DNA of 64,000 bases. It comes from Phyllobacterium sp. YR531. Lineage in GTDB: Bacteria; Pseudomonadota; Alphaproteobacteria; Rhizobiales; Rhizobiaceae. Each line of letters begins with the position of its first letter. Positions within the stretch are counted from its first letter, which is position 1. The notes beneath the pieces are model-generated. The model was not told the origin of the DNA. It saw only the letters and a list, made by a program, of their open reading frames with translations, and did not search any database. The translations under genes and the position numbers were made by a program. The stretch lies in assembly GCF_000282595.1 (NCBI RefSeq), contig NZ_AKIZ01000013.1, forward strand, positions 62,001-126,000, written 5' to 3'. Shown here in pieces: positions 1 to 64,000 of the stretch.

Positions 1-70
1 CCCGTTACGGCATGCGGGCTTATCACTTGGGGGTAAGTGATTCGTTTGTTAACGGCGTAGAGATTCACAT

Positions 71-517
71 ATGGCACTCAGTAACGCAGAACGGCAGAGA
101 AGGCACCGCGAACGCCAGAAGCAAAAACTGGCAGCCGCAGCCCCTGACATCGCTATGCAGTATGAGAACGTCGGGGCTGATCTGCGCGAAAAATTCTATG
201 CCCTTATCGATGCGGAAAACGCAGCCAGACAACGCGCGGCGGCTGGAAAACCGGTCGAAATCACAGATTTCCGGCGCGTGATTCTTGATATTGCCCTCAA
301 CGAAAATCAATCGTTGATAGCAAATGCTGCACGCATGATTCTCCTGAAGGCCCTTTCAATGGGCGAAAGTTCAGAGAACGAGATTTTGGAAGCACAGCGT
401 CAAAAATCTGCGAGAATTGGCGTCAAGCCTGAAACTTCTGCAATCTCTGAAAATCGCGTCCTGAAAGAACAGGTAACCCCGCTTCCGCATTATCTGCGTG
501 TTCCCAATTTCGGCTGA
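71..517 (+). CDS. Hypothetical protein with basic, RQRRHRERQ-type N-terminus
   Basis: A 148-residue protein that I cannot assign to a function. It opens with a very basic stretch (NAERQRRHRERQKQKL), an arrangement often seen in small proteins of Hyphomicrobiales mobile elements and phage-like regions. The middle (about residues 35-115) is rich in Ala, Glu and Leu and probably helical. No signal peptide or membrane segment is visible. The ATG at 71 follows a spacer without a strong Shine-Dalgarno. It lies upstream of the SDR gene in the same direction, with a 55-bp gap. The window edge hides what precedes it, so a phage or plasmid origin cannot be tested here. Confidence 0.6.
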   Translation: MALSNAERQRRHRERQKQKLAAAAPDIAMQYENVGADLREKFYALIDAENAARQRAAAGKPVEITDFRRVILDIALNENQSLIANAARMILLKALSMGESSENEILEAQRQKSARIGVKPETSAISENRVLKEQVTPLPHYLRVPNFG

Positions 518-572
518 TCATCAGATATCGCCTGAGACCTGTTGAAGCAATCAAAGCATTGAGGACGTTGCC

Positions 573-1424
573 ATGACCCATCCCGCTTTATCAAAATCCA
601 GCGTTGCAGTGGTCACGGGTGGAGCATCCGGAATCGGTCTGGCAGCAGCAAAGCGTTTTGCTGGTTTGGGCATGAAAGTTGCCATCGCGGATATTGGTGG
701 AGACCGACTGGAAGAGGCACACCGTCAGGTTGCTGACACAAACGGTGCCTTGGCCGAAAACATCATTTCTGTCGCCACAGACGTTACGCAGGATGATGAT
801 TTGCAAAATTTGAAGCAGGTCGTAGATCAGAGGTTTGGCGGGACTGACGTTTTGATGAACAATGCCGGCATACAACCCGGAAGCAGCGTGTTCGATTCCG
901 GTAATTGGAACCGGATCATCGCGACAAACCTTATGGCCATTGTCCATGGCTGCCAGATATTTGGTCCATCGATGATCGCGCGCAGAACGCCGGGCCTGAT
1001 CATCAATACCGGCTCGAAGCAAGGCATCACCACGCCGCCCGGAGACCCAGCCTATAATGTCTCGAAATCGGGCGTAAAGACCTTTACTGAAGCGCTGCAA
1101 CACGAGTTACGTAACACGAAAGACTGCCATGTAACTGCGCATCTTTTCATTCCCGGCTTTGTCTACACAGCCCTGACGAAGGGGAGCCGGACTGAAAAGC
1201 CGGCTGGCGCATGGACATCTGAACAGACTGTCGATTTCCTTTTGGAAAGCATATCAGCCGGCGATTTTTATATACTTTGTCCGGACAATGATGTTGTAAG
1301 AAGTTTAGATGAGAAACGTATACTTTGGGCTGCCGACGATATCATCCAAAATCGGCCACCCCTTTCGCGTTGGCATCCGGACTTTGAAGCTGAATTCTCC
1401 GACTTTTTGAAACAACCACACTAA
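573..1424 (+). CDS. SDR family NAD(P)-dependent oxidoreductase
   Basis: A 283-residue classical short-chain dehydrogenase/reductase. The cofactor motif TGGASGIG lies at residues 15-22, NNAG at 96-99, the catalytic Ser near 148 (INTGSK) and the YNVSK active-site motif with Tyr161 and Lys165. The length is slightly above the usual 250 because of a C-terminal extension. It oxidises or reduces an alcohol or ketone in the cytoplasm; the substrate cannot be read from the sequence. It is followed 50 bp later by a transporter and then an M29 peptidase on the same strand, suggesting a small catabolic operon. Family is certain, substrate unknown. Confidence 0.9.
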   Translation: MTHPALSKSSVAVVTGGASGIGLAAAKRFAGLGMKVAIADIGGDRLEEAHRQVADTNGALAENIISVATDVTQDDDLQNLKQVVDQRFGGTDVLMNNAGIQPGSSVFDSGNWNRIIATNLMAIVHGCQIFGPSMIARRTPGLIINTGSKQGITTPPGDPAYNVSKSGVKTFTEALQHELRNTKDCHVTAHLFIPGFVYTALTKGSRTEKPAGAWTSEQTVDFLLESISAGDFYILCPDNDVVRSLDEKRILWAADDIIQNRPPLSRWHPDFEAEFSDFLKQPH

Positions 1425-1474
1425 TTGCGATTTACCACCTATTAGCATCCAAATTATTTGACAAAGGAATTTTC

Positions 1475-2788
1475 ATGAAAGGTATAGATCCCTCTTTGCA
1501 GGGTGCGCGTGCTCCCGATGACCGGACCCGTTTAAAGTCTATCATAGGTGGCTCAGCCGGCAATCTGGTCGAATGGTACGATTGGTACGTCTATTCGGCA
1601 TTTACCCTCTATTTTGCGCCCGTATTTTTCCCCTCGGGAAATCAGACAGCGGAACTTTTAAGTGCCGCAGCGGTCTTTGCCGTAGGATTTCTGATGCGTC
1701 CGATAGGCGCTTGGTTCATGGGCATTTATGCTGACCGTAAGGGTCGCAAAGCCGGACTGACGCTTTCTGTAACATTGATGTGTCTGGGATCACTATTGAT
1801 TGCTGTCACACCGGGTTATGAGGCAATCGGCATTTTTGCTCCCGCGGCACTTGTATTTGCCCGATTGCTGCAAGGCATCAGTGTGGGTGGCGAATATGGT
1901 GCAAGCGCAACCTATCTCAGTGAGATGGCAGGCAAAAAGCGCCGCGGATTTTACTCGAGCTTTCAGTATGTAACCTTGATATCCGGCCAGTTGACTGCAC
2001 TGGCGGTTCTGCTGATCTTGCAACGCATTCTTACACCGGAACAGCTTGGCTCATGGGGATGGCGCATACCATTTGCCATTGGCGGGGTATTGGCAATCGT
2101 GGTTTTCTACATTCGCCGAGGCCTTGTTGAGACACAATCATTCCACAACTCCAAGGATGGTGAGAAACCAAAATCCAGCGGCTTCGCCCTTTTCCGGTAC
2201 TATCCGAAGCAAGCGTTTACAGTCATAGCAATGACAGCCGGCGGCACTTTGGCGTTTTATACCTACACGACTTATCTGCAGAAATTCCTAGTCAATACAT
2301 CAGGTTTCAGCAAAGAATCGGCAAGTGAAATTACTGCACTGGCACTGTTGGTTTTCATGCTGTGCCAGCCGATTGCTGGAGCATTATCGGATCGTATCGG
2401 ACGCAAACCTCTTATGATAAGCTTTGGTATCCTTGGGCTGTTGTTTACCTATCCGATCTTCTCGACACTGGCGACTACAACGAGTCCTTACACAGCTTTT
2501 GCTCTGTCCCTTGCTGGTCTGCTCATCGTGACAGGATATACGTCGATCAACGCCGTCGTTAAAGCGGAGTTGTTCCCTGCTCATATTCGAGCCCTCGGTG
2601 TTGCGCTACCCTACGCCCTCGCAAATACGATCTTCGGCGGCACGGCTGAATGGGTAGCGCTCAGGTTCAAGCTCGCTGGCTATGAAAGCTGGTTCTTCTG
2701 GTATGTGACGATTATGATTGGCCTGTCTTTGATCGTCTACATACGTATGCGCGACACCCGCGATCATAGCCTTATCAAAGAGGATTGA
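1475..2788 (+). CDS. MFS transporter, metabolite:H+ symporter (MHS) type
   Basis: A 437-residue, twelve-helix major facilitator of the MHS subfamily (alpha-ketoglutarate, proline/betaine and shikimate permeases). Family signs are the N-terminal GNLVEWYDWYVYSAF stretch, the loop motif DRKGRKAG, GGEYGASATYLSEMA in helix 4-5, and the second-half DRIGRKP motif. It should sit in the inner membrane and import a carboxylate or compatible solute with protons. AAAGGAA is well placed before the ATG. Position between the SDR gene and the M29 peptidase suggests co-expression. The substrate is not predictable from sequence alone. Confidence 0.88.
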   Translation: MKGIDPSLQGARAPDDRTRLKSIIGGSAGNLVEWYDWYVYSAFTLYFAPVFFPSGNQTAELLSAAAVFAVGFLMRPIGAWFMGIYADRKGRKAGLTLSVTLMCLGSLLIAVTPGYEAIGIFAPAALVFARLLQGISVGGEYGASATYLSEMAGKKRRGFYSSFQYVTLISGQLTALAVLLILQRILTPEQLGSWGWRIPFAIGGVLAIVVFYIRRGLVETQSFHNSKDGEKPKSSGFALFRYYPKQAFTVIAMTAGGTLAFYTYTTYLQKFLVNTSGFSKESASEITALALLVFMLCQPIAGALSDRIGRKPLMISFGILGLLFTYPIFSTLATTTSPYTAFALSLAGLLIVTGYTSINAVVKAELFPAHIRALGVALPYALANTIFGGTAEWVALRFKLAGYESWFFWYVTIMIGLSLIVYIRMRDTRDHSLIKED

Positions 2789-2808
2789 TCGGTCCTGACC
2801 CAAAATGC

Positions 2809-2838
2809 GGACCATTGGCTTGAAGAGACCAATGGTCC
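2809..2838 (+). other. Perfect 10-bp stem hairpin between MFS and aminopeptidase genes
   Basis: GGACCATTGG and CCAATGGTCC form a perfect 10-bp inverted repeat around a 10-base loop, 21 bp after the MFS stop. No U-tract follows, so it is a poor intrinsic terminator. It could be an mRNA 3'-end stabiliser or a dyad operator. It also argues against the earliest aminopeptidase start at 2845. Confidence 0.6.
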
Positions 2839-2883
2839 GGTTCTATGCTGGCACGGAAACTCATGAACCGCATGGAAGCACTT

Positions 2884-4134
2884 ATGAACACGCCTCAAAA
2901 AATTCCGACTGTCGATCCGGTCAAGCTTGACCGGCTAGGTGAAGTGGCCGTAAAAATCGGTTTGCAACTGCAGCCGGGGCAAGACCTGTTAATTACAGCG
3001 CCACTTGCAGCATTGCCGCTCGTTCGGCGAATTACCGAACACGCCTACAAGGCAGGCGCGGGGCTCGTTACGACATTCTACAGTGACGAAGAAGCGACCT
3101 TGATGCGTTATCGCAATGCGCCAAGTGATAGCTTTGACCGTTCCGCTGGCTGGCTCTATGAGGGCATGGCCAAAGCATTTTCTGCCAATACCGCCCGTCT
3201 CGCCGTCGCCGGTGATAACCCCATGCTGCTTGCGTCGGAAGATCCGGAAAAAGTCGCGCGTGCCAACAAGGCGCAATCCCAGGCGTACCGTCCTGCACTC
3301 GAAAAAATCACAGGTTTCGACGTCAACTGGAACATCGTTTCGTACCCGAATCCTTCCTGGGCAAAGCAGGTTTTTCCCGATCAGGATACCGAGACCGCCG
3401 TTTCAATGCTCGCCGACGCGATTTTTGCAGCTTCTCGTGTGGATATCGACGACCCCGTGAGTGCATGGCGTGATCACAACGCAGCATTGCTGAAGCGCAG
3501 GGAATGGCTGAATGGCTTGAACTTCGCCTCCTTGAACTTCAAGGGCCCCGGCACGGATTTAACTGTAGGGCTTGCCGATGAACATGAATGGCAGGGCGGC
3601 GCTTCAAAGGCCAAGAATGGCATTACATGCAATCCGAATATTCCGACGGAAGAAGTTTTCACAACGCCGCATGCGCTTCGCGTTGATGGACACGTATCCA
3701 GCACCAAGCCATTGTCCCATCAGGGCACATTGATCGAAAACATTCAGGTTCGCTTTGAAGGCGGCAAAATTATCGAAGCCAAGGCGACCCGCGGTGAAGA
3801 AGTCTTCAACAAGATTCTCGGCACGGATGAAGGCGCACGCCGTCTCGGCGAGGTTGCGCTCGTCCCGCATTCCTCACCTATTTCAGCGTCGGGGCTGCTG
3901 TTCTTCAACACGTTGTTCGATGAAAATGCAGCGAGCCATATTGCGCTGGGCCAATGCTATTCGAAATGCTTCATCAATGGCGGAGAATTAACCCCGGAAG
4001 AGATCGCTTCGAAGGGTGGCAATAAGAGCCTTATTCACATCGACTGGATGATCGGTTCAGGTGATGTAGATGTCGATGGCATCCACAAGGATGGCTCGAT
4101 TGTTCCGGTTATGCGTAAAGGCGAGTGGGCCTGA
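2884..4134 (+). CDS. Aminopeptidase, peptidase family M29 (AmpS type)
   Basis: A roughly 416-residue metallo-aminopeptidase of family M29 (thermophilic aminopeptidase T / AmpS). The metal-ligand regions are recognisable: PTEEVFT, the TRGEEVFN segment, SHIALGQCY and IHIDWMIGSGD near the C-terminus. It removes N-terminal residues from peptides in the cytoplasm using a pair of divalent metals. I chose the ATG at 2884 because GGAAG lies just before it; ATGs at 2845 and 2872 in the same frame lack a good Shine-Dalgarno. It is the last gene of the SDR-MFS-peptidase run and shares a bidirectional terminator with the convergent saccharopine dehydrogenase-like gene. Confidence 0.9.
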   Translation: MNTPQKIPTVDPVKLDRLGEVAVKIGLQLQPGQDLLITAPLAALPLVRRITEHAYKAGAGLVTTFYSDEEATLMRYRNAPSDSFDRSAGWLYEGMAKAFSANTARLAVAGDNPMLLASEDPEKVARANKAQSQAYRPALEKITGFDVNWNIVSYPNPSWAKQVFPDQDTETAVSMLADAIFAASRVDIDDPVSAWRDHNAALLKRREWLNGLNFASLNFKGPGTDLTVGLADEHEWQGGASKAKNGITCNPNIPTEEVFTTPHALRVDGHVSSTKPLSHQGTLIENIQVRFEGGKIIEAKATRGEEVFNKILGTDEGARRLGEVALVPHSSPISASGLLFFNTLFDENAASHIALGQCYSKCFINGGELTPEEIASKGGNKSLIHIDWMIGSGDVDVDGIHKDGSIVPVMRKGEWA

Positions 4135-4153
4135 TCGAATTTAGGCAATAAAA

Positions 4154-4181
4154 AATCGCCACCGCATACGCGATGGCGATT
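4154..4181. terminator. Bidirectional terminator between convergent genes
   Basis: AATCGCCA and TGGCGATT form an 8-bp stem with a 12-base loop. An A-run precedes the stem on the plus strand, which becomes a U-tract for minus-strand transcripts. It lies between the ends of the M29 peptidase and the saccharopine dehydrogenase-like gene. Confidence 0.7.
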
Positions 4182-4201
4182 AAATTGTTCACTTATATCT
4201 A

Positions 4202-5305
4202 TCAGGCTACGAGACGACCTGCAGTTTCAGTCTGGGCATAAGCCTTGCCGAAACGGTTAGCCAGGAATGCATCAAGAGCGATGTCTTCCTGCTTGATGAA
4301 GCCCTCTTGTGGAAGATCACCATTGGCAAGCATGTCAAGCACAGCACAGATAGCCGAGGCTGTGGTGATCTGGATGCCGCTGTAAAGCTGCGAACCGATG
4401 TGATTGCTGTAAACCTTGTTTGCATAGGTTTCCTGCAACAGGCGACCCTTCTTGCGGCCACTGACTGTCACAAAGATCACGACCACGTCCTGAAGCGTCG
4501 ATGGCAGCGCGTTTTCAAGAATATCCTTGAATACATCGCGGCGATCGCGCAACCCGAGATCATTCAGCAGGGCCTTCATGATGGCAGCATGGCCTGGATA
4601 GCGGATCGTGCGGTAATTGAGCGTGCGCACTTTACCAAGCAGGCTTTCGCACAATGTGCCAAGTCCGCCGGATGTGTTGAAAGCCTCATAGGTAACGCCA
4701 TCAAGCGAGAACTCTTCACGTTCTTCAAGCGGCGGCACTTCAGTCAATTCACCATCGACGATAGCTTCGCATGGCTCGCAATATTCATTGATAACGCCGT
4801 CTGTCGACCAGGTGAGATTATAGTTCAGCGCATTGGAAGGGTATTGAGGTAACGCACCGACCCGCATACGAACGCTCTCCAACGTGTCGAAACGCTTGGC
4901 AAGATCATTGGCGACGATGGAAATAAAACCTGGAGCCAATCCACACTGCGGAATGAACGCGCTCTTTGCCGTTGTTGCAAGTTGCTTGACGATACGTGTG
5001 CTTGCGACATCTTCGGTCAGATCAAGATAATGCACGCCAGATTTGGCAGCAGCTTCTGCAATGCGAGTGGTCAGGTGAAAAGGTGCCGCACTCAATACAG
5101 CGAACTTGCCATCAAGCACTTTTTCAAGCGCACCAGCCTCTGCAATTTCAATACAGGCAGTGGCTACACGCTCAGAAACCTCAAGTGAATCAAGCTGCGC
5201 TTGTGCTCGGTCGACCACAGTTACGCGGTAGTCTCCTGTCTCGCTCAGCAGATTGGCAATCGTTCCTCCGATTTTGCCCGCGCCTACGACAACGATCTCT
5301 TTCAT
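4202..5305 (-). CDS. Saccharopine dehydrogenase family protein
   Basis: A 367-residue protein starting MKEIVVVGAGKIGGTIA, a Rossmann NAD(P)-binding fingerprint (GAGKIG at about 8-13). The rest matches the saccharopine dehydrogenase-like family (lysine metabolism, carboxynorspermidine dehydrogenase relatives), with HYLDLTEDV and CGLAPGF motifs. The frame is open 28 codons further upstream, but GGGGAA lies ideally before the ATG at 5305, so I used that start. It is transcribed divergently from an Lrp/AsnC regulator 120 bp away, which suggests amino-acid-responsive control and a role in amino-acid catabolism, probably lysine. The exact reaction is inferred. Confidence 0.85.
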   Translation of the reverse strand: MKEIVVVGAGKIGGTIANLLSETGDYRVTVVDRAQAQLDSLEVSERVATACIEIAEAGALEKVLDGKFAVLSAAPFHLTTRIAEAAAKSGVHYLDLTEDVASTRIVKQLATTAKSAFIPQCGLAPGFISIVANDLAKRFDTLESVRMRVGALPQYPSNALNYNLTWSTDGVINEYCEPCEAIVDGELTEVPPLEEREEFSLDGVTYEAFNTSGGLGTLCESLLGKVRTLNYRTIRYPGHAAIMKALLNDLGLRDRRDVFKDILENALPSTLQDVVVIFVTVSGRKKGRLLQETYANKVYSNHIGSQLYSGIQITTASAICAVLDMLANGDLPQEGFIKQEDIALDAFLANRFGKAYAQTETAGRLVA

Positions 5306-5425
5306 GTGCTTCCCCTGAAAATACTTGAACGTAGTGAATTTTCGCATATTGCTCGGCGAAATGTAGTAGGTATACTGACGATATAGCACATTAATTTAAT
5401 CGATATGCCGAGTGGATTCATCATT
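5306..5425. promoter_or_regulatory. Divergent promoter region, saccharopine dehydrogenase-like gene / Lrp gene
   Basis: A 120-bp AT-rich region between two divergent genes. It holds an imperfect dyad around 5341-5360 (TTCGC ... GCGAA), compatible with an Lrp/AsnC-type operator. Autoregulation and control of the dehydrogenase by the adjacent Lrp protein are inferred from layout only. Confidence 0.4.
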
Positions 5426-5854
5426 ATGCTGACAGACGCCGATCATGCGCTGCTTTCACTGCTTCGTGAAAACGCCAGAGCCTCCACTGCCGATTTGGCA
5501 CGCAAGCTCGGGCTTTCACGTACAACGGTGCAAAGCCGCATTGAGCGTCTCGAAAATCGGGGAATGATACGTGGTTATAGCGTTCAGCTATCGCCGGAAT
5601 ACCAGCAAAATCTGGTCAAGGCGCATGTGCTTGTGACAGCCTTGCCTAAATTTGCCGTACGGGTTGAATCGCTATTACGAAAGATACCTTGGGTGAGAAC
5701 CCTTCATTCGGTTAGCGGGCAATTCGATATGATCGTTATTGTCGAAGCACCATCAATTCAGGAATTGGACAAACTTCTCGATGAGATTGGCGCACTTGAG
5801 GGCGTTGAAAGAACGATGTCCTCAATCATCCTTTCCACGCGAATAGATCGGTAA
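5426..5854 (+). CDS. Lrp/AsnC family transcriptional regulator
   Basis: About 142 residues with an N-terminal winged helix-turn-helix (ADLARKLGLSRTTVQSRIERLE, about residues 22-43) and a C-terminal RAM/ligand-sensing domain, the standard Lrp/AsnC plan and length. The frame is open from 5405, but that ATG lacks a Shine-Dalgarno and would add seven non-conserved residues; I prefer the ATG at 5426. It is divergent from the saccharopine dehydrogenase-like gene and is the obvious candidate to regulate it in response to an amino acid. The effector is unknown. Confidence 0.88.
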   Translation: MLTDADHALLSLLRENARASTADLARKLGLSRTTVQSRIERLENRGMIRGYSVQLSPEYQQNLVKAHVLVTALPKFAVRVESLLRKIPWVRTLHSVSGQFDMIVIVEAPSIQELDKLLDEIGALEGVERTMSSIILSTRIDR

Positions 5855-5868
5855 AGCATTTTACGTTT

Positions 5869-6105
5869 TTATTGGTCCGATTTTGCCAGAGCGATCCTGT
5901 CGATTGCAGCAATCATGCAGACTTCCAAATCGCCGAGACCATCGTTGATCTCGGTTTCGCTGATTCCCGCTGCCTGCGCATCAGCGGAACACCGCTCAGC
6001 CAAACGCTGAGGTCGTTTGTCATGATGTTCCATATCCGCCGGCTTGGCAGTATCGACATTGGCGTCAATCCAGTTATTGACGAAATCAATGGCTCTTTGA
6101 CTCAT
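5869..6105 (-). CDS. DUF768 family small protein
   Basis: A 78-residue acidic protein opening MSQRAIDFVNNWIDANV, the typical start of DUF768, a family largely limited to Rhizobiales. No function is established. It is probably cytoplasmic and helical. GGGAGA lies before the ATG. It sits downstream of the transglutaminase-like gene on the same strand, 64 bp away, and converges with the Lrp gene with only 14 bp between the ends. Confidence 0.75.
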   Translation of the reverse strand: MSQRAIDFVNNWIDANVDTAKPADMEHHDKRPQRLAERCSADAQAAGISETEINDGLGDLEVCMIAAIDRIALAKSDQ

Positions 6106-6169
6106 ACTGGTCTCCCGGAATTATTGCGCATCCACAAATGAAACAGTTTGAGACCGATAAGGTTGCGAT

Positions 6170-6976
6170 CTAACGCGCTTCGCTGGCCCAAACCTTGAAT
6201 TTTGTCAAATAATTTGGCCCGAAAATATTGGTCAGCGGGACATCTGCAGCGTCTCGCCCATGAGCCACTTTTACGCGTCCTATACGGGGGGTGTTGTTAC
6301 GCGGGTCGAATGAGTGCCACTCTCCACCGAGATAAACCTCCATCCACGCGCAGAAGTCCATTTCCGCGTGCGGTGGCGGCACACCAATATCGGTGATGTA
6401 ACCCGTACAATAGCGTGTTGGAATGTTCAGGCATCGGCAGAACGCAACGGCCAGATGAGTGAAATCACGGCACACTCCCCGCCCCTCATAATAGCCTGAA
6501 GAGGCGGTTCTGGTCGGGTTGGAATACTCATATCCGAACGTGATATGATTATGGACGAAATCGCAAACGGCTTGAACCCGCTGCCAACCTTGGGGCGTAT
6601 TGCCAAAGAGCCGCCACGCTTCGTCACTCAGCAGATCGGTTTCGCAATAGCGACTGCCCATAAGATAAACCAGCGTTTCATCCGGAAGATCCTGCACTCG
6701 GTGCTGCTCAGCGTTGAACACCACCGGATCGGGAAGTCCGCTATCGCGAATAATAGCATTCGTGGAACAAATAAATGTTCCGGGTGCAGCTACAATCCGA
6801 TTACACCAGTTTCCAAACTGATCGTGATAGCCGGTAATAGTGGAATCAAAATTGGTATGAAATGTTTCAATGCCTTCCAGATCGTCGAACCGTGAATGAT
6901 GCACATTCAATATCGCTACAAGGGGTGTTTCCTGCATGAACTCAAAAGTCAGCTCGCACCCAACATGTAATCTCAT
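6170..6976 (-). CDS. Transglutaminase-like family protein
   Basis: A 268-residue protein with a bacterial transglutaminase N-terminal beta region (MRLHVGCELTFEF) and a transglutaminase/protease-like core. The catalytic triad regions are GVCRDFTHLA (Cys), AWMEVYLGGEWHSFDPRNN (His and Asp). Such proteins are cytoplasmic cysteine hydrolases or amidases; in many alphaproteobacteria they accompany stress or circularly permuted ATP-grasp genes. Here the neighbours are DUF768 downstream and the stress block upstream. I see no sigma-EcfG promoter in front of it. Substrate unknown. Confidence 0.85.
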   Translation of the reverse strand: MRLHVGCELTFEFMQETPLVAILNVHHSRFDDLEGIETFHTNFDSTITGYHDQFGNWCNRIVAAPGTFICSTNAIIRDSGLPDPVVFNAEQHRVQDLPDETLVYLMGSRYCETDLLSDEAWRLFGNTPQGWQRVQAVCDFVHNHITFGYEYSNPTRTASSGYYEGRGVCRDFTHLAVAFCRCLNIPTRYCTGYITDIGVPPPHAEMDFCAWMEVYLGGEWHSFDPRNNTPRIGRVKVAHGRDAADVPLTNIFGPNYLTKFKVWASEAR

Positions 6977-7039
6977 CCACGGTTCCCTTGATTTTTGATT
7001 AGCGTTGAAACAGCATCGGCAGACTCTTGCCCAAAAAGC

Positions 7040-7063
7040 AACCGGCCCGAAAGCGGACCGGTT
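7040..7063 (-). terminator. Intrinsic terminator of the CsbD gene
   Basis: On the minus strand AACCGGTCCG and CGGGCCGGTT pair across a CTTT loop with one G-U pair, followed by GCTTTTT. It lies 24 bp beyond the CsbD stop codon. Confidence 0.8.
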
Positions 7064-7086
7064 AAACTATTTCCTGAACGAGACGA

Positions 7087-7278
7087 TCAGGCCTTATCCA
7101 CGACCTTCTTGGCCGCATCTTTTGCCTTACCCTTGGCAGTCTGTGCATCGCCTTTCAGCTCCTGCACTTTGCCTTCCGCTTCAAGCTTTTTAGAGCCTGT
7201 GGCTTTGCCGGCTGCCTGTTTAACATTTCCAGCTGCCTTGTTTGCAGCGCCAGCAATCTTGTCACTTGTACTACCCAT
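7087..7278 (-). CDS. CsbD family stress protein
   Basis: A 63-residue Ala/Lys/Gly-rich hydrophilic protein of the CsbD family (KIAGAANKAAGNVKQAAGK and a second GKVQELKGDAQ repeat). CsbD-like proteins are small, abundant general-stress proteins, known from Bacillus sigma-B regulons and widespread in rhizobial stress regulons; their molecular role is unresolved. GAGGAG lies before the ATG. A perfect sigma-EcfG promoter lies 37 bp upstream and a strong terminator follows, so this is a monocistronic member of the general stress regulon. Confidence 0.92.
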   Translation of the reverse strand: MGSTSDKIAGAANKAAGNVKQAAGKATGSKKLEAEGKVQELKGDAQTAKGKAKDAAKKVVDKA

Positions 7279-7314
7279 GAGAAACTCCTCGAGAACTTTT
7301 ATCTACAAAAGCTA

Positions 7315-7339
7315 AACGAATATTTCTTCAGTTTGTTCC
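7315..7339 (-). promoter_or_regulatory. Sigma-EcfG promoter of CsbD gene (exact consensus)
   Basis: Read on the minus strand it is GGAAC-N16-CGTT, identical to the alphaproteobacterial general-stress sigma consensus. The -10 element ends 37 bp before the CsbD ATG. Confidence 0.88.
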
Positions 7340-7396
7340 AGATGGAATTATAATTAACTAGTTGAAATAAAAGCATAAATACAATCACAACAAAAC

Positions 7397-7430
7397 GACC
7401 CGGCACCCACGGGGGAACAGGCACCGGGTC
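7397..7430 (-). terminator. Probable terminator of the AI-2E-type permease gene
   Basis: GACCCGG and CCGGGTC form a 7-bp GC-rich stem around a 20-base loop, about 100 bp downstream of the permease stop. The distal side on the minus strand (GTTTTGTTG) is only moderately U-rich. Confidence 0.55.
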
Positions 7431-7533
7431 TTATGCTACCGATCAAAGGTTCGATCAGCTTGTGGGAAACGCCGTAGCCATATCTTGGTTCCGCCGAATT
7501 CCGGCACGAAAAAGAAATACAGAAAACGACCCC

Positions 7534-9510
7534 TCAAGCGCGAATTTCCTGAATTGCATTTTCGATCGACGATGCAAAAAGGCAGTTGCGTGTCGAGCCT
7601 ACAATCTTCTCGCCATCAACATTCTCAGCACCATCGCCCCAGAAGCCAATAATGATTTTTACACGGGCATTGCGACGTCTGATTCGCCTTATCAAATATC
7701 GCGCATGCGCAATCGATGACGTGTTGAGATAACTTATGCAGATTGCACTTACACCTGTGAGTTCGAGCTTGGCTATGTTGGCAGCTTCAAGTTCATCATG
7801 CGTGATGTCGTGCACTTCAAATTCATTACGCTCAAGGATGTCGCCGACAATGACAGCGGCAGCGTCATCAAGGTTACCGCGTCCGCCAGCCGAAATGATG
7901 GTTTTCGGCTTGGCGGGTTCTGTCTTTTTGGTAGGTTTTTTGCCGTCTTGGGCAGGTTGCTCTTCCGTCTCGAGTTCGTCGTCGTCCAAAGGATCGTGGT
8001 AGTCAGACAGGTTCTCGACGAGAAACACCATGCTCTGGGCAACCCTGTTACGCCTTGGAGCATCAAGAACACCACGCCCGCGATCATGCTCAGCCAGCAG
8101 CAGTGCGGGGACAGCGACGGACGAATAATAATCAACCACCGAATTCGACTGAAGATACTCCTCCGCCTTTTCTGTTGCCTCATCAGGATCGCCCGACAAC
8201 AGCCTTTGGTATAATTGTTGCGGCGGTAGCAGCACCGGCTCATTCCCCAGCAGCACGTCCAGAAATTCGAACTTCGGCACATGCCGACCGAGTACGACAA
8301 GGCACACAGTCAGTGGTGTAGATAGAATGAGGCCGATGGGACCCCATATCCATGTCCAAACAATTGCCGCCATGAGAATGGCGACAGGGGAAAGTCCGGT
8401 CTTTGATCCGTAAAGCAAAGGCTCCATAATATTGTTGCTGATCAGCTCAAGCACAATGAAAAGGGACGCTGTCCACACAAGCAGCATCCATCCCGGATCA
8501 ACGGCAAGCGACAGCATCAGTGGGAAGAACGCCGCGATGATTGGACCAATATAGGGTACAAATCTCAGCACAATCGCCAGCATGCCCCATAACATTGGGT
8601 TGGGTATGCCGATCAGCCACAGACCGATGCCTATCGGTACGCCAAAGCTGATATTGATGATAAGCTGCATCAGCAAATATTGACCGACGCGTTTGCCAGC
8701 ATCATGGAGTGCTGTTGTCGTTCGATGAATATCACTGGCCCCGACGAGTTTTATGAACCGGTCGCGAAGATCTTCTCTCCGCATCAGCATGAAAATCACG
8801 ACGACGATAACAATACCGATCGTTGCCAATGGCTGGATGAGCGGCCCCGCAAATGTTTGCAAAAGGCTCAGCGGATCGGGCGGGGGATAGCGTATTTCAA
8901 CGGGAACAGGTTTGTTGGGGTCTTGCGCCTTCAATGCTGTCTCAGCTGCCTGTGACTGTACTTCAACATTTTCCGGAGGCTTTCGCGCCTGGTCAGCATT
9001 TTCAGGCGCTTTGTCGACTGGAAAACGCTCTACTTCGTCGGAACGGCCAATCTCTTCACTGAACCTCTTGAACATACGCGCACCGCGATCAAAAATGCTG
9101 TTACCCGACTGTGCATCTTTGACAGTGCGTATCTTTGTCTCGATATTGTATTGATAGCTGGGCAGATTTTGAGCAAGAACGGTCAGCTGACTGACAACGA
9201 TACTGAAGAATATCGCGATTACCATAAATGCCGTAACGACCACACTGATAACGGCAATGGCTTTCGGTACCCTGTTACGATGCAGGCGCGTAACCAACGG
9301 AGACAAGGCGAAGGTCAGAAGCAGGGCCAGAGCGAGCGGCACGAAAACATCGCTGGCAAAATAAAGTGCCGCGACAATTGCAATAGCGACAATGACTGGT
9401 GGAAACTGTGCCCGGGTATCGGCTTCAACTGCGGCTGGTGAATACACGGATTTACGCGTTACTCGCTCCACGGCACGTGGCGACCGCCCGCTGAAGTCTT
9501 CAGAAGGCAT
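7534..9510 (-). CDS. AI-2E family transporter (PerM-like) with C-terminal B12-binding-like domain
   Basis: A 658-residue inner-membrane protein. Helical pairs near residues 35-75 and 85-115, then a helical block at about 210-400, match the AI-2E/PerM permease family, which exports small molecules or acts with ion gradients. Residues about 520-560 are charged linker (DDDELETEEQPAQDGKKPTKK). The last 120 residues (from about 540) look like an alpha/beta flavodoxin-type domain resembling cobalamin-binding domains (GRGNLDDAAAVIVGDILERN), but the DxHxxG ligand motif has no His. A near-match sigma-EcfG promoter lies upstream. It is divergent from the DUF3309 gene. Transported substrate unknown. Confidence 0.87.
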   Translation of the reverse strand: MPSEDFSGRSPRAVERVTRKSVYSPAAVEADTRAQFPPVIVAIAIVAALYFASDVFVPLALALLLTFALSPLVTRLHRNRVPKAIAVISVVVTAFMVIAIFFSIVVSQLTVLAQNLPSYQYNIETKIRTVKDAQSGNSIFDRGARMFKRFSEEIGRSDEVERFPVDKAPENADQARKPPENVEVQSQAAETALKAQDPNKPVPVEIRYPPPDPLSLLQTFAGPLIQPLATIGIVIVVVIFMLMRREDLRDRFIKLVGASDIHRTTTALHDAGKRVGQYLLMQLIINISFGVPIGIGLWLIGIPNPMLWGMLAIVLRFVPYIGPIIAAFFPLMLSLAVDPGWMLLVWTASLFIVLELISNNIMEPLLYGSKTGLSPVAILMAAIVWTWIWGPIGLILSTPLTVCLVVLGRHVPKFEFLDVLLGNEPVLLPPQQLYQRLLSGDPDEATEKAEEYLQSNSVVDYYSSVAVPALLLAEHDRGRGVLDAPRRNRVAQSMVFLVENLSDYHDPLDDDELETEEQPAQDGKKPTKKTEPAKPKTIISAGGRGNLDDAAAVIVGDILERNEFEVHDITHDELEAANIAKLELTGVSAICISYLNTSSIAHARYLIRRIRRRNARVKIIIGFWGDGAENVDGEKIVGSTRNCLFASSIENAIQEIRA

Positions 9511-9566
9511 GGTAAACCCCTAACCCGAACTGCATGAAACCTCTCTCCATTGTCACCCGCCACTGC

Positions 9567-9591
9567 AACGCCGGCTGAGCAAATTGGTTGC
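9567..9591 (-). promoter_or_regulatory. Possible sigma-EcfG promoter of permease gene (one mismatch)
   Basis: On the minus strand it reads GCAAC-N16-CGTT, one base off the -35 consensus, 57 bp before the permease ATG. The spacing and the surrounding stress genes support it; the -35 mismatch makes it tentative. Confidence 0.45.
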
Positions 9592-9636
9592 ATGGGCATT
9601 ATGCGCTTTTACGCAGACATTATAAGCCGATCATTT

Positions 9637-9662
9637 GGAACGAATTTCGGTGTTGCGGTGTT
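9637..9662 (+). promoter_or_regulatory. Probable sigma-EcfG promoter of DUF3309 gene
   Basis: GGAAC-N17-TGTT, within the accepted N16-17 spacing and with a single -10 substitution. It ends 37 bp before the ATG at 9699. Confidence 0.65.
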
Positions 9663-9698
9663 TATTATCCGAACAATAATCAACCAGGGGGTTGGACC

Positions 9699-9857
9699 AT
9701 GCCGCTAACAACCATTCTTGTAATCATCCTTATTCTTGCACTGATCGGCGTCTTTCCCAGTTGGCCACACGCTCGCAACTGGGGCTATGGACCTTCCGGC
9801 CTGCTTGGGATCGTGCTGGTAGTACTTGTAGTACTGCTGCTGATGGGCCGCATCTGA
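9699..9857 (+). CDS. DUF3309 family small membrane protein
   Basis: A 52-residue protein starting MPLTTILVIILILALIG with two hydrophobic helices around a Trp/Gly loop (PSWPHARNWGYGPSG), the DUF3309 pattern. The family is common in alphaproteobacteria and often lies in stress gene clusters; its function is unknown. I chose the ATG at 9699 over the in-frame upstream start because it gives the family's N-terminus and has AGGGGG before it. A sigma-EcfG-like promoter lies upstream, and a 27-residue membrane peptide gene follows 25 bp later. Confidence 0.85.
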   Translation: MPLTTILVIILILALIGVFPSWPHARNWGYGPSGLLGIVLVVLVVLLLMGRI

Positions 9858-9882
9858 TAAATTCGACAAGGAGTCTGCATCT

Positions 9883-9966
9883 ATGCTGCGTGGCGTATTG
9901 CTTTGGCTTATTGGCCTGCCGCTTCCAATCATCATCATTCTTTGGCTGATGGGCTATCTCTCCTGA
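9883..9966 (+). CDS. 27-residue single-helix membrane protein
   Basis: A short open frame, MLRGVLLWLIGLPLPIIIIL followed by WLMGYLS and a TGA stop. AAGGAG lies nine bases before the ATG, an excellent ribosome binding site. The product is almost entirely one transmembrane helix with a Pro-containing kink. It sits 25 bp after the DUF3309 gene on the same strand and is probably co-transcribed from the sigma-EcfG-like promoter. No function is known to me. The strong ribosome site and the hydrophobic, kinked helix make it a likely real gene that standard callers would skip. Confidence 0.65.
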   Translation: MLRGVLLWLIGLPLPIIIILWLMGYLS

Positions 9967-9997
9967 CCTTTCTTAAAATCAGCTCACCTTACTCATC

Positions 9998-10018
9998 CGC
10001 CGGCTAATAAAGCCGGCG
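9998..10018 (+). terminator. Hairpin after the DUF3309 / small membrane protein unit
   Basis: CGCCGGCT and AGCCGGCG form an 8-bp GC-rich stem with an AATAA loop, then TTCTGCC. The U-tract is weak, so it may attenuate rather than stop transcription into the PRC-barrel gene. Confidence 0.55.
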
Positions 10019-10048
10019 TTCTGCCCTATGGGCGCAAAGGAATCCTAT

Positions 10049-10909
10049 ATGTTGAAACGTCTTCTCTCTACTTCCGCCATTATAGTCACTCTGTGCACAG
10101 CAGCCGCAGCACAGGAAGGTTCTGACATATTCGGTCAGCCAATTATGGAAGCGCCTGTACAGGACCGTTATCTCGTTGCCGCCCCGGGACAAGTGCTCAC
10201 GACTGGCCTGATTGGTCAGGCCGTATATAACAGCACCAAAGATGATGCAGCTTCCATTGGCGAGGTCAAAGATGTGGTGCTTAATCCCGAGGGCAGAGCC
10301 GAAGCGGCAATCATTGGTGTAGGCGGATTTCTGGGAGTCGGTGAAAAAGAAGTAGCCGTTGGTCTCGATCAATTGTCCTGGACGGAGAGGCCTGACAAGA
10401 AACGCTGGTTGGTAATCGCCACCACCAAGGAAGAGTTGGACAAGGCACCGGCTTATGATCGTTCCGCACTACTAACGGATGGCGCTTCCGACCCTGCGAA
10501 AGCTCCGGAACCAGCTGTCGTCAATCAAGATCAACCTGCTGGCAAGCCGGCTGCAGAACTTCGCAGCGCTCTCAAGGCTGTTCCATCCAGCGCAATGAGT
10601 GCTGACAAGCTTATTGGCTCGGTCGTTTACGGACCTGATGATGAAACGCTCGGCAGCGTCGGCGATGCTTTGATGACACCGGATGGTCAGGTTGAAGCCT
10701 TTGTGGTGGACGTCGGCGGATTTTTGGGTCTCGGCAAAAAGCCAATCGCAGTGTCCATTGAAAACTTGGATTTGCTTGCAGATGACAGCGGGAAAATATC
10801 TGTCTTCACGCCGTTCACAAAAAAAGAGTTGGAAGCCCAACCCGCCTACACGGCAGAAGCCTATAAGGCCGACAGTGAAAAAATACTCCTGCGCGGTACT
10901 GCCGAATAG
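10049..10909 (+). CDS. Secreted PRC-barrel domain protein, two PRC domains
   Basis: A 286-residue protein with an N-terminal signal peptide (MLKRLLSTSAIIVTLCTAAAAQE, cleavage after AAA). Two PRC-barrel units follow: about residues 50-130 (LIGQAVYNSTKDDAASIGEV ... GVGGFLGVGEKEVAV) and 190-265 (LIGSVVYGPDDETLGSVGD ... VGGFLGLGKKPIAV). A Pro/Ala-rich linker separates them. Secreted PRC-barrel proteins are frequent in rhizobial stress regulons; they are thought to bind proteins or ligands in the periplasm. AAAGGAA precedes the ATG at 10049. No sigma-EcfG motif is visible directly upstream, so expression may come from the DUF3309 promoter. Confidence 0.85.
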   Translation: MLKRLLSTSAIIVTLCTAAAAQEGSDIFGQPIMEAPVQDRYLVAAPGQVLTTGLIGQAVYNSTKDDAASIGEVKDVVLNPEGRAEAAIIGVGGFLGVGEKEVAVGLDQLSWTERPDKKRWLVIATTKEELDKAPAYDRSALLTDGASDPAKAPEPAVVNQDQPAGKPAAELRSALKAVPSSAMSADKLIGSVVYGPDDETLGSVGDALMTPDGQVEAFVVDVGGFLGLGKKPIAVSIENLDLLADDSGKISVFTPFTKKELEAQPAYTAEAYKADSEKILLRGTAE

Positions 10910-10971
10910 TAAGCGCGTAGCTGAACGATAGCGGATCCGGCCATCGCAAGTTGCAGTGGCCGGTTTCGCAT

Positions 10972-10996
10972 GGAACAAATAGTTTCGAACAACGTT
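10972..10996 (+). promoter_or_regulatory. Sigma-EcfG promoter of DUF883 / holin-like operon (exact consensus)
   Basis: GGAAC-N16-CGTT, identical to the general-stress consensus. The -10 ends 38 bp before the ATG of the DUF883 gene. Confidence 0.9.
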
Positions 10997-11034
10997 TCCA
11001 AATCATATGCATCTATTTTCCAAGGAGTTATCGC

Positions 11035-11373
11035 ATGGCCACAGTTTCCTCCAAAGTTCGAAAAGCAGTCGATGACGCTACGGAGACAAACCCTGATCTG
11101 CAGGCGCAGGTGGCTGCACTTAAAGACGATATCGCCAGCATTGCTGCCACTCTGGCGAAAATAGGCAAAAATTCGACCCAAGGCGCGCGAGCCAGTGCTG
11201 CCAACTCTTTTGAAAATGCCAAGGTGAAGGGCGAAGAAGTGTTAGAAGATCTCAAATCCCAAGCTCTGGATATCGAAGATCAATTGACTGAAACCATCCG
11301 CGACAAACCGCTGACTGCCATTGCCGTAGCGGCCGGCGTTGGCTTTCTTCTGGCACTGATCTCCCGTCGCTGA
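11035..11373 (+). CDS. DUF883 family (YqjD/ElaB-like) membrane-anchored protein
   Basis: A 112-residue protein with a soluble, helical, charged N-terminal two-thirds and one C-terminal transmembrane helix (PLTAIAVAAGVGFLLALISRR). This is the DUF883 plan; the E. coli members YqjD, ElaB and YgaM are stationary-phase inner-membrane proteins that bind ribosomes. CAAGGAG lies well before the ATG at 11035. An exact sigma-EcfG promoter precedes it. It is followed after two bases by the holin-like gene, so the two are an operon, as in E. coli where yqjD neighbours yqjE. Confidence 0.88.
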   Translation: MATVSSKVRKAVDDATETNPDLQAQVAALKDDIASIAATLAKIGKNSTQGARASAANSFENAKVKGEEVLEDLKSQALDIEDQLTETIRDKPLTAIAVAAGVGFLLALISRR

Positions 11374-11375
11374 TC

Positions 11376-11846
11376 ATGCTGAAACTGCTTACCCCTTTAT
11401 TGACCAGCCTTGCCGCAGGTGAGGTTGGCCTTGCCGTTAATCGCGTTAAGAGAAGCGCGATATTTCTGAGTATTATTGGCGTTCTTGGTGCTATCGGCGC
11501 CATTTTTTTGCTGATTGCGGGTTACATAGCGTTGTCTGAACGTTTTGGCGAATTGCGCGCAGCCCTTTATATCGGCGGTGGTGCATTCGCCTTGGCTATT
11601 ATTCTCTACATCATTATGAAAATTTCTGACGCTATCATCCGGAAACGCCAGCGCGACCGTGCGAAAACTGACACATCTGCTCTTCTGGCGATTGCTGCAG
11701 TTGCGGCAACGCCAATGGTCCTGCGCTCCCGCACTTTGTTGATGCTTGCCTTACCGGTTATTGCTTTTGGCGGGCTATCAATGCTGGGAAAGAAGCCTAA
11801 ATCGAGAAGGCGCCCGCGCCGGAAATCAGAGGAACTCGGGGATTGA
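11376..11846 (+). CDS. Phage-holin-like / YqjE-type inner-membrane protein
   Basis: A 156-residue protein with two adjacent membrane helices (about residues 28-52 and 65-85), a basic cytoplasmic stretch (RKRQRDRAK), a third hydrophobic region at 122-138 and a very basic tail (KKPKSRRRPRRK). It resembles the holin-superfamily III / YqjE group that accompanies DUF883 proteins. The role is unknown; despite the name it is not phage encoded here. It begins two bases after the DUF883 stop and its 3' end overlaps the convergent kinase gene by 21 bp. Confidence 0.75.
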   Translation: MLKLLTPLLTSLAAGEVGLAVNRVKRSAIFLSIIGVLGAIGAIFLLIAGYIALSERFGELRAALYIGGGAFALAIILYIIMKISDAIIRKRQRDRAKTDTSALLAIAAVAATPMVLRSRTLLMLALPVIAFGGLSMLGKKPKSRRRPRRKSEELGD

Positions 11847-13352
11847 GTTATCCTTGATCGGCATGGAGATTACAGCTTCCACGCCGCTTTCCGGATAACT
11901 TAATCTAACGCTGCTCGATATTACTTTATCCAGACTGCGCTCGATCAACCGCTCACCAAGACCGCGTGTCTCGCGTGCCATGACAGATGGCCCGCCTATT
12001 TCCACCCAATGAATAACAACACGAGATCCATCGAGGCCCGGCTCGATTTCCCATGACACCCGCACCTGGCCACCCGCTGCCGAGAACGCACCATGTTTGG
12101 CTGCGTTCGTTGCCAATTCATGCAGCGCAATTCCCAAGCCCAATGCGTGATCCGGCGGCAAAACAATATCTTCACCGACCAATACCATTTGTGCGGCATC
12201 GTAGATTGCGTAGGGTTCGACCTGTCTCGTGATCAGATCAACAAGACTGATACCGCTCCATTCACGATCGGATAAAAGTGTATGCGCCTCAGAAATAGCG
12301 CGTAGCCGGCCGGAAAAGGCTTCCATAAATTCGGCTGGATCAGAGGTGCGGTTCAAAGTTTGCCGCGCAAGCGACTGCAGCATGGCCAATGTGTTCTTGA
12401 CGCGATGGTTGAGTTCCCTGAGCAGAAGCCGCGTTTTCTCAGCAGCGTTCTTTGTCGCCGTGATGTTGATGTTTACACCAACGGCGACTGCCGGGCGTCC
12501 CGATTCATCCCGTTCAAAGATTCGGCCTCTGCCCAGCAGCCATTGGCCTGAAGAGGCTGCGCGGAATTCTCCTGCATAATCCTGATCATGCGCCAAGGCG
12601 CGCGTGATCGATGATTTCATCATGGGGAAATCATCGGGGTGCATTGCCCGGAAAACGTCTTCGCCTGTGACAGGATTTTCATCACTTAGACCCAACATGG
12701 TGTAAGCCATCTTGTTGCCGGTGAATATGCCGCTTTTCAGATCCCAAACCCAGCTGCCGACATTTCCCACTTCGAGTGCCATGGCATTGCGATCTTCATC
12801 GCGGTGCAGTTGATTGACAATGTTTTCTTCAAGGCGGGAATTACGCTTCAACTCTATAAGCGAGCCCGCAAGTTTGGCGAACTGTACCAGTTTCTCTTCC
12901 AGCTCGAATGTAAACTCCGAGGTCGCCTTCAGCGACAGAACGCTCAGCGCACCAACAGGCTTGTCTCCCACGTGAATTGGCGCAATTGCCAGAAACCTTA
13001 TACGTGGTTCCTGCGCAACGACGTTGATCTCGGCAAACCTCACATCTTCGGCCGCATCGAGTACAACGAGGCATCTTTTGTCTTGAGCAGAAATCGCATG
13101 TGCCTCAATCGTCCAGATATCAATGTCACCTACCGCGCCGGATGTCGCAAGTGGCTCACTTTGATCACTGTCAACAAGCACTACCCGCACGCCATCAGCG
13201 TTGAAAACCGACAATGCAAGATCAGTGAGATTTTTCAGATCGCTGTCATCTTTCCCTATCGGTCGGAGCGAGGAAAGCACCTCCCGGCGCGACGTATCCG
13301 TCAGGAACAATAAAGTATTTTCGGAAATATCGTTTAACTTCATATCCCACAT
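11826..13352 (-). CDS. HWE-family sensor histidine kinase, GAF-PAS
   Basis: A 508-residue soluble kinase with no membrane segment. Domains in order: GAF (about 35-165), PAS with PAC-like end (about 190-300), and an HWE kinase module. The phosphoacceptor His is in ELNHRVKNTLAML (about 316), the N-box is HELATNAAKHGA (about 411) and the diagnostic HWE residues appear as IHWVE (447-451). HWE/HisKA_2 kinases feed PhyR in alphaproteobacterial general stress signalling. This gene has an exact sigma-EcfG promoter and lies 2.6 kb from phyR, so it is a strong candidate PhyR kinase or modulator under feedback control. Start at 13352 or the in-frame ATG at 13343. Confidence 0.9.
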   Translation of the reverse strand: MWDMKLNDISENTLLFLTDTSRREVLSSLRPIGKDDSDLKNLTDLALSVFNADGVRVVLVDSDQSEPLATSGAVGDIDIWTIEAHAISAQDKRCLVVLDAAEDVRFAEINVVAQEPRIRFLAIAPIHVGDKPVGALSVLSLKATSEFTFELEEKLVQFAKLAGSLIELKRNSRLEENIVNQLHRDEDRNAMALEVGNVGSWVWDLKSGIFTGNKMAYTMLGLSDENPVTGEDVFRAMHPDDFPMMKSSITRALAHDQDYAGEFRAASSGQWLLGRGRIFERDESGRPAVAVGVNINITATKNAAEKTRLLLRELNHRVKNTLAMLQSLARQTLNRTSDPAEFMEAFSGRLRAISEAHTLLSDREWSGISLVDLITRQVEPYAIYDAAQMVLVGEDIVLPPDHALGLGIALHELATNAAKHGAFSAAGGQVRVSWEIEPGLDGSRVVIHWVEIGGPSVMARETRGLGERLIERSLDKVISSSVRLSYPESGVEAVISMPIKDNSIPEFL

Positions 13353-13407
13353 GACAACCTGTGTTAAGGCGCCCTTACTCCACTAAGTTATATATCCCAC
13401 CGACTTC

Positions 13408-13432
13408 AACGCAGCCACCTTGCCATTGTTCC
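13408..13432 (-). promoter_or_regulatory. Sigma-EcfG promoter of HWE kinase gene (exact consensus)
   Basis: GGAAC-N16-CGTT on the minus strand, its -10 ending 56 bp before the ATG at 13352. It is back to back with the plus-strand sigma-EcfG promoter at 13439, six bases separating the two -35 elements. Confidence 0.88.
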
Positions 13433-13438
13433 TCTAAC

Positions 13439-13463
13439 GGAACATTTAATGATTCCAACCGTT
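13439..13463 (+). promoter_or_regulatory. Sigma-EcfG promoter of 73-residue protein gene (exact consensus)
   Basis: GGAAC-N16-CGTT on the plus strand, ending 27 bp before the ATG at 13491. It forms a divergent pair with the kinase promoter. Confidence 0.88.
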
Positions 13464-13490
13464 CACAAATAGCAGTGAATGGAGGAAAAA

Positions 13491-13712
13491 ATGCTTGAAG
13501 CAAATGATATTCTATCCGATGGAAGCCTTAGCAACATCCAAAAGATCACACGGCTAGAGGAACTTCTTGCAGAAGCCCGCGGGCTGCAGCGCGCCGCCAC
13601 TGAAGGCGGCATGGACCCTGACGACGGCGTTACGCGCAATCTGCGCGACATTGAACTTGCGCTGGATAAACTGAACGCCGAGAAGCCCGAAACAGGTGCT
13701 GCTACGCTGTAG
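13491..13712 (+). CDS. Small acidic helical protein of the general stress regulon
   Basis: A 73-residue protein, MLEANDILSDGSLSNIQKIT at the N-terminus, predicted to be two helices with a GGMDPDDGVTRN loop between. I do not recognise a family. The start at 13491 is preferred to the in-frame ATG at 13479, because GGAGG falls between them at ideal spacing for 13491. The exact sigma-EcfG promoter directly upstream places it in the general stress response. It lacks the NepR signature, so it is not a second anti-sigma of that type. It converges with the Crp/Fnr gene with two bases between the stops. Confidence 0.75.
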   Translation: MLEANDILSDGSLSNIQKITRLEELLAEARGLQRAATEGGMDPDDGVTRNLRDIELALDKLNAEKPETGAATL

Positions 13713-13714
13713 GG

Positions 13715-14470
13715 TCAGATATAGGGCCGCGGCACGCTCGGCAGTCCCTGCCATCTGGAAATATCCAGCAGCATTTGATGGTCAAGAACCTCGCACCCAC
13801 GGTCAAGCCAGCGCAATGCACCCTTTGCCGCAAGTTTCTTCAATGTCTTGTTGGTGTGGACAATCGATAGTCCAAGAGTATCAGCCACATGCTGTTGACG
13901 CAGTGGGACCATCAGTTTGTCATTCTTGACCATTCCAACCGATTTGGCGCGCTGAAACAGGAAAGCGAAAAGATACGCTGCACGTTCAAGAGCTGATCGA
14001 CGCCCAACGCTGAGCAATATCTCATCCAGCATCTGCTCCTCACGGGAAGCCAACCAGGTAATGTCATATGCAATGCTTGGAAAGCTTCGGAAGAGGTTTG
14101 GCAATTTATCACGCTGAAACATGCACAATACCATCGGAGACAAGGCCTCGACAGAATGCTGCATCTCTTTCATTACTGAACCTTGCAGCCCGATAAGGTC
14201 ACCGGGCAGTACGTAATTCAGAATTTGGCGACGGCCATCTTCCAGCGTTTTATAGCGGAATGCCCAACCTGATAGCACAGTGAAAAGATGCGCGCTGCTT
14301 GTGCCTTCGCCGAGCACAGTGGTGCCTATGTCGGCAACAAGCTCGCCCATCTTGAAGCCTGACAGAAACTCGACCTCATCTTTGTCATGCGGTTGGAAAT
14401 GCGGAAAAGCCTGCAAGGGACATCTCTCGCAGGGATACTGTCTGACTGTCGACGCCGCATTGTTTTTCAT
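13715..14470 (-). CDS. Crp/Fnr family transcriptional regulator
   Basis: About 251 residues: a cyclic-nucleotide-binding-like beta barrel (about 45-150) and a C-terminal helix-turn-helix (PLRQQHVADTLGLSIVHTNK, about 190-210). The N-terminus has YPCERCPLQ, a two-cysteine motif different from the four-cysteine cluster of FNR/FixK oxygen sensors, so Fe-S oxygen sensing is not supported. The frame is open to a TTG at 14515; I chose the ATG at 14470. Such regulators flank phyR loci in several Hyphomicrobiales, but I see no sigma-EcfG motif in front of this one. Targets unknown. Confidence 0.85.
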   Translation of the reverse strand: MKNNAASTVRQYPCERCPLQAFPHFQPHDKDEVEFLSGFKMGELVADIGTTVLGEGTSSAHLFTVLSGWAFRYKTLEDGRRQILNYVLPGDLIGLQGSVMKEMQHSVEALSPMVLCMFQRDKLPNLFRSFPSIAYDITWLASREEQMLDEILLSVGRRSALERAAYLFAFLFQRAKSVGMVKNDKLMVPLRQQHVADTLGLSIVHTNKTLKKLAAKGALRWLDRGCEVLDHQMLLDISRWQGLPSVPRPYI

Positions 14471-14611
14471 TATTTTATCCGGTTGTAGCTGCGTGCAAAT
14501 TAGCACGCCCTCCAAAATTCACATGAGCTTTCTTCGTAATCGATATGTCTTAGTTAAATGACAGCCAATCCGAGTAGCTCCATAACCACCGCCAAATTGG
14601 AGTGATGGAAT

Positions 14612-15028
14612 ATGGAACTGGCCGGCAAACACCTTTTGGTACTCGAGGACGAATACTTGATAGGATTGGAGCTGGAACGAATCGCGGAAGAATGTGGTGC
14701 GAAGTCCGTGCATGTTGTTTCTACAATTGACCAGTTGCTGGACTGGATAAAAAGCGGCCAGACATGCGACCTTGCAATATTGGAAGTGGAAGCAAGAGGC
14801 GTTTCGTCTCTCAAAACCGCATCCATGCTACGGTCACGTAATATACCTCTCCTGTTCACCAGTGCCTATGATGCTGACCTGAGCGGGATCACCGAGTTTG
14901 CTGGCACGCCCGTTGTTGGAAAACCTTATGGGAAAAGTCAAATCGTACAGGCTGTAGCTTCGCTCGGCAGCCTCACTTCTTCCAACCGGGGCTCGCGGAT
15001 GGACGATTCATCAGGCGAACTTGTTTGA
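14612..15028 (+). CDS. Single-domain response regulator with Glu in place of the phosphoacceptor Asp
   Basis: A 138-residue receiver domain. The acidic pocket is present (VLEDE, residues 10-14), as are the conserved Thr/Ser (LFTSAYD, about 83) and Lys (VVGKPY, about 104). At the end of strand 3, where the phosphorylated Asp belongs, the sequence is LAILEVEARG, giving Glu58. A Glu there often mimics or abolishes phosphorylation. There is no output domain. Its 3' end overlaps ecfG, convergently, by 18 bp. GGAGTGATGG lies before the ATG. It may tune the PhyR pathway by competing for kinases; that is inference. Confidence 0.85.
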   Translation: MELAGKHLLVLEDEYLIGLELERIAEECGAKSVHVVSTIDQLLDWIKSGQTCDLAILEVEARGVSSLKTASMLRSRNIPLLFTSAYDADLSGITEFAGTPVVGKPYGKSQIVQAVASLGSLTSSNRGSRMDDSSGELV

Positions 15029-15562
15029 TGTAACCTGAGTGGCGATAGCATCCGGGCCGTAATCGACTTCACCCTCAATTTCCAGAAGCTCCTGCAGCCG
15101 AGTTCTGGCGCGGCTGACCCGGCTCTTGATTGTTCCGACAGCGCATCCGCATATATCAGCAGCCTCCTCATAGGAGAACCCAGAGGCTCCTACGAGGATT
15201 ATGGCTTCACGCTGGTCGTCTGGAAGCTTTTCCAGTGCCTTGCGGAAGTCCTGCAGATCCAGCGATCCGTATTGCGCAGGGTGAACTGAAAGCTGCTCAG
15301 TGAAAATTCCGTCGGAATCCTGCACTTCGCGACCGCGCTTACGCATCTGACTGTAGAATTCATTGCGCAGAATCGTGAAAAGCCATGCCTTGATATTTGT
15401 GCCCAGCTCGAACGAATCCTGCTTGGCCCAAGCCTTCATGATCGTATCCTGCACGAGATCATCTGCCCTATCCGGGTTGCCGATCAATGAAACCGCAAAG
15501 GCTCGAAGCTTCGGCAACGAGGCAATCAGATTTCTTTTGAAGTCCTTTGATTCATGTACCAT
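15011..15562 (-). CDS. ecfG: General stress response ECF sigma factor EcfG
   Basis: A 183-residue ECF sigma factor of the EcfG (ECF15) group. Region 2 spans about 12-80 (NPDRADDLVQDTIMKAW, FTILRNEFYSQMRKR) and region 4 about 110-165 (LEKLPDDQREAIILVGASGF, CAVGTIKSRVSRAR). It directs RNA polymerase to GGAAC-N16/17-CGTT promoters, several of which occur in this window. It is held by NepR until phosphorylated PhyR captures NepR. It follows nepR by 12 bp in one operon and is divergent from phyR, the canonical layout. The C-terminal tail runs into the convergent response regulator gene. Confidence 0.95.
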   Translation of the reverse strand: MVHESKDFKRNLIASLPKLRAFAVSLIGNPDRADDLVQDTIMKAWAKQDSFELGTNIKAWLFTILRNEFYSQMRKRGREVQDSDGIFTEQLSVHPAQYGSLDLQDFRKALEKLPDDQREAIILVGASGFSYEEAADICGCAVGTIKSRVSRARTRLQELLEIEGEVDYGPDAIATQVTSNKFA

Positions 15563-15574
15563 TCAAGGGCCCGC

Positions 15575-15778
15575 TTACTTCGAGGATCGCGAATGCAGGC
15601 GTTCAGCCTCGTCGAGCTTTTCCAGAAGATCGAGAAACCTTGCCGGTATCTCTTCCTCTTGTACCGACGCGTAAAGCGCACGGAGCTTCAAACCAATTTC
15701 CGTTTCAGCAGTTTTTGCATCGCGTCGAAGAACACGCGCCTTGGCTGGCGCGGCGGAAGAATTTGTTTTTGCGTTCAT
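15575..15778 (-). CDS. nepR: Anti-sigma factor NepR
   Basis: A 67-residue protein with the NepR core IGLKLRALYASVQEEEIPAR followed by FLDLLEKLDEAE (about 28-60). It binds EcfG in unstressed cells and is sequestered by phosphorylated PhyR. The N-terminus is Ala/Lys-rich and presumably disordered, as in other NepR proteins. It lies upstream of ecfG in the same operon and opposite phyR, which confirms the assignment. Confidence 0.95.
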   Translation of the reverse strand: MNAKTNSSAAPAKARVLRRDAKTAETEIGLKLRALYASVQEEEIPARFLDLLEKLDEAERLHSRSSK

Positions 15779-15833
15779 TGCTTGATCTTTGCTGGTATGT
15801 CGACGCGATGTTCATAGGCACATTAATGCCGAT

Positions 15834-15858
15834 AATGTCCGAATGTAGAAAAAGTTCC
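15834..15858 (-). promoter_or_regulatory. Probable sigma-EcfG promoter of nepR-ecfG (one -10 mismatch)
   Basis: GGAAC-N16-CATT on the minus strand, ending 55 bp before the nepR ATG. The -35 is exact; the -10 has A for G. Autoregulation of nepR-ecfG by EcfG is known in related species. Confidence 0.65.
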
Positions 15859-15865
15859 GTTTGCT

Positions 15866-15890
15866 GGAACTTTTTTTTTGCATAAGTGTT
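15866..15890 (+). promoter_or_regulatory. Sigma-EcfG promoter of phyR
   Basis: GGAAC-N16-TGTT, with one -10 substitution, ending 59 bp before the phyR ATG. Its -35 and that of nepR form an inverted pair, AGTTCC-N7-GGAACT, at 15853-15871. Confidence 0.72.
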
Positions 15891-15949
15891 GTAGGACGGA
15901 ACTCTCTATTTATTCTGAACAATATCGCCTGAACAGGGAACGCACTCGA

Positions 15950-16744
15950 ATGTCATTATCCACCCGGATAGCCCCCCACCTGCCATATCTCCGCCGCTTC
16001 GCCCGCGCCATCACCGGCTCACAATCTTCAGGTGATGCTTATGTCGCCGCGACGCTCGAAATTCTGATAACCGATGTTTCTCTGTTTCCTGATACGGGAT
16101 CGGACCGGGTGAGTCTTTACAAACTACTGGTGAAGCATTTCAATTCGGTCAATGTCCGGCCTTTGGAAATGCAATCGGAATATGGTTGGGAGAAACACGC
16201 TGCAGCAAATCTGACCTCAATCGCGCCAAGGGCGCGGCAGGCATTTCTGCTTATCAGCCTTGAAGGCTTCAGCCAGTCTGAAACTATGGAAATTCTCGAA
16301 ATTTCGGACGACGAGCTTTATGCGCTTCTCGACGAAGCTTCCGTTGGCATTTCAAAGCAGATAGCTACGGATATCCTCATTATCGAAGATGAACCTCTGA
16401 TCGCCATGGATATCGAACACATGGTTGAAAGCCTTGGGCACAGGGTTGTTGGTATCGCGCGTACCAAAGACGAAGCATTGAAGCTTTACTCAGAGACACA
16501 GCCGAGCATGATACTGGCAGATATTCAGTTGGCAGATGGCAGTTCGGGAATTGATGCCGTCAACAACATCCTCAGCCAGGATGCGGTTCCGGTTATTTTC
16601 ATTACAGCATTCCCTGAGCGCCTACTTACCGGTGAACGCCCCGAACCGACCTTCCTCGTCACCAAACCGTTTAATCCAGACATGGTGAAGGCACTTATTA
16701 CTCAAGCTTTGTTCTTTAAAGAGAGCAGCAAGGCAAAAGCATAA
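15950..16744 (+). CDS. phyR: General stress response anti-anti-sigma regulator PhyR
   Basis: A 264-residue protein with an N-terminal sigma-like domain (about 1-135, MSLSTRIAPHLPYLRRFARA) and a C-terminal receiver (about 140-260; DEP at 147-149, phosphoacceptor Asp191 in LADIQLADG, FITAF, TKPF). On phosphorylation the sigma-like domain binds NepR and frees EcfG. The frame is open 24 codons upstream, but the ATG at 15950 gives the conserved family N-terminus. It is divergent from nepR-ecfG with sigma-EcfG-like promoters for both in the gap. Confidence 0.96.
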   Translation: MSLSTRIAPHLPYLRRFARAITGSQSSGDAYVAATLEILITDVSLFPDTGSDRVSLYKLLVKHFNSVNVRPLEMQSEYGWEKHAAANLTSIAPRARQAFLLISLEGFSQSETMEILEISDDELYALLDEASVGISKQIATDILIIEDEPLIAMDIEHMVESLGHRVVGIARTKDEALKLYSETQPSMILADIQLADGSSGIDAVNNILSQDAVPVIFITAFPERLLTGERPEPTFLVTKPFNPDMVKALITQALFFKESSKAKA

Positions 16745-16774
16745 GATAGCATAGCTGTCCCTTTGATCTTGTCT

Positions 16775-16799
16775 GGAACAAAACGGACGCGGTTTCGTT
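16775..16799 (+). promoter_or_regulatory. Sigma-EcfG promoter of DUF1328 gene (exact consensus)
   Basis: GGAAC-N16-CGTT, 31 bp after the phyR stop and ending 28 bp before the DUF1328 ATG. Confidence 0.9.
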
Positions 16800-16827
16800 T
16801 CTGTTTCAACAATAAAGGGAGATAACA

Positions 16828-16992
16828 ATGCTTTATTATGCAGTAATATTTCTGATCATCGCACTTGTTGCAGGTGCCCTCGGTTTTGGTGGAATCGCCG
16901 GCGCTTCTGCCGGTATTGCGCAGATTATATTCTACGTATTCCTGGCACTGCTTTTGGTGTCATTGATAGCTGGTATCATTCGCCGTGCCTGA
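16828..16992 (+). CDS. DUF1328 family small membrane protein (YtjA-like)
   Basis: A 54-residue protein with two membrane helices around a [14 protein letters not shown] loop, [20 protein letters not shown] at the start and IAGIIRRA at the end. This is the DUF1328/YtjA family, common in stress regulons of alpha- and gammaproteobacteria, function unknown. AAGGGAG lies before the ATG. An exact sigma-EcfG promoter precedes it and a terminator follows, so it is a single-gene stress unit. Confidence 0.88.
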
Positions 16993-16998
16993 ATAATG

Positions 16999-17025
16999 AA
17001 AGCCGTCAGCTTTGCTGGCGGCTTT
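16999..17025 (+). terminator. Intrinsic terminator after DUF1328 gene
   Basis: AAAGCCGTCAGC and GCTGGCGGCTTT form a 12-bp stem with one G-U pair and a TTT loop, followed by ATCGTT. It lies 7 bp after the stop codon. Confidence 0.75.
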
Positions 17026-17118
17026 ATCGTTACATCGTTACACATATTTAAGGTTGTAGGTAACGTGTTGGGATTGCACCTGCCCGCCTATCGTAGTAGT
17101 CCACCTTGAAAGCAAGCG

Positions 17119-18618
17119 GTGGGGTTTTGGGTGACTTGGCGGAAATTTAACTTGGCCGCACTTGATGGGCCGGAAATAAATTGGGCGTGGTTTGCACGCC
17201 GCGCCCCTCGCATAATTGCAGTCTACATTATTCTTGTGCTTGCCCTGCGTTTGCTGTTGTCCCGTTTTATGGAAATCGATGAGGCCCAGTTCGTTGGAGC
17301 GGTCGACTTTTCCTGGATTTATAGCAACTCGCACCCACCCTTATACAACTGGCTGGTTCGGTTGGCTCTTGAGCTGACAGGTTGGAACTGGGTGCTCTCA
17401 CTTGCACTCGTTCGTCTTTCTCTGTTGGGCTTGTATCACTGGCTTGTCTTTGACACGGCAAGGCGTTTGGCAGGCGACAGGGCAGGCGTATTGGCTCTGA
17501 TGGCGTCAGCATTTCTGCCGCAAATCGTATGGATGTCGATACAGACAACCGCACATACGGTGCTTGTCATCGCCGCCTCTATCGGCATGATCCATGCGCT
17601 GGCGCTCATGAGGTCCGGCAAGGGAAACATTGCCTATGTCTGGTTTGGGGTTTGGGCTGCCATCGGCGCGCTTGCAAAGTACAACTTCTTTATATTCCTG
17701 ATCAGTTTCCTCGTTGCCGCACTGTTTACCCCGTCAATACGCCGCCAGCTTTTCAGTCGGCCATTCTGGATATCCATCGCAATCTTCGTTGTTGCTTTTA
17801 CTCCAGTTGTCATTGCCTCATTAAAAGCCCCGCTGGCCGCGACCGCAGGACGGATGGCCAAACTAAACCAGCCAGCGGAATATCTTGGTGGCATCGATCT
17901 TCCCTATATTGGCCTTGACGGGTTTTTCAGCCTCATTGTTTCTGCTGTGCTTTGGGCGGGGTTGGCCTTTATCGTTTACATTATAGGCAGAACGCGGGAC
18001 CATCCTCGTCCTCCAGCCGATGGTGATGCAGATGTTCGCAAACTGCTTTTACGCACCATATTTATTGGTATGGCAGCTTTTGCCCTATTGGTTTTGGTAG
18101 CCGACTATCACTCAGTCGCGCAGCGATACATGGCGCCCATTCTGGCTCCGACGGCTATACTGCTGGCATTATATCTCCCGCAGATATTGGGAGCGCGCAA
18201 TCTCCTGTTTCTGTCTGCCTGCATGTTCGTTGTTGCACCAGTCGCCTTTGCCAGTGTAGCGCTTTTCGGCACACCGCGATTCACATTTCCATATGATGCG
18301 GTGAGTAGCGCCATCCGCGCCCAAAACCCGGCTCCGGCAAGCATTCTTTCAAATCGTCAGGATGATGCGGCGAACATAGCCGTTCTTCTGCACTGGCCAC
18401 CGGAACGAGGATCTGCAAGCGACATTGTGATTGTCTGGCAGGATAATGATGCCCCTGCGGAAGAGCTTCTCGCTCAATTGCCCGCAGATGCCTTGCCCAC
18501 CAGCCCGGTCACGCGCGTGTCGGCTCCTGTCAGGAACTTCAGCGAAGAGTTGCGGACCTTCAGTTTTCAGCGCTTTTCATCTCGGTCACTTGTACCGGAT
18601 CAGAGTAGCGGCGGATAA
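17119..18618 (+). CDS. Glycosyltransferase family 39 (ArnT/Rgt-like) membrane protein
   Basis: A 499-residue polytopic protein with roughly ten to twelve membrane helices. The first periplasmic loop has the GT-C acidic motif EIDEAQ (about 52-57) and the HPPLYNWL signature, typical of GT39 enzymes that move a sugar from a polyprenyl phosphate to lipid A, LPS core or another periplasmic acceptor. A GTG start at 17119 is assumed. It ends by overlapping the convergent GT2 gene by 59 bp. A GT2 that makes polyprenyl-phosphate sugar plus a GT39 is the logic of ArnC/ArnT and RgtE/RgtABC; sharing one sugar route is inferred. Confidence 0.83.
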   Translation: MGFWVTWRKFNLAALDGPEINWAWFARRAPRIIAVYIILVLALRLLLSRFMEIDEAQFVGAVDFSWIYSNSHPPLYNWLVRLALELTGWNWVLSLALVRLSLLGLYHWLVFDTARRLAGDRAGVLALMASAFLPQIVWMSIQTTAHTVLVIAASIGMIHALALMRSGKGNIAYVWFGVWAAIGALAKYNFFIFLISFLVAALFTPSIRRQLFSRPFWISIAIFVVAFTPVVIASLKAPLAATAGRMAKLNQPAEYLGGIDLPYIGLDGFFSLIVSAVLWAGLAFIVYIIGRTRDHPRPPADGDADVRKLLLRTIFIGMAAFALLVLVADYHSVAQRYMAPILAPTAILLALYLPQILGARNLLFLSACMFVVAPVAFASVALFGTPRFTFPYDAVSSAIRAQNPAPASILSNRQDDAANIAVLLHWPPERGSASDIVIVWQDNDAPAEELLAQLPADALPTSPVTRVSAPVRNFSEELRTFSFQRFSSRSLVPDQSSGG

Positions 18619-19279
18619 GCCAGAATACGCCGACAGTATCGAGAAATGCTACGGCCGCACGATCAAAGAAGCCGTATTTCGAAACACCAGCCAATCTTGG
18701 CCGATCTTCAATATCCACTTCAATGACGGGTAGCCCAGCCCGCCGCGACAACGCCGGAATGAACCGGTGCATATTGTCGAAATAGGGGAAGTGCAAAGCT
18801 GCGGCAGTCGGCAGGATTTTGAACCCGCAACCTGCGTCTCTGCAATCATCCTTCAAAAGGCGCTTGCGAACAAAATTGGCAAAGCGCGATGTCAGCAGTT
18901 TGATCAGACCATCGTTACGACGCTTCCGGACACCGGCAAAAAGCGCTGGGGGTGATGATTCTATACGGCTCCAAAGTTTTATGATGTCGGCTGGATCATT
19001 CTGACCATCGCCGTCCAATGTCGCAATCCACCGACCATTTGCCGCCTGAAACCCGCTCAGAAGTGCCCGCGATTTGCCCGTGCGTTTTTCGTGGCGCAAG
19101 ACACGAACCTTGCGGTCTGCGCTTAAAGCTTCTTGAGACGAATTATCTGTCGAGCCATCATCAACAACGATGACTTCATATGCAGGACCATTAACAAAGG
19201 CAGCACTTATCTCTTTGACGAGCGGGCCAATATTGCCGGCTTCATTATGTACGGGAACAATGATCGTCAGTTCTATCAT
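18560..19279 (-). CDS. Glycosyltransferase family 2, polyprenyl-phosphate sugar synthase-like
   Basis: A 239-residue GT-A enzyme of the DPM1/ArnC kind: IIVPVHNEAGNI at the N-terminus, VVDDGSTDNS (about 39-48), DGDGQNDPADI (about 90-100) and DAGCGFK. It would move a sugar from a nucleotide donor to a polyprenyl phosphate on the cytoplasmic side. It has no C-terminal pair of membrane helices, so it is the short soluble or peripherally bound form. It converges on and overlaps the GT39 gene, supporting a shared lipid-linked sugar pathway. Sugar identity unknown. Confidence 0.85.
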   Translation of the reverse strand: MIELTIIVPVHNEAGNIGPLVKEISAAFVNGPAYEVIVVDDGSTDNSSQEALSADRKVRVLRHEKRTGKSRALLSGFQAANGRWIATLDGDGQNDPADIIKLWSRIESSPPALFAGVRKRRNDGLIKLLTSRFANFVRKRLLKDDCRDAGCGFKILPTAAALHFPYFDNMHRFIPALSRRAGLPVIEVDIEDRPRLAGVSKYGFFDRAAVAFLDTVGVFWLIRRYSDPVQVTEMKSAEN

Positions 19280-19570
19280 GTCAGGAAACCATTAAAGCAG
19301 TACCGGTAGAGTGCTGGCGGCGGCACCAGCTCCTATTCGATACGATAATTTGCTATGTATAGATATGCCGAAACAATTTCCATCCCGTGTCATTGGTCAA
19401 ATATTGACTGTCCGCTACTTTGATAATGCAAGCTTGGAACGCATGCCGCAATTCCGCCATCCCGATTGCCCTAGAATAAAGAGCTTTCGATGCGAACCGA
19501 TCATGGTTAATGCTTCATTAAGCGGAGCTTTCTAGAGTCGCATCAATAACGCATTGATTCCGGACAGATA

Positions 19571-20929
19571 ATGAAACTTGAGCTAACCAGAGCATTTATC
19601 GGTTCGGGCAAGACCATTTCCGGAGCAGTTATACTTGCCTGTGCATTGGCATTCAGTACGGCAAGTCCCGCCCAATCGACTGCCACTCCATCCACTCTAT
19701 CCTCCGTCGAGGCAAAGCGCGCCGAAACAGCCAAAGAGCTTCAGGACCTGACAAATCAGATTTCGCTATCGGCGGAAAAAGTTGCTTCCCTCGACAAGGA
19801 AATCTCTGGTTTGAAAAAGGACCAGACGACAATCACTGCGGCGCTTATCCAATCGGCCAAAACCGAAAAGAAGCTGAGTGAGGATATCAGCAGCTTCACG
19901 GATCGGTTGACCGGACTGCGCGAGCGCGAAGATGGTGTGCGCCTTGTATTGCGGCAGCGCCGCGGGGCCTTGGCCGAGGTTCTCGCTGCGTTGCAAAGAA
20001 TGGGCTTGAACCCGCCTCCTGCCCTGCTGGTGCGCCCTGACGATGCCTTGGCTTCCGTCCGCAGCGCAGTGCTGCTGGGTGCTGTAGTACCCGAAATGCG
20101 CGAACAGACAGAGGTGCTGATTGCCGATCTAAAGGAACTGACCAGGATAAAGACCTCTATTACAGAGGAACAAGCCCGTCTGACTGCGGCCCTATCCAGT
20201 CAGGCGGAAGAAAAGAAGCGGCTTGATCTGCTGCTGACCGAAAAGCAGAAACTGCAAACCACGTCTGAGGAAACTCTTGCCGCTGAAAAACAGCGTGCTG
20301 AGGATCTGGCAAAGCGCGCTACCTCGCTACAGGGGCTTATAGCCTCTATGGAAAAAGATATGGCGGAGGTTCAAAAAGCCGCTAATGAAGCCAGCATTGA
20401 AGAGCAGCACAAACTTGAAGCCAGCCGGAAACGTGCCGATGAGTTTGCAACCAATCAGAACCGCCTCGTTGCACAGGTCAATTTCGCCTCGCTTCGCGGG
20501 CGACTTGCAACGCCTGCTGCCGGGAAACTCGTCAAGCATTTTGGAGATAATGACGGGCTGGGTGGTACGCTTCAGGGCGACACGCTGGAAACCAGTCCTG
20601 GAGCCACAATAACTGCACCGACAGACGCAGTTGTCCTTTATGCGGGCGCATTCCGTTCTTATGGTCAACTCTTGATACTTGATGCCGGCAATGGCTATCA
20701 TGTCGTCTTGGCAGGAATGTCCAGAATCAACGTCTCGCAGAACCAGTTTGTTCTTGCGGGAGAACCGGTCGGTGTAATGAACGAACAACTTATCGCGAGC
20801 AGTGCACCTGTTCCGGTGGGAAATGGAGCTCCAATGCTTTACATTGAGTTCCGAAAAGATACAAAACCTGTTAATCCCGCCCCATGGTGGGCGGATCGGC
20901 TTGCTGGAAGGACCGCAAATGATACGTAG
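19571..20929 (+). CDS. EnvC-like murein hydrolase activator
   Basis: A 452-residue protein with a signal peptide (AVILACALAFSTASPAQ), two long coiled-coil regions (about 45-120 and 165-300) and a C-terminal LytM/M23-like domain (about 320-440). The zinc ligands of active M23 enzymes are not kept: GDTLETS replaces the first His motif and YHVVLAGMS the HxH. That is the degenerate pattern of EnvC, which activates periplasmic amidases at the division site rather than cutting murein itself. It overlaps ctpA by 11 bp; the operon with ctpA and a divergent deacetylase is conserved in alphaproteobacteria. Confidence 0.88.
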   Translation: MKLELTRAFIGSGKTISGAVILACALAFSTASPAQSTATPSTLSSVEAKRAETAKELQDLTNQISLSAEKVASLDKEISGLKKDQTTITAALIQSAKTEKKLSEDISSFTDRLTGLREREDGVRLVLRQRRGALAEVLAALQRMGLNPPPALLVRPDDALASVRSAVLLGAVVPEMREQTEVLIADLKELTRIKTSITEEQARLTAALSSQAEEKKRLDLLLTEKQKLQTTSEETLAAEKQRAEDLAKRATSLQGLIASMEKDMAEVQKAANEASIEEQHKLEASRKRADEFATNQNRLVAQVNFASLRGRLATPAAGKLVKHFGDNDGLGGTLQGDTLETSPGATITAPTDAVVLYAGAFRSYGQLLILDAGNGYHVVLAGMSRINVSQNQFVLAGEPVGVMNEQLIASSAPVPVGNGAPMLYIEFRKDTKPVNPAPWWADRLAGRTANDT

Positions 20930-22244
20930 ACTGTCGCTTCTCATGGCTGGAGCACTGATGGGCGCTACGGCAATGGTCGTTGTGCAGGGTGCCCTGCCCA
21001 CTACCGCTGCAGAGGCTGCGGGCACTGACACCTATAAACAGCTATCAATTTTTGGTGATATTTTCGAGCGTGTCCGCGCTCAATATGTTACGCCGCCAGA
21101 TGACAAGAAGCTTGTCGAGAACGCCATCAATGGCATGTTGACATCACTTGATCCGCATTCTTCCTACATGAATGCAGAGCAGGCTCAGGATATGCGAGTC
21201 CAGACCAAGGGCGAATTTGGCGGCCTTGGTATTGAAGTCACCATGGAAAACGAGCTGGTAAAGGTCATCGCACCGATTGATGACACGCCAGCAGCAAAAG
21301 CCGGTGTACTTGCCGGGGATTACATCTCGAAGATTGACGGTGTTGAGGTTCGCGGACTGACGCTGACCGACGCTGTCGACAAGATGCGCGGTGAGATCAA
21401 GACTCCCATTGAACTGACACTTATCCGTCAGGGCGCAGACAAGCCAATCGTGCTGACAATCGTCCGTGATGTCGTCAAGGTTCAGGCGGTAAAATCCCGC
21501 GTTGAAAACGACATTGGCTATGTCCGGGTGATCTCGTTCACCGAACAGACCTTTGATGATCTGCAGAAAGCAATCAAGGATATCCAGACCAAGATTCCAA
21601 AGGAGAAGCTCAAGGGCTTTGTTCTTGATCTTCGTCTCAATCCCGGTGGTCTCCTTGATCAGGCAGTCGCTGTTTCCGACGCATTCCTCGACAAGGGCGA
21701 AGTTGTTTCGACGCGTGGCCGTGATCCGCAGGATATTACCCGGTTCGACGCCCGTGCGGGCGATCTGACTGACGGCAAGCCACTGATCGTTCTTATCAAT
21801 GGCGGTTCGGCAAGTGCGTCCGAGATCGTTGCCGGTGCCTTGCAGGACCATCGCCGTGGCACCATTCTCGGCACACGTTCATTCGGCAAAGGTTCCGTGC
21901 AGACAATCATTCCGCTTGGCGAAAACGGTGCATTGCGTTTGACTACGGCGCTTTATTATACGCCAGCGGGCAAGTCCATTCAGGGCAAGGGCATCATACC
22001 GGACATTACGGTTGAGCAGCCTCTGCCGGATGAACTGAAGGGCAAGGTCGAACCAATGAGCGAGTCCAGCCTCAAGGGCCACATCAAGGGTGCTCAGGAG
22101 GACGCTGAAGGTTCCGGTTCAATCCCTTACGTTCCACCGGAACCCAAAGATGATCTGCAGCTCATTCAGGCAATGAAGCTGCTGCGCGGCGAACAGGCCA
22201 ATGCGGCGTTCCCTGCCGACCCCGAAAAGGGCGTTCCTAACTGA
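20919..22244 (+). CDS. ctpA: C-terminal processing peptidase, S41 family
   Basis: A 441-residue periplasmic serine protease. After a signal peptide (about 1-33) come an S41 N-terminal region, a PDZ domain (about 95-180, GGLGIEVTMEN, GDYISKIDGVEV) and the S41 catalytic core, with nucleophile Ser301 in GGSASASE and general-base Lys324 in SFGKGSVQ. It trims C-termini of envelope or murein-related proteins. The ATG at 20919 overlaps the end of the EnvC-like gene; longer frames upstream are not conserved. A clear terminator follows. Confidence 0.93.
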   Translation: MIRRLSLLMAGALMGATAMVVVQGALPTTAAEAAGTDTYKQLSIFGDIFERVRAQYVTPPDDKKLVENAINGMLTSLDPHSSYMNAEQAQDMRVQTKGEFGGLGIEVTMENELVKVIAPIDDTPAAKAGVLAGDYISKIDGVEVRGLTLTDAVDKMRGEIKTPIELTLIRQGADKPIVLTIVRDVVKVQAVKSRVENDIGYVRVISFTEQTFDDLQKAIKDIQTKIPKEKLKGFVLDLRLNPGGLLDQAVAVSDAFLDKGEVVSTRGRDPQDITRFDARAGDLTDGKPLIVLINGGSASASEIVAGALQDHRRGTILGTRSFGKGSVQTIIPLGENGALRLTTALYYTPAGKSIQGKGIIPDITVEQPLPDELKGKVEPMSESSLKGHIKGAQEDAEGSGSIPYVPPEPKDDLQLIQAMKLLRGEQANAAFPADPEKGVPN

Positions 22245-22251
22245 TATGATA

Positions 22252-22288
22252 AAAATGGCCGGAGTTCCTTGAATAATCCGGCCATTTT
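22252..22288 (+). terminator. Intrinsic terminator after ctpA
   Basis: AAAATGGCCGGA and TCCGGCCATTTT form a perfect 12-bp stem. It starts 8 bp after the ctpA stop and supports a later start for the next gene. Confidence 0.8.
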
Positions 22289-22344
22289 CTTCTGTGCGCG
22301 CGGCACCCGCCGCCAGCTTCCCTCCCTTTTTCTGGCCGATAAGC

Positions 22345-23487
22345 GTGAATTCAGAACTGAACAGGCCGCTGGGGCAAAACAGCAAAAGGCCGAACGTTAA
22401 AGCTGGCGATAAAGCTGCAAGGCAATGGATTTTGCCTTCGATCGTGTTTGCTTCCATGCTGGTGGCGTCGTCAGTAATCTCCTACACAAGCCACCAAGGA
22501 TTCCGGCGACCTGTTGCCCCGCCCGCTCCCGCAGCGGTAGCTCAAGCTCCGGTTGCAGTACCTGCCCCCTTGAACCCACCCAAACAGAGCCAGAACCAGC
22601 TTCCCGGCAATATTGCCAGTGACACAGCGAATGGGCCGAAAGTAATTATTGTTGGTGATCCGACGAGACGGGCGCAAGACCCGCGCACTGCGCATCTGCC
22701 GGAACCGGATCTGCTCGAGCAATCGCCACAGGGGCCACTGCCTGTCATTTCTCCTGATGGGCGCCGTCCGCTCGACGCCTATGCCAGGCCATGGTCCGGC
22801 GCTCGCGGTGCCCGCGTTGCCATTGTCATCGGCGGTCTTGGCCTGTCTCAAACCGGCTCTCAGAACGCCATACGGATATTGCCGCCAGAGGTAACGCTTG
22901 CCTTCTCGCCCGAAGGCAACAGCCTTGGTCGCTGGATGCAGGCAGGAAGACAGGAAGGCCACGAAATACTTCTGCAGATACCGCTGGAGCCTTTTGATTA
23001 TCCGCGTGTAAATCCCGGACGCAATACACTCACTGTGGGTGCAAATGCCGCCGCTACGATTGAAACCCTGCACAAGACAATGGGGCGTATTACCAACTAT
23101 ACAGGCGTAATGAACTATATGGGTGCCCGCTTTACTTCGGAGTCAGCGGCAATGACTCCTGTTATGCAGGAGATCACCCGTCGGGGCCTGCTTTATCTGG
23201 ATGACGGCACTTCAGCACGCAGTCTGGCTGACCCGATTGCTGCCCAGCAGGGCACTCCCTATGCTGCAGGTGACCTGTTAATTGATGCAACGCAAGAACG
23301 GGGCAGCATTCTCAAAAAGCTAGACGAGTTAGAACGAATAGCTCGTGCCAAGGGCACGGCGATTGCCACTGGCTCAGCATTCGATGTTACCGTTGAGGCG
23401 GTCGCAGCATGGGCCAATGAAGCCAAAACACGTGGCATAGAGATTGTTCCCGTATCGGCGCTTGTCCGCGACCCGGAAAAGGGCTAG
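22345..23487 (+). CDS. Divergent polysaccharide deacetylase family protein (YibQ-like)
   Basis: About 380 residues: a short cytoplasmic N-terminus, one membrane helix ([16 protein letters not shown]), a Pro/Ala-rich linker, then a divergent polysaccharide deacetylase barrel ([33 protein letters not shown]). The family has lost parts of the NodB metal site and its activity is unproven. It lies next to EnvC-like and CtpA genes, pointing to an envelope role. The frame opens at 22294 inside the terminator zone; I prefer the GTG at 22345, which gives the N-terminus [11 protein letters not shown]. Confidence 0.82.
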
Positions 23488-23518
23488 CACCACCAAAACC
23501 GCTTACCGGAGCATCCCC

Positions 23519-24043
23519 ATGAGCAAGAACAAGAAGCCCGTAGATCCGCAATCCCTGCCTTATCGGCCTTGCGTCGGCATCATGGTGCTCAACAGGGATG
23601 GGCTTGTGTGGGCCGGTCATCGCATCGTCATTCCCAATGATGAAATGGAAGGCCAAACCCAGCTATGGCAGATGCCACAGGGTGGCATTGATGCGGGAGA
23701 GAATCCTGAACCGGCTGCGCTGCGTGAACTTTACGAGGAAACCGGCATGAAGTCCGTATCGCTGCTTGCCGAAGCTCCCGAATGGATCAACTACGATCTG
23801 CCACCGCATCTCATGGGTGTTGCTCTCAAGGGCAAGTATCGCGGCCAGACACAAAAGTGGTTTGCTTATCGCTTTGAAGGTGATGAAAGCGAGATCGCCA
23901 TCAATCCTCCTCCGGGCGGACATACGGCTGAGTTTGACGAATGGGCCTGGAAGCCCATGGCCCAATTGCCTGATCTGATCGTGCCTTTCAAGCGCGCCGT
24001 TTACGAAGAGGTTGTCGCTGCTTTCAGGCATTTGGCAGATTAA
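23519..24043 (+). CDS. rppH: RNA pyrophosphohydrolase (Nudix)
   Basis: A 174-residue Nudix hydrolase of the RppH/IalA group. The Nudix box [20 protein letters not shown] lies at about 55-74 and the N-terminus has [15 protein letters not shown]. It removes pyrophosphate from 5'-triphosphorylated RNA, starting mRNA decay; the orthologue in Bartonella is the invasion-associated IalA. It starts 31 bp after the deacetylase gene, in the same operon. The ATG at 23519 gives the family N-terminus. Confidence 0.93.
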
Positions 24044-24081
24044 ATCAAAACGGGCCTAAAGCTCAGAATTTGATTTGCTTG

Positions 24082-25035
24082 TCAGGTACCTTGCTTCGGA
24101 ATTACTGACTGCCTGTCTGAATAATCTATCCCTTCCGAATTCCAGAATATCCGAACGACTTTACCGATAAGGTTTTCAAACGGCACTGTGCCCAATGAGA
24201 AACGGCTATCGTCGGAGTTGTCTCGATTATCACCCATCACGAAATATTGCCCATCCGGTACAACGTAGGGTCCCGTGTTATCGCCAACGGAGTTGTCTAC
24301 GAGACTGAGAACATTGTAGTAGACGCCATTAGGTAAAGTTTCCCGATACTGGGCAACAGCACTGCTATTTCTGGCTTCGTACATGGAATAGGGCGTACCT
24401 AGTTCCATTTTTACTGGCGTTCCATCTATATGGAGAACGCCGTCAATCGTCTGAATTGTCTCGCCGGGCAATCCTACAATACGCTTGATGAAGGCCACGC
24501 CATCATCTGAATTGAACGTGACGACGTCGCCACGCTCGGGCTCTGTTGAAAATACCCGTCCCTGAATTGGCAGCAAGCCAAAAGGCACACTATGGCTGCT
24601 ATAACCATAAGCTGACTTTGACACGACAAAATAGTCACCCATGACCAATGTTGGCGCCATACTCGTTGTGGCTGGAACATTGAATGGCTGAAAAACAAAT
24701 GTACGTATGCAAAGGGCTAGAAGCATAAGGCTAACTATCACGCCAGATACGATGAATCCGTTAGAGTATCTTTTTGGAACATGGCTGGCGATCAATAGGC
24801 AAATGCCCACACCAATGATTCCCTTAATCACCAATTCGACAAATATCTTGTTTGGATAGGCATTAGTCGAGAATGCTGGCCAGCCGAAATATGATACCCC
24901 AATAATTGTGCCATACAATAGAATGGCAGTGGCCAATGCCAGTTTGCCCCGGCCAATCCAAAGCAGTCCTGCCACAGGCTCAACCATAGATATGAAAAAG
25001 GTGGAAATCGGGCTACGAGGTTTGGAGTGGGTCAT
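24082..25035 (-). CDS. Signal peptidase I (S26) with extra N-terminal membrane segments
   Basis: A 317-residue S26A signal peptidase. The catalytic Ser125 is in TTSMAPTL and Lys184 in FIKRIVGLPGE; the C-terminal GDNRDNSDDSR box is clear. It cleaves signal peptides on the periplasmic side of the inner membrane. Two additional hydrophobic segments (about 33-51 and 66-84) precede the usual membrane helix (about 95-115), an uncommon topology. It stands alone rather than in the usual lepB-rnc-era operon, so it is probably a second, specialised paralogue. It lies just downstream of the ATP synthase terminator. Confidence 0.88.
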   Translation of the reverse strand: MTHSKPRSPISTFFISMVEPVAGLLWIGRGKLALATAILLYGTIIGVSYFGWPAFSTNAYPNKIFVELVIKGIIGVGICLLIASHVPKRYSNGFIVSGVIVSLMLLALCIRTFVFQPFNVPATTSMAPTLVMGDYFVVSKSAYGYSSHSVPFGLLPIQGRVFSTEPERGDVVTFNSDDGVAFIKRIVGLPGETIQTIDGVLHIDGTPVKMELGTPYSMYEARNSSAVAQYRETLPNGVYYNVLSLVDNSVGDNTGPYVVPDGQYFVMGDNRDNSDDSRFSLGTVPFENLIGKVVRIFWNSEGIDYSDRQSVIPKQGT

Positions 25036-25047
25036 GACAATCCATAA

Positions 25048-25070
25048 AAAAAGCGGGCTTAGCCCGCTTC
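25048..25070 (-). terminator. Intrinsic terminator of the atpHAGDC operon
   Basis: On the minus strand AAGCGGGCT and AGCCCGCTT form a 9-bp stem followed by an uninterrupted T-run. It lies 26 bp beyond the atpC stop. Confidence 0.88.
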
Positions 25071-25095
25071 ATCATTGTCGTTGAGTTCAGAATAT

Positions 25096-25503
25096 TCAAG
25101 CAGCCTTGATGGCATCCTGCAGCGTCGTCAACTGGCCAAGCAGATCTTCCGCGCGGGACTTCTCTTCGCGCGTTGTTGCATCTTCGAAGTCTTCTTTCGC
25201 GTCCTTGATGCGGTTCTGCAATTCATCAGCCTTTATATCGGTGACGTGTACCGCCGACTCAGCGAGCAGAATGCAGCCCTCTGGCGTCACATCAACAAAG
25301 CCGCCGAAAACAACATAGCTGTCCGGCTTGCCGTCAGGCGTCTTGACCGTAACAACGCCCGGCTTGATCGTTGCCATCAATGGAGCGTGATGCGCCAGCA
25401 CAGTCATGTAACCTTCCGTGCCCGGAACAACGACTTCAATAACCTGTTCCGAGAGGAGCAGGCGTTCTGGCGAGACGAGTTCAAACTGGAAGGCTTCAGC
25501 CAT
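25096..25503 (-). CDS. atpC: F1 ATP synthase epsilon subunit
   Basis: A 135-residue epsilon subunit with the N-terminal beta-sandwich (FELVSPERLLLSEQVIEVVVPG) and C-terminal helical pair. It connects gamma with the c-ring and can inhibit ATP hydrolysis. The start is taken as MAEAFQF at 25503, matching the family; the frame is open three codons further. It is the last gene of the F1 operon, before a strong terminator. Confidence 0.95.
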   Translation of the reverse strand: MAEAFQFELVSPERLLLSEQVIEVVVPGTEGYMTVLAHHAPLMATIKPGVVTVKTPDGKPDSYVVFGGFVDVTPEGCILLAESAVHVTDIKADELQNRIKDAKEDFEDATTREEKSRAEDLLGQLTTLQDAIKAA

Positions 25504-25634
25504 GATATCCACTCAATTCCTGTGATCTTGACCTGATCAGTTCAAGCAATTGCAAACGCGGGAACAGGTTTCCCAATAGAAATTGCCAAGTTGGACAGAA
25601 AAGGGCGGGCCATAGCCCGCCATCATTTCCGGAT

Positions 25635-27296
<1,662 letters not shown>

Positions 27297-27308
27297 TTAC
27301 CTTCGCGA

Positions 27309-28187
27309 TTAGAGCGCTTCCGCGCCCGAAATGATTTCAATCAGTTCTTTGGTGATCTGGGCCTGACGCTGGCGGTTGTACGACATTGTCAGCTTGTTGA
27401 TCATGTCACCGGCATTACGGGTTGCGTTGTCCATGGCGGACATACGCGCACCCTGTTCCGATGCCGCATTTTCAAGGAGAGCGCGGAAAACCTGGACGGA
27501 AATATTGCGCGGGATCAGGTCACCGAGAATGGCGGCCGGATCTGGCTCATATTCATAGACTGCATCGCCCGCTGTTTCCGGCTCGGCATCGCCAATGGCG
27601 CTCGCCGGGATTAGCTGCTGTGCAGTTGGAATCTGCGAAATTACCGACTTGAACTCGGAATAGAACAATGTGGCGACATCAAACGCACCTTCATTGTACA
27701 GACCGATGATCTTGTGACCGATCTCGTCAGCATTGCTGAAACCAACCTGCTTTACTTCACGCAGATTGACGTGATCGATGATCAGCTTGCCGAGATCGCG
27801 ACGCAAAATATCCGCGCCCTTCTTGCCGACTGTGATAATCTTCACTGTCTTGCCGTCTGCAAGCAACCGGCGCGTATGTTCGCGGGCCAAACGCGCAATC
27901 TGCGAGTTGAAGCCGCCACAAAGGCCGCGTTCGGATGTGCAGACGATCAGAAGGTGCACATCGTCCTTGCCGGTTCCGCTCATCAGCACAGGTGCATCAT
28001 CGCCATCCACATTAGAAGCAATGTTCGCCAGAACTGCAGCCATACGCTGTGAGTAAGGGCGAGCCGCTTCCGCAGCTTCCTGCGCACGACGCAGCTTCGC
28101 CGCGGCGACCATTTGCATCGCCTTGGTGATTTTCTGCGTCGCCTTGACCGAGGCGATCCGGTTTCTCAGATCCTTTAACGAAGGCAT
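27309..28187 (-). CDS. atpG: F1 ATP synthase gamma subunit
   Basis: A 292-residue gamma subunit, N-terminal [24 protein letters not shown] cut here to its first conserved part ([23 protein letters not shown]) and C-terminal helix [15 protein letters not shown]. It is the rotating shaft of F1. It lies between atpA and atpD with short spacers of 18-19 bp, as in other F1 operons. Confidence 0.96.
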
Positions 28188-28206
28188 CCGTTCATCCCGT
28201 CAGTGT

Positions 28207-30296
<2,090 letters not shown>

Positions 30297-30541
30297 GAAC
30301 GACAAGCTCTCTGCGTTTTGGCCAAAAATCGGGCGACCTGAAGGAATTTCGGGTCAAATCTTTGGCATTATTGATTTTTTTAACCTCAGAACATGACCCG
30401 GAGGCCATCCCTGACGAGATTTGATTGCCGTCTAGCATAGGAATACCGGACTCGCAACACGGGAATCCGGTAAAATGGCCATCTGAATTGCCTCAACTCT
30501 GGATAATTATGAGTAAGGTATTCCACTAATGATGTTTTACG

Positions 30542-30931
30542 CTAGGCAATAAAGCCGAAAGCGAAGAGCAGGGGGCCGGCGGCAAGTGCGAGTTCGATAA
30601 TGACCATCAGCCAGTTATAGATGGTATTGCCGCGATCTGACATCATGGAGATCAGGCGGCCAAAAAGTGTGAGCCCCCAGGAAACGCCAAGCGCGATCCA
30701 CAGAAAGGGTTGTGAGAAAATCAGCGCGGATAGGCCAAGCCCGAGATAAAATCCCGCAAGAGGCCCACGAACAGCCGCAAGCGCTTCCGGATGTGCAGGA
30801 ACAGTCTGAAGCCGCAAAGCCTTTAAGGCGATACGCGGTGCAAAAAACAGGATAAGTCCGAACACGACGGTGATGGCTGCGGAGAGCCAAGCCATCCACT
30901 CGCCCTGACTTGCCGGCCAGTAAAGTTCCAT
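30542..30931 (-). CDS. Four-helix membrane protein, DUF4345-like
   Basis: A 129-residue protein with four hydrophobic segments (about 10-32, 52-70, 74-95, 103-127). The arrangement, with a conserved-looking AVRGPLAGFYLGLGLS second helix, resembles DUF4345, a family of unknown function; the assignment is tentative. It lies between the atp operon and priA on the same strand, with larger gaps on both sides, so it is probably transcribed alone. Confidence 0.6.
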   Translation of the reverse strand: MELYWPASQGEWMAWLSAAITVVFGLILFFAPRIALKALRLQTVPAHPEALAAVRGPLAGFYLGLGLSALIFSQPFLWIALGVSWGLTLFGRLISMMSDRGNTIYNWLMVIIELALAAGPLLFAFGFIA

Positions 30932-31010
30932 TCGCGATCACCTTCCCCACACAACTGATTCAACGCTTATACCTTTTATAACGCCGACCCGAAACTTGTC
31001 ATGGGGCGGC

Positions 31011-31080
31011 GAAATGGTGACTTTTGAACCGAAACGTACTTTTGGATACAGAAATCGCCATTTGCAGCCCGCCATCGCGG
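31011..31080 (+). repeat. Dispersed intergenic repeat, copy 1
   Basis: A roughly 70-bp non-coding stretch between the DUF4345-like gene and priA. It shares AAATGGT, TTTTGAACCGAAACG/GTGAACCGGAACG, ACTTTTGG and GCCATTTGCAG blocks in the same order with 43430-43522 upstream of yggS. The second copy is about 20 bp longer in the middle. No coding potential. Confidence 0.55.
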
Positions 31081-31085
31081 GTTTG

Positions 31086-33269
31086 TTATAGAAAGCTTTG
31101 CGGATCGATATCAACCTGTACCCTTATCGATCCCCGCTCTTTTGGGCCTGCGCTGAGCATGGCGCGAATGAAGCCCTGAATATCCGCCTTGCGCGTACCG
31201 TGAATGAGCAGCCGGAAACGGTGGCGACCGCGTACCAGCGCCAAGGGTGCTTCCGCCGGGCCGAGAACATTGATCTGCTGTGACGTTGGCGCGGCGCGGC
31301 GCAATGCCCGGGCATGCCCTTCGGCCTCCGGGCGGGTTGCAGCGGAAATGATCAAGGCGCCTAACCTTCCAAACGGCGGGAGACCGGAACGTTCGCGCTC
31401 TTCTATTTCACGATCATAGAAGGCCTGAGCATCGCCCGAGACAATAGCACGCATCACTGGATGGTCCGGCTGATAGGTCTGGAGAAGGCCGGTACTCTTC
31501 TTGCCGGTTCGCCCTGCACGTCCCGTTACCTGATTGAGCAATTGGAATGTACGCTCTGCGGCGCGCGGATCGCCATTGGCCAAACCCAGATCGGCATCGA
31601 CCACGCCAACCAGCGTCATGTTGGGAAAGTTATGCCCTTTTGCAACAAGCTGCGTGCCGATAACGATGTCCGCCTCGCCGCGTGCAATTGCATCAAGCTC
31701 CAGCCGCAAGCGCTTCACGCCCATGAGATCGGAGGACAGAACGATAATCCGCGCTTCCGGAAAAGTCTTTTCCACTTCTTCGGCAATGCGCTCCACACCC
31801 GGGCCGCATGCGACCAGATGGTCGAGCGTTCCGCAGGAGGGACAGGCATCCGGCTTTGGCTCGTGATGGCCGCATTGATGGCAGACAAGCTGTCCGCGAA
31901 ACCTGTGTTCGACAAGCCAGCTCGAACAGCAGGGACACTGGAAGCGATGCCCGCAAACCCTGCAAAGCGTCAAAGGCGCATAGCCACGCCTGTTGAGGAA
32001 AAGCAGCGACTGCTCTTTGCGCTCCAAGGTTTGGTTTACAGCTTCCACGAGCGCAGGCGATAAAAACCCACCGGGTCGCGGCGGCGACCTGCGCATATCT
32101 ATCGCGCGAAGGTTGGGCATTGCTGCCTCTGCGTAGCGGCCAGTCAGGCGGATGCGGGTGTATTTTCCCTGTATAGCATTGACCTGACTTTCTATAGAAG
32201 GCGTCGCTGATGCGAGGATCACCGGAAAATTGCCGATATGCCCGCGGACAACAGCCATGTCGCGGGCATTATAGAATACTCGATCTTCCTGCTTGTAGGC
32301 AGCGTCATGTTCTTCATCGACAATGATCAGGCCAAGATCATTGAATGGCAGAAACAGGGCTGACCGCGCTCCAGCCACAACCCGTACCTGCCCCTCCATG
32401 ACCTGCCGCCATACCCGCTCGCGCATTTTGGGCGCAAGATCTGAATGCCACTCCGCAGGCTTGGTGCCGAACCGGTCATGAAAGCGGTCGAGAAATTGCT
32501 GAGTCAGTGCGATTTCGGGCAGCAGGATCAGTACTTGCTTTCCCTGCTCAATAGCCTTGGCGACCGCCTCGAAATAAACTTCCGTCTTGCCGGAGCCGGT
32601 AACGCCATCAAGCAGCGCAACCGAAAATCCTTCATTCGACACAGCTTCGACCAGTTTGTCTGCAGCTTCCGCCTGATCGCCGGAAAGAATCGCCTTTGCA
32701 TAGTCAATATCGGGCGCTGCCACGACGGGACGCGGCGGAATCATCACCTGCTCGAACACACCCGCTGTATGAAGACCGTCAACGACTGTTGCTGACACGC
32801 CGGCCGCATGGGCAAGGCCTGTTCGTGTCCAGGCCATGCCATCTTCGGCCAGCTCGAGAACCCTAGCGCGCGCGCCGGTCATTCGCTCTGGCTCCTTTCC
32901 TGAAAAGCGCAAGCCTGGCACATGCGGCTCGGGATCGAAGGCGGCTGGCACGCGCAGCACCATGCGCGCAACCATCCCCGGTGGCGATATCGTGTAATCC
33001 GCTGCCCAGCGCATGAAACGCATCATGCCCTCATCGACAGGCGGGCAATCAAAAAGCTGCGAAATGGGCCGCAATTTCTTGGCCGCTACATCATTGGTCA
33101 CATCGCTCGTAACAATACCTGCGACTTCTCGCGGGCCAAGCGGCACCCGTACGATGGAACCGGGTTTTACGTCCATTCCTTCCGGCACGGCATAGCTATA
33201 GGGCCGCTCAGCCGGCATTGGCACGAGCACCGGAACTATTTTTTGCGGGCTGGACGAATCTTCACTCAT
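31086..33269 (-). CDS. priA: Primosomal protein N' (replication restart helicase)
   Basis: A 727-residue PriA helicase. Walker [12 protein letters not shown], the DEEH Walker B, and the paired zinc-binding cysteines [16 protein letters not shown] ... [18 protein letters not shown] are all present. It reloads the replisome at stalled forks. The start [19 protein letters not shown] at 33269 is chosen over an in-frame extension to 33332. It is divergent from the transaldolase gene, with 105 bp between them. Confidence 0.95.
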
Positions 33270-33374
33270 ATGTGCGTGACCTTGACGCGGCTTTGGTCTA
33301 AAGAAAAGCCACTTTCCGGAGATATATCCCATCTCCTGTTTCAGGCCAGCGTCATATTAGGAAGGACTGCCCCG

Positions 33375-34028
33375 ATGAAGTTTTTTGTCGATACTGCCGA
33401 TGTAAAGGATATCCGCGAGCTTAACGACCTTGGACTGGTCGATGGCGTGACAACCAACCCTTCGCTCATTCTCAAATCCGGCCGCAGTATCCTGGAAGTC
33501 ACCAAGGAAATCTGCAGCATCGTCAAGGGTCCTGTTTCCGCTGAAGTTGCTGCGGTTGAATATGAGCAGATGATGAAGGAAGCGGCGGTTCTCGCCAAGA
33601 TCGCCGACAATATCTGCATCAAGGTACCATTGACGCTTGACGGCCTTCGTGCTTGTAAGGCGCTTCGTTCCGACGGCCATCTCGTCAACGTAACTCTGTG
33701 CTTCTCGGCCAATCAGGCGCTGCTTGCCGCCAAAGCCGGCGCAAGCTTTATTTCGCCGTTCATCGGCCGTATCGACGATATCGGCATTGATGGCATGGAG
33801 CTGATTTCCGAAATCCGCACCATCTATGACAATTACGATTATCCGACAGAAATCCTTGCGGCCTCCGTCCGCACGGTCAACCACGTCAAGAGCGCAGCTC
33901 TGATCGGTGCCGATGTTGTTACCGCACCACCAGCTACCTTGAAGGCACTGGTCAAGCACCCGCTGACCGATAAGGGCCTTGAGACCTTCCTCGCCGATTG
34001 GGCGAAAACCGGTCAGTCCATCGTCTAA
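33375..34028 (+). CDS. tal: Transaldolase (fructose-6-phosphate aldolase/transaldolase family)
   Basis: A 217-residue class I aldolase barrel of the short transaldolase group. The N-terminus [16 protein letters not shown] and [13 protein letters not shown] are diagnostic; the Schiff-base Lys is Lys83 in ICIKVPLT. It moves dihydroxyacetone units in the non-oxidative pentose phosphate pathway. A much longer open frame starts at 32922 in the priA shadow, but the ATG at 33375 is the family start. A strong bidirectional terminator follows. Confidence 0.93.
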
Positions 34029-34049
34029 GCGATCTGATAACCAATATTG

Positions 34050-34084
34050 AAAACGCCCGCTGATCGAAAACCAGCGGGCGTTTT
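34050..34084. terminator. Bidirectional terminator, transaldolase / sulfonate operon
   Basis: AAAACGCCCGCTG and CAGCGGGCGTTTT form a 13-bp perfect stem with A- and T-runs on both flanks. It separates the convergent transaldolase gene and the last gene of the ssu operon. Confidence 0.9.
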
Positions 34085-34087
34085 CGT

Positions 34088-35098
34088 TTACAGCAAATCC
34101 GAATGATGCCTCTGCGCCACATCCGGATGCGAGCGTAAACGGCCTTTCAGATAGTTTCGGCCAACTTCGCGGAACAGAGGATTATCCGGATCGGTATCTT
34201 CCCCACCAGCTTCTGCTGCAAGCTCAGGAGGCAGGGTTAAAACCGGTACGTTGGCCTTCAGGTCTGCACCAAAGAAAAACGCGACAGACAGACGGTCTTT
34301 GCCGGAAGGCGGTGTCACGACCCGGTGCACTGTTGCTTTGAGATAACCATTCGACGCCAGTTCCAGAATCTCGCCAATATTGATGACGAATGTTCCGGGC
34401 ACCGGCGTTGCATCAATCCATCCACCATCTTTTTCGACCTGCAGGCCGCCCTGCACATCCTGCAAAAGCAGCGTGAGGAAGCCACTATCCTTATGTGCAC
34501 CAACGCCTTGACTGCTTCCGGTTGCGTCGCGCCCCGGATAGCGGATGATTTTCAGGTGCTGGTTGGGTGCATCCTGATAGATTGGCTTGAAAATGTCTTC
34601 GTCCTGACCGAGAGCCAAGGCAAATGCCTGTAACAACTCAATGGCAACGCGAGTCAATTCGCTCTGCCACTCAAGGGTGGTCAGCTTGAGGTCCGGCAAA
34701 CCGGCAGGCCATTGATTCGGACCTTGCAAGCGCGACCATGCGGGAGAGCGTACGGTCTGCTGTATGGCTTCTCTTTCAGCGCCAATATCAAATTGCTCGC
34801 GCCAGTCCGCCTCGCCCTTGGTCCGTTCTCCACCGGCACGCGTATATCCGCGAAAGTGCGGTGAACGCACCATCTCCACCGCCAACTTTTCCTTTTCGGG
34901 CAGCGCGAAAAACTCTTTGGAAGTTGCAACAATCCGCTTTTGCAATTCGTCCGAAATACCGTGGCCGCTCAGATAGAAAAAACCGAACTCGCGTGCAGCA
35001 TGCCTCAAATCCTCAAAGAACCCCTCACGTTGTGCCGGATCGCGATACCGCGAAAAATCAAGTGTCGGGAGGGTTGTGTTCGCCGGCGATCCGGTCAT
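34088..35098 (-). CDS. 2-oxoglutarate/Fe(II) oxygenase, isopenicillin N synthase-like
   Basis: A 336-residue enzyme of the IPNS/DIOX superfamily, with an N-terminal DIOX_N region (LPTLDFSRYRD, FGFFYLSGHGI) and a C-terminal jelly-roll. The iron facial triad is HKD in VGAHKDSGFLTLLLQ and His in VHRVVTPPSGKDRLSVAFF, with the Arg for 2-oxoglutarate following. It is the last gene of the ssu operon, 17 bp after ssuB. It probably oxidises a sulfur- or sulfonate-containing substrate; TauD-type enzymes usually fill that place, so this is a different branch doing a possibly similar job. Substrate inferred from context only. Confidence 0.87.
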   Translation of the reverse strand: MTGSPANTTLPTLDFSRYRDPAQREGFFEDLRHAAREFGFFYLSGHGISDELQKRIVATSKEFFALPEKEKLAVEMVRSPHFRGYTRAGGERTKGEADWREQFDIGAEREAIQQTVRSPAWSRLQGPNQWPAGLPDLKLTTLEWQSELTRVAIELLQAFALALGQDEDIFKPIYQDAPNQHLKIIRYPGRDATGSSQGVGAHKDSGFLTLLLQDVQGGLQVEKDGGWIDATPVPGTFVINIGEILELASNGYLKATVHRVVTPPSGKDRLSVAFFFGADLKANVPVLTLPPELAAEAGGEDTDPDNPLFREVGRNYLKGRLRSHPDVAQRHHSDLL

Positions 35099-35115
35099 TG
35101 CGAATTCTCCAAAGT

Positions 35116-35922
35116 TCAGCGGTTATAAAGTCTATCCAGTATCTGGCGTTCATAAAAGGCCAATTCCGGCGAAGCATGACGCCGGGGACGCTCCACCGGA
35201 ATGGTCAGATCAAGCGAAATCCGGCCGCTATCGATCACCACGACCCTATCTGCCAGCGCGACCGCCTCGGTGACATCGTGGGTTACCAGTACGGCGGTAA
35301 ATTTCTTGGCAATCCAGATTCGCTCCAGCAATTGCTGCATCTCGATCCGGGTCAATGCGTCCAGTGCACCGAGCGGCTCGTCCAGCGCCAGTATGGAAGG
35401 ATGGCCTACCAGTGCCCTGGCCAAAGCCACACGCTGCCGTTGTCCGCCCGACAGAACGGAAGGCCATTCACCGCCACGGTCGGCCAATCCCACCTCTGCA
35501 AGTATTTCCTGACTGTTACGGCGTGCAACTTCACCCTTTTCGATGCCGGTTAATCCGACCTCAACATTGGCGATAACCCGCGCCCACGGCAAAAGCCGCG
35601 GCTCCTGAAACATGATGCGCGTGCGCTTTTGTTCCTTGGCTTCCGCACCGTATACAATTGCGCCGGACGTCGGCCTGTCGAGTCCCGCCAGCAGCCGCAA
35701 CAAAGTGCTCTTGCCACAGCCGCTTTTGCCGATAATCGCAACGAACTGACCTTCCTGCACATCAAGGTCGATGCCTTGCAGGACCCGTTTGTCCTTGAAC
35801 TGTTTGGTTACATTGCGAAAGGAAAAAGCAAGCGTAAGTTGCTCTTCTTCAGCCTGTTCGCCCGGGGCCACAAACGAGGTATCCGTGAAGGCGCGGCGTG
35901 CTGTAACAGTTGCTGCGGTCAT
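35116..35922 (-). CDS. ssuB: Aliphatic sulfonate ABC transporter ATP-binding protein
   Basis: A 268-residue ABC ATPase with Walker [13 protein letters not shown]-loop [10 protein letters not shown], signature [15 protein letters not shown] and the [12 protein letters not shown] Walker B. It powers import of alkanesulfonates with SsuA and SsuC. An N-terminal extension of about 35 residues precedes the domain. It follows ssuC by 9 bp. Confidence 0.93.
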
Positions 35923-35931
35923 CTTTGTTCC

Positions 35932-36711
35932 TCAGACAGTTTGATAGGCCGGGTGCCATTGCAAGGAAAGCCGTTCGAGAAATCTCGCAAGCGCATCGGC
36001 CAGCTTTCCAAGCAGGGCATAGATCAGGATCGAAAGAACCACGACATCTATGAGCAGGAATTCTCGTGCCTGCATCGCCATATAACCCAGTCCGGACGAA
36101 GCAGAGATCGTTTCGGCAACAATCAGGGTCAGCCACATGATCCCGAGTGCATAACGCAGGCCGACAAAGATCGAAGGCAGTGCGCCGGGCAAAATCACCC
36201 GCAGGAACAATTGCCGTCGCGACATTCCATAAATGCGCCCCATCTCGACCAATTGAGGATCGACACCCTGAATGCCGAGCAATGTGTTCACATAGATCGG
36301 AAAGAACACGCCAAGCGCCACAAGGAACAGCTTTGCTTCCTCATCAATGCCAAACCAGAGAATAACGAGAGGTATCAGCGCCAAATGCGGAATATTACGA
36401 ATCATCTGCAATGTCGTGTCCGTCAGCTCACGGCTGAGCGACGAAAGACCGTTTGCAAGGCCAAGTGAAAATCCGATGAGACCGCCCACCGCAAAGCCAC
36501 TCAATGCGCGCAACGTGGAGATGCGGATATTCTCGATAAGCTCGCCGGAAAGCAGCAGTTTCCAGAACGCTTCCCCGACTGCAGAGGGTGCAGGCAGAAC
36601 ATTCGCGGGAATCAGTCCCGCCCTCGATGCTCCTTCCCACCCAGCCAACAGTAATGCGGGCAAAAGCCATCCCAATGTGCTGCGTCCAAATGAAGAGAGA
36701 GCCCTGCTCAC
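35932..36711 (-). CDS. ssuC: Aliphatic sulfonate ABC transporter permease
   Basis: A 259-residue BPD-type permease with about six helices and the cytoplasmic EAA-like loop ([26 protein letters not shown]). It overlaps ssuD by 4 bp (ATGA type). It forms the membrane channel for sulfonate import. Confidence 0.93.
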
Positions 36712-37871
36712 GACGAGGCCTGCAAACGTTGGGGACTATGAATGCCCACGCCAAACTCGTTTTCCTGTGTCCGGCGAGGCTCGCGTTTCGCATTGCCAAG
36801 GCCAAGCACCGGGAACAATAGCTCTGCAACGCGGTATGCTTCTTCCAGATGCGGGTATCCCGAACCGATAATCGTATCGATCCCGATTTCCTGATATTCG
36901 CGGATACGTGCAGCAACGCTTTCCGGAGATCCTACGAGTGCAGTTCCCGCACCACCGCGAACCAGACCAACACCGGCCCAAAGGTTTGGCGCGACCACAA
37001 GCCTGTCACGTCTTCCACCATGCAGTTCCGCCATGCGGCGCTGCCCGACCGAATCCATCTCCTTGAGAAACCGTGCCTGCGCGACTTCTATCTGATCGTC
37101 CGTAATCTTGCTGATCAGGCGGTCAGCCGCAGCCCAAGCCTCATCTTCGGTTTCACGCACAATGAAATGCAGGCGAATACCGAAGCGCAGCTTACGGCCT
37201 TTCAGTGCTGCCTTGGCACGGGCGCGTTCAATTTTTTCAGCCACCTGAGCAACAGGTTCACCCCAAGTCAGGTACATATCCACCTGCTCAGCAGCCAGAT
37301 CCTGTCCGGCATCAGACGAGCCACCAAAATAAAGCGGCGGGCGCTCCTGCGTTGGCAGAAGATCAAGTCTTCCACCGTCGACACGGTAATGCTTGCCGGC
37401 AAAGTTTACGGTTTCACCGGAAACCAGATCACGCCAGATTTTCAGGAACTCCGCAGCTTGCTCATAGCGCTGATCGTGCGGCAGGAAAACGCCATCTCCG
37501 GCAAGCTCTTTCGGATTTCCGCCAACCACAACATTCAAAAGCAGCCGCCCTTTGCTGAGGCGGTCCAGAGCCGCTGTCTGGCGGGCCGCAAAGACTGGTG
37601 AGGTAACACCCGGGCGCAGGGCAACCAGAAACTTAAGCCGCTCCGTCTGGGTGGCAAGTCCGGCCGCCGTAATCCACGAATCCTCGCAGCTTTGTCCGGT
37701 CGGCAACAGGACGCCGGGAAAACCCAACCGGTCTACCGCCTGCGCGATCTCGCGGAGATAATCATGCTCCGGCGGGCGCTGCTGCTGTTCAGAACCAAGG
37801 TAATTTCCATCGCCGTGAGTAGGGATGAACCAGAAGAAATCCAGTGGAAGTGTGCTACCGGAAACTGTCAT
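36708..37871 (-). CDS. ssuD: FMNH2-dependent alkanesulfonate monooxygenase
   Basis: A 387-residue luciferase-like TIM barrel. Conserved pieces include [16 protein letters not shown] at the N-terminus, [12 protein letters not shown], and [10 protein letters not shown]. It cleaves sulfonates to aldehyde and sulfite with FMNH2 and oxygen, giving sulfur when sulfate is scarce. The partner flavin reductase SsuE is not in the window. It lies between ssuA and ssuC. Confidence 0.95.
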
Positions 37872-37895
37872 CGGATATGTCCCGTCAGGTCTAGA

Positions 37896-38843
37896 TCAAT
37901 TCGTTGGTGCGGTCCAAACCGCATCGGAAATCTTGATCGCATTTGGAATGAGTTTCAGCTTGGCAAAGCGGTCTGCCGTTTCCTGCTGATGAGCTATGAT
38001 TTCCGGAGTAATCGGCTCAACGCTAAATACGGAGCGGTTTGCAGCCAGGATTTGCGCATCCAGCGGCACACCGGTCACCTCATGCAGCGCCTCTGCAACT
38101 TTATCCTTGTTCGCGTTGGCCCACTTCGCCGCCTCGCCCAAGGCAGTGACTGTGGTTGTCACGGCGGCGGGCTGTGCAGCGGCAAAGTCTCTATTGGCAA
38201 TGAAATAGGTTTTTACGTTCAAAACTTCACTGCTCAGAGCCAGAACGCGTGGCTTATAGCGAGTTTCCGCAATGGCAAAGAATGGGTCCCAAACGGCCCA
38301 CGCATCAATCTTGTCGCTGGCAAATGCAGCAGCGGCATCGGCAGGGCTCAGATAGACCGGCGTAATTTCATCAAATCCGAGCTTGGCCTTTTCCAGCGCA
38401 GCAATCAGCAAATTATGCGCGCTGGTGCCTTTTCCAACACCAACCTTCTTGCCCTTCAGATCGGCTAGCGACTGAATTGCCGATTCCGGCTTTACGAAGA
38501 CAGCTTCACCGGCACCATTGGAGGCAAGGGCGGCAACATAAACAATCGCAGAGCCTGCTGACTGGCCGAAAATCGGAGGCGCATCACCCACCCAGCCAAC
38601 ATCAATACTGCCGACATTGAGTGCTTCCACCAATGGTGGACCAGCAGTGAACTCAACCCACTTGACCGTAGCGGGCGCTATGGCTTTTTCAATCACCTTC
38701 TGTTGGCGGGCAACCACAGGCAGACCTGTTTTCTGATAGCCAATCTTTAGTTCCTTCAACGGCTCCGCCGCGAACGCACTGGAGGACATGAAAGCTGCTG
38801 CAAAGAATATGGCTCCAAGAGCTCGGCGTGTCAGTCTTGTCAT
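37896..38843 (-). CDS. ssuA: Aliphatic sulfonate-binding protein
   Basis: A 315-residue periplasmic binding protein with a Tat-like or Sec signal peptide (MTRLTRRALGAIFFAAAFMSSSAFA; two Arg precede the hydrophobic core). ELKIGYQKTGLPVVARQQKV and the GVGKGTSAHNLL loop match SsuA. It captures sulfonates for SsuBC. GAGAGGG lies before the ATG at 38843, preferred to the in-frame 38867. First gene of the ssuADCB-oxygenase operon. Confidence 0.93.
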   Translation of the reverse strand: MTRLTRRALGAIFFAAAFMSSSAFAAEPLKELKIGYQKTGLPVVARQQKVIEKAIAPATVKWVEFTAGPPLVEALNVGSIDVGWVGDAPPIFGQSAGSAIVYVAALASNGAGEAVFVKPESAIQSLADLKGKKVGVGKGTSAHNLLIAALEKAKLGFDEITPVYLSPADAAAAFASDKIDAWAVWDPFFAIAETRYKPRVLALSSEVLNVKTYFIANRDFAAAQPAAVTTTVTALGEAAKWANANKDKVAEALHEVTGVPLDAQILAANRSVFSVEPITPEIIAHQQETADRFAKLKLIPNAIKISDAVWTAPTN

Positions 38844-39013
38844 GGTCCCTCTCGACATTACGGGCATGCGGCAAATCTTCCGCCCGACATGGAATTGGAC
38901 CTATGTTATTTAACTCGACCACTCTAATAGAGAAAAGAAATTTCATAGAGGCACAGTAAAGACGATTAATTTTCTACGGGAGTCCGGAAGCATTGATATG
39001 CACCGCTTCTAAC

Positions 39014-40138
39014 TCAATCGTCGCCGAAACTGCCGCTGAGTTTTAGGCCCTCAATAGTAGTTGCGCCATCCTTGCGCACGACTGTCATCGAACGTATTCC
39101 CGTCCGGGCTGTTATCTCATCGGCAAGGACTTGCGAGTGGGTCACAACCCACAGCTGTGTGCGAGCGGCAGCCTGCGCGATCATCTCGGCGAGCGCTGGC
39201 AGCATTGACGGGTGCAGGCTGGTTTCGGGCTCATTTAGTGCAACCAGACCCGGCAGGCGGTAGGACATCAGTGCCCCCGCAAGCGCAAGAAACCTTATCT
39301 GCCCATCTGACAATTCTTCGGGACGAAAGACCCGTTGTGGGAACTCAGGCAATCGCAGTCCAAACGTAGCCGTTTCCCCCGGCAAAGGCACGTCCAGCAT
39401 GGCGCCCCCCAATGCATCGGCAATGCACGCATCAAGGTCCGCCGTGTCTTCGCGAATATGAACCAGCGTCGCAAAAACTGCCGCCAGATTTCGCCCGTCT
39501 TCGTCAAGCATGGGCGCGGTAATGGCCAAGGCCGGGCGTCTGATTGGCGAATCCCTGTCCGTGCGAAAGCCGTGATAAAACCTCCAGCCGAGAACCGTGG
39601 CCCGCAGATCGCCTATCTCGGGATAACGGCCTGAGACACCGATAATAGCCAGCGCGGTTTCCGAATCGAGCAGTTTGAGGGGATATTGTGTGCGCCTGCC
39701 CGCATCATCCCGCGCAGAAACGACCGGACCCTTGCGGTCCATCATATCGACCGGCCGACCACCGCTATCGATAGACAGCCCCTCTTCCTTGATTTGGGGT
39801 TCAAAAGCAAAGCCGGCTGCCAATGGCGGACGCAGGCCCAGCTCTACTTTGTAATTCGCACGTATGCCGCTGTCGTCATCTTCAAAACACGCATCAAAGC
39901 CCATGCGAACAGGCCCGGGTTTGCGCTTGCCGCTCCACAAGGCTGACTGCATGCCACCCTCGCGCGCGATTTCGTAGGAAAGTGAGCCTTCCGCCGCTGC
40001 TTTGATCAACTGCATGGAACGATAGAGATTAGACTTGCCAACACCATTCTCGCCAACGAACAGCGCAAGCTGGCCAATATCGAGCCGTATGGAGCGGAGC
40101 GACCGGTAACCGGTCGCAAAGAGTGAGGTCAGGCGCAT
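39014..40138 (-). CDS. AAA family ATPase (RecF/SMC-like, AAA_21)
   Basis: A 374-residue ABC-type head ATPase: Walker A GENGVGKSN (about 30-38), a mid region without coiled coil, signature-like RPEELSDGQIRFLAL, and Walker B LVALNEPETSLHPSM followed by THSQVLAD. Single-gene members of this class are often called RloC/Old-like or predicted ATPases, some in defence systems, but no nuclease or partner gene adjoins here. It lies downstream of lptE, where related genomes commonly have holA. Role unknown. Confidence 0.85.
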   Translation of the reverse strand: MRLTSLFATGYRSLRSIRLDIGQLALFVGENGVGKSNLYRSMQLIKAAAEGSLSYEIAREGGMQSALWSGKRKPGPVRMGFDACFEDDDSGIRANYKVELGLRPPLAAGFAFEPQIKEEGLSIDSGGRPVDMMDRKGPVVSARDDAGRRTQYPLKLLDSETALAIIGVSGRYPEIGDLRATVLGWRFYHGFRTDRDSPIRRPALAITAPMLDEDGRNLAAVFATLVHIREDTADLDACIADALGGAMLDVPLPGETATFGLRLPEFPQRVFRPEELSDGQIRFLALAGALMSYRLPGLVALNEPETSLHPSMLPALAEMIAQAAARTQLWVVTHSQVLADEITARTGIRSMTVVRKDGATTIEGLKLSGSFGDD

Positions 40139-40165
40139 CAATTGCTTCCGCCCGCAATCATAAAA

Positions 40166-40747
40166 TCAGAACTTGGACAGGTCCTGTGCAACACTCAGGT
40201 TCAACGCCTCGGCAAGTTCCCGCGCTGCACGATTATTCGCATCACGAGCCGCCCGTGTGGCTGCAAAACGCTGTCTTGGCGAATCATAATTCGACGTAAC
40301 GATCCGGGTCTGCTGGCCAACGACCTTGCCGTCTGACGTCCGGGTCAGAACATAGGTACCCGTCATACGAATCAAACCTGCCGTTGGCTGCCCTGATTTG
40401 TCGTTGGTTGCGTTCTGGATGAGTGCCAGAGACAGATTCTTTGAGCTTACCACGAGCCGCAGTGAATATGCGGGGCTGGCAGGCTGACCGGCACCACCGG
40501 CAAACAGGAAGATCATGTGATTACGCACTTCCTGCGTAACGCGGTCGTAAGGCTGATTGATGGAAACACTCGCCAGCTTGGAGCGCATGCTTCCGTTCAC
40601 GCCAACGCTGCTACCGGCGGCAGGCGCTGAATCGGAATAAAGCGGCCGAACCTGACAACCACCTGCAACCAACGCCAATCCCACAACGCACAGGGATAAT
40701 AAACGCTTGGGGCTGGAGCCCTGCATCCAACGATCAGACAACAACAT
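40166..40747 (-). CDS. lptE: LPS assembly lipoprotein LptE
   Basis: A 193-residue outer-membrane lipoprotein with lipobox LVAGGC (Cys31) and the conserved CQVRPLY after it. It plugs LptD and helps deliver LPS to the surface. The ATG at 40747 has AGAGGA ahead of it inside leuS and overlaps the leuS end by 14 bp; an alternative ATG at 40726 gives a shorter signal. leuS-lptE coupling is conserved in alphaproteobacteria. Confidence 0.88.
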
Positions 40748-43364
40748 TGATGATCCTCTGCGGTACGATAATGACTTTCTTTGGCGAATTGCCATTCAAC
40801 GCTGCCTGTACAAAATCAAGCGCAAGCACGGCCTTTTCGGCCGTCAATTGATCCGCATCGCGGGCAATTGTCAAATCCCCACGCTTCTTTCCGTTGATCT
40901 GCACAGGCATGGTGACATCGTTCTCGACAATCAGCGCCGGATCGAACTCGGGCCATGGCCGGTGGGCAATCAAATCATCGCCGCCAAGCACCTTCCAGCA
41001 CTCTTCGGCCAGATGCGGCATCATCGGTGCAATCATGGAGAGCAGCATTTCTGTTGCCTGCTTACATGCGCCGGTCGACACAGCGTCGGCTTCTCCCGCG
41101 GCAATCTTCTGCAGAGGTGCCACCAACAGGTTTACCAGTTCGTACAAGCGCGCTACGGCCTTGTTGAAGCCCAGTTTTTCAAGGTCTTCACCGACCAGCT
41201 TGACCGTGCGATGCGCCGCCTTCGAAATCTGCAAGGCGTCGCCGTCTCTCGCCGCAACCGGCTTCACGCCGCGCAAAGCTTCAGCCGCTTCCGAAACCAG
41301 CCGCCATACGCGCTGCACAAAACGATGAGCACCTTCTGCACCGGCTTCCGTCCAGATCACATCGCGCTCAGGCGGCGAATCGGACAGCATGAACCAACGG
41401 GCAGTATCAGCACCATAGGACGCAATGATGTCATCCGGATCGACAACATTTTTCTTCGACTTCGACATCTTCTCGATCGAGCCGATTTCGACTTCCTCGC
41501 CGGTGGCAATCAAAACCGCACGGCGTTTGCCGTCAGCTTCTTCCAACCGCACCTCTGCTGGAGTAACCCAATTGCCGTTTGCGCCGGTGCCAAGGCGATA
41601 GGTCTCATGCACGACCATGCCTTGTGTGAACAAGCCTTTGAAGGGCTCGCTTATGTCCAGATGACCGGCAACCTTCATCGCGCGTGTGAAGAAGCGTGAA
41701 TAGAGCAGATGCAGGATCGCGTGCTCGATACCGCCAATATACTGATCAACCGGCAACCAGTGATTGGCGACTTTCGGATTGGTCGGCTCGTTTTCCCAAG
41801 GAGCGGTAAAGCGTGCAAAATACCAGGATGAATCAACGAATGTGTCCATCGTGTCGGTTTCGCGGCGTGCTGCCTTTCCGCAATTAGGGCATTTGACATG
41901 ACGCCAGGTTGGATGACGATCCAGCGGGTTACCGGGGCGGTCAAACTCCACATCGTCCGGCAACTTCACCGGCAGGTCGGCTTTGGGAACCGGCACGACA
42001 CCGCAATCGTCGCAATGGATCATCGGTATCGGACAACCCCAATAACGCTGGCGGGAGATACCCCAGTCACGCAAACGGAAATTGACCTTGCGCTCGCCTT
42101 GCTGGCGACCACCGATTGTCTGGTTTTCAAGCTTTTTCGCAACTTCGTCGAAAGCGGCCGCTGGGGTCAGGCCGTCGAGATAGCGTGAATTGATCATCAC
42201 ACCATCGTCGACATAGGCCGTTTCCGTAATCTGGAACGTCGCCGCATCCCCGCCTTCCGGCATGACAACCGGTACAACAGGCAAGCCATACTTGTTGGCG
42301 AAATCCAGATCGCGCTGATCGCCGGACGGGCAGCCGAAAATCGCACCCGTGCCATATTCCATCAGAACGAAGTTCGCGACATAGACCGGCAGCGTCCAGC
42401 TCGCATCCAGCGGATGGACGACGCGCAAACCCGTATCAAAGCCCTTCTTGTCAGCCGTTTCCAGCGCAGCAACAGATGTTCCGGCACGGCGACATTCCTC
42501 GTTGAACTCAGCCAAAGCAGGATTGCTCTCGGCAGCTTTCTTTGCAAGAGGATGGTCGGCAGCAATAGCAATGAACGACGCGCCAAACAGCGTATCGGGA
42601 CGGGTCGTATAAACTTCGATCTCAGCGGCTTCAGGCGTGGCGGAGTTCCCATCCAGCGCCCAGCGGATCAGCATGCCTTCAGACTTGCCGATCCAGTTGC
42701 GCTGCATCAGGCGCACCTTGTCCGGCCACTGATCCAACCCGTCCAGCGCACCCAGCAATTCTTCGTTGAAATCGGTGATCTTGAAAAACCATTGCGTCAG
42801 TTCGCGCTGTTCAACCAGAGCGCCCGAACGCCAGCCGCGTCCATCAATGACCTGCTCATTGGCAAGCACCGTCATATCTTCCGGGTCCCAATTGACCTTG
42901 GAAGATTTGCGCGTCACCAGACCCTTCTCAACGAAATCAAGGAATAGTATCTGCTGGCGGTGATAATATTCAACGTCGCAAGTTGCGAATTCACGCGACC
43001 AGTCAAGCGACAGCCCCATGGACTTCAGCTGTTTGCGCATCGAATCGATATTCTGATAGGTCCAGGCCTTCGGGTGAACCTTGTTCTGCATGGCGGCATT
43101 CTCCGCAGGCATGCCGAAAGCATCCCAACCCATGGGATGCAGAACGTTGAAACCCTTTGCGCGCTTGTAACGCGCTACAACATCACCCATCGCATAATTG
43201 CGCACGTGCCCCATGTGAATGCGGCCTGAAGGATAGGGGAACATCTCAAGCACATAATAGGGATCACGCGGATCATCATTGCTGGTTTCAAAAAGCTTGG
43301 CATCGTCCCAAACTTTCTGCCAATGCTTTTCTGCCACACGCGGGTTGTAACGTTCGGTTGCCAT
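40734..43364 (-). CDS. leuS: Leucyl-tRNA synthetase
   Basis: An 876-residue class I synthetase with the HIGH-type motif [15 protein letters not shown] and KMSKSKKN, an editing domain between, and zinc-binding CPNCGKAA near residue 490. It charges tRNA-Leu. It overlaps lptE downstream. Length and motifs are normal. Confidence 0.97.
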
Positions 43365-43429
43365 GAACGGAATTCTCTTCCAAAGGATACTGGATTAGGG
43401 TGCGTCGAAGTTCAGGTCAGGGTGAGCCC

Positions 43430-43522
43430 AAAATGGTCGTTTTCGTGAACCGGAACGGAGTGAACTTTTGGTTCATCAGTACCGGAAACGTAGAAAAATG
43501 CCATTTGCAGGCCACCATGGCG
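43430..43522 (+). repeat. Dispersed intergenic repeat, copy 2
   Basis: A roughly 93-bp non-coding stretch in the leuS-yggS gap, related to 31011-31080 by ordered shared blocks (AAATGGT, GAACCG, ACTTTTGG, GCCATTTGCAG). It carries an extra segment (CATCAGTACCGGAAACG) absent from copy 1. The rest of the 280-bp gap holds nothing else I recognise. Confidence 0.55.
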
Positions 43523-43644
43523 TGAATCTCGCACACCCTAGTTGGGCGGACCTTCACCACGTATTAGATGAACCGTCAACCACTTGACACTTATCGGGCC
43601 TGCTAAAACCGGCTCGAAACTTATAAATAGGACAAGAACCTGCC

Positions 43645-44307
43645 ATGTCGACTGTTGTTGATCAACTTTTTATCGTTCGTACTGCAATCGGCAAGGCATC
43701 GGTTGAAGCCGGGCGCAAGGAGGATTCGGTAACACTGGTCGCCGTTTCAAAAACCTTTGACGCTGATGAAATCCGCCCCGCACTGGAGGCCGGGCAACGA
43801 GTGTTCGGAGAAAACCGCGTTCAGGAAGCACAAGGCAAATGGCCAGCGCTCAGGGCGGAATTTCCCGACGTCGAATTGCACCTCATCGGACCGTTGCAAT
43901 CCAACAAATCCGAGGACGCAGTCGCCCTCTTCGACGTCATCGAAACTGTCGACCGCGAGAAAATCGCCGCTGCACTTGCTATGGAAATGAAAAAACAGAA
44001 TCGCTTTCCCAAGCTTTATGTGCAGGTCAATACAGGGTCGGAGCCGCAAAAGGCCGGAATTGAACCAAAAGATGCCGTGACTTTCGTCAAGCGTTGCCGC
44101 GATGTCCACGGCCTGACCATTGAAGGGCTCATGTGCATTCCTCCGGCGGATGAAAATCCCGGGCCGCATTTTGCCCTGCTGCGTAAAATCGCAGAGGAAG
44201 CTAAAGTCGAAAAACTTTCCATGGGCATGTCGGGTGATTATAAGACCGCCGTCGGTTTTGGTGCAACGTCCGTGCGCGTTGGTTCGGCAATCTTTGGTAC
44301 GCGATAA
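43645..44307 (+). CDS. YggS/PROSC family PLP homeostasis protein
   Basis: A 220-residue PLP-binding barrel with the Schiff-base Lys36 in LVAVSKTF, and FGENRVQEA, HLIGPLQSNK and MGMSGDYKTAV motifs. YggS proteins buffer pyridoxal phosphate and affect amino- and keto-acid balance; they have no proven catalytic reaction. A single gene here, divergent from leuS. Confidence 0.93.
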   Translation: MSTVVDQLFIVRTAIGKASVEAGRKEDSVTLVAVSKTFDADEIRPALEAGQRVFGENRVQEAQGKWPALRAEFPDVELHLIGPLQSNKSEDAVALFDVIETVDREKIAAALAMEMKKQNRFPKLYVQVNTGSEPQKAGIEPKDAVTFVKRCRDVHGLTIEGLMCIPPADENPGPHFALLRKIAEEAKVEKLSMGMSGDYKTAVGFGATSVRVGSAIFGTR

Positions 44308-44310
44308 TAT

Positions 44311-44339
44311 TTGACTTCATTGCATGCATTGCATACATT
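44311..44339 (+). promoter_or_regulatory. Promoter and likely operator of the FitAB-type pair
   Basis: TTGACT-N17-TACATT, a good sigma-70 match, ends 28 bp before the antitoxin ATG. The spacer holds two tandem 9-mers, TTGCATGCA and TTGCATACA (44320-44337), the first containing a TGCATGCA palindrome. This suits binding by a ribbon-helix-helix antitoxin for autoregulation. Confidence 0.6.
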
Positions 44340-44367
44340 TTTGCTTCCGAGCTTATGGAGTTTGCCA

Positions 44368-44610
44368 ATGGCTATGCTGACAATCCGGAATATCGATGAA
44401 GGTGTGAAAGAACGGTTGCGTGTTCGAGCCGCCCAGAACGGTCATTCCATGGAAGAAGAGGCACGGCTAATTCTGAAGCGGGCAACAGGCGGCATTACCG
44501 GAAAAGAGCTTTGGGATTTGTCTCGCGAAATGTTCGGAGAAGATGACGGTGTTGCACTCGAATTGCCAGATCGTCACAATGATCGACCACCGGTTAATTT
44601 TGAACAATGA
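44368..44610 (+). CDS. FitA-like ribbon-helix-helix antitoxin
   Basis: An 80-residue protein starting MAMLTIRNIDEGVKERLRVR, the FitA/Arc ribbon-helix-helix pattern, with EEEARLILKRA as the second helix. The C-terminal tail (ALELPDRHNDRPPVNFEQ) would wrap the toxin. TGGAG precedes the ATG at 44368. Its stop overlaps the toxin start by 4 bp. Confidence 0.88.
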   Translation: MAMLTIRNIDEGVKERLRVRAAQNGHSMEEEARLILKRATGGITGKELWDLSREMFGEDDGVALELPDRHNDRPPVNFEQ

Positions 44611-45020
44611 TCGTTCTTGATACCAACGTTATTTCTGAGCTTCTAGGCGTCAAAGCCGACAACGGCTTGCGCAAGTGGCTTGTCGGGCTTGATGACACGC
44701 CTCTCGCTACAACTTCGATCACGATCGCTGAAATTGAATTTGGAATACAGAGACTGCCTGCGGGAGCGCGCAGAAACCAGCTTCACACAGCCTTTGAAAC
44801 CTATATCCGTACACTTCCCGTTTTGCCCTTGGACGATGTAGCTGCATATAAGGCTGGACAGTACCGCGCTTTGCGTGAATCCGCAGGAAGGCCAGCCACA
44901 TTAGCCGATATGATGATTGCGGGTATAGTGAGTGTGGTAGGTGGCACATTGGCAACGCGCAATACCAAAGACTTTACAGGCCTGCCGCTTCAAATCATTG
45001 ATCCGTGGCAGGTTCAGTAG
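44607..45020 (+). CDS. FitB/VapC-like PIN-domain toxin
   Basis: A 137-residue PIN-domain ribonuclease. The metal-binding acids are at Asp5 (VLDTNVISEL), the TIAEIEFG Glu and the DMMIAG Asp in the C-terminal part; the fourth lies in ATRNTKDF. It would cut RNA when freed from FitA. Operon with the antitoxin; acs follows 31 bp later, so partial read-through into acs is possible. Confidence 0.9.
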   Translation: MIVLDTNVISELLGVKADNGLRKWLVGLDDTPLATTSITIAEIEFGIQRLPAGARRNQLHTAFETYIRTLPVLPLDDVAAYKAGQYRALRESAGRPATLADMMIAGIVSVVGGTLATRNTKDFTGLPLQIIDPWQVQ

Positions 45021-45051
45021 ATAAAACAAACCGTTCAAGTGGAGGAAATGA

Positions 45052-47004
45052 ATGTCCGAGAAGGTATATCCCGTGCTGGCCAGCGCGAAGAAAAACGCGC
45101 TTATCGACAATGATACCTATCTCAGCTGGTACAAGCAGAGCATCAAGGACCCGGAAAAATTCTGGGGCAAACACGGCAAGCGTATCGACTGGTTCAAGCC
45201 CTATACCAAGGTCAAGAACACCTCGTTCACCGGCAAGGTTTCCATCAAGTGGTTTGAGGATGGCGTAACCAACGTCGCCTATAATTGCATTGACCGGCAT
45301 TTGAAGAAGCGTGGCGATCAAGTTGCGATCATCTGGGAAGGTGACAATCCTTACCTCGACAAGAAGATCACCTATAACGAGCTTTACGATCAGGTCTGCC
45401 GCCTCGCCAATGTGATGAAGAAGCATGGCGTCAAGAAGGGCGACCGCGTAACCATCTACATGCCGATGATCCCGGAAGCATCCTATGCGATGCTGGCCTG
45501 CGCGCGCATCGGCGCCGTTCACTCCGTTGTCTTCGGCGGCTTTTCGCCAGACGCTTTGGCCGGACGCATCATCGATTGCGAATCCACTTTCGTTATTACT
45601 GCCGATGAGGGCATGCGCGGCGGCAAGCCGATCCCGCTCAAGGACAATACCGACAAGGCTATCGACATCGCTGCCAAGCACCACGTCATGGTCAAGAACG
45701 TGCTTGTTGTGCGCCGCACCGGCGGCAAGACTACCTGGGCCAACAGCCGCGACTTCTGGTATCACGAAGAAATCGCCTCGGTAAAAGGCGACTGCAAGCC
45801 GGAAAAGATGAAGGCGGAAGATCCGCTGTTCATTCTTTATACATCAGGATCTACGGGCAAGCCGAAAGGTGTCCTGCACACCACGGGCGGCTATCTCGTC
45901 TACGCCTCCATGACCCATGAATATGTTTTCGATTATCACGAAGGCGATATCTATTGGTGCACCGCCGATGTGGGCTGGGTTACGGGCCACTCCTATATTG
46001 TCTATGGCCCGCTCGCCAATGGTGCGACGACGCTGATGTTTGAAGGCGTTCCCAACTATCCTTCCGTGTCGCGTTTCTGGGAAGTCATCGACAAGCACAA
46101 GGTCAATATTTTCTATACTGCACCCACCGCCCTGCGCGCTTTGATGGGTGCTGGCGATGAGCCGGTCAAGAAGACGTCGCGTAAGTCATTGCGTGTTCTC
46201 GGTTCGGTTGGTGAACCCATCAACCCGGAAGCCTGGGAATGGTATTATCAGGTGGTTGGCGAAAAGCGCTCCCCCATTGTCGACACCTGGTGGCAGACGG
46301 AAACCGGCGGTATTCTGATAACCCCGCTCCCCGGTGCAACGGCTCTTAAACCCGGCTCTGCAACGCGGCCTTTCTTCGGCGTACAGCCACAGCTTGTCGA
46401 CAATGAAGGCGATGTGGTCGAAGGCGCTGCAGATGGCAATCTTTGCATCGTCGATTCATGGCCGGGCCAGATGCGTACGCTTTATGGAGATCACAAGCGT
46501 TTCATTGAAGCCTATTTCTCTACGTACAAAGGCAAGTATTTTACAGGCGATGGCTGCCGCCGCGACAAGGACGGCTATTACTGGATTACCGGCCGTGTCG
46601 ACGATGTTCTCAATGTCTCGGGCCACCGCATGGGAACGGCAGAAGTCGAATCGGCGCTGGTATCTCACGATACGGTTTCCGAAGCGGCAGTCGTTGGTTA
46701 TCCGCATGATCTCAAGGGACAGGGCATTTATTGCTACGTCACTCTGATGGCTGGTCTCGAAGGAACAGATGAGTTGCGCAAGGAGCTCATCACCCATGTC
46801 CGCAAGGAAATCGGACCCATCGCTTCCCCGGACAAAATTCAGTTTGCGCCGGGCTTGCCCAAAACACGTTCGGGCAAGATCATGCGCCGGATTCTGCGCA
46901 AGATCGCAGAGGATGATTTCGGCTCGCTTGGCGATACATCGACACTGGCAGACCCGGCCGTTGTCGATGACCTGATTGCAAACAGACAAAACAAGAAGGG
47001 CTGA
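45052..47004 (+). CDS. acs: Acetyl-CoA synthetase
   Basis: A 650-residue AMP-forming synthetase. The P-loop-like [12 protein letters not shown], the acetate-pocket WWQTETGG, and the C-terminal [14 protein letters not shown] with the regulatory Lys are intact. It makes acetyl-CoA from acetate, CoA and ATP. GTGGAGG precedes the ATG. Normal length. Confidence 0.97.
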
Positions 47005-47083
47005 TACTCGGGCACTGGCGATCTAGTTACGTGGGGTCGCCTTTGACTCGTTAGCTCCATAAGCACGCTTGCAATATCATCAA

Positions 47084-47220
47084 TGCGTGGTTCGCCCTTC
47101 GACAAGCTCAGGACGGCTCGCCATGAGGAAGATTGTGCATGGCAGGGTTGCTTGCAGCCTCTCAAATGAGGTTTCTGCAATAACCAACCTTCCTCATGGT
47201 GAGCCCCGTCGAACCACGCA
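47084..47220. repeat. Palindromic intergenic element with 11-bp terminal inverted repeats
   Basis: The ends TGCGTGGTTCG and CGAACCACGCA are perfect inverted repeats 137 bp apart; inside, CTCGCCATGAGGAAG pairs with CTTCCTCATGGTGAG. The left arm carries an extra block with CCCTTCGACAAGCTCAGGA, a sequence I recall as widely dispersed in alphaproteobacterial genomes. It lies in the 327-bp gap after acs, which otherwise holds no gene, and could act as a large terminator or be a MITE-like repeat. Confidence 0.7.
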
Positions 47221-47331
47221 TTTTAGGATCTGCAGCTAAATTAGCTTCCAACATTGTAAATGCTCCTCATGATGCAAGCCGCGGGTATGAAGGGCGCGAA
47301 GCACGCACAACACGTTTGCACGCAGGAGCTA

Positions 47332-47616
47332 TCAGCAGCCAATTTGCTGTCTGATCAGATCGACCTCTTCTTTGGAGCTACAGACGTTCTCACAAGGGAT
47401 TCCGTCGCTATCCCCGTCTGCGCGGCCATATCCATCGCACCAGATTTGCACCGCTTCTTCGCAGGAACTCACTTGCTTGCAGGTGATACGGGCCACCAAT
47501 TTAAGCCATGGCGATTGCAATGGCCTTTCGCCCGTTTCGAACAGCGGGGCAGTATTGGCCGCAACGCCGAAGAATGTCGCCGCAAACAAACAAGATACGA
47601 AGGCAGAAACGCGCAT
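47332..47616 (-). CDS. Secreted excalibur-domain protein
   Basis: A 94-residue protein with a signal peptide (MRVSAFVSCLFAATFFGVAANT) and an excalibur calcium-binding-like motif, DGDSDGIPCENVC, near residues 66-78. Further cysteines (ITCKQVSSCEEA, IWCDGYG, QQIGC) suggest disulfides in the periplasm or outside. Excalibur domains are often fused to nucleases or surface proteins; here the domain stands nearly alone. Function unknown. The ATG at 47616 has AGGGG before it; the frame is open five codons further. Confidence 0.8.
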   Translation of the reverse strand: MRVSAFVSCLFAATFFGVAANTAPLFETGERPLQSPWLKLVARITCKQVSSCEEAVQIWCDGYGRADGDSDGIPCENVCSSKEEVDLIRQQIGC

Positions 47617-47681
47617 GAATACCCCTGACAATGGTACTCATGCTACGCTACAACTAGAAGTAGATTTGTCTATACTACCTT

Positions 47682-48962
47682 CTATCTATACAAATCAGCC
47701 CGCGTTTGCGGCACAGCGGATATCCCGCGCTTGCGCTTGGAAGCCAGTGTCTGGTTGATTTGCACAGTGCCGCGTTCAAATGCCAGAGCGCAGCCCGTTA
47801 GGTAAAGCAGCCAGAGACGAGCTTTCGGTGCACCTACTTCTGCAATGGCCTCATCAAAGCGGGCATGCAGCCGGTCGGCCCAGATACGGCAGGTCTTGCC
47901 GTAATGCTCGCGCAGGTTTTCCGCATCATGCACCTCAAAACCATGACCTTCGAGGTTTTCGACTGTCATACCCAGATGATCCAGTTCACCGCCCGGGAAA
48001 ATATACTTCACCAATGCCAGATGTTCGGCACTCTTGCGTCCAAAGGCTTTCTTGTTGCGTTTCATGCGGCGCGTGATGGCGTGATGCAGATACAGTCCGC
48101 CCGGCTTGAGCAGCTTGTGTACGCTTGAATAATAAGTGTCGTAATGCGCAATCCCGACCGCTTCGAACATGCCAATCGACGATATCTTGTCGAAACGCAT
48201 CTGGGGATCTTTGGCCAGTTCCTCATAGGATTTGACGTGAATAGTGATTTTGTCCTCAAGACCTTCGGCCTTGATGCGCTCGCGTGCCAGTGCCGTCTGT
48301 GCTTCCGACAGGGAAACGCCTGTGCCGGTAACGCCATAATGCTTGGCAGCATAGATCAGCATGGCGCCCCAGCCGCAACCGATATCGAGAAGCCGTTCAC
48401 CGGGTTTTAAGCGCAGTTTGCGGCAGATCAATTCCAGTTTGTCGGCTTGCGCCTGATCGATAGTGTTGTTCCAGTCAGTAAAATAGGCGCAGGTGTAGAC
48501 CATCCGGTCATCAAGAAAGAGCTGATAGAACGCGTTCGACACATCGTAGTGATGCGTGATCGCCTCCTTGTTGGAACCGCTGACGTAAGGGTTTTTACCG
48601 CCAAGACCGGATGATCCGCTTTTGCCGCCGCCCAGCAGCAGAGCAGGAACATCCTTAAGCAATTGCCATTTCGGCAATGCCTTGATTTTCTCTTTCAGCT
48701 TGCCCTTTGGCCCGCGCTCGACAAGGTCAAACAATGTTCCATTCTTCACATCAATCTGGCCGGAAACCCACAATTCGACGATGGAGCCAATATTCGGTTT
48801 AAGGGCGAGTTGGCGTACGGTCATGGGATCATTGATCACCAATACGGGCCCATCAGCCACATCGCCAATGCGGGTTCCATCCCACAACTCCACTGAGAAT
48901 TGCGGCTCGATCAGATCGATTACGGTGCGGATAATTCGGGCTGCCCGGTGCTCAGCTGCCAT
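47682..48962 (-). CDS. cfa: Cyclopropane-fatty-acyl-phospholipid synthase
   Basis: A 426-residue SAM-dependent methyltransferase with LLDIGCGWGAMLIYAAKH (SAM motif I), an N-terminal SCP2-like region and GVSLSEAQ, IVE-type active site pieces. It cyclopropanates unsaturated lipid tails, often in stationary phase and acid. GGAGG precedes the ATG. No sigma-EcfG motif was found upstream. Confidence 0.92.
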   Translation of the reverse strand: MAAEHRAARIIRTVIDLIEPQFSVELWDGTRIGDVADGPVLVINDPMTVRQLALKPNIGSIVELWVSGQIDVKNGTLFDLVERGPKGKLKEKIKALPKWQLLKDVPALLLGGGKSGSSGLGGKNPYVSGSNKEAITHHYDVSNAFYQLFLDDRMVYTCAYFTDWNNTIDQAQADKLELICRKLRLKPGERLLDIGCGWGAMLIYAAKHYGVTGTGVSLSEAQTALARERIKAEGLEDKITIHVKSYEELAKDPQMRFDKISSIGMFEAVGIAHYDTYYSSVHKLLKPGGLYLHHAITRRMKRNKKAFGRKSAEHLALVKYIFPGGELDHLGMTVENLEGHGFEVHDAENLREHYGKTCRIWADRLHARFDEAIAEVGAPKARLWLLYLTGCALAFERGTVQINQTLASKRKRGISAVPQTRADLYR

Positions 48963-49196
48963 TTCTTGCCTCCAGGCACTGCATCAGTGCTTGCATGAAA
49001 ATTATGAAACTCGATTTGCTCTAAGCAGGTTTCTGAAAACTGTCCAACGGTTTTCCGGCAACACCCGCCTGGTAAACAGCGCGGAAACGTCCATTTGTCG
49101 GCAATGCGGCATGTCAAAGTTACTTTTTCTCTTGAAATCTGTAAAAAGGCACCCCATTCTCTCCATGTGTTCAACGAACGTAAAGGAGGTGATCCG

Positions 49197-49265
49197 ATGT
49201 CTAGTGATTTCGATATGTGCCACAAGGCGTCTGATGCTACTCTGCGGGGATCATCTCTCCGTTGA
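49197..49265 (+). CDS. 22-residue leader-like peptide with full-length Shine-Dalgarno
   Basis: MSSDFDMCHKASDATLRGSS then LR and a TGA stop. AAAGGAGGTGATCC, complementary to 14 bases at the 16S rRNA 3' end, ends one base before the ATG; the GGAGG core is at the usual distance. The stop codon sits inside a small hairpin (CCGTT/AACGG). A folded region and terminator follow. It resembles a leader peptide, but the next gene on this strand is over 870 bp away. No functional assignment. Confidence 0.55.
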   Translation: MSSDFDMCHKASDATLRGSSLR

Positions 49266-49350
49266 AACGGTGTCCCCGGCTCACGCCGGGTATAGGCCCT
49301 TAGGCCAGACGGAATTACGGGGCCATCCTTCGGGGTGGCCCTTTCCTTTT
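49246..49350 (+). ncRNA. Structured attenuator-like RNA ending in an intrinsic terminator
   Basis: GGGGA (49246) can pair with TCCCC (49273), enclosing the CCGTT/AACGG hairpin; alternatively CCCGGC (49275) pairs with GCCGGG, using the same C-run. GGCC-CTTA-GGCC follows, then a terminator, GGGCCATCC-TTCG-GGGTGGCCC, with CTTTCCTTTTT (to 49350). Mutually exclusive stems before a terminator are typical of attenuators and riboswitches. The 234 bp between cfa and the peptide gene hold no other recognisable feature apart from presumed promoters. I could not match a named RNA family. Confidence 0.55.
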
Positions 49351-49354
49351 TGGC

Positions 49355-49657
49355 TTAATTAGTTGGGTTTGATTTACCTATGTGTGGGGTGAGCCCAACA
49401 TTGAGAGCTTTCAAAACTGCGAGCGTAGTGGCAAGGGTCGGATTGCCATTTTCGCTCAAGGATCGATAAAGCTGCTCGCGCGCAAGACCGGTATCGCGCG
49501 CTACTCCTGTCATTCCTTTTGCTCTGGCAACGACGCCAAGCGCCTTTGCGATATAGGTGGCATCGCGTGTTTCAAACGCATCGGCCAAGAACACCTCTAT
49601 GGCTTCATCGGAAGTCAAGGCATCCGCTGGGTCGTAATCATAGAGTTTAATCACCAT
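49355..49657 (-). CDS. HigA-like addiction-module antidote protein
   Basis: A 100-residue protein with a helix-turn-helix (GMTGVARDTGLAREQLYRSL) and the EVFLADAFETRDATYIAKALG start characteristic of the chromosomal antidote family paired with Gp49-like toxins. It would neutralise the upstream toxin and repress the operon. TAAATG joins it to the toxin stop. Minus-strand operon with toxin first, the HigBA order. Confidence 0.87.
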   Translation of the reverse strand: MVIKLYDYDPADALTSDEAIEVFLADAFETRDATYIAKALGVVARAKGMTGVARDTGLAREQLYRSLSENGNPTLATTLAVLKALNVGLTPHIGKSNPTN

Positions 49658-49951
49658 TTAGTCGTTCCAGTTCTTAGCTAACCATTTTGCATTCAAAATG
49701 TCTCGTCGCTGCGAGCTTTTATTCCCGCCACACAAAAGAAGTATAATCGTGCTCCCACAGCGTTGGAAGTAAATGCGATAACCTGCGCCATAATGAATGC
49801 GAAGCTCACTGATGCCTTCACCCACGGGTGCTACATCACCCTCCAATCCATTTGCTAAACGATACAGCCGCGCAGCGATCGCTGCTCTGAGCCGAACATC
49901 TGTTATACCTCGTTCCCATTCTTCGTAAATTTCAGTCTGCTTAATCTGCAT
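49658..49951 (-). CDS. HigB/RelE-superfamily toxin (Gp49-like)
   Basis: A 97-residue RelE/ParE-fold protein (LRAAIAARLYRLANGLEGD, ELRIHYGAGYRIYF, ILLLCGGNKSSQRRDI), a ribosome-dependent mRNA interferase family. It precedes its antitoxin with no gap. This is the second toxin-antitoxin pair within 6 kb; the two are unrelated in family. Confidence 0.88.
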   Translation of the reverse strand: MQIKQTEIYEEWERGITDVRLRAAIAARLYRLANGLEGDVAPVGEGISELRIHYGAGYRIYFQRCGSTIILLLCGGNKSSQRRDILNAKWLAKNWND

Positions 49952-50138
49952 AATGTATTTTTTAAATCACAAAATGTCAATGCTCGCATCATGACAGAAC
50001 GTACCTCTGCGCGACACCAACCCTCAATTGCATAGCCCAAGGTTTTGCTTCCTCTGGCAAATAATGATACCACCTGATTTGCCTGAAAATGGTGCACCTT
50101 GCCTTTCAAAAAGGCATTCCCCTTCGAAAGACTGAACA

Positions 50139-51536
50139 ATGTCGGTGGTAACAAATCAAGATGCCGTGCCGCAGCGCGTATGGCGTGACGAAATCATAGC
50201 GATGCTCACTTTGAGCTGGCCGATAATCCTGACCAATGTGGCTCAGGTTGCGATGACCGCTACCGACGTAATGATGCTGGGTTGGTTGGGTCCGCATGCA
50301 TTGGCTGCAGGCGCTCTCGGCACCAATCTTTACTACATACCGATGATTTTCGGACTTGGTCTCATGACCGCGACAACGCCAATGATTGCGCGCGAGATCG
50401 GCCGCAACCGTTTTTCCGTTCGCGATGTGCGCCGTACCGTGCGTCAGGGCATGTGGATCGGTGTAACCATTTCCATTCCCATCTGGATCGCCTTGTGGAA
50501 TGCCACGCCAATCCTTTTGGCTATGGGTCAGGATGCCGATCTTGCAGCGGAAGCAGGTACCTATATCCGGGCCCTGCAATGGGCGGTGCTGCCGTTCTAT
50601 TTCTATGTTGTCCTGCGCTCGTTCATGGCAGCCTTAGAGCGCCCGGGTTGGGCACTGGTCATCGCCTTTATGGCAGTTGGCTTCAATGCACTGGCAAATT
50701 ATGCGCTGATCTTCGGCCATTTCGGGTTTCCTGAAATGGGAATCGTTGGTTCGGGCATTGCAACGGCTCTTTCCTCCGTACTCATGTTTGTCGGTTTGGT
50801 CATTGTCATCTCGCTTGATCGCCGCTTCCGGCGCTATCATCTGTTTGGCCGTTTCTGGCGTGCGGACTGGCCACGTTATGGCCAATTGATGCGGCTTGGA
50901 TTGCCTATTGCTGCGATCCTCGGCTTTGAGGTCACGATCTTCAACGCAGCAGCCTTTCTCATGGGACTTATCGGTCCCAATTCGCTCGCTGCCCATGCCA
51001 TCGCAATCCAGATTGCATCGATAAGCTTCATGGTGCCGCTCGGCTTCGGGCAGGCGGCAACCGTGCGCGTCGGCCGTGCCTATGGTGCGCAGGACCCTGC
51101 AGGCATAAAGCGGGCCGGATGGGTAGCGTTTACTGCCGGCACAGGATTCATGGCGCTCACGGCTTTGCTGATGATAATCGCGCCTTTGCAACTCATAGGT
51201 GTCTTTATCGACATTCACAGTCCCGCAAATGTCGAGGTTGTCACTCTGGCGGTTTCGTTCTTGGCTCTTGCGGCACTGTTTCAGATTTTCGATGGCGCAC
51301 AAGCGGTTGCCGCCGGCATGTTGCGCGGCCTGCATGATACAACCATTCCGATGATTTACGCTGCCATTGCCTATTGGGGCATTGGTCTACCCCTGTCGGT
51401 AGCCTTTGCCTTCTGGCTCGATATGAAGGGTGTTGGCATCTGGATAGGGCTGCTTGTCGGCCTTGCCGTGGCGTCACTTCTGCTGCTGAGCCGCTGGCTG
51501 CGCCGTGAAAAACTCGGGATCGAGGTTATTCGGTAA
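50139..51536 (+). CDS. MATE family efflux transporter
   Basis: A 465-residue, twelve-helix MATE exporter. WPIILTNVAQVAMTATDVMMLGWLG at the first helix and GFGQAATVRVGRAYG later are characteristic. It exports cationic drugs or metabolites with Na+ or H+. Its stop codon lies within a palindrome shared with the convergent SdhAF4 gene. Confidence 0.92.
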   Translation: MSVVTNQDAVPQRVWRDEIIAMLTLSWPIILTNVAQVAMTATDVMMLGWLGPHALAAGALGTNLYYIPMIFGLGLMTATTPMIAREIGRNRFSVRDVRRTVRQGMWIGVTISIPIWIALWNATPILLAMGQDADLAAEAGTYIRALQWAVLPFYFYVVLRSFMAALERPGWALVIAFMAVGFNALANYALIFGHFGFPEMGIVGSGIATALSSVLMFVGLVIVISLDRRFRRYHLFGRFWRADWPRYGQLMRLGLPIAAILGFEVTIFNAAAFLMGLIGPNSLAAHAIAIQIASISFMVPLGFGQAATVRVGRAYGAQDPAGIKRAGWVAFTAGTGFMALTALLMIIAPLQLIGVFIDIHSPANVEVVTLAVSFLALAALFQIFDGAQAVAAGMLRGLHDTTIPMIYAAIAYWGIGLPLSVAFAFWLDMKGVGIWIGLLVGLAVASLLLLSRWLRREKLGIEVIR

Positions 51537-51570
51537 AGGCCGCCCACTAAAAATCGATCGTGCGGCCTTT
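51535..51570. terminator. Bidirectional terminator overlapping gene ends
   Basis: AAAGGCCGC and GCGGCCTTT form a 9-bp stem that includes the MATE stop region and the last codons of the SdhAF4 gene. Terminal A/T runs on both sides suit convergent termination. Confidence 0.6.
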
Positions 51571-51792
51571 GATTTCCCAATCACCAAACCGGGCGGGGTC
51601 TTTCCCACCTCGCCCGCCGATTTCGCGAGGCTTGTCCGCTTCTGCTTTTTCCGCTGCGTGCCGTGCTTCGGCTTCCTTCAAGGCGCGTTGCGCGGCAGCG
51701 GGCAACTGGTCAAAATTCGGGCGCGGTCGCTGATCGTCATTATCGGCCTGCGGCGGCGTTGAAGTCTCTTCACCGGAATTGGATGGGGTCAT
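51547..51792 (-). CDS. Succinate dehydrogenase assembly factor 4-like protein (DUF1674)
   Basis: An 81-residue protein ending with the DUF1674/SDHAF4 signature, EIGGRGGKDPARFGDWEIKG then RTIDF. In eukaryotes SDHAF4 binds flavinylated SdhA during complex II assembly; bacterial members probably do likewise. The first 50 residues are charged and disordered. The ATG at 51792 is chosen; the open frame extends 25 codons upstream. Confidence 0.87.
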   Translation of the reverse strand: MTPSNSGEETSTPPQADNDDQRPRPNFDQLPAAAQRALKEAEARHAAEKAEADKPREIGGRGGKDPARFGDWEIKGRTIDF

Positions 51793-51919
51793 GTTATACT
51801 CATTCCGAATATACTGATCATTGAAGCTTGCGATGCGAAACACCATCATATAGCGGAATGAACGCAATAAAAGGAATAACCTTGCCTATCATAATGTTAC
51901 CGGAAGAGAGACTTCAGCC

Positions 51920-52888
51920 ATGAACGTAATGCGCACAGGAATGCTGCTCGCCTTCATGACAGCCCTTTTCATGGGCGTCGGATTTCTCATCGGCGGAACC
52001 GGCGGCATGATGATCGCCCTTGTCTTTGCTGCGGGCATGAACCTTTTCAGCTATTGGAATTCCGACAAGATGGTGCTGAGAATGCACAATGCCGTCGAAG
52101 TCAACGAAGCCAACGCCCCGGAATATTATGGCATCGTGCGCGATCTCGCGGCCAATGCCAACCTGCCGATGCCCAAGGTTTACCTGATACAGAACGCCCA
52201 GCCCAATGCATTCGCGACCGGACGAAATCCGCAAAATGCCGCTGTAGCAGCCAGTACCGGACTGTTGCAGGCCCTGACCCCGCAGGAAGTAGCGGCTGTC
52301 ATGGCGCATGAGCTTGCCCATGTCGAACATCGCGACACGCTGACCATGACAATCACCGCGACATTGGCCGGTGCCATTTCAATGCTCGGCAATTTCGCCA
52401 TGTTTTTCGGCGGAAACCGCCAGAACAATAATCCCCTTGGCTTCATCGGCATTATCGTGGCCATGGTCGTTGCGCCTTTCGCAGCAATGATTGTGCAGAT
52501 GGCCATCAGCCGGACCCGTGAATATGCCGCCGACAGGCGCGGCGCGCAGATTTGCGGCAATCCGCTCTGGCTTGCATCTGCCCTCAACAAGATTGCGCGT
52601 GGCGCAAAGCAGATCGTCAATGAGGATGCCGAGCGCAACCCGGCATCGGCTCCATTGTTCATCATCAACCCCTTGAGCGGTCGCGGTGCAGACAGTCTGT
52701 TTTCAACCCATCCCGCAACCGAAAATCGCATAGCAGCTCTGGAGGCCATGGCGCAGGAGTTCCGTCAGGCCCAACCGGCACCACAGCAGGGACGTCCGGT
52801 TCAAGCGCCGGCTGAGGAAGAAATACAGGACGACAGGCCATCACCCTGGGGCCGTAATGGCGGCGGGCGCAAAGGCCCATGGGCATGA
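51920..52888 (+). CDS. htpX: Protease HtpX homologue
   Basis: A 322-residue M48B membrane metalloprotease with two N-terminal helices, the zinc motif HELAHVEH (about 130-137) and the third ligand region EYAADRRG. It degrades misfolded inner-membrane proteins. The C-terminal tail is Pro/Gln-rich. It overlaps rsmB by 4 bp (ATGA). Confidence 0.95.
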
Positions 52889-54258
52889 GTGTGGAGCACG
52901 GTACCAAACGCCCATTCGGTAAAAAGCCAAAAGATTATATCGATGCAGAAGACCGCCCGGGTCTGGCAGCGCGCCAATGCGCCACACGCCTGCTTGGAGC
53001 TGTCATTGAAAAGCACACGTCGCTGGATGGTTTGACCGACAACAGCAATGGTCATCCGCAATATATGGAGCTTGAAGACCGCGATCGTTCGCTTGTGCGC
53101 GCCATTCTTGGCGCAGCCCTGCGCAATCGCGGCACGATAGACGCGGCGATCAGCCAGATGATCGACCGGCCATTGCCTGAAAATGCAGTAGCACTGAAGC
53201 ACCTTCTGCATGTTGCGGCGGCGCAAATTCTTTATCTCGATGTTCCGGACCGCGCTGCCGTTGATCTTGCTGTAACCGCAGCGAATAATGACCCGCGCAA
53301 TCGCCGCTTTGCTTCCATGGTGAATGCTGTTTTGCGCCGCCTGTCCCGCGAGAAAGATACGTTCAAGGCTGGTGCCAGCAATGTGCCGGAATGGTTTGAG
53401 CAGACGCTTGTTGCGTCCTATGGCAATGACAAGGCCAAGGCCATTCTCGATATACAGGCGAAAGAGCCGCCTATCGATCTGACCGTAAAAGGTGATGCAG
53501 CAGAATGGGCGGAAAAGCTTGGTGGTATTGCCTTGCCGACAGGCTCCGTGCGGCTTGGTACCGTTGAGGGTTCGCTCACCGAACTTCCCGGCTTTGTAGA
53601 AGGCGAATGGTGGGTGCAGGACACCGCAGCCAGCCTCCCTGCAAAGCTGTTTGGCGACATCAAGGGTCAGCGCGTTGCGGATCTGTGTGCGGCGCCGGGC
53701 GGCAAGACTGCCCAGCTTGCCCATGCGGGCGCAAATGTCACCGCGCTTGACCTTTCGGCCAACCGGCTGAAGCGTCTTCGTGGCAATCTTGAGCGTCTGG
53801 GTCTGACGGCTGAAACAGTCGAAGCAAATCTTTCAGCTTACAATCCAGCCGAGCTTTTTGATGCGATACTGCTTGATGCCCCCTGTTCCTCGACGGGAAC
53901 AGTGCGCCGTCACCCCGATGTACCATGGACAAAGACGCCCGAAGACGTGCGCAAACTTGCCAATCTGCAAGCGAGGCTACTCGACCATGCGGTAACAATT
54001 GTTCGTCCGGGCGGCATCGTGGTGTTTTCGAACTGCTCTCTCGATCCACTTGAAGGCGAGGTCGTGTCGCTTGATCTTCTCGCTAAAAATCCCGCCATTG
54101 AACTCGTGCCGGTCACGAAAGAAGAGGTTGGCGGCGTGGCTGAATTGATCACGAAAGAGGGATTTGTCCGTTCAACACCTGCGGACCTGCCGCATGAAAA
54201 TCCCGCACTTTCCGGCATGGATGGCTTCTTTGCCGCCCGGTTCCGCCGAAAATACTAA
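52885..54258 (+). CDS. rsmB: 16S rRNA m5C967 methyltransferase RsmB
   Basis: A 457-residue protein with an N-terminal NusB-like domain (about 30-150) and a C-terminal SAM methyltransferase: [12 protein letters not shown], the DAPCSSTGT catalytic Cys and the [11 protein letters not shown] second Cys. It methylates C967 of 16S rRNA. I use the ATG at 52885, which overlaps the htpX stop as ATGA; 52879 is also possible. Confidence 0.94.
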
Positions 54259-54317
54259 AGTTTTAACTGTTCTGGCTGCATAATCGCTGACTGTCGACAA
54301 ATTTCGAAGCAATAAAT

Positions 54318-56027
54318 ATGGTCGCGCTGAGCGAAACACCGCAACTATGGGGACTTGCAACTGCGCAACTTTGGCGCCGTTTTCGCAGACGTGTGCGTAT
54401 GGGACCGCTCTATCGTTGGCGGTTTACCGGTTTCACCCCCGAGCGCGTACTTATTGCTCCACAGGATCTGCGCCCTGCCGATCCGCAGCTCGCGGAAGAG
54501 TTCTATCACGGCCGTTTTGCGCTGGCTGGTCGTGTAGTAGAAACCGGCGGGCGCTCGCCTTTTCTTGTCGAGCCGCCTAACGCCGCCTGGCAGGTCGCTC
54601 TGCATAATTTCGGCTGGCTGCGCAATCTGCGTGCCGCAGGCACGGAGCTTGCCACAGCAAATGCGCGGGCATTGCTTGGCGACTGGATTACCACCCATGG
54701 CCGTTCCATTGGCGGACCTGCCTGGGCACCTGAAGTAACCGCACAGCGCATTATCGCCTGGTTACAGCATTCCAATCTGATTCTCGCCGGTGCCGAGCTT
54801 CGTACCTATCGCCAGTTCATGCGCTCACTGGCGATGCAGGTTCGTTATCTGCGAACCATGGCTGCCGTCATGGATGATGGCGAGGAAAAATTGCGTGCGC
54901 GTATTGCGCTGGCTTTGGCAGCTTTGGCATTGCCTGTTTCGTCCAGCACCACCCGCTCCGCGCGGCGCAATCTTGAGTTGGAACTGACGAGACAGATATT
55001 GCCCGACGGCGGACACATCTCGCGCAATCCACTGGCAATACTTGAGCTGCTGGCCGATCTGCTGCCCTTGCGCCAGACCTATGCGAGCGGGCAGGAAGCA
55101 CCACCGAAAGCGTTGATCGAAGCCATAGAGCGCATGTTGCCGGCACTGCGATTCTTCCGCCACCATGATGGCAGTCTTGCCTTGTTCAATGGTGTTGGCG
55201 CAACCATGCCCGAACGAGTTATCGCCGTGTTACGGCACGACGATATTGGTGGCCTGCCGCTGATCCATGCGGCGCATTCCGGTTACGAACGCCTGTCCAT
55301 GGATTCAACGACAATTATCGCAGACACCGGCCTCGCGCCGCCCGTTACGGCATCACGTGACGCCCATGCAGGCTGCCTGTCATTCGAAATGTCCTCGGGC
55401 CGCAGCCGTTACATCGTCAATGCTGGCGTTGACCGTTACGGACCGGCCGAGTTTCGCCCGTTGGCGCGCTCTACGGCTGCACATTCAACCGCCACCATCA
55501 ACGACACCTCGTCCTGCCGTTTCAGCAACACATCCGGCCTGTCGACAATGATAGGCACGCCCATCATTGCAGGTCCGAACAAGGTCAATATTGAACGCAT
55601 TGAAAAACCCGGAACGATTGGCTTTGTCGCCAATCACAATGGCTATGTCCGGCCTTTCGGCATTTATCATGAACGCCAGATCGTCCTGTCGCACAATGGT
55701 AGCGTGATCGAGGGCATAGACAGTTTTTTTGCTGCCGGTAGAAATCCATTGCGTCAGACAGGCGCTGAAGAAATCGTCATTCGTTTTCATCTTCACCCTG
55801 CAGTGAATGTCAGTGTCGACGATCATGGGCTCATCGTTCTCCAGGCTGAGAATGATGATGTCTGGATGTTCTCCTCGACAGTCCAGCCTTTTGTTGAAGA
55901 CTCGCTTTTCTTTGCCGGTTTCCGCGGTCCTGTGAAAACCCGCCAGATCACACTTTCGGTCAACGCAGCCAATCGTCCGGAAGTTGAATGGCAGTTCACC
56001 CGCACGTCGCTTGGCGTTTACGGCTAA
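54318..56027 (+). CDS. Heparinase II/III family protein
   Basis: A 569-residue protein with an all-alpha toroid N-terminal half and a C-terminal beta region, the heparinase II/III plan found in many Rhizobiales between rsmB and purH. No signal peptide is evident. The natural substrate in these bacteria is unknown; an acidic glycan is likely. It begins 59 bp after rsmB and is probably co-transcribed. Confidence 0.87.
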   Translation: MVALSETPQLWGLATAQLWRRFRRRVRMGPLYRWRFTGFTPERVLIAPQDLRPADPQLAEEFYHGRFALAGRVVETGGRSPFLVEPPNAAWQVALHNFGWLRNLRAAGTELATANARALLGDWITTHGRSIGGPAWAPEVTAQRIIAWLQHSNLILAGAELRTYRQFMRSLAMQVRYLRTMAAVMDDGEEKLRARIALALAALALPVSSSTTRSARRNLELELTRQILPDGGHISRNPLAILELLADLLPLRQTYASGQEAPPKALIEAIERMLPALRFFRHHDGSLALFNGVGATMPERVIAVLRHDDIGGLPLIHAAHSGYERLSMDSTTIIADTGLAPPVTASRDAHAGCLSFEMSSGRSRYIVNAGVDRYGPAEFRPLARSTAAHSTATINDTSSCRFSNTSGLSTMIGTPIIAGPNKVNIERIEKPGTIGFVANHNGYVRPFGIYHERQIVLSHNGSVIEGIDSFFAAGRNPLRQTGAEEIVIRFHLHPAVNVSVDDHGLIVLQAENDDVWMFSSTVQPFVEDSLFFAGFRGPVKTRQITLSVNAANRPEVEWQFTRTSLGVYG

Positions 56028-56156
56028 GACAATATCACTGAATCTTGTACGACAACGGGGCGACAAAAGCTCCCCAATCGGCTATAGGAGGGCGACAGTC
56101 ATTGCCGCGCTCGCCGGCACAATCCCATTTCCAGTCATACCATCAGGAGCCGATCC

Positions 56157-57212
56157 ATGGAGTATCGTCAGCTTGGCCGTTCCGGTCTTAAAGTATCTGC
56201 GCTCAGTCTTGGAACCATGACATTTGGCGGCAAGGGTAATTTCGCCAAAACCGGCGACACCGATCTTGCAGGGGCAAAGCGGCAAGTCGACATGGCGCTC
56301 GACGCGGGCATCAATCTTTTCGACACGGCAGATATTTATTCAAACGGTGCATCCGAGGAGATTCTGGGGCAAGCCTTGAAAGGCAAGCGTGACAGGGTTC
56401 TCATTGCCACTAAGGCACGCTTTCGTATGGGCGAAGAAATCAACGATGCGGGTCTGTCCCGCTACCATCTGATCCGTGCCGCCGAGATAAGCCTCAAGCG
56501 CCTTGGTACAGACCATATCGACCTTTATCAACTGCATCAATGGGATGGTCTGACACCTCTCGATGAGACCCTTGAAGCGCTTGATACCCTCGTACGCTCA
56601 GGCAAAGTCCGCTATGTCGGCGTATCCAATTTTTCCGCATGGCACCTGATGAAGGCGATGGGCGTTGCGGCACTGGAAAAATTCATCGCCCCGGTCAGCC
56701 AGCAAATCCATTACAGCCTTGAATCCCGTGATGCGGAATATGAATTGATCCCGGCAACGCTTGACCAGAATGTGGGTGTGCTCGTCTGGAGCCCTCTTGC
56801 CGGAGGTCTGCTTTCTGGCAAATACCGCCGTGGCAAGGCGACACCGGAAGGCACCCGCCAATTGGCCAACTGGGGTGAGCCGCCAATCCGCGATGAAGAG
56901 CGCCTCTACGATATCATAGAAGTCCTTGTTGGCATTGCCGAGGCGCATAAGGTTTCGGCGGCTCAGGTAGCTCTTGCATGGTTGCTTGGCCGCAAAGGGG
57001 TAACGTCACTCATAGTCGGCGCAAGAACGGATGAGCAGCTTGCGGATAATCTCAAGGCCGCTGATCTCGCATTAACAGCAGACGAGCGCGCAAGCCTTGA
57101 TGCGGTCAGCCAACCGCCGTTGCTTTATCCCTATTGGCATCAGGCCCGCACAGCATCTGACCGGCTATCCGCAGCGGACCTTTCACTCATCGAACCTCAC
57201 TTGAAGAAATAA
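56157..57212 (+). CDS. Aldo/keto reductase
   Basis: A 351-residue AKR barrel with the catalytic tetrad Asp56, Tyr61 (FDTADIYSNG), Lys86 (IATKAR) and His127 (YQLHQWDG). It reduces carbonyls with NADPH. It is followed 42 bp later by an MFS gene, likely the same operon. Together they lie between the heparinase gene and purH. Confidence 0.93.
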   Translation: MEYRQLGRSGLKVSALSLGTMTFGGKGNFAKTGDTDLAGAKRQVDMALDAGINLFDTADIYSNGASEEILGQALKGKRDRVLIATKARFRMGEEINDAGLSRYHLIRAAEISLKRLGTDHIDLYQLHQWDGLTPLDETLEALDTLVRSGKVRYVGVSNFSAWHLMKAMGVAALEKFIAPVSQQIHYSLESRDAEYELIPATLDQNVGVLVWSPLAGGLLSGKYRRGKATPEGTRQLANWGEPPIRDEERLYDIIEVLVGIAEAHKVSAAQVALAWLLGRKGVTSLIVGARTDEQLADNLKAADLALTADERASLDAVSQPPLLYPYWHQARTASDRLSAADLSLIEPHLKK

Positions 57213-57254
57213 CCAGAAACCGGCGGAGGGAGGCCACCGGCAGCGAGATCATAA

Positions 57255-58487
57255 ATGGCCTATTCAAACAATCCTGCGCTTCAGCCCGGCGAACCTGAAA
57301 TTGCGGTTGCCGAGCCCAATGGCCTGTCACTTGCACTGACTTTCCTGTTTGCCTTCGCCTGCGGCGCGATGGTCGGCAGTATCTATTATGCTCAGGCGCT
57401 GATCGGGCTTATCAGCGATGATCTTGATCTGCATGGCGGCATGGCCGGGTTTATTGTTACGGTGACTCAACTTGGCTATGGCGCGGGCCTGTTGCTGCTC
57501 GTTTCGCTTGCCGACCTTTTTGAAAACCGCCGTCTGGTCCTCTTGACCCTTGGCGGCACCGCGCTTGGGCTTGCCGGTGCTGCATTATCCGGCTCGGCAA
57601 TGACATTTCTGATATCATCCTTCGCCATTGGTTTCTTCGCCTGCGGCGCGCAGGTGCTTGTTCCCTTTGCATCGCATCTCGTTCCGGCGGCTTCGCGCGG
57701 CAGGACGATTGGCAATGTCATGGCCGGACTTTTGACCGGCATCATGCTGGCGCGGCCATTGGCCAATCTCGTGGCTTCCGAATTTGGCTGGCGCGCTATT
57801 TTCTGGATATCGGCAGCAGCAATGCTGGCTGTACTCGTCCTTTTGCGCATTGCCCTGCCAAAGCGTCAGCCGCAAGGCGGCATGCACTACGGCGCAATCC
57901 TCAAATCCATGTGGAACCTGCTTATCACCACGCCTGCCTTGCAGCGCCGCGCCTTTTATCAGGGCATCATCTTCGCCAGCTTCAACCTGTTCTGGACGGG
58001 TATTCCGCTGCTCCTGACGGAGCAGTTTGGCTACAGCCAGCGCCAGATCGCACTGTTTGCGCTGGCCGGTGCTGCCGGCGCTCTGGCGGCACCCATCGCG
58101 GGGCGCCTCGCTGACCGTGGCTACACCCGGCAGGGAACAGCAATCGCAATGATGACGCTAACACTCTGGTTTCTCATAGCAGGCTGGGCCGGTACGGCCA
58201 TCTCTATCGCGGCACTTGTTCTGTCTGCAATCTTTATCGACAGTGCGGTGCAAACCAATCAGATTTTAAGCCAGCGCATTATCTTTTCACTGAATGATGC
58301 AGCACGCGGGAGGCTAAATGCGGTCTATATGACGATCGTCTTCCTGATCGGCTCCAGTGGATCAGCCATCGCTGCCGCGAGCTATTTCTATGGCGGTTGG
58401 TGGGCGACCTGCGTCACCGGAGCTGTCATGGGGCTAATCGTTCTAAGCGTGTTTGCTACCGAGAGAACCGCGAAATCACCCGTGTGA
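57255..58487 (+). CDS. MFS transporter (DHA1-like)
   Basis: A 410-residue, twelve-helix facilitator (LFAFACGAMVGSIYYAQALI in helix 1; GRTIGNVMAGLLTGIMLARP in helix 5). Probably an exporter, substrate unknown. Its last 13 bases, including the stop codon, begin the 64-bp repeat that recurs before purH, so its 3' end marks one border of the inserted islet. Confidence 0.9.
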   Translation: MAYSNNPALQPGEPEIAVAEPNGLSLALTFLFAFACGAMVGSIYYAQALIGLISDDLDLHGGMAGFIVTVTQLGYGAGLLLLVSLADLFENRRLVLLTLGGTALGLAGAALSGSAMTFLISSFAIGFFACGAQVLVPFASHLVPAASRGRTIGNVMAGLLTGIMLARPLANLVASEFGWRAIFWISAAAMLAVLVLLRIALPKRQPQGGMHYGAILKSMWNLLITTPALQRRAFYQGIIFASFNLFWTGIPLLLTEQFGYSQRQIALFALAGAAGALAAPIAGRLADRGYTRQGTAIAMMTLTLWFLIAGWAGTAISIAALVLSAIFIDSAVQTNQILSQRIIFSLNDAARGRLNAVYMTIVFLIGSSGSAIAAASYFYGGWWATCVTGAVMGLIVLSVFATERTAKSPV

Positions 58488-58538
58488 ACTTACGCAAAAA
58501 GGTAGGATTCCGGCGCGGCCTGTGCTAACGGCCAAGCC
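58475..58538 (+). repeat. 64-bp direct repeat, left copy (MFS 3' end)
   Basis: It runs from the last codons of the MFS gene into the spacer (starts ATCACCCGTGTGAACTTACG, ends GCTAACGGCCAAGCC). It is identical to 61319-61382 except for one base (G at 58515, T at 61359). The two copies border the Slam/TbpB-like islet. Confidence 0.93.
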
Positions 58539-58678
58539 GTGTTCGCTCACTTCTTTTAGCAATAATGCGAACCATTCTTTGGTTCATGTATGATACAGGG
58601 CCATATTGCGGCAATCCCAAAAGGGATAATCGAGTCCTGTCAATCGATTGATCGGCCCGTAATTAAGCACTTATTTTT

Positions 58679-60001
58679 CTAGTACTTCTTCGTCAGATAA
58701 ATTCCAAAATTGTGCGAATCGTAATCGTAGAGATCAACATTCGAGCTATTGATGCGATAACCATATTCCAGCCGGGGCGCAATATTTTTATAACTCAGCT
58801 TTCTCAGTGTCAGTCCAACACTCGCGCTGAACTGCCTGTCCTCCCTTCCTTTGCCAGTCATGGGAAATTTGCCGTCAAAGTTTCGGAACTCATATCCCGC
58901 CGCAACACTACCAAGAATACCCAATGGTAGATCGGAGTAAACTTCTAAATTGGGGCGGATGCTTGTATAGGCGTTAAAGTTCTGGGCATTCATCCGCGTC
59001 GCGGTAGCGCCGACACTGGCCAGTAAAGAAGCAGAAAACACGTGCTGATATCGAAGGCCAATGGTCGTTTCCACACCATCATGGTAATCCTGAACATCGT
59101 AATCCAGATAACGCATACGGGCCGTCATCCGAATGGTGTCACCGCTGTTGCCTAGCCGCTTCTGAACATATCCCTGGACGCCATAACCCCAATTATGCCC
59201 CTCCCACGCAAAAGAGGTTCGCGCAAGGGTTGGTCCAATACCGAAACGCCAATCATGAGTCCTATAAGAAAGTTCTGAAAAGACTTGTCCTGACAGCTCG
59301 TCAAAGGCCCGATCACGGTATTTAACGCCGTCCAAGCTCCCGCCAAATGCCAAGGCGAACCGCTCATCCAGTTTGAATTGATAAGTTCCCGAAACACCGT
59401 AGTTGAGACCAACACCACTTTGTTTCTGATTCTTTGGAGTGAAGGGGATGCCCGCTATGAAAATAGTGTCTTCGCTTGCGCCTCTGGTAATATTCGTACT
59501 GGGTGCCAGTGCAATATAACCATCAAGAGTCCAAGGGCGCTTTGCATCTATAGCGTCGATATAGTTATTATAAAGCGACCGGAAGTCTGGAGACTGGCTT
59601 GATGCCGCCAGCAATTCGAATTGGTATTTTGCGTGCTCGCCATCACCTAACAGGAAGTAGGTATGCGCCAATTCCTGGCGCACCCTGTCATATTGTGGAT
59701 AAGCGATAATGATTTGCTGCATCTTCTCAGCAGATGCCTGAAACTGCCTCTGATGCTTCAGTATAAGCGCTTCAGTAAATATCTGGGCAACTTGATTGGC
59801 TTTCCCACCATCACCAGAAGTCGCAACAAGATTGCGAGCCTCGTCATACTCTGATGCTTCGATCAACGCCCTGACTTGCGCAAAAGAATAAGAGGGACCC
59901 TGTTGAACGCTGGCATGCGTTGGCTCAGCCCCAAAGAAACTCAAGAACGCAAATCCATAGCATGATGACTTCACTAAACGCTGGAGCAAGATATTTTCCA
60001 A
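58679..60001 (-). CDS. Slam-type surface lipoprotein assembly modifier (TPR plus outer-membrane barrel)
   Basis: A 440-residue outer-membrane protein. After a signal peptide (FAFLSFFGAEPTHA) comes a TPR-like helical domain (about 38-150, with QELAHTYFLLGDGEHAKYQF). A beta barrel follows from about 155, opening WTLDGYIALAPSTNITRGAS, with alternating aromatic strands to a terminal LTKKY. This is the DUF560/Slam architecture, which moves TbpB-like lipoproteins to the cell surface. The lipoprotein gene lies upstream on the same strand. The frame's start codon is TTG at 60001 without a clear Shine-Dalgarno; no in-frame ATG lies nearby, so the exact start is unsure. Strands look AT-richer than neighbours, suggesting transfer. 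Confidence 0.85.
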   Translation of the reverse strand: MENILLQRLVKSSCYGFAFLSFFGAEPTHASVQQGPSYSFAQVRALIEASEYDEARNLVATSGDGGKANQVAQIFTEALILKHQRQFQASAEKMQQIIIAYPQYDRVRQELAHTYFLLGDGEHAKYQFELLAASSQSPDFRSLYNNYIDAIDAKRPWTLDGYIALAPSTNITRGASEDTIFIAGIPFTPKNQKQSGVGLNYGVSGTYQFKLDERFALAFGGSLDGVKYRDRAFDELSGQVFSELSYRTHDWRFGIGPTLARTSFAWEGHNWGYGVQGYVQKRLGNSGDTIRMTARMRYLDYDVQDYHDGVETTIGLRYQHVFSASLLASVGATATRMNAQNFNAYTSIRPNLEVYSDLPLGILGSVAAGYEFRNFDGKFPMTGKGREDRQFSASVGLTLRKLSYKNIAPRLEYGYRINSSNVDLYDYDSHNFGIYLTKKY

Positions 60002-60157
60002 TGTACGGGAGTTGGACGCATAAACTATGGTTGGAACGGCAGCCGAAATTACACGAATAGGCGCGATGCCTCAGCCAAGATAGTGGGGCGATGCATTAGC
60101 CTCACCCCTCCATATTAACTAAGTAAGTTAGCCCTAATGCGGATAGCACCCATCAAA

Positions 60158-61087
60158 CTACGGTTGCTTTTCACCATGGAACGTACCAATTATTGTTGAG
60201 GTGTCTTCAGCATCGGTCGTGGCGCTGATAATACCAGCTGTCTCGCTTGCATTGGCATTGTAGAAACCGCCCTCAACATTAGCTGCGAGGGTTTCGCCCT
60301 CGAAAGTGACCTTATCTGCTGAGTAGGTTGGCTTGTCCTTGGCTATTGTACCGTCGAATGTCAGGTCGGTTGCATTGAGGTTACCGGCCGCTATTATAGG
60401 ATCTCGATGGGTGGCATTAAGCTCGGACACAGTGCCCTTGACGGTACCTGCTCCAAAGTCAGCAGCGAGATTAAACTTTCCAGAAACGTGCCTTTGCTCG
60501 CCGCCCACAACGCCGCTCTCATTAATCCCGCCGGCAAACTTGCCACGATAGCTAGCCTGACCGGAAGTGGGCACATTCGTTGCATTCACGCCACCATAAT
60601 AAGCAGCTGCATTAAACTTGTCTTTACTGGATTGGTCGCGGAACACACCAAATGCCGTCGGCGCATCCTTGGAATTGATAGATGTATCACTCATGAGAAA
60701 ACGGGTATCATTGCCATAAGGCCCATAGTCCTCACCGCTGTCGCGCCGCGTCCCCGTGGTTGTACCCGTAAATGGCTTATCACCACTATAAGCCAGCTTT
60801 ACCAGAGGCGTATTGCCTTTAAACATAGCAGACTCTGTTTCCGATAGACCGCTGACCTTGGCACCAACATTGACCGCCACCAACTTTCCATCAGCTCCTG
60901 TCACAAAACCATGACCTTTAAGGTCATATTCTGCTACGGATTTTGTCGACTCTGGTTTTGCGACAGTGGGCTGTACGGAAACGGGTTCGCTGCCAGCTGA
61001 CGATGTGGAAACAGTTTTCTCTGAAGAATGGCCACATCCGACCAGAGTCGCGCAGAGGCCAGCGACAAAAAGCAATTTCACAGCCAT
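60158..61087 (-). CDS. TbpB-barrel-like surface lipoprotein, predicted Slam client
   Basis: A 309-residue lipoprotein with lipobox LVGC (Cys18) after MAVKLLFVAGLCAT. A Ser/Pro/Glu tether (about 20-50) leads to a handle-like region, then a C-terminal barrel (about 170-309): SYRGKFAGGIN, GKFNLAADFGAGTVKGTV and GGFYNANASETAGIIS, the pattern of the TbpB beta-barrel domain. Size fits a one-lobe protein such as hemophilin, not the two-lobe TbpB. The ligand is unknown; haem or a metalloprotein is a reasonable guess. No TonB receptor gene adjoins. GAGGGA precedes the ATG at 61087; the frame is open nine codons further. Confidence 0.8.
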   Translation of the reverse strand: MAVKLLFVAGLCATLVGCGHSSEKTVSTSSAGSEPVSVQPTVAKPESTKSVAEYDLKGHGFVTGADGKLVAVNVGAKVSGLSETESAMFKGNTPLVKLAYSGDKPFTGTTTGTRRDSGEDYGPYGNDTRFLMSDTSINSKDAPTAFGVFRDQSSKDKFNAAAYYGGVNATNVPTSGQASYRGKFAGGINESGVVGGEQRHVSGKFNLAADFGAGTVKGTVSELNATHRDPIIAAGNLNATDLTFDGTIAKDKPTYSADKVTFEGETLAANVEGGFYNANASETAGIISATTDAEDTSTIIGTFHGEKQP

Positions 61088-61318
61088 ATAAAATCCCTCG
61101 ATTTGAAAATACATTATTCCTAAAGTTTTATCAGCAAAGCAATACAGTGGAAATTATACTATAGTTTATTTCAGAGTTTATTTTACACAACCGTCTTCAA
61201 CTAGTAATTGATACTAAACTATAATAAAAATTACAAAAAATCTTAAAACCCAATGTGTAGTTTCCATCAAAAGACAGCTCCGGATCGTTATGATAAACAA
61301 TCCTGACATGAATCTTGG
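61088..61318. other. AT-rich upstream region of the lipoprotein-Slam unit
   Basis: A 231-bp gene-free stretch, strongly AT-rich. It holds an inverted pair, ACTATAGTTTA (61158-61168) and TAAACTATAAT (61215-61225), matching at 10 of 11 positions when one is reversed, 46 bp apart. This may be a regulator-binding dyad for the minus-strand transcript. No classic Fur or Irr box was recognised. Confidence 0.5.
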
Positions 61319-61382
61319 ATCACCCGTGTGAACTTACGCAAAAAGGTAGGATTCCGGCTCGGCCTGTGCTAACGGCCAAGCC
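61319..61382 (+). repeat. 64-bp direct repeat, right copy (upstream of purH)
   Basis: The second copy of the MFS-end repeat, one base different, ending 37 bp before the purH ATG. In the presumed ancestor a single copy would have joined MFS and purH directly. Confidence 0.93.
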
Positions 61383-61419
61383 AAATCCATTGATCCATAC
61401 GAAGTTTAAGGACGAACCC

Positions 61420-63036
61420 ATGGCCGTCGCCGCGAAATCTTTTCCCGCTCCCAATCTTCATCCAGTCAAGCGGGCGCTTATTTCCGTTTCCGACAAAGCG
61501 GGCCTGATAGCTCTTGCTCATGCCCTGCATCGCCATGGCATCGAAATCCTGTCCACGGGCGGCACGTCCAAAGCCATTGCAGCCGAGGGTATTCCGGTTC
61601 GCGATGTTTCCGAAATCACCGACTTTCCGGAAATCATGGATGGCCGCGTCAAGACCCTGCACCCCAAGGTACATGGCGGACTGCTCGCCGTGCGTGATGA
61701 TCCGGAACATGTCGAGGCGATGAAGACCCATGGCATCGGCGAGATCGATCTTGTTGTCATCAATCTCTATCCTTTCGAGGAAGTCCGCCATTCCGGTGCT
61801 GACTATGCCAATATCGTCGAGAACATCGACATCGGCGGCCCGGCCATGATCCGCGCTGCCGCCAAGAACCATGCCTATGTTGGTGTCGTTACAGAAACTG
61901 GCGATTACGACATGGTTATCGCCATGCTCGACAAACACGAAGGCTCGCTGCCCTATTCGTTCCGCCAGAGCCTTGCGGCCAAGGCCTATGCCCGTACGGC
62001 GACCTATGATGCGGCTATTTCCGGCTGGTTTGCCGAAGCATTGATGACGGAAACACCTTCGCGCCGCGCCATTGGCGGACATCTCCATTCTGTCATGCGT
62101 TATGGTGAAAACCCGCATCAGTCCGCTGGCTTTTATCTTACCGGCGAAAAGCGCCCCGGCGTCGCCACTGCTACCCAGCTTCAGGGCAAGCAGCTTTCCT
62201 ACAACAACATCAATGATACCGACGCGGCTTTCGAACTGGTGGCCGAGTTCGATCCTGAACGCACATCAGCCGTCGCAATCATCAAGCATGCCAATCCTTG
62301 CGGCGTCGCTGAGGGGGCAACTCTCAAGGAGGCCTATCTCAAGGCGCTTGCTTGCGATCCTGTCTCGGCATTTGGCGGTATTGTCGCGCTCAATAAAACG
62401 CTGGATGCGGATGCTGCGGAAGAAATCGTAAAGACCTTCACCGAGGTCATTATTGCTCCGGATGCTACGCCGGAAGCACAGGCCATCGTCGCTGCCAAGA
62501 AAAACCTGCGCCTGCTCGTAACGGGCGGCCTGCCTGATCCGCGCGCAGGTGGTATCAGCGCCAAGACAGTTGCTGGTGGTATTCTCGTTCAGTCCCGCGA
62601 CAGCGGCGTCGTCGATGATCTGGACTTGAAGGTCGTCACCAAACGCGCGCCGACCGAAGCCGAAATGTCTGATCTCAAGCTGGCCTTCCGCATCGCCAAG
62701 CACGTGAAGTCCAACGCCATTGTCTATGTCAAGGATGGCGCGGCGGTCGGCATCGGCGCCGGTCAGATGAGCCGCGTTGACAGTGCCCGCATCGCTGCCC
62801 GCAAGGCGGAAGATGCCGCCGAGGCTGCTGGGCAATCAACGCCGCTTACCAAGGGTTCTGTCGTCGCTTCCGACGCATTCTTCCCGTTTGCCGATGGCCT
62901 GCTTTCAGCCGTTGCAGCGGGCGCCACGGCTGTCATCCAACCGGGCGGATCAATGCGCGATGATGACGTGATTGCCGCGGCCGACGAACATGGCATTGCC
63001 ATGGTCTTCACCGGCATGCGCCATTTCAGGCACTGA
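61420..63036 (+). CDS. purH: Bifunctional AICAR formyltransferase/IMP cyclohydrolase
   Basis: A 538-residue protein with an N-terminal MGS-like IMP cyclohydrolase domain (about 15-215, [22 protein letters not shown]) and a C-terminal formyltransferase domain with KHANPCG and the conserved His. It performs the last two steps of IMP synthesis. The open frame extends to 61315 through the repeat, but [20 protein letters not shown] at 61420 is the conserved start with AAGGAC upstream. It overlaps the convergent MFS gene by 11 bp. Confidence 0.96.
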
Positions 63037-64000
63037 TTTTTGCGGCCGGGTATGGCGTCCTTGCGAGGATCGCCAGACCGACAAGCAGGAAGATAAGGAT
63101 CATCGCCATGCCAAGGCGTGGCGATCCACTTAATGCCGTGACTGTTGCCACCATGAAGGGCGCAAGGAAGCTCGTCGCCCTTCCCGACAACGCATAGAGG
63201 CCGAAGTAGCGGCCTGCCTCATCGGACGCGATGCTCCGCGCCATATAGGAGCGTGATGAAGCCTGAACCGGCCCGAACGCAATGCCTATAAGCAGGCCGA
63301 AGCCGATATAGGCTTTTTCCGCCGGTGTACCGAACAGGCTGCCGCTATCCGCGCCCGGCAATTGCAGCAATCCGAAAAGCGTATAGCCCGGCCCGGTCGA
63401 GACAATCCCCAGCGTTGCAATAATCAGCAGGACCAGCGAGACAACAACCACGACCTTTGAGCCGAGCAGCGTATCGAATTTGCTGGCGGCAAGGCATCCG
63501 AAAATAGCAACGACATTGAGTATGATGCCGAAAATGCCTATCTCGGTTGTTACCCACCCGAACATGGTTGCGGCAAAGGCACCGCCCAAGGCGATAAGCG
63601 CGTTAACGCCGTCCTGATAGATCATGCGCCCGACGAGAAACCGCACGATACCCGGCCTTTGCCTCGCCTCCCCTATGGTGGATTTGAGTTCGGCCAATCC
63701 TGCACGTACAGCCTTGCCAACCGGCAGTCCCTTCGTGCCATCAGGCGTGAAGAAGAACATCGGCAGGATGAAGACCAGATACCACAATGCCGACAAAGGA
63801 CCTGTCGCGCGGTCACCTTCGGAGAGGGTCGGGTCCAGCCCGAAAAGCGGATTGGCACCAAGCAGCGTCTTGCCGGTTTCCGGCGATGCCGCCAGAAAGG
63901 CCACGACAAAGATCAGCACGATCATGCCACCGAGATAGCCAAGACCCCATGCAATATTGGATATGCGGCCAATATCTTTTGGCGCAACAAGCCGCGGCAT
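63026..64000 (-). CDS. MFS transporter, UMF1/Atg22-like, N-terminus cut by window end
   Basis: The visible 324 residues cover about eight or nine helices of a facilitator. [20 protein letters not shown] resembles the mid-first-half signature of the UMF1 (Atg22-like) group, so roughly 100-140 N-terminal residues lie beyond base 64000, and the Met at the edge is probably internal. The C-terminus is complete ([12 protein letters not shown]). Substrate unknown. Convergent with purH. Confidence 0.8.

Follow-up and report, generated by a model that had tools for sequence, protein, structure and literature searches.

Does a pair of minus-strand genes in Phyllobacterium sp. YR531 form a complete unit for lipoprotein display at the cell surface, and how did it come to lie between an MFS transporter gene and purH? 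Slam-related sequences are described from all clades of Proteobacteria in PMC5449769. PMC12282271 gives verified cargo, which includes TbpB, LbpB, fHbp, and haemophilin, for seven of >3,000 outer-membrane proteins of type 11 secretion systems (T11SS), all of them from the animal-associated cluster 1. No rhizobial Slam system appeared, by title, among the matches listed from the open-licence literature. Our analysis of the window, i.e. the whole stretch of 64,000 nucleotides around the pair, makes it very likely that the two genes form a unit for surface display by a Slam (type 11 secretion) protein and that this unit, probably lateral in origin, was recently inserted between the MFS gene and purH.

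A Slam-client pair on the minus strand

A sequence-only reading had placed a Slam gene and a lipoprotein gene on the minus strand, and both ORFs are present (Table 1). The limits that it gave for the locus (58539-61318) are exactly the span between two 64-nt direct repeats, although that reading mentions neither the repeats nor an insertion.

Table 1. Features of the locus and its borders, in window coordinates
Feature	Coordinates	Strand	Evidence
MFS transporter gene, left neighbour	57255..58487	+	PF07690, 132.2 bits; orthologues across the genus
Direct repeat, left copy, 64 nt	58475..58538	+	98% identity to right copy
Insert, 2,780 bp, 47.3% GC	58539..61318	.	Missing from sister species (G648)
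Slam / T11SS outer-membrane protein, 440 aa	58679..60001	-	PF04575; 14-strand model with TPR-like helices
Surface lipoprotein client, 318 aa	60158..61114	-	PF01298; model; PDB profile matches; sequence
Direct repeat, right copy, 64 nt, purH leader	61319..61382	+	Repeat search; alignment with G648
purH (AICAR transformylase/IMP cyclohydrolase), right neighbour	61423..63036	+	PF01808, 402.2 bits; PF02142

The Slam architecture attributed to the larger protein is well supported, given that residues 157-439 match SlipAM (PF04575) with 97.8 bits and an E value of 1e-27 (Pfam cut-off 22). The AlphaFold2 model (18 sequences, mean pLDDT 84.9) predicts seven helices at 40-154 followed by 14 long strands at 157-437 plus one short hairpin, which is the combination of TPR-like helices and a 14-strand barrel set beforehand as the structural test of the 440-residue protein. 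The Pfam profiles TPR_19 (24.4 bits, cut-off 25) and TPR_Slam (22.8 bits, cut-off 35.2) remained under their cut-offs in the window protein; each of the two, like PF04575, matches 18/18 members of the Slam alignment (A4: the window and 17 of 19 related loci, omitting the broken L131 and the truncated L132) at E<=0.01. Foldseek ranked cellulose synthase subunit C (BcsC), in which TPRs precede the barrel, first for the model, with PelBC and OmpG within the best 50. The listed start, TTG at 60001, has no clear ribosome site; translation may instead begin at another TTG, at 59989, which GGAAA precedes.

The neighbouring ORF had been read as a lipobox protein with a C-terminal TbpB-type barrel, and several lines of evidence agree with this. 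Its lipobox, MAVKLLFVAGLCATLVGC, can be read off the sequence with the lipid Cys as residue 27 of the listed ORF, and residues 181-315 match TbpB_B_D (PF01298; 38.8 bits, cut-off 26). FHBP_C scored 22.6 bits, under its Pfam cut-off of 28.1, and the equivalog cut-off of NCBIfam slam_lipo (NF041636) was missed with 56.8 bits vs 80. Among the profiles, PF04575 and PF01298, which cover the two families named for checking in the sequence-only reading, were above their cut-offs, and slam_lipo, TPR_Slam, and TPR_19 below. In the client alignment (A3: the window and 12 clients from 11 of 19 related loci), slam_lipo matches 13/13 members at E<=0.01 and PF01298 matches 12/13 at E<=0.1. A profile of this client family searched against the PDB recovered LbpB (1.4e-17), TbpB (from 2.4e-14), haemophilin (5.2e-11), and NHBA (GNA2132; 7.3e-11), and more weakly fHbp (from 0.00067). 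The likely start of the client is the second ATG, at 61087, behind GAGGGA.

The AlphaFold2 model of the client (13 sequences, mean pLDDT 62.5) is weaker than that of Slam and upholds the expected fold in part: an eight-strand barrel at 186-316 is predicted with confidence for most of its length, whereas the N-terminal half is largely of low confidence (pLDDT <50 at 6-30, at 39-61, and across almost the whole of 89-134). Foldseek groups the model with TbpB, NHBA, LbpB, and HphA; no query-normalised TM-score in the best 50 exceeds 0.42. The closest clients, those of Phyllobacterium sp. 21LDTY02-6 (L116) and Rhizobium tubonense CCBAU 85046 (L115), share 31% and 22% identity with the outer handle (residues 63-134), 54% and 62% with residues 135-182, and 51% and 37% with the barrel, respectively. 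This conserved base with a fast-changing outer part fits the effector, pedestal, and barrel picture published in PMC12282271. The families of both proteins, their pairing, and the lipobox are legible in the sequence, the two folds are predicted, and profiles, folds, and gene order agree on a Slam protein with a one-lobe, lipid-anchored, TbpB-like client in a member of the Hyphomicrobiales.

A scan found three promoter and two terminator sites, at or below the expectation from shuffled sequences (means 4.1 and 3.4), and an Rfam search of 58000-62000 gave no match at E<=1. Upstream of the client gene, an AT-rich segment (61148-61235) contains an inverted repeat of 21 nt with 81% agreement, which a regulator might bind.

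Comparison with characterised systems

The pair resembles Neisseria Slam1/Slam2 (T11SS cluster 1A; clients TbpB, LbpB, HpuA, and fHbp) in the TPR-like N-terminus and 14-strand barrel of Slam as well as in a lipidated client with a C-terminal eight-strand barrel. It differs in the distant sequence of the client, the absence of a TonB receptor nearby, and a host that is no animal pathogen. According to PMC8406197, cluster 1A clients are mostly lipidated two-barrel proteins and those of cluster 1B soluble one-barrel proteins. The window pair shares with haemophilin and HrpC and their T11SS (cluster 1B) a one-barrel client beside a Slam-family protein, and its profile matches haemophilin; however, cluster 1B haemophilins are mostly soluble in that account, whereas a lipobox is present in the window client, whose folded part showed no His conserved among the three nearest clients. 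In having one lobe, it is like fHbp and HpuA, which PMC5449769 describes as one-lobe Slam clients.

The nearest relatives are the pairs of R. tubonense (Slam 62%, client 36% identical) and Phyllobacterium sp. 21LDTY02-6 (Slam 56%, client 42%), which match the window pair in both genes and in their order. Both sit at genomic sites other than that of the window, and no long direct repeat was found across either pair.

Slam-client pairs and TonB receptors in related genomes

Within the window's family, 50 genomes out of 394 carry PF04575, and across the order 31 out of 397 do. The family loci examined were the first 40 of 57 PF04575 matches, with one exception by choice, and are not a random sample. 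Slam was present by phmmer in 33 of the 40 (L103, L106, L108, and L110-L113, with no phmmer Slam hit <1e-5, were left out; the split Slam of L099, in pieces of 349 and 104 aa, was counted once). As to co-occurrence, which the sequence-only reading had proposed to survey, a lipobox ORF is located upstream and ends close to the Slam start at 31 of these 33 loci. The exceptions are L075, where the contig end is too near for an upstream ORF to show, and L079, where the adjacent ORF has a client-like end and no lipobox by pattern. A single Slam at L127 (3746-5777; L077 covers this place too) is preceded by two consecutive lipobox proteins and possibly serves both as clients. A second Slam copy in Marinicella sp. 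W31 (L131, 5759-7062) matches in three separate frames and looks broken. In a plasmid collection, the client had no match and Slam relatives were found in 26 records, all at <60% identity and 15 of them from Sulfitobacter.

The lack of a nearby TonB receptor, already suspected from the letters, extends to the entire contig of the window, on which none of the genome's eight PF00593 matches lies. The comparison also covered 15 further genomes with Slam, namely R. tubonense and 14 from the family, and among the matches listed for them PF00593 was at least 58 kb from Slam or on other contigs; in R. tubonense, no receptor coordinate was within 280 kb of that of Slam, judged by coordinates with contig numbering unmatched. 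By phmmer, no TonB receptor came up at any of 60 loci, but the eight queries cross-detect only six of themselves, which is why the PF00593 search was used. A lipidated one-lobe client without a nearby receptor is the usual arrangement in this family. The novelty implied by calling the pair a minimal variant therefore falls away, all the more since fHbp and HpuA are already described as one-lobe and lipidated (PMC5449769).

Ligand of the client

Haem was one of the ligands suggested from the sequence, and the client could in principle be haemophore-like and supply haem to a TonB receptor whose gene lies at some other place in the genome, where eight receptor matches exist; the profile matches to haemophilins and the Foldseek match to HphA would fit. 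We nevertheless regard this as improbable. The His, Cys, Met, Tyr, and Trp residues common to the three closest clients are M10, C27, H29, Y63, M141, Y173, Y189, and Y264, and the protein has no Trp at all. The sole shared His, H29, is two residues past the lipid Cys, and the folded part contains no His common to the three nearest clients and no shared Met except M141, the handle being poorly modelled there. Without a conserved His in the folded domain, haem ligation by His finds no support in that part of the protein, and the guess of haem as ligand is left unsupported. Likewise, among the matches listed, no receptor gene lies near the Slam genes of the window and of 14 other family members.

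Insertion between the MFS gene and purH

The 64-nt direct repeats that bracket the pair differ at one position, and the stop codon of the MFS gene lies inside the left copy. Searching the genome with the repeat returned two strong copies, both at this locus, and three weak matches (E 0.9-1.8). In the sister species (G648), the MFS gene leads straight into purH with one 64-nt copy (L046, 2721-2784), and 8/10 MFS orthologue loci of the genus (L046-L055) have purH adjacent with no pair between; L053 and L054 show no purH in the available stretch. The insertion, its 64-bp duplication, and the empty sites can be traced directly in these alignments, by which the pair is a clean and recent insertion. 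The two window copies read AC at a place where the sequence of G648 is GT; where they differ from one another, the right copy agrees with G648. The duplication therefore arose within the window's own lineage and is young.

Base composition sets the insert apart, with 47.3% GC vs 56.2 and 58.2% in the flanks and none as low among 307 insert-sized windows taken in 200-base steps over the 64 kb (lowest 47.6%). Slam is present in only two of 19 genus genomes searched. The second pair, that of Phyllobacterium sp. 21LDTY02-6 (G596), is located beside a pdeM-like phosphoesterase gene (PF00149), where the distance from this gene to the next shared stretch is 4.0 kb, vs 0.8-0.9 kb in the window's genome and in G648 (the names pdeM and ABC permease at this site are assignments by reading). 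Each of the two species thus lacks the pair at the other's site. In the Slam tree, the window, R. tubonense, and G596 group together with support of 100/100, the branching order among the three remaining open. This grouping together with the reciprocal empty sites speaks for lateral movement, and the insert was probably acquired laterally. No donor was found, the nearest Slam, that of R. tubonense, being just 62% identical.

The reverse history, a pair ancestral at purH that other species lost via deletion between the repeats, would likewise produce the single copy of G648, and Slam is known from the family, as counted above. This we consider highly improbable, as the MFS gene directly precedes purH without the pair at eight of the ten genus loci (the other two show no purH), both window copies have AC vs GT in G648, the other pair of the genus sits elsewhere, purH adjoins Slam in the window alone among 60 loci, and the GC content of the insert is low.

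Route of entry

Beyond the pair, the insert contains, among ORFs of at least 80 aa, only ones overlapping it (146 and 88 aa), and none encodes a recombinase or transposase; no inverted repeats were found at its ends. A target duplication of 64 bp is longer than those known for transposases. The candidate routes are site-specific integration of a circle and fill-in at a staggered break. To the circle, for which the 64 bp would be the attL/attR core, we give slightly less than even chances: clean direct repeats bound both insert ends, one overlapping the end of a gene, and at other loci a tRNA-Pro lies ~370 bp before the client of R. tubonense and the client of Mesorhizobium sp. J18 (L094) has a MobA/MobL relaxase gene ~2.3 kb away. 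On the other hand, the insert ORFs include no recombinase, and both copies carry the lineage's own variants, so that either the circle would have arisen within this species or repair would have produced the copies.

Mesorhizobium sp. J18 (L094, 4789-12500), where the relaxase gene is of the relaxase-helicase type, also has genes for an LprI-like protein, a papain-like protease, and an OmpA-family protein downstream of Slam on the same strand.

Flank-vs-flank comparison of 39 Slam loci (L075 was omitted, having too little flank) gave direct matches in the window, L100, L077, and L092, and among these four an empty site proves insertion in the window only. At L100, the pair is flanked, near a tRNA-Ala, by a 128-bp direct repeat (88%; 4982-5109 and 9217-9344) that copies the first part of an AMP-ligase gene. 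It was rejected as a second target duplication, since five congeners yielded no close orthologue of the ligase, with 34% as the best identity, and the ligase may be a duplicated island gene. The repeats of L077, present in either orientation, seem dispersed, and that of L092 is just a 27-bp match for which no duplication is claimed. The published link of T11SS to one-carbon and purine genes, exemplified in cluster 3 by dihydrofolate reductase and thymidylate synthase, raised the idea of purH as a recurrent Slam site. This was dismissed, given that purH adjoins Slam in the window only among 60 loci (the window and 59 others, some of which coincide).

A bolder reading, in which the pair is a bare 2.8-kb mobile surface-display cassette that has no recombinase, settles intergenically in rhizobia, and leaves a long target duplication, is unlikely. 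If true, such a cassette would pass binding specificities among plant-associated bacteria.

Proposed function and implications

Homology suggests for the window pair the same translocation path as for Slam1/TbpB. For Slam1, translocation of unfolded TbpB is reported from a purified system, with Skp assisting (PMC9090332). If expressed, the client would be exported via Sec, lipidated at Cys27, and then carried to the outer membrane. There Slam, with its periplasmic TPR domain and 14-strand barrel, would recognise the C-terminal eight-strand barrel of the client and pass the client outward to the cell surface. Its fast-changing N-terminal handle may then bind some ligand there.

The locus thus represents a new, recently inserted, and probably laterally acquired Slam-client pair of an already known machinery type. 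This rhizobial pair, whose one-lobe client is lipidated and has no receptor gene nearby, would offer a compact test case for T11SS in soil and on plants. The clean insertion and the empty site in the sister species further show that a genome can gain such a pair as a whole.
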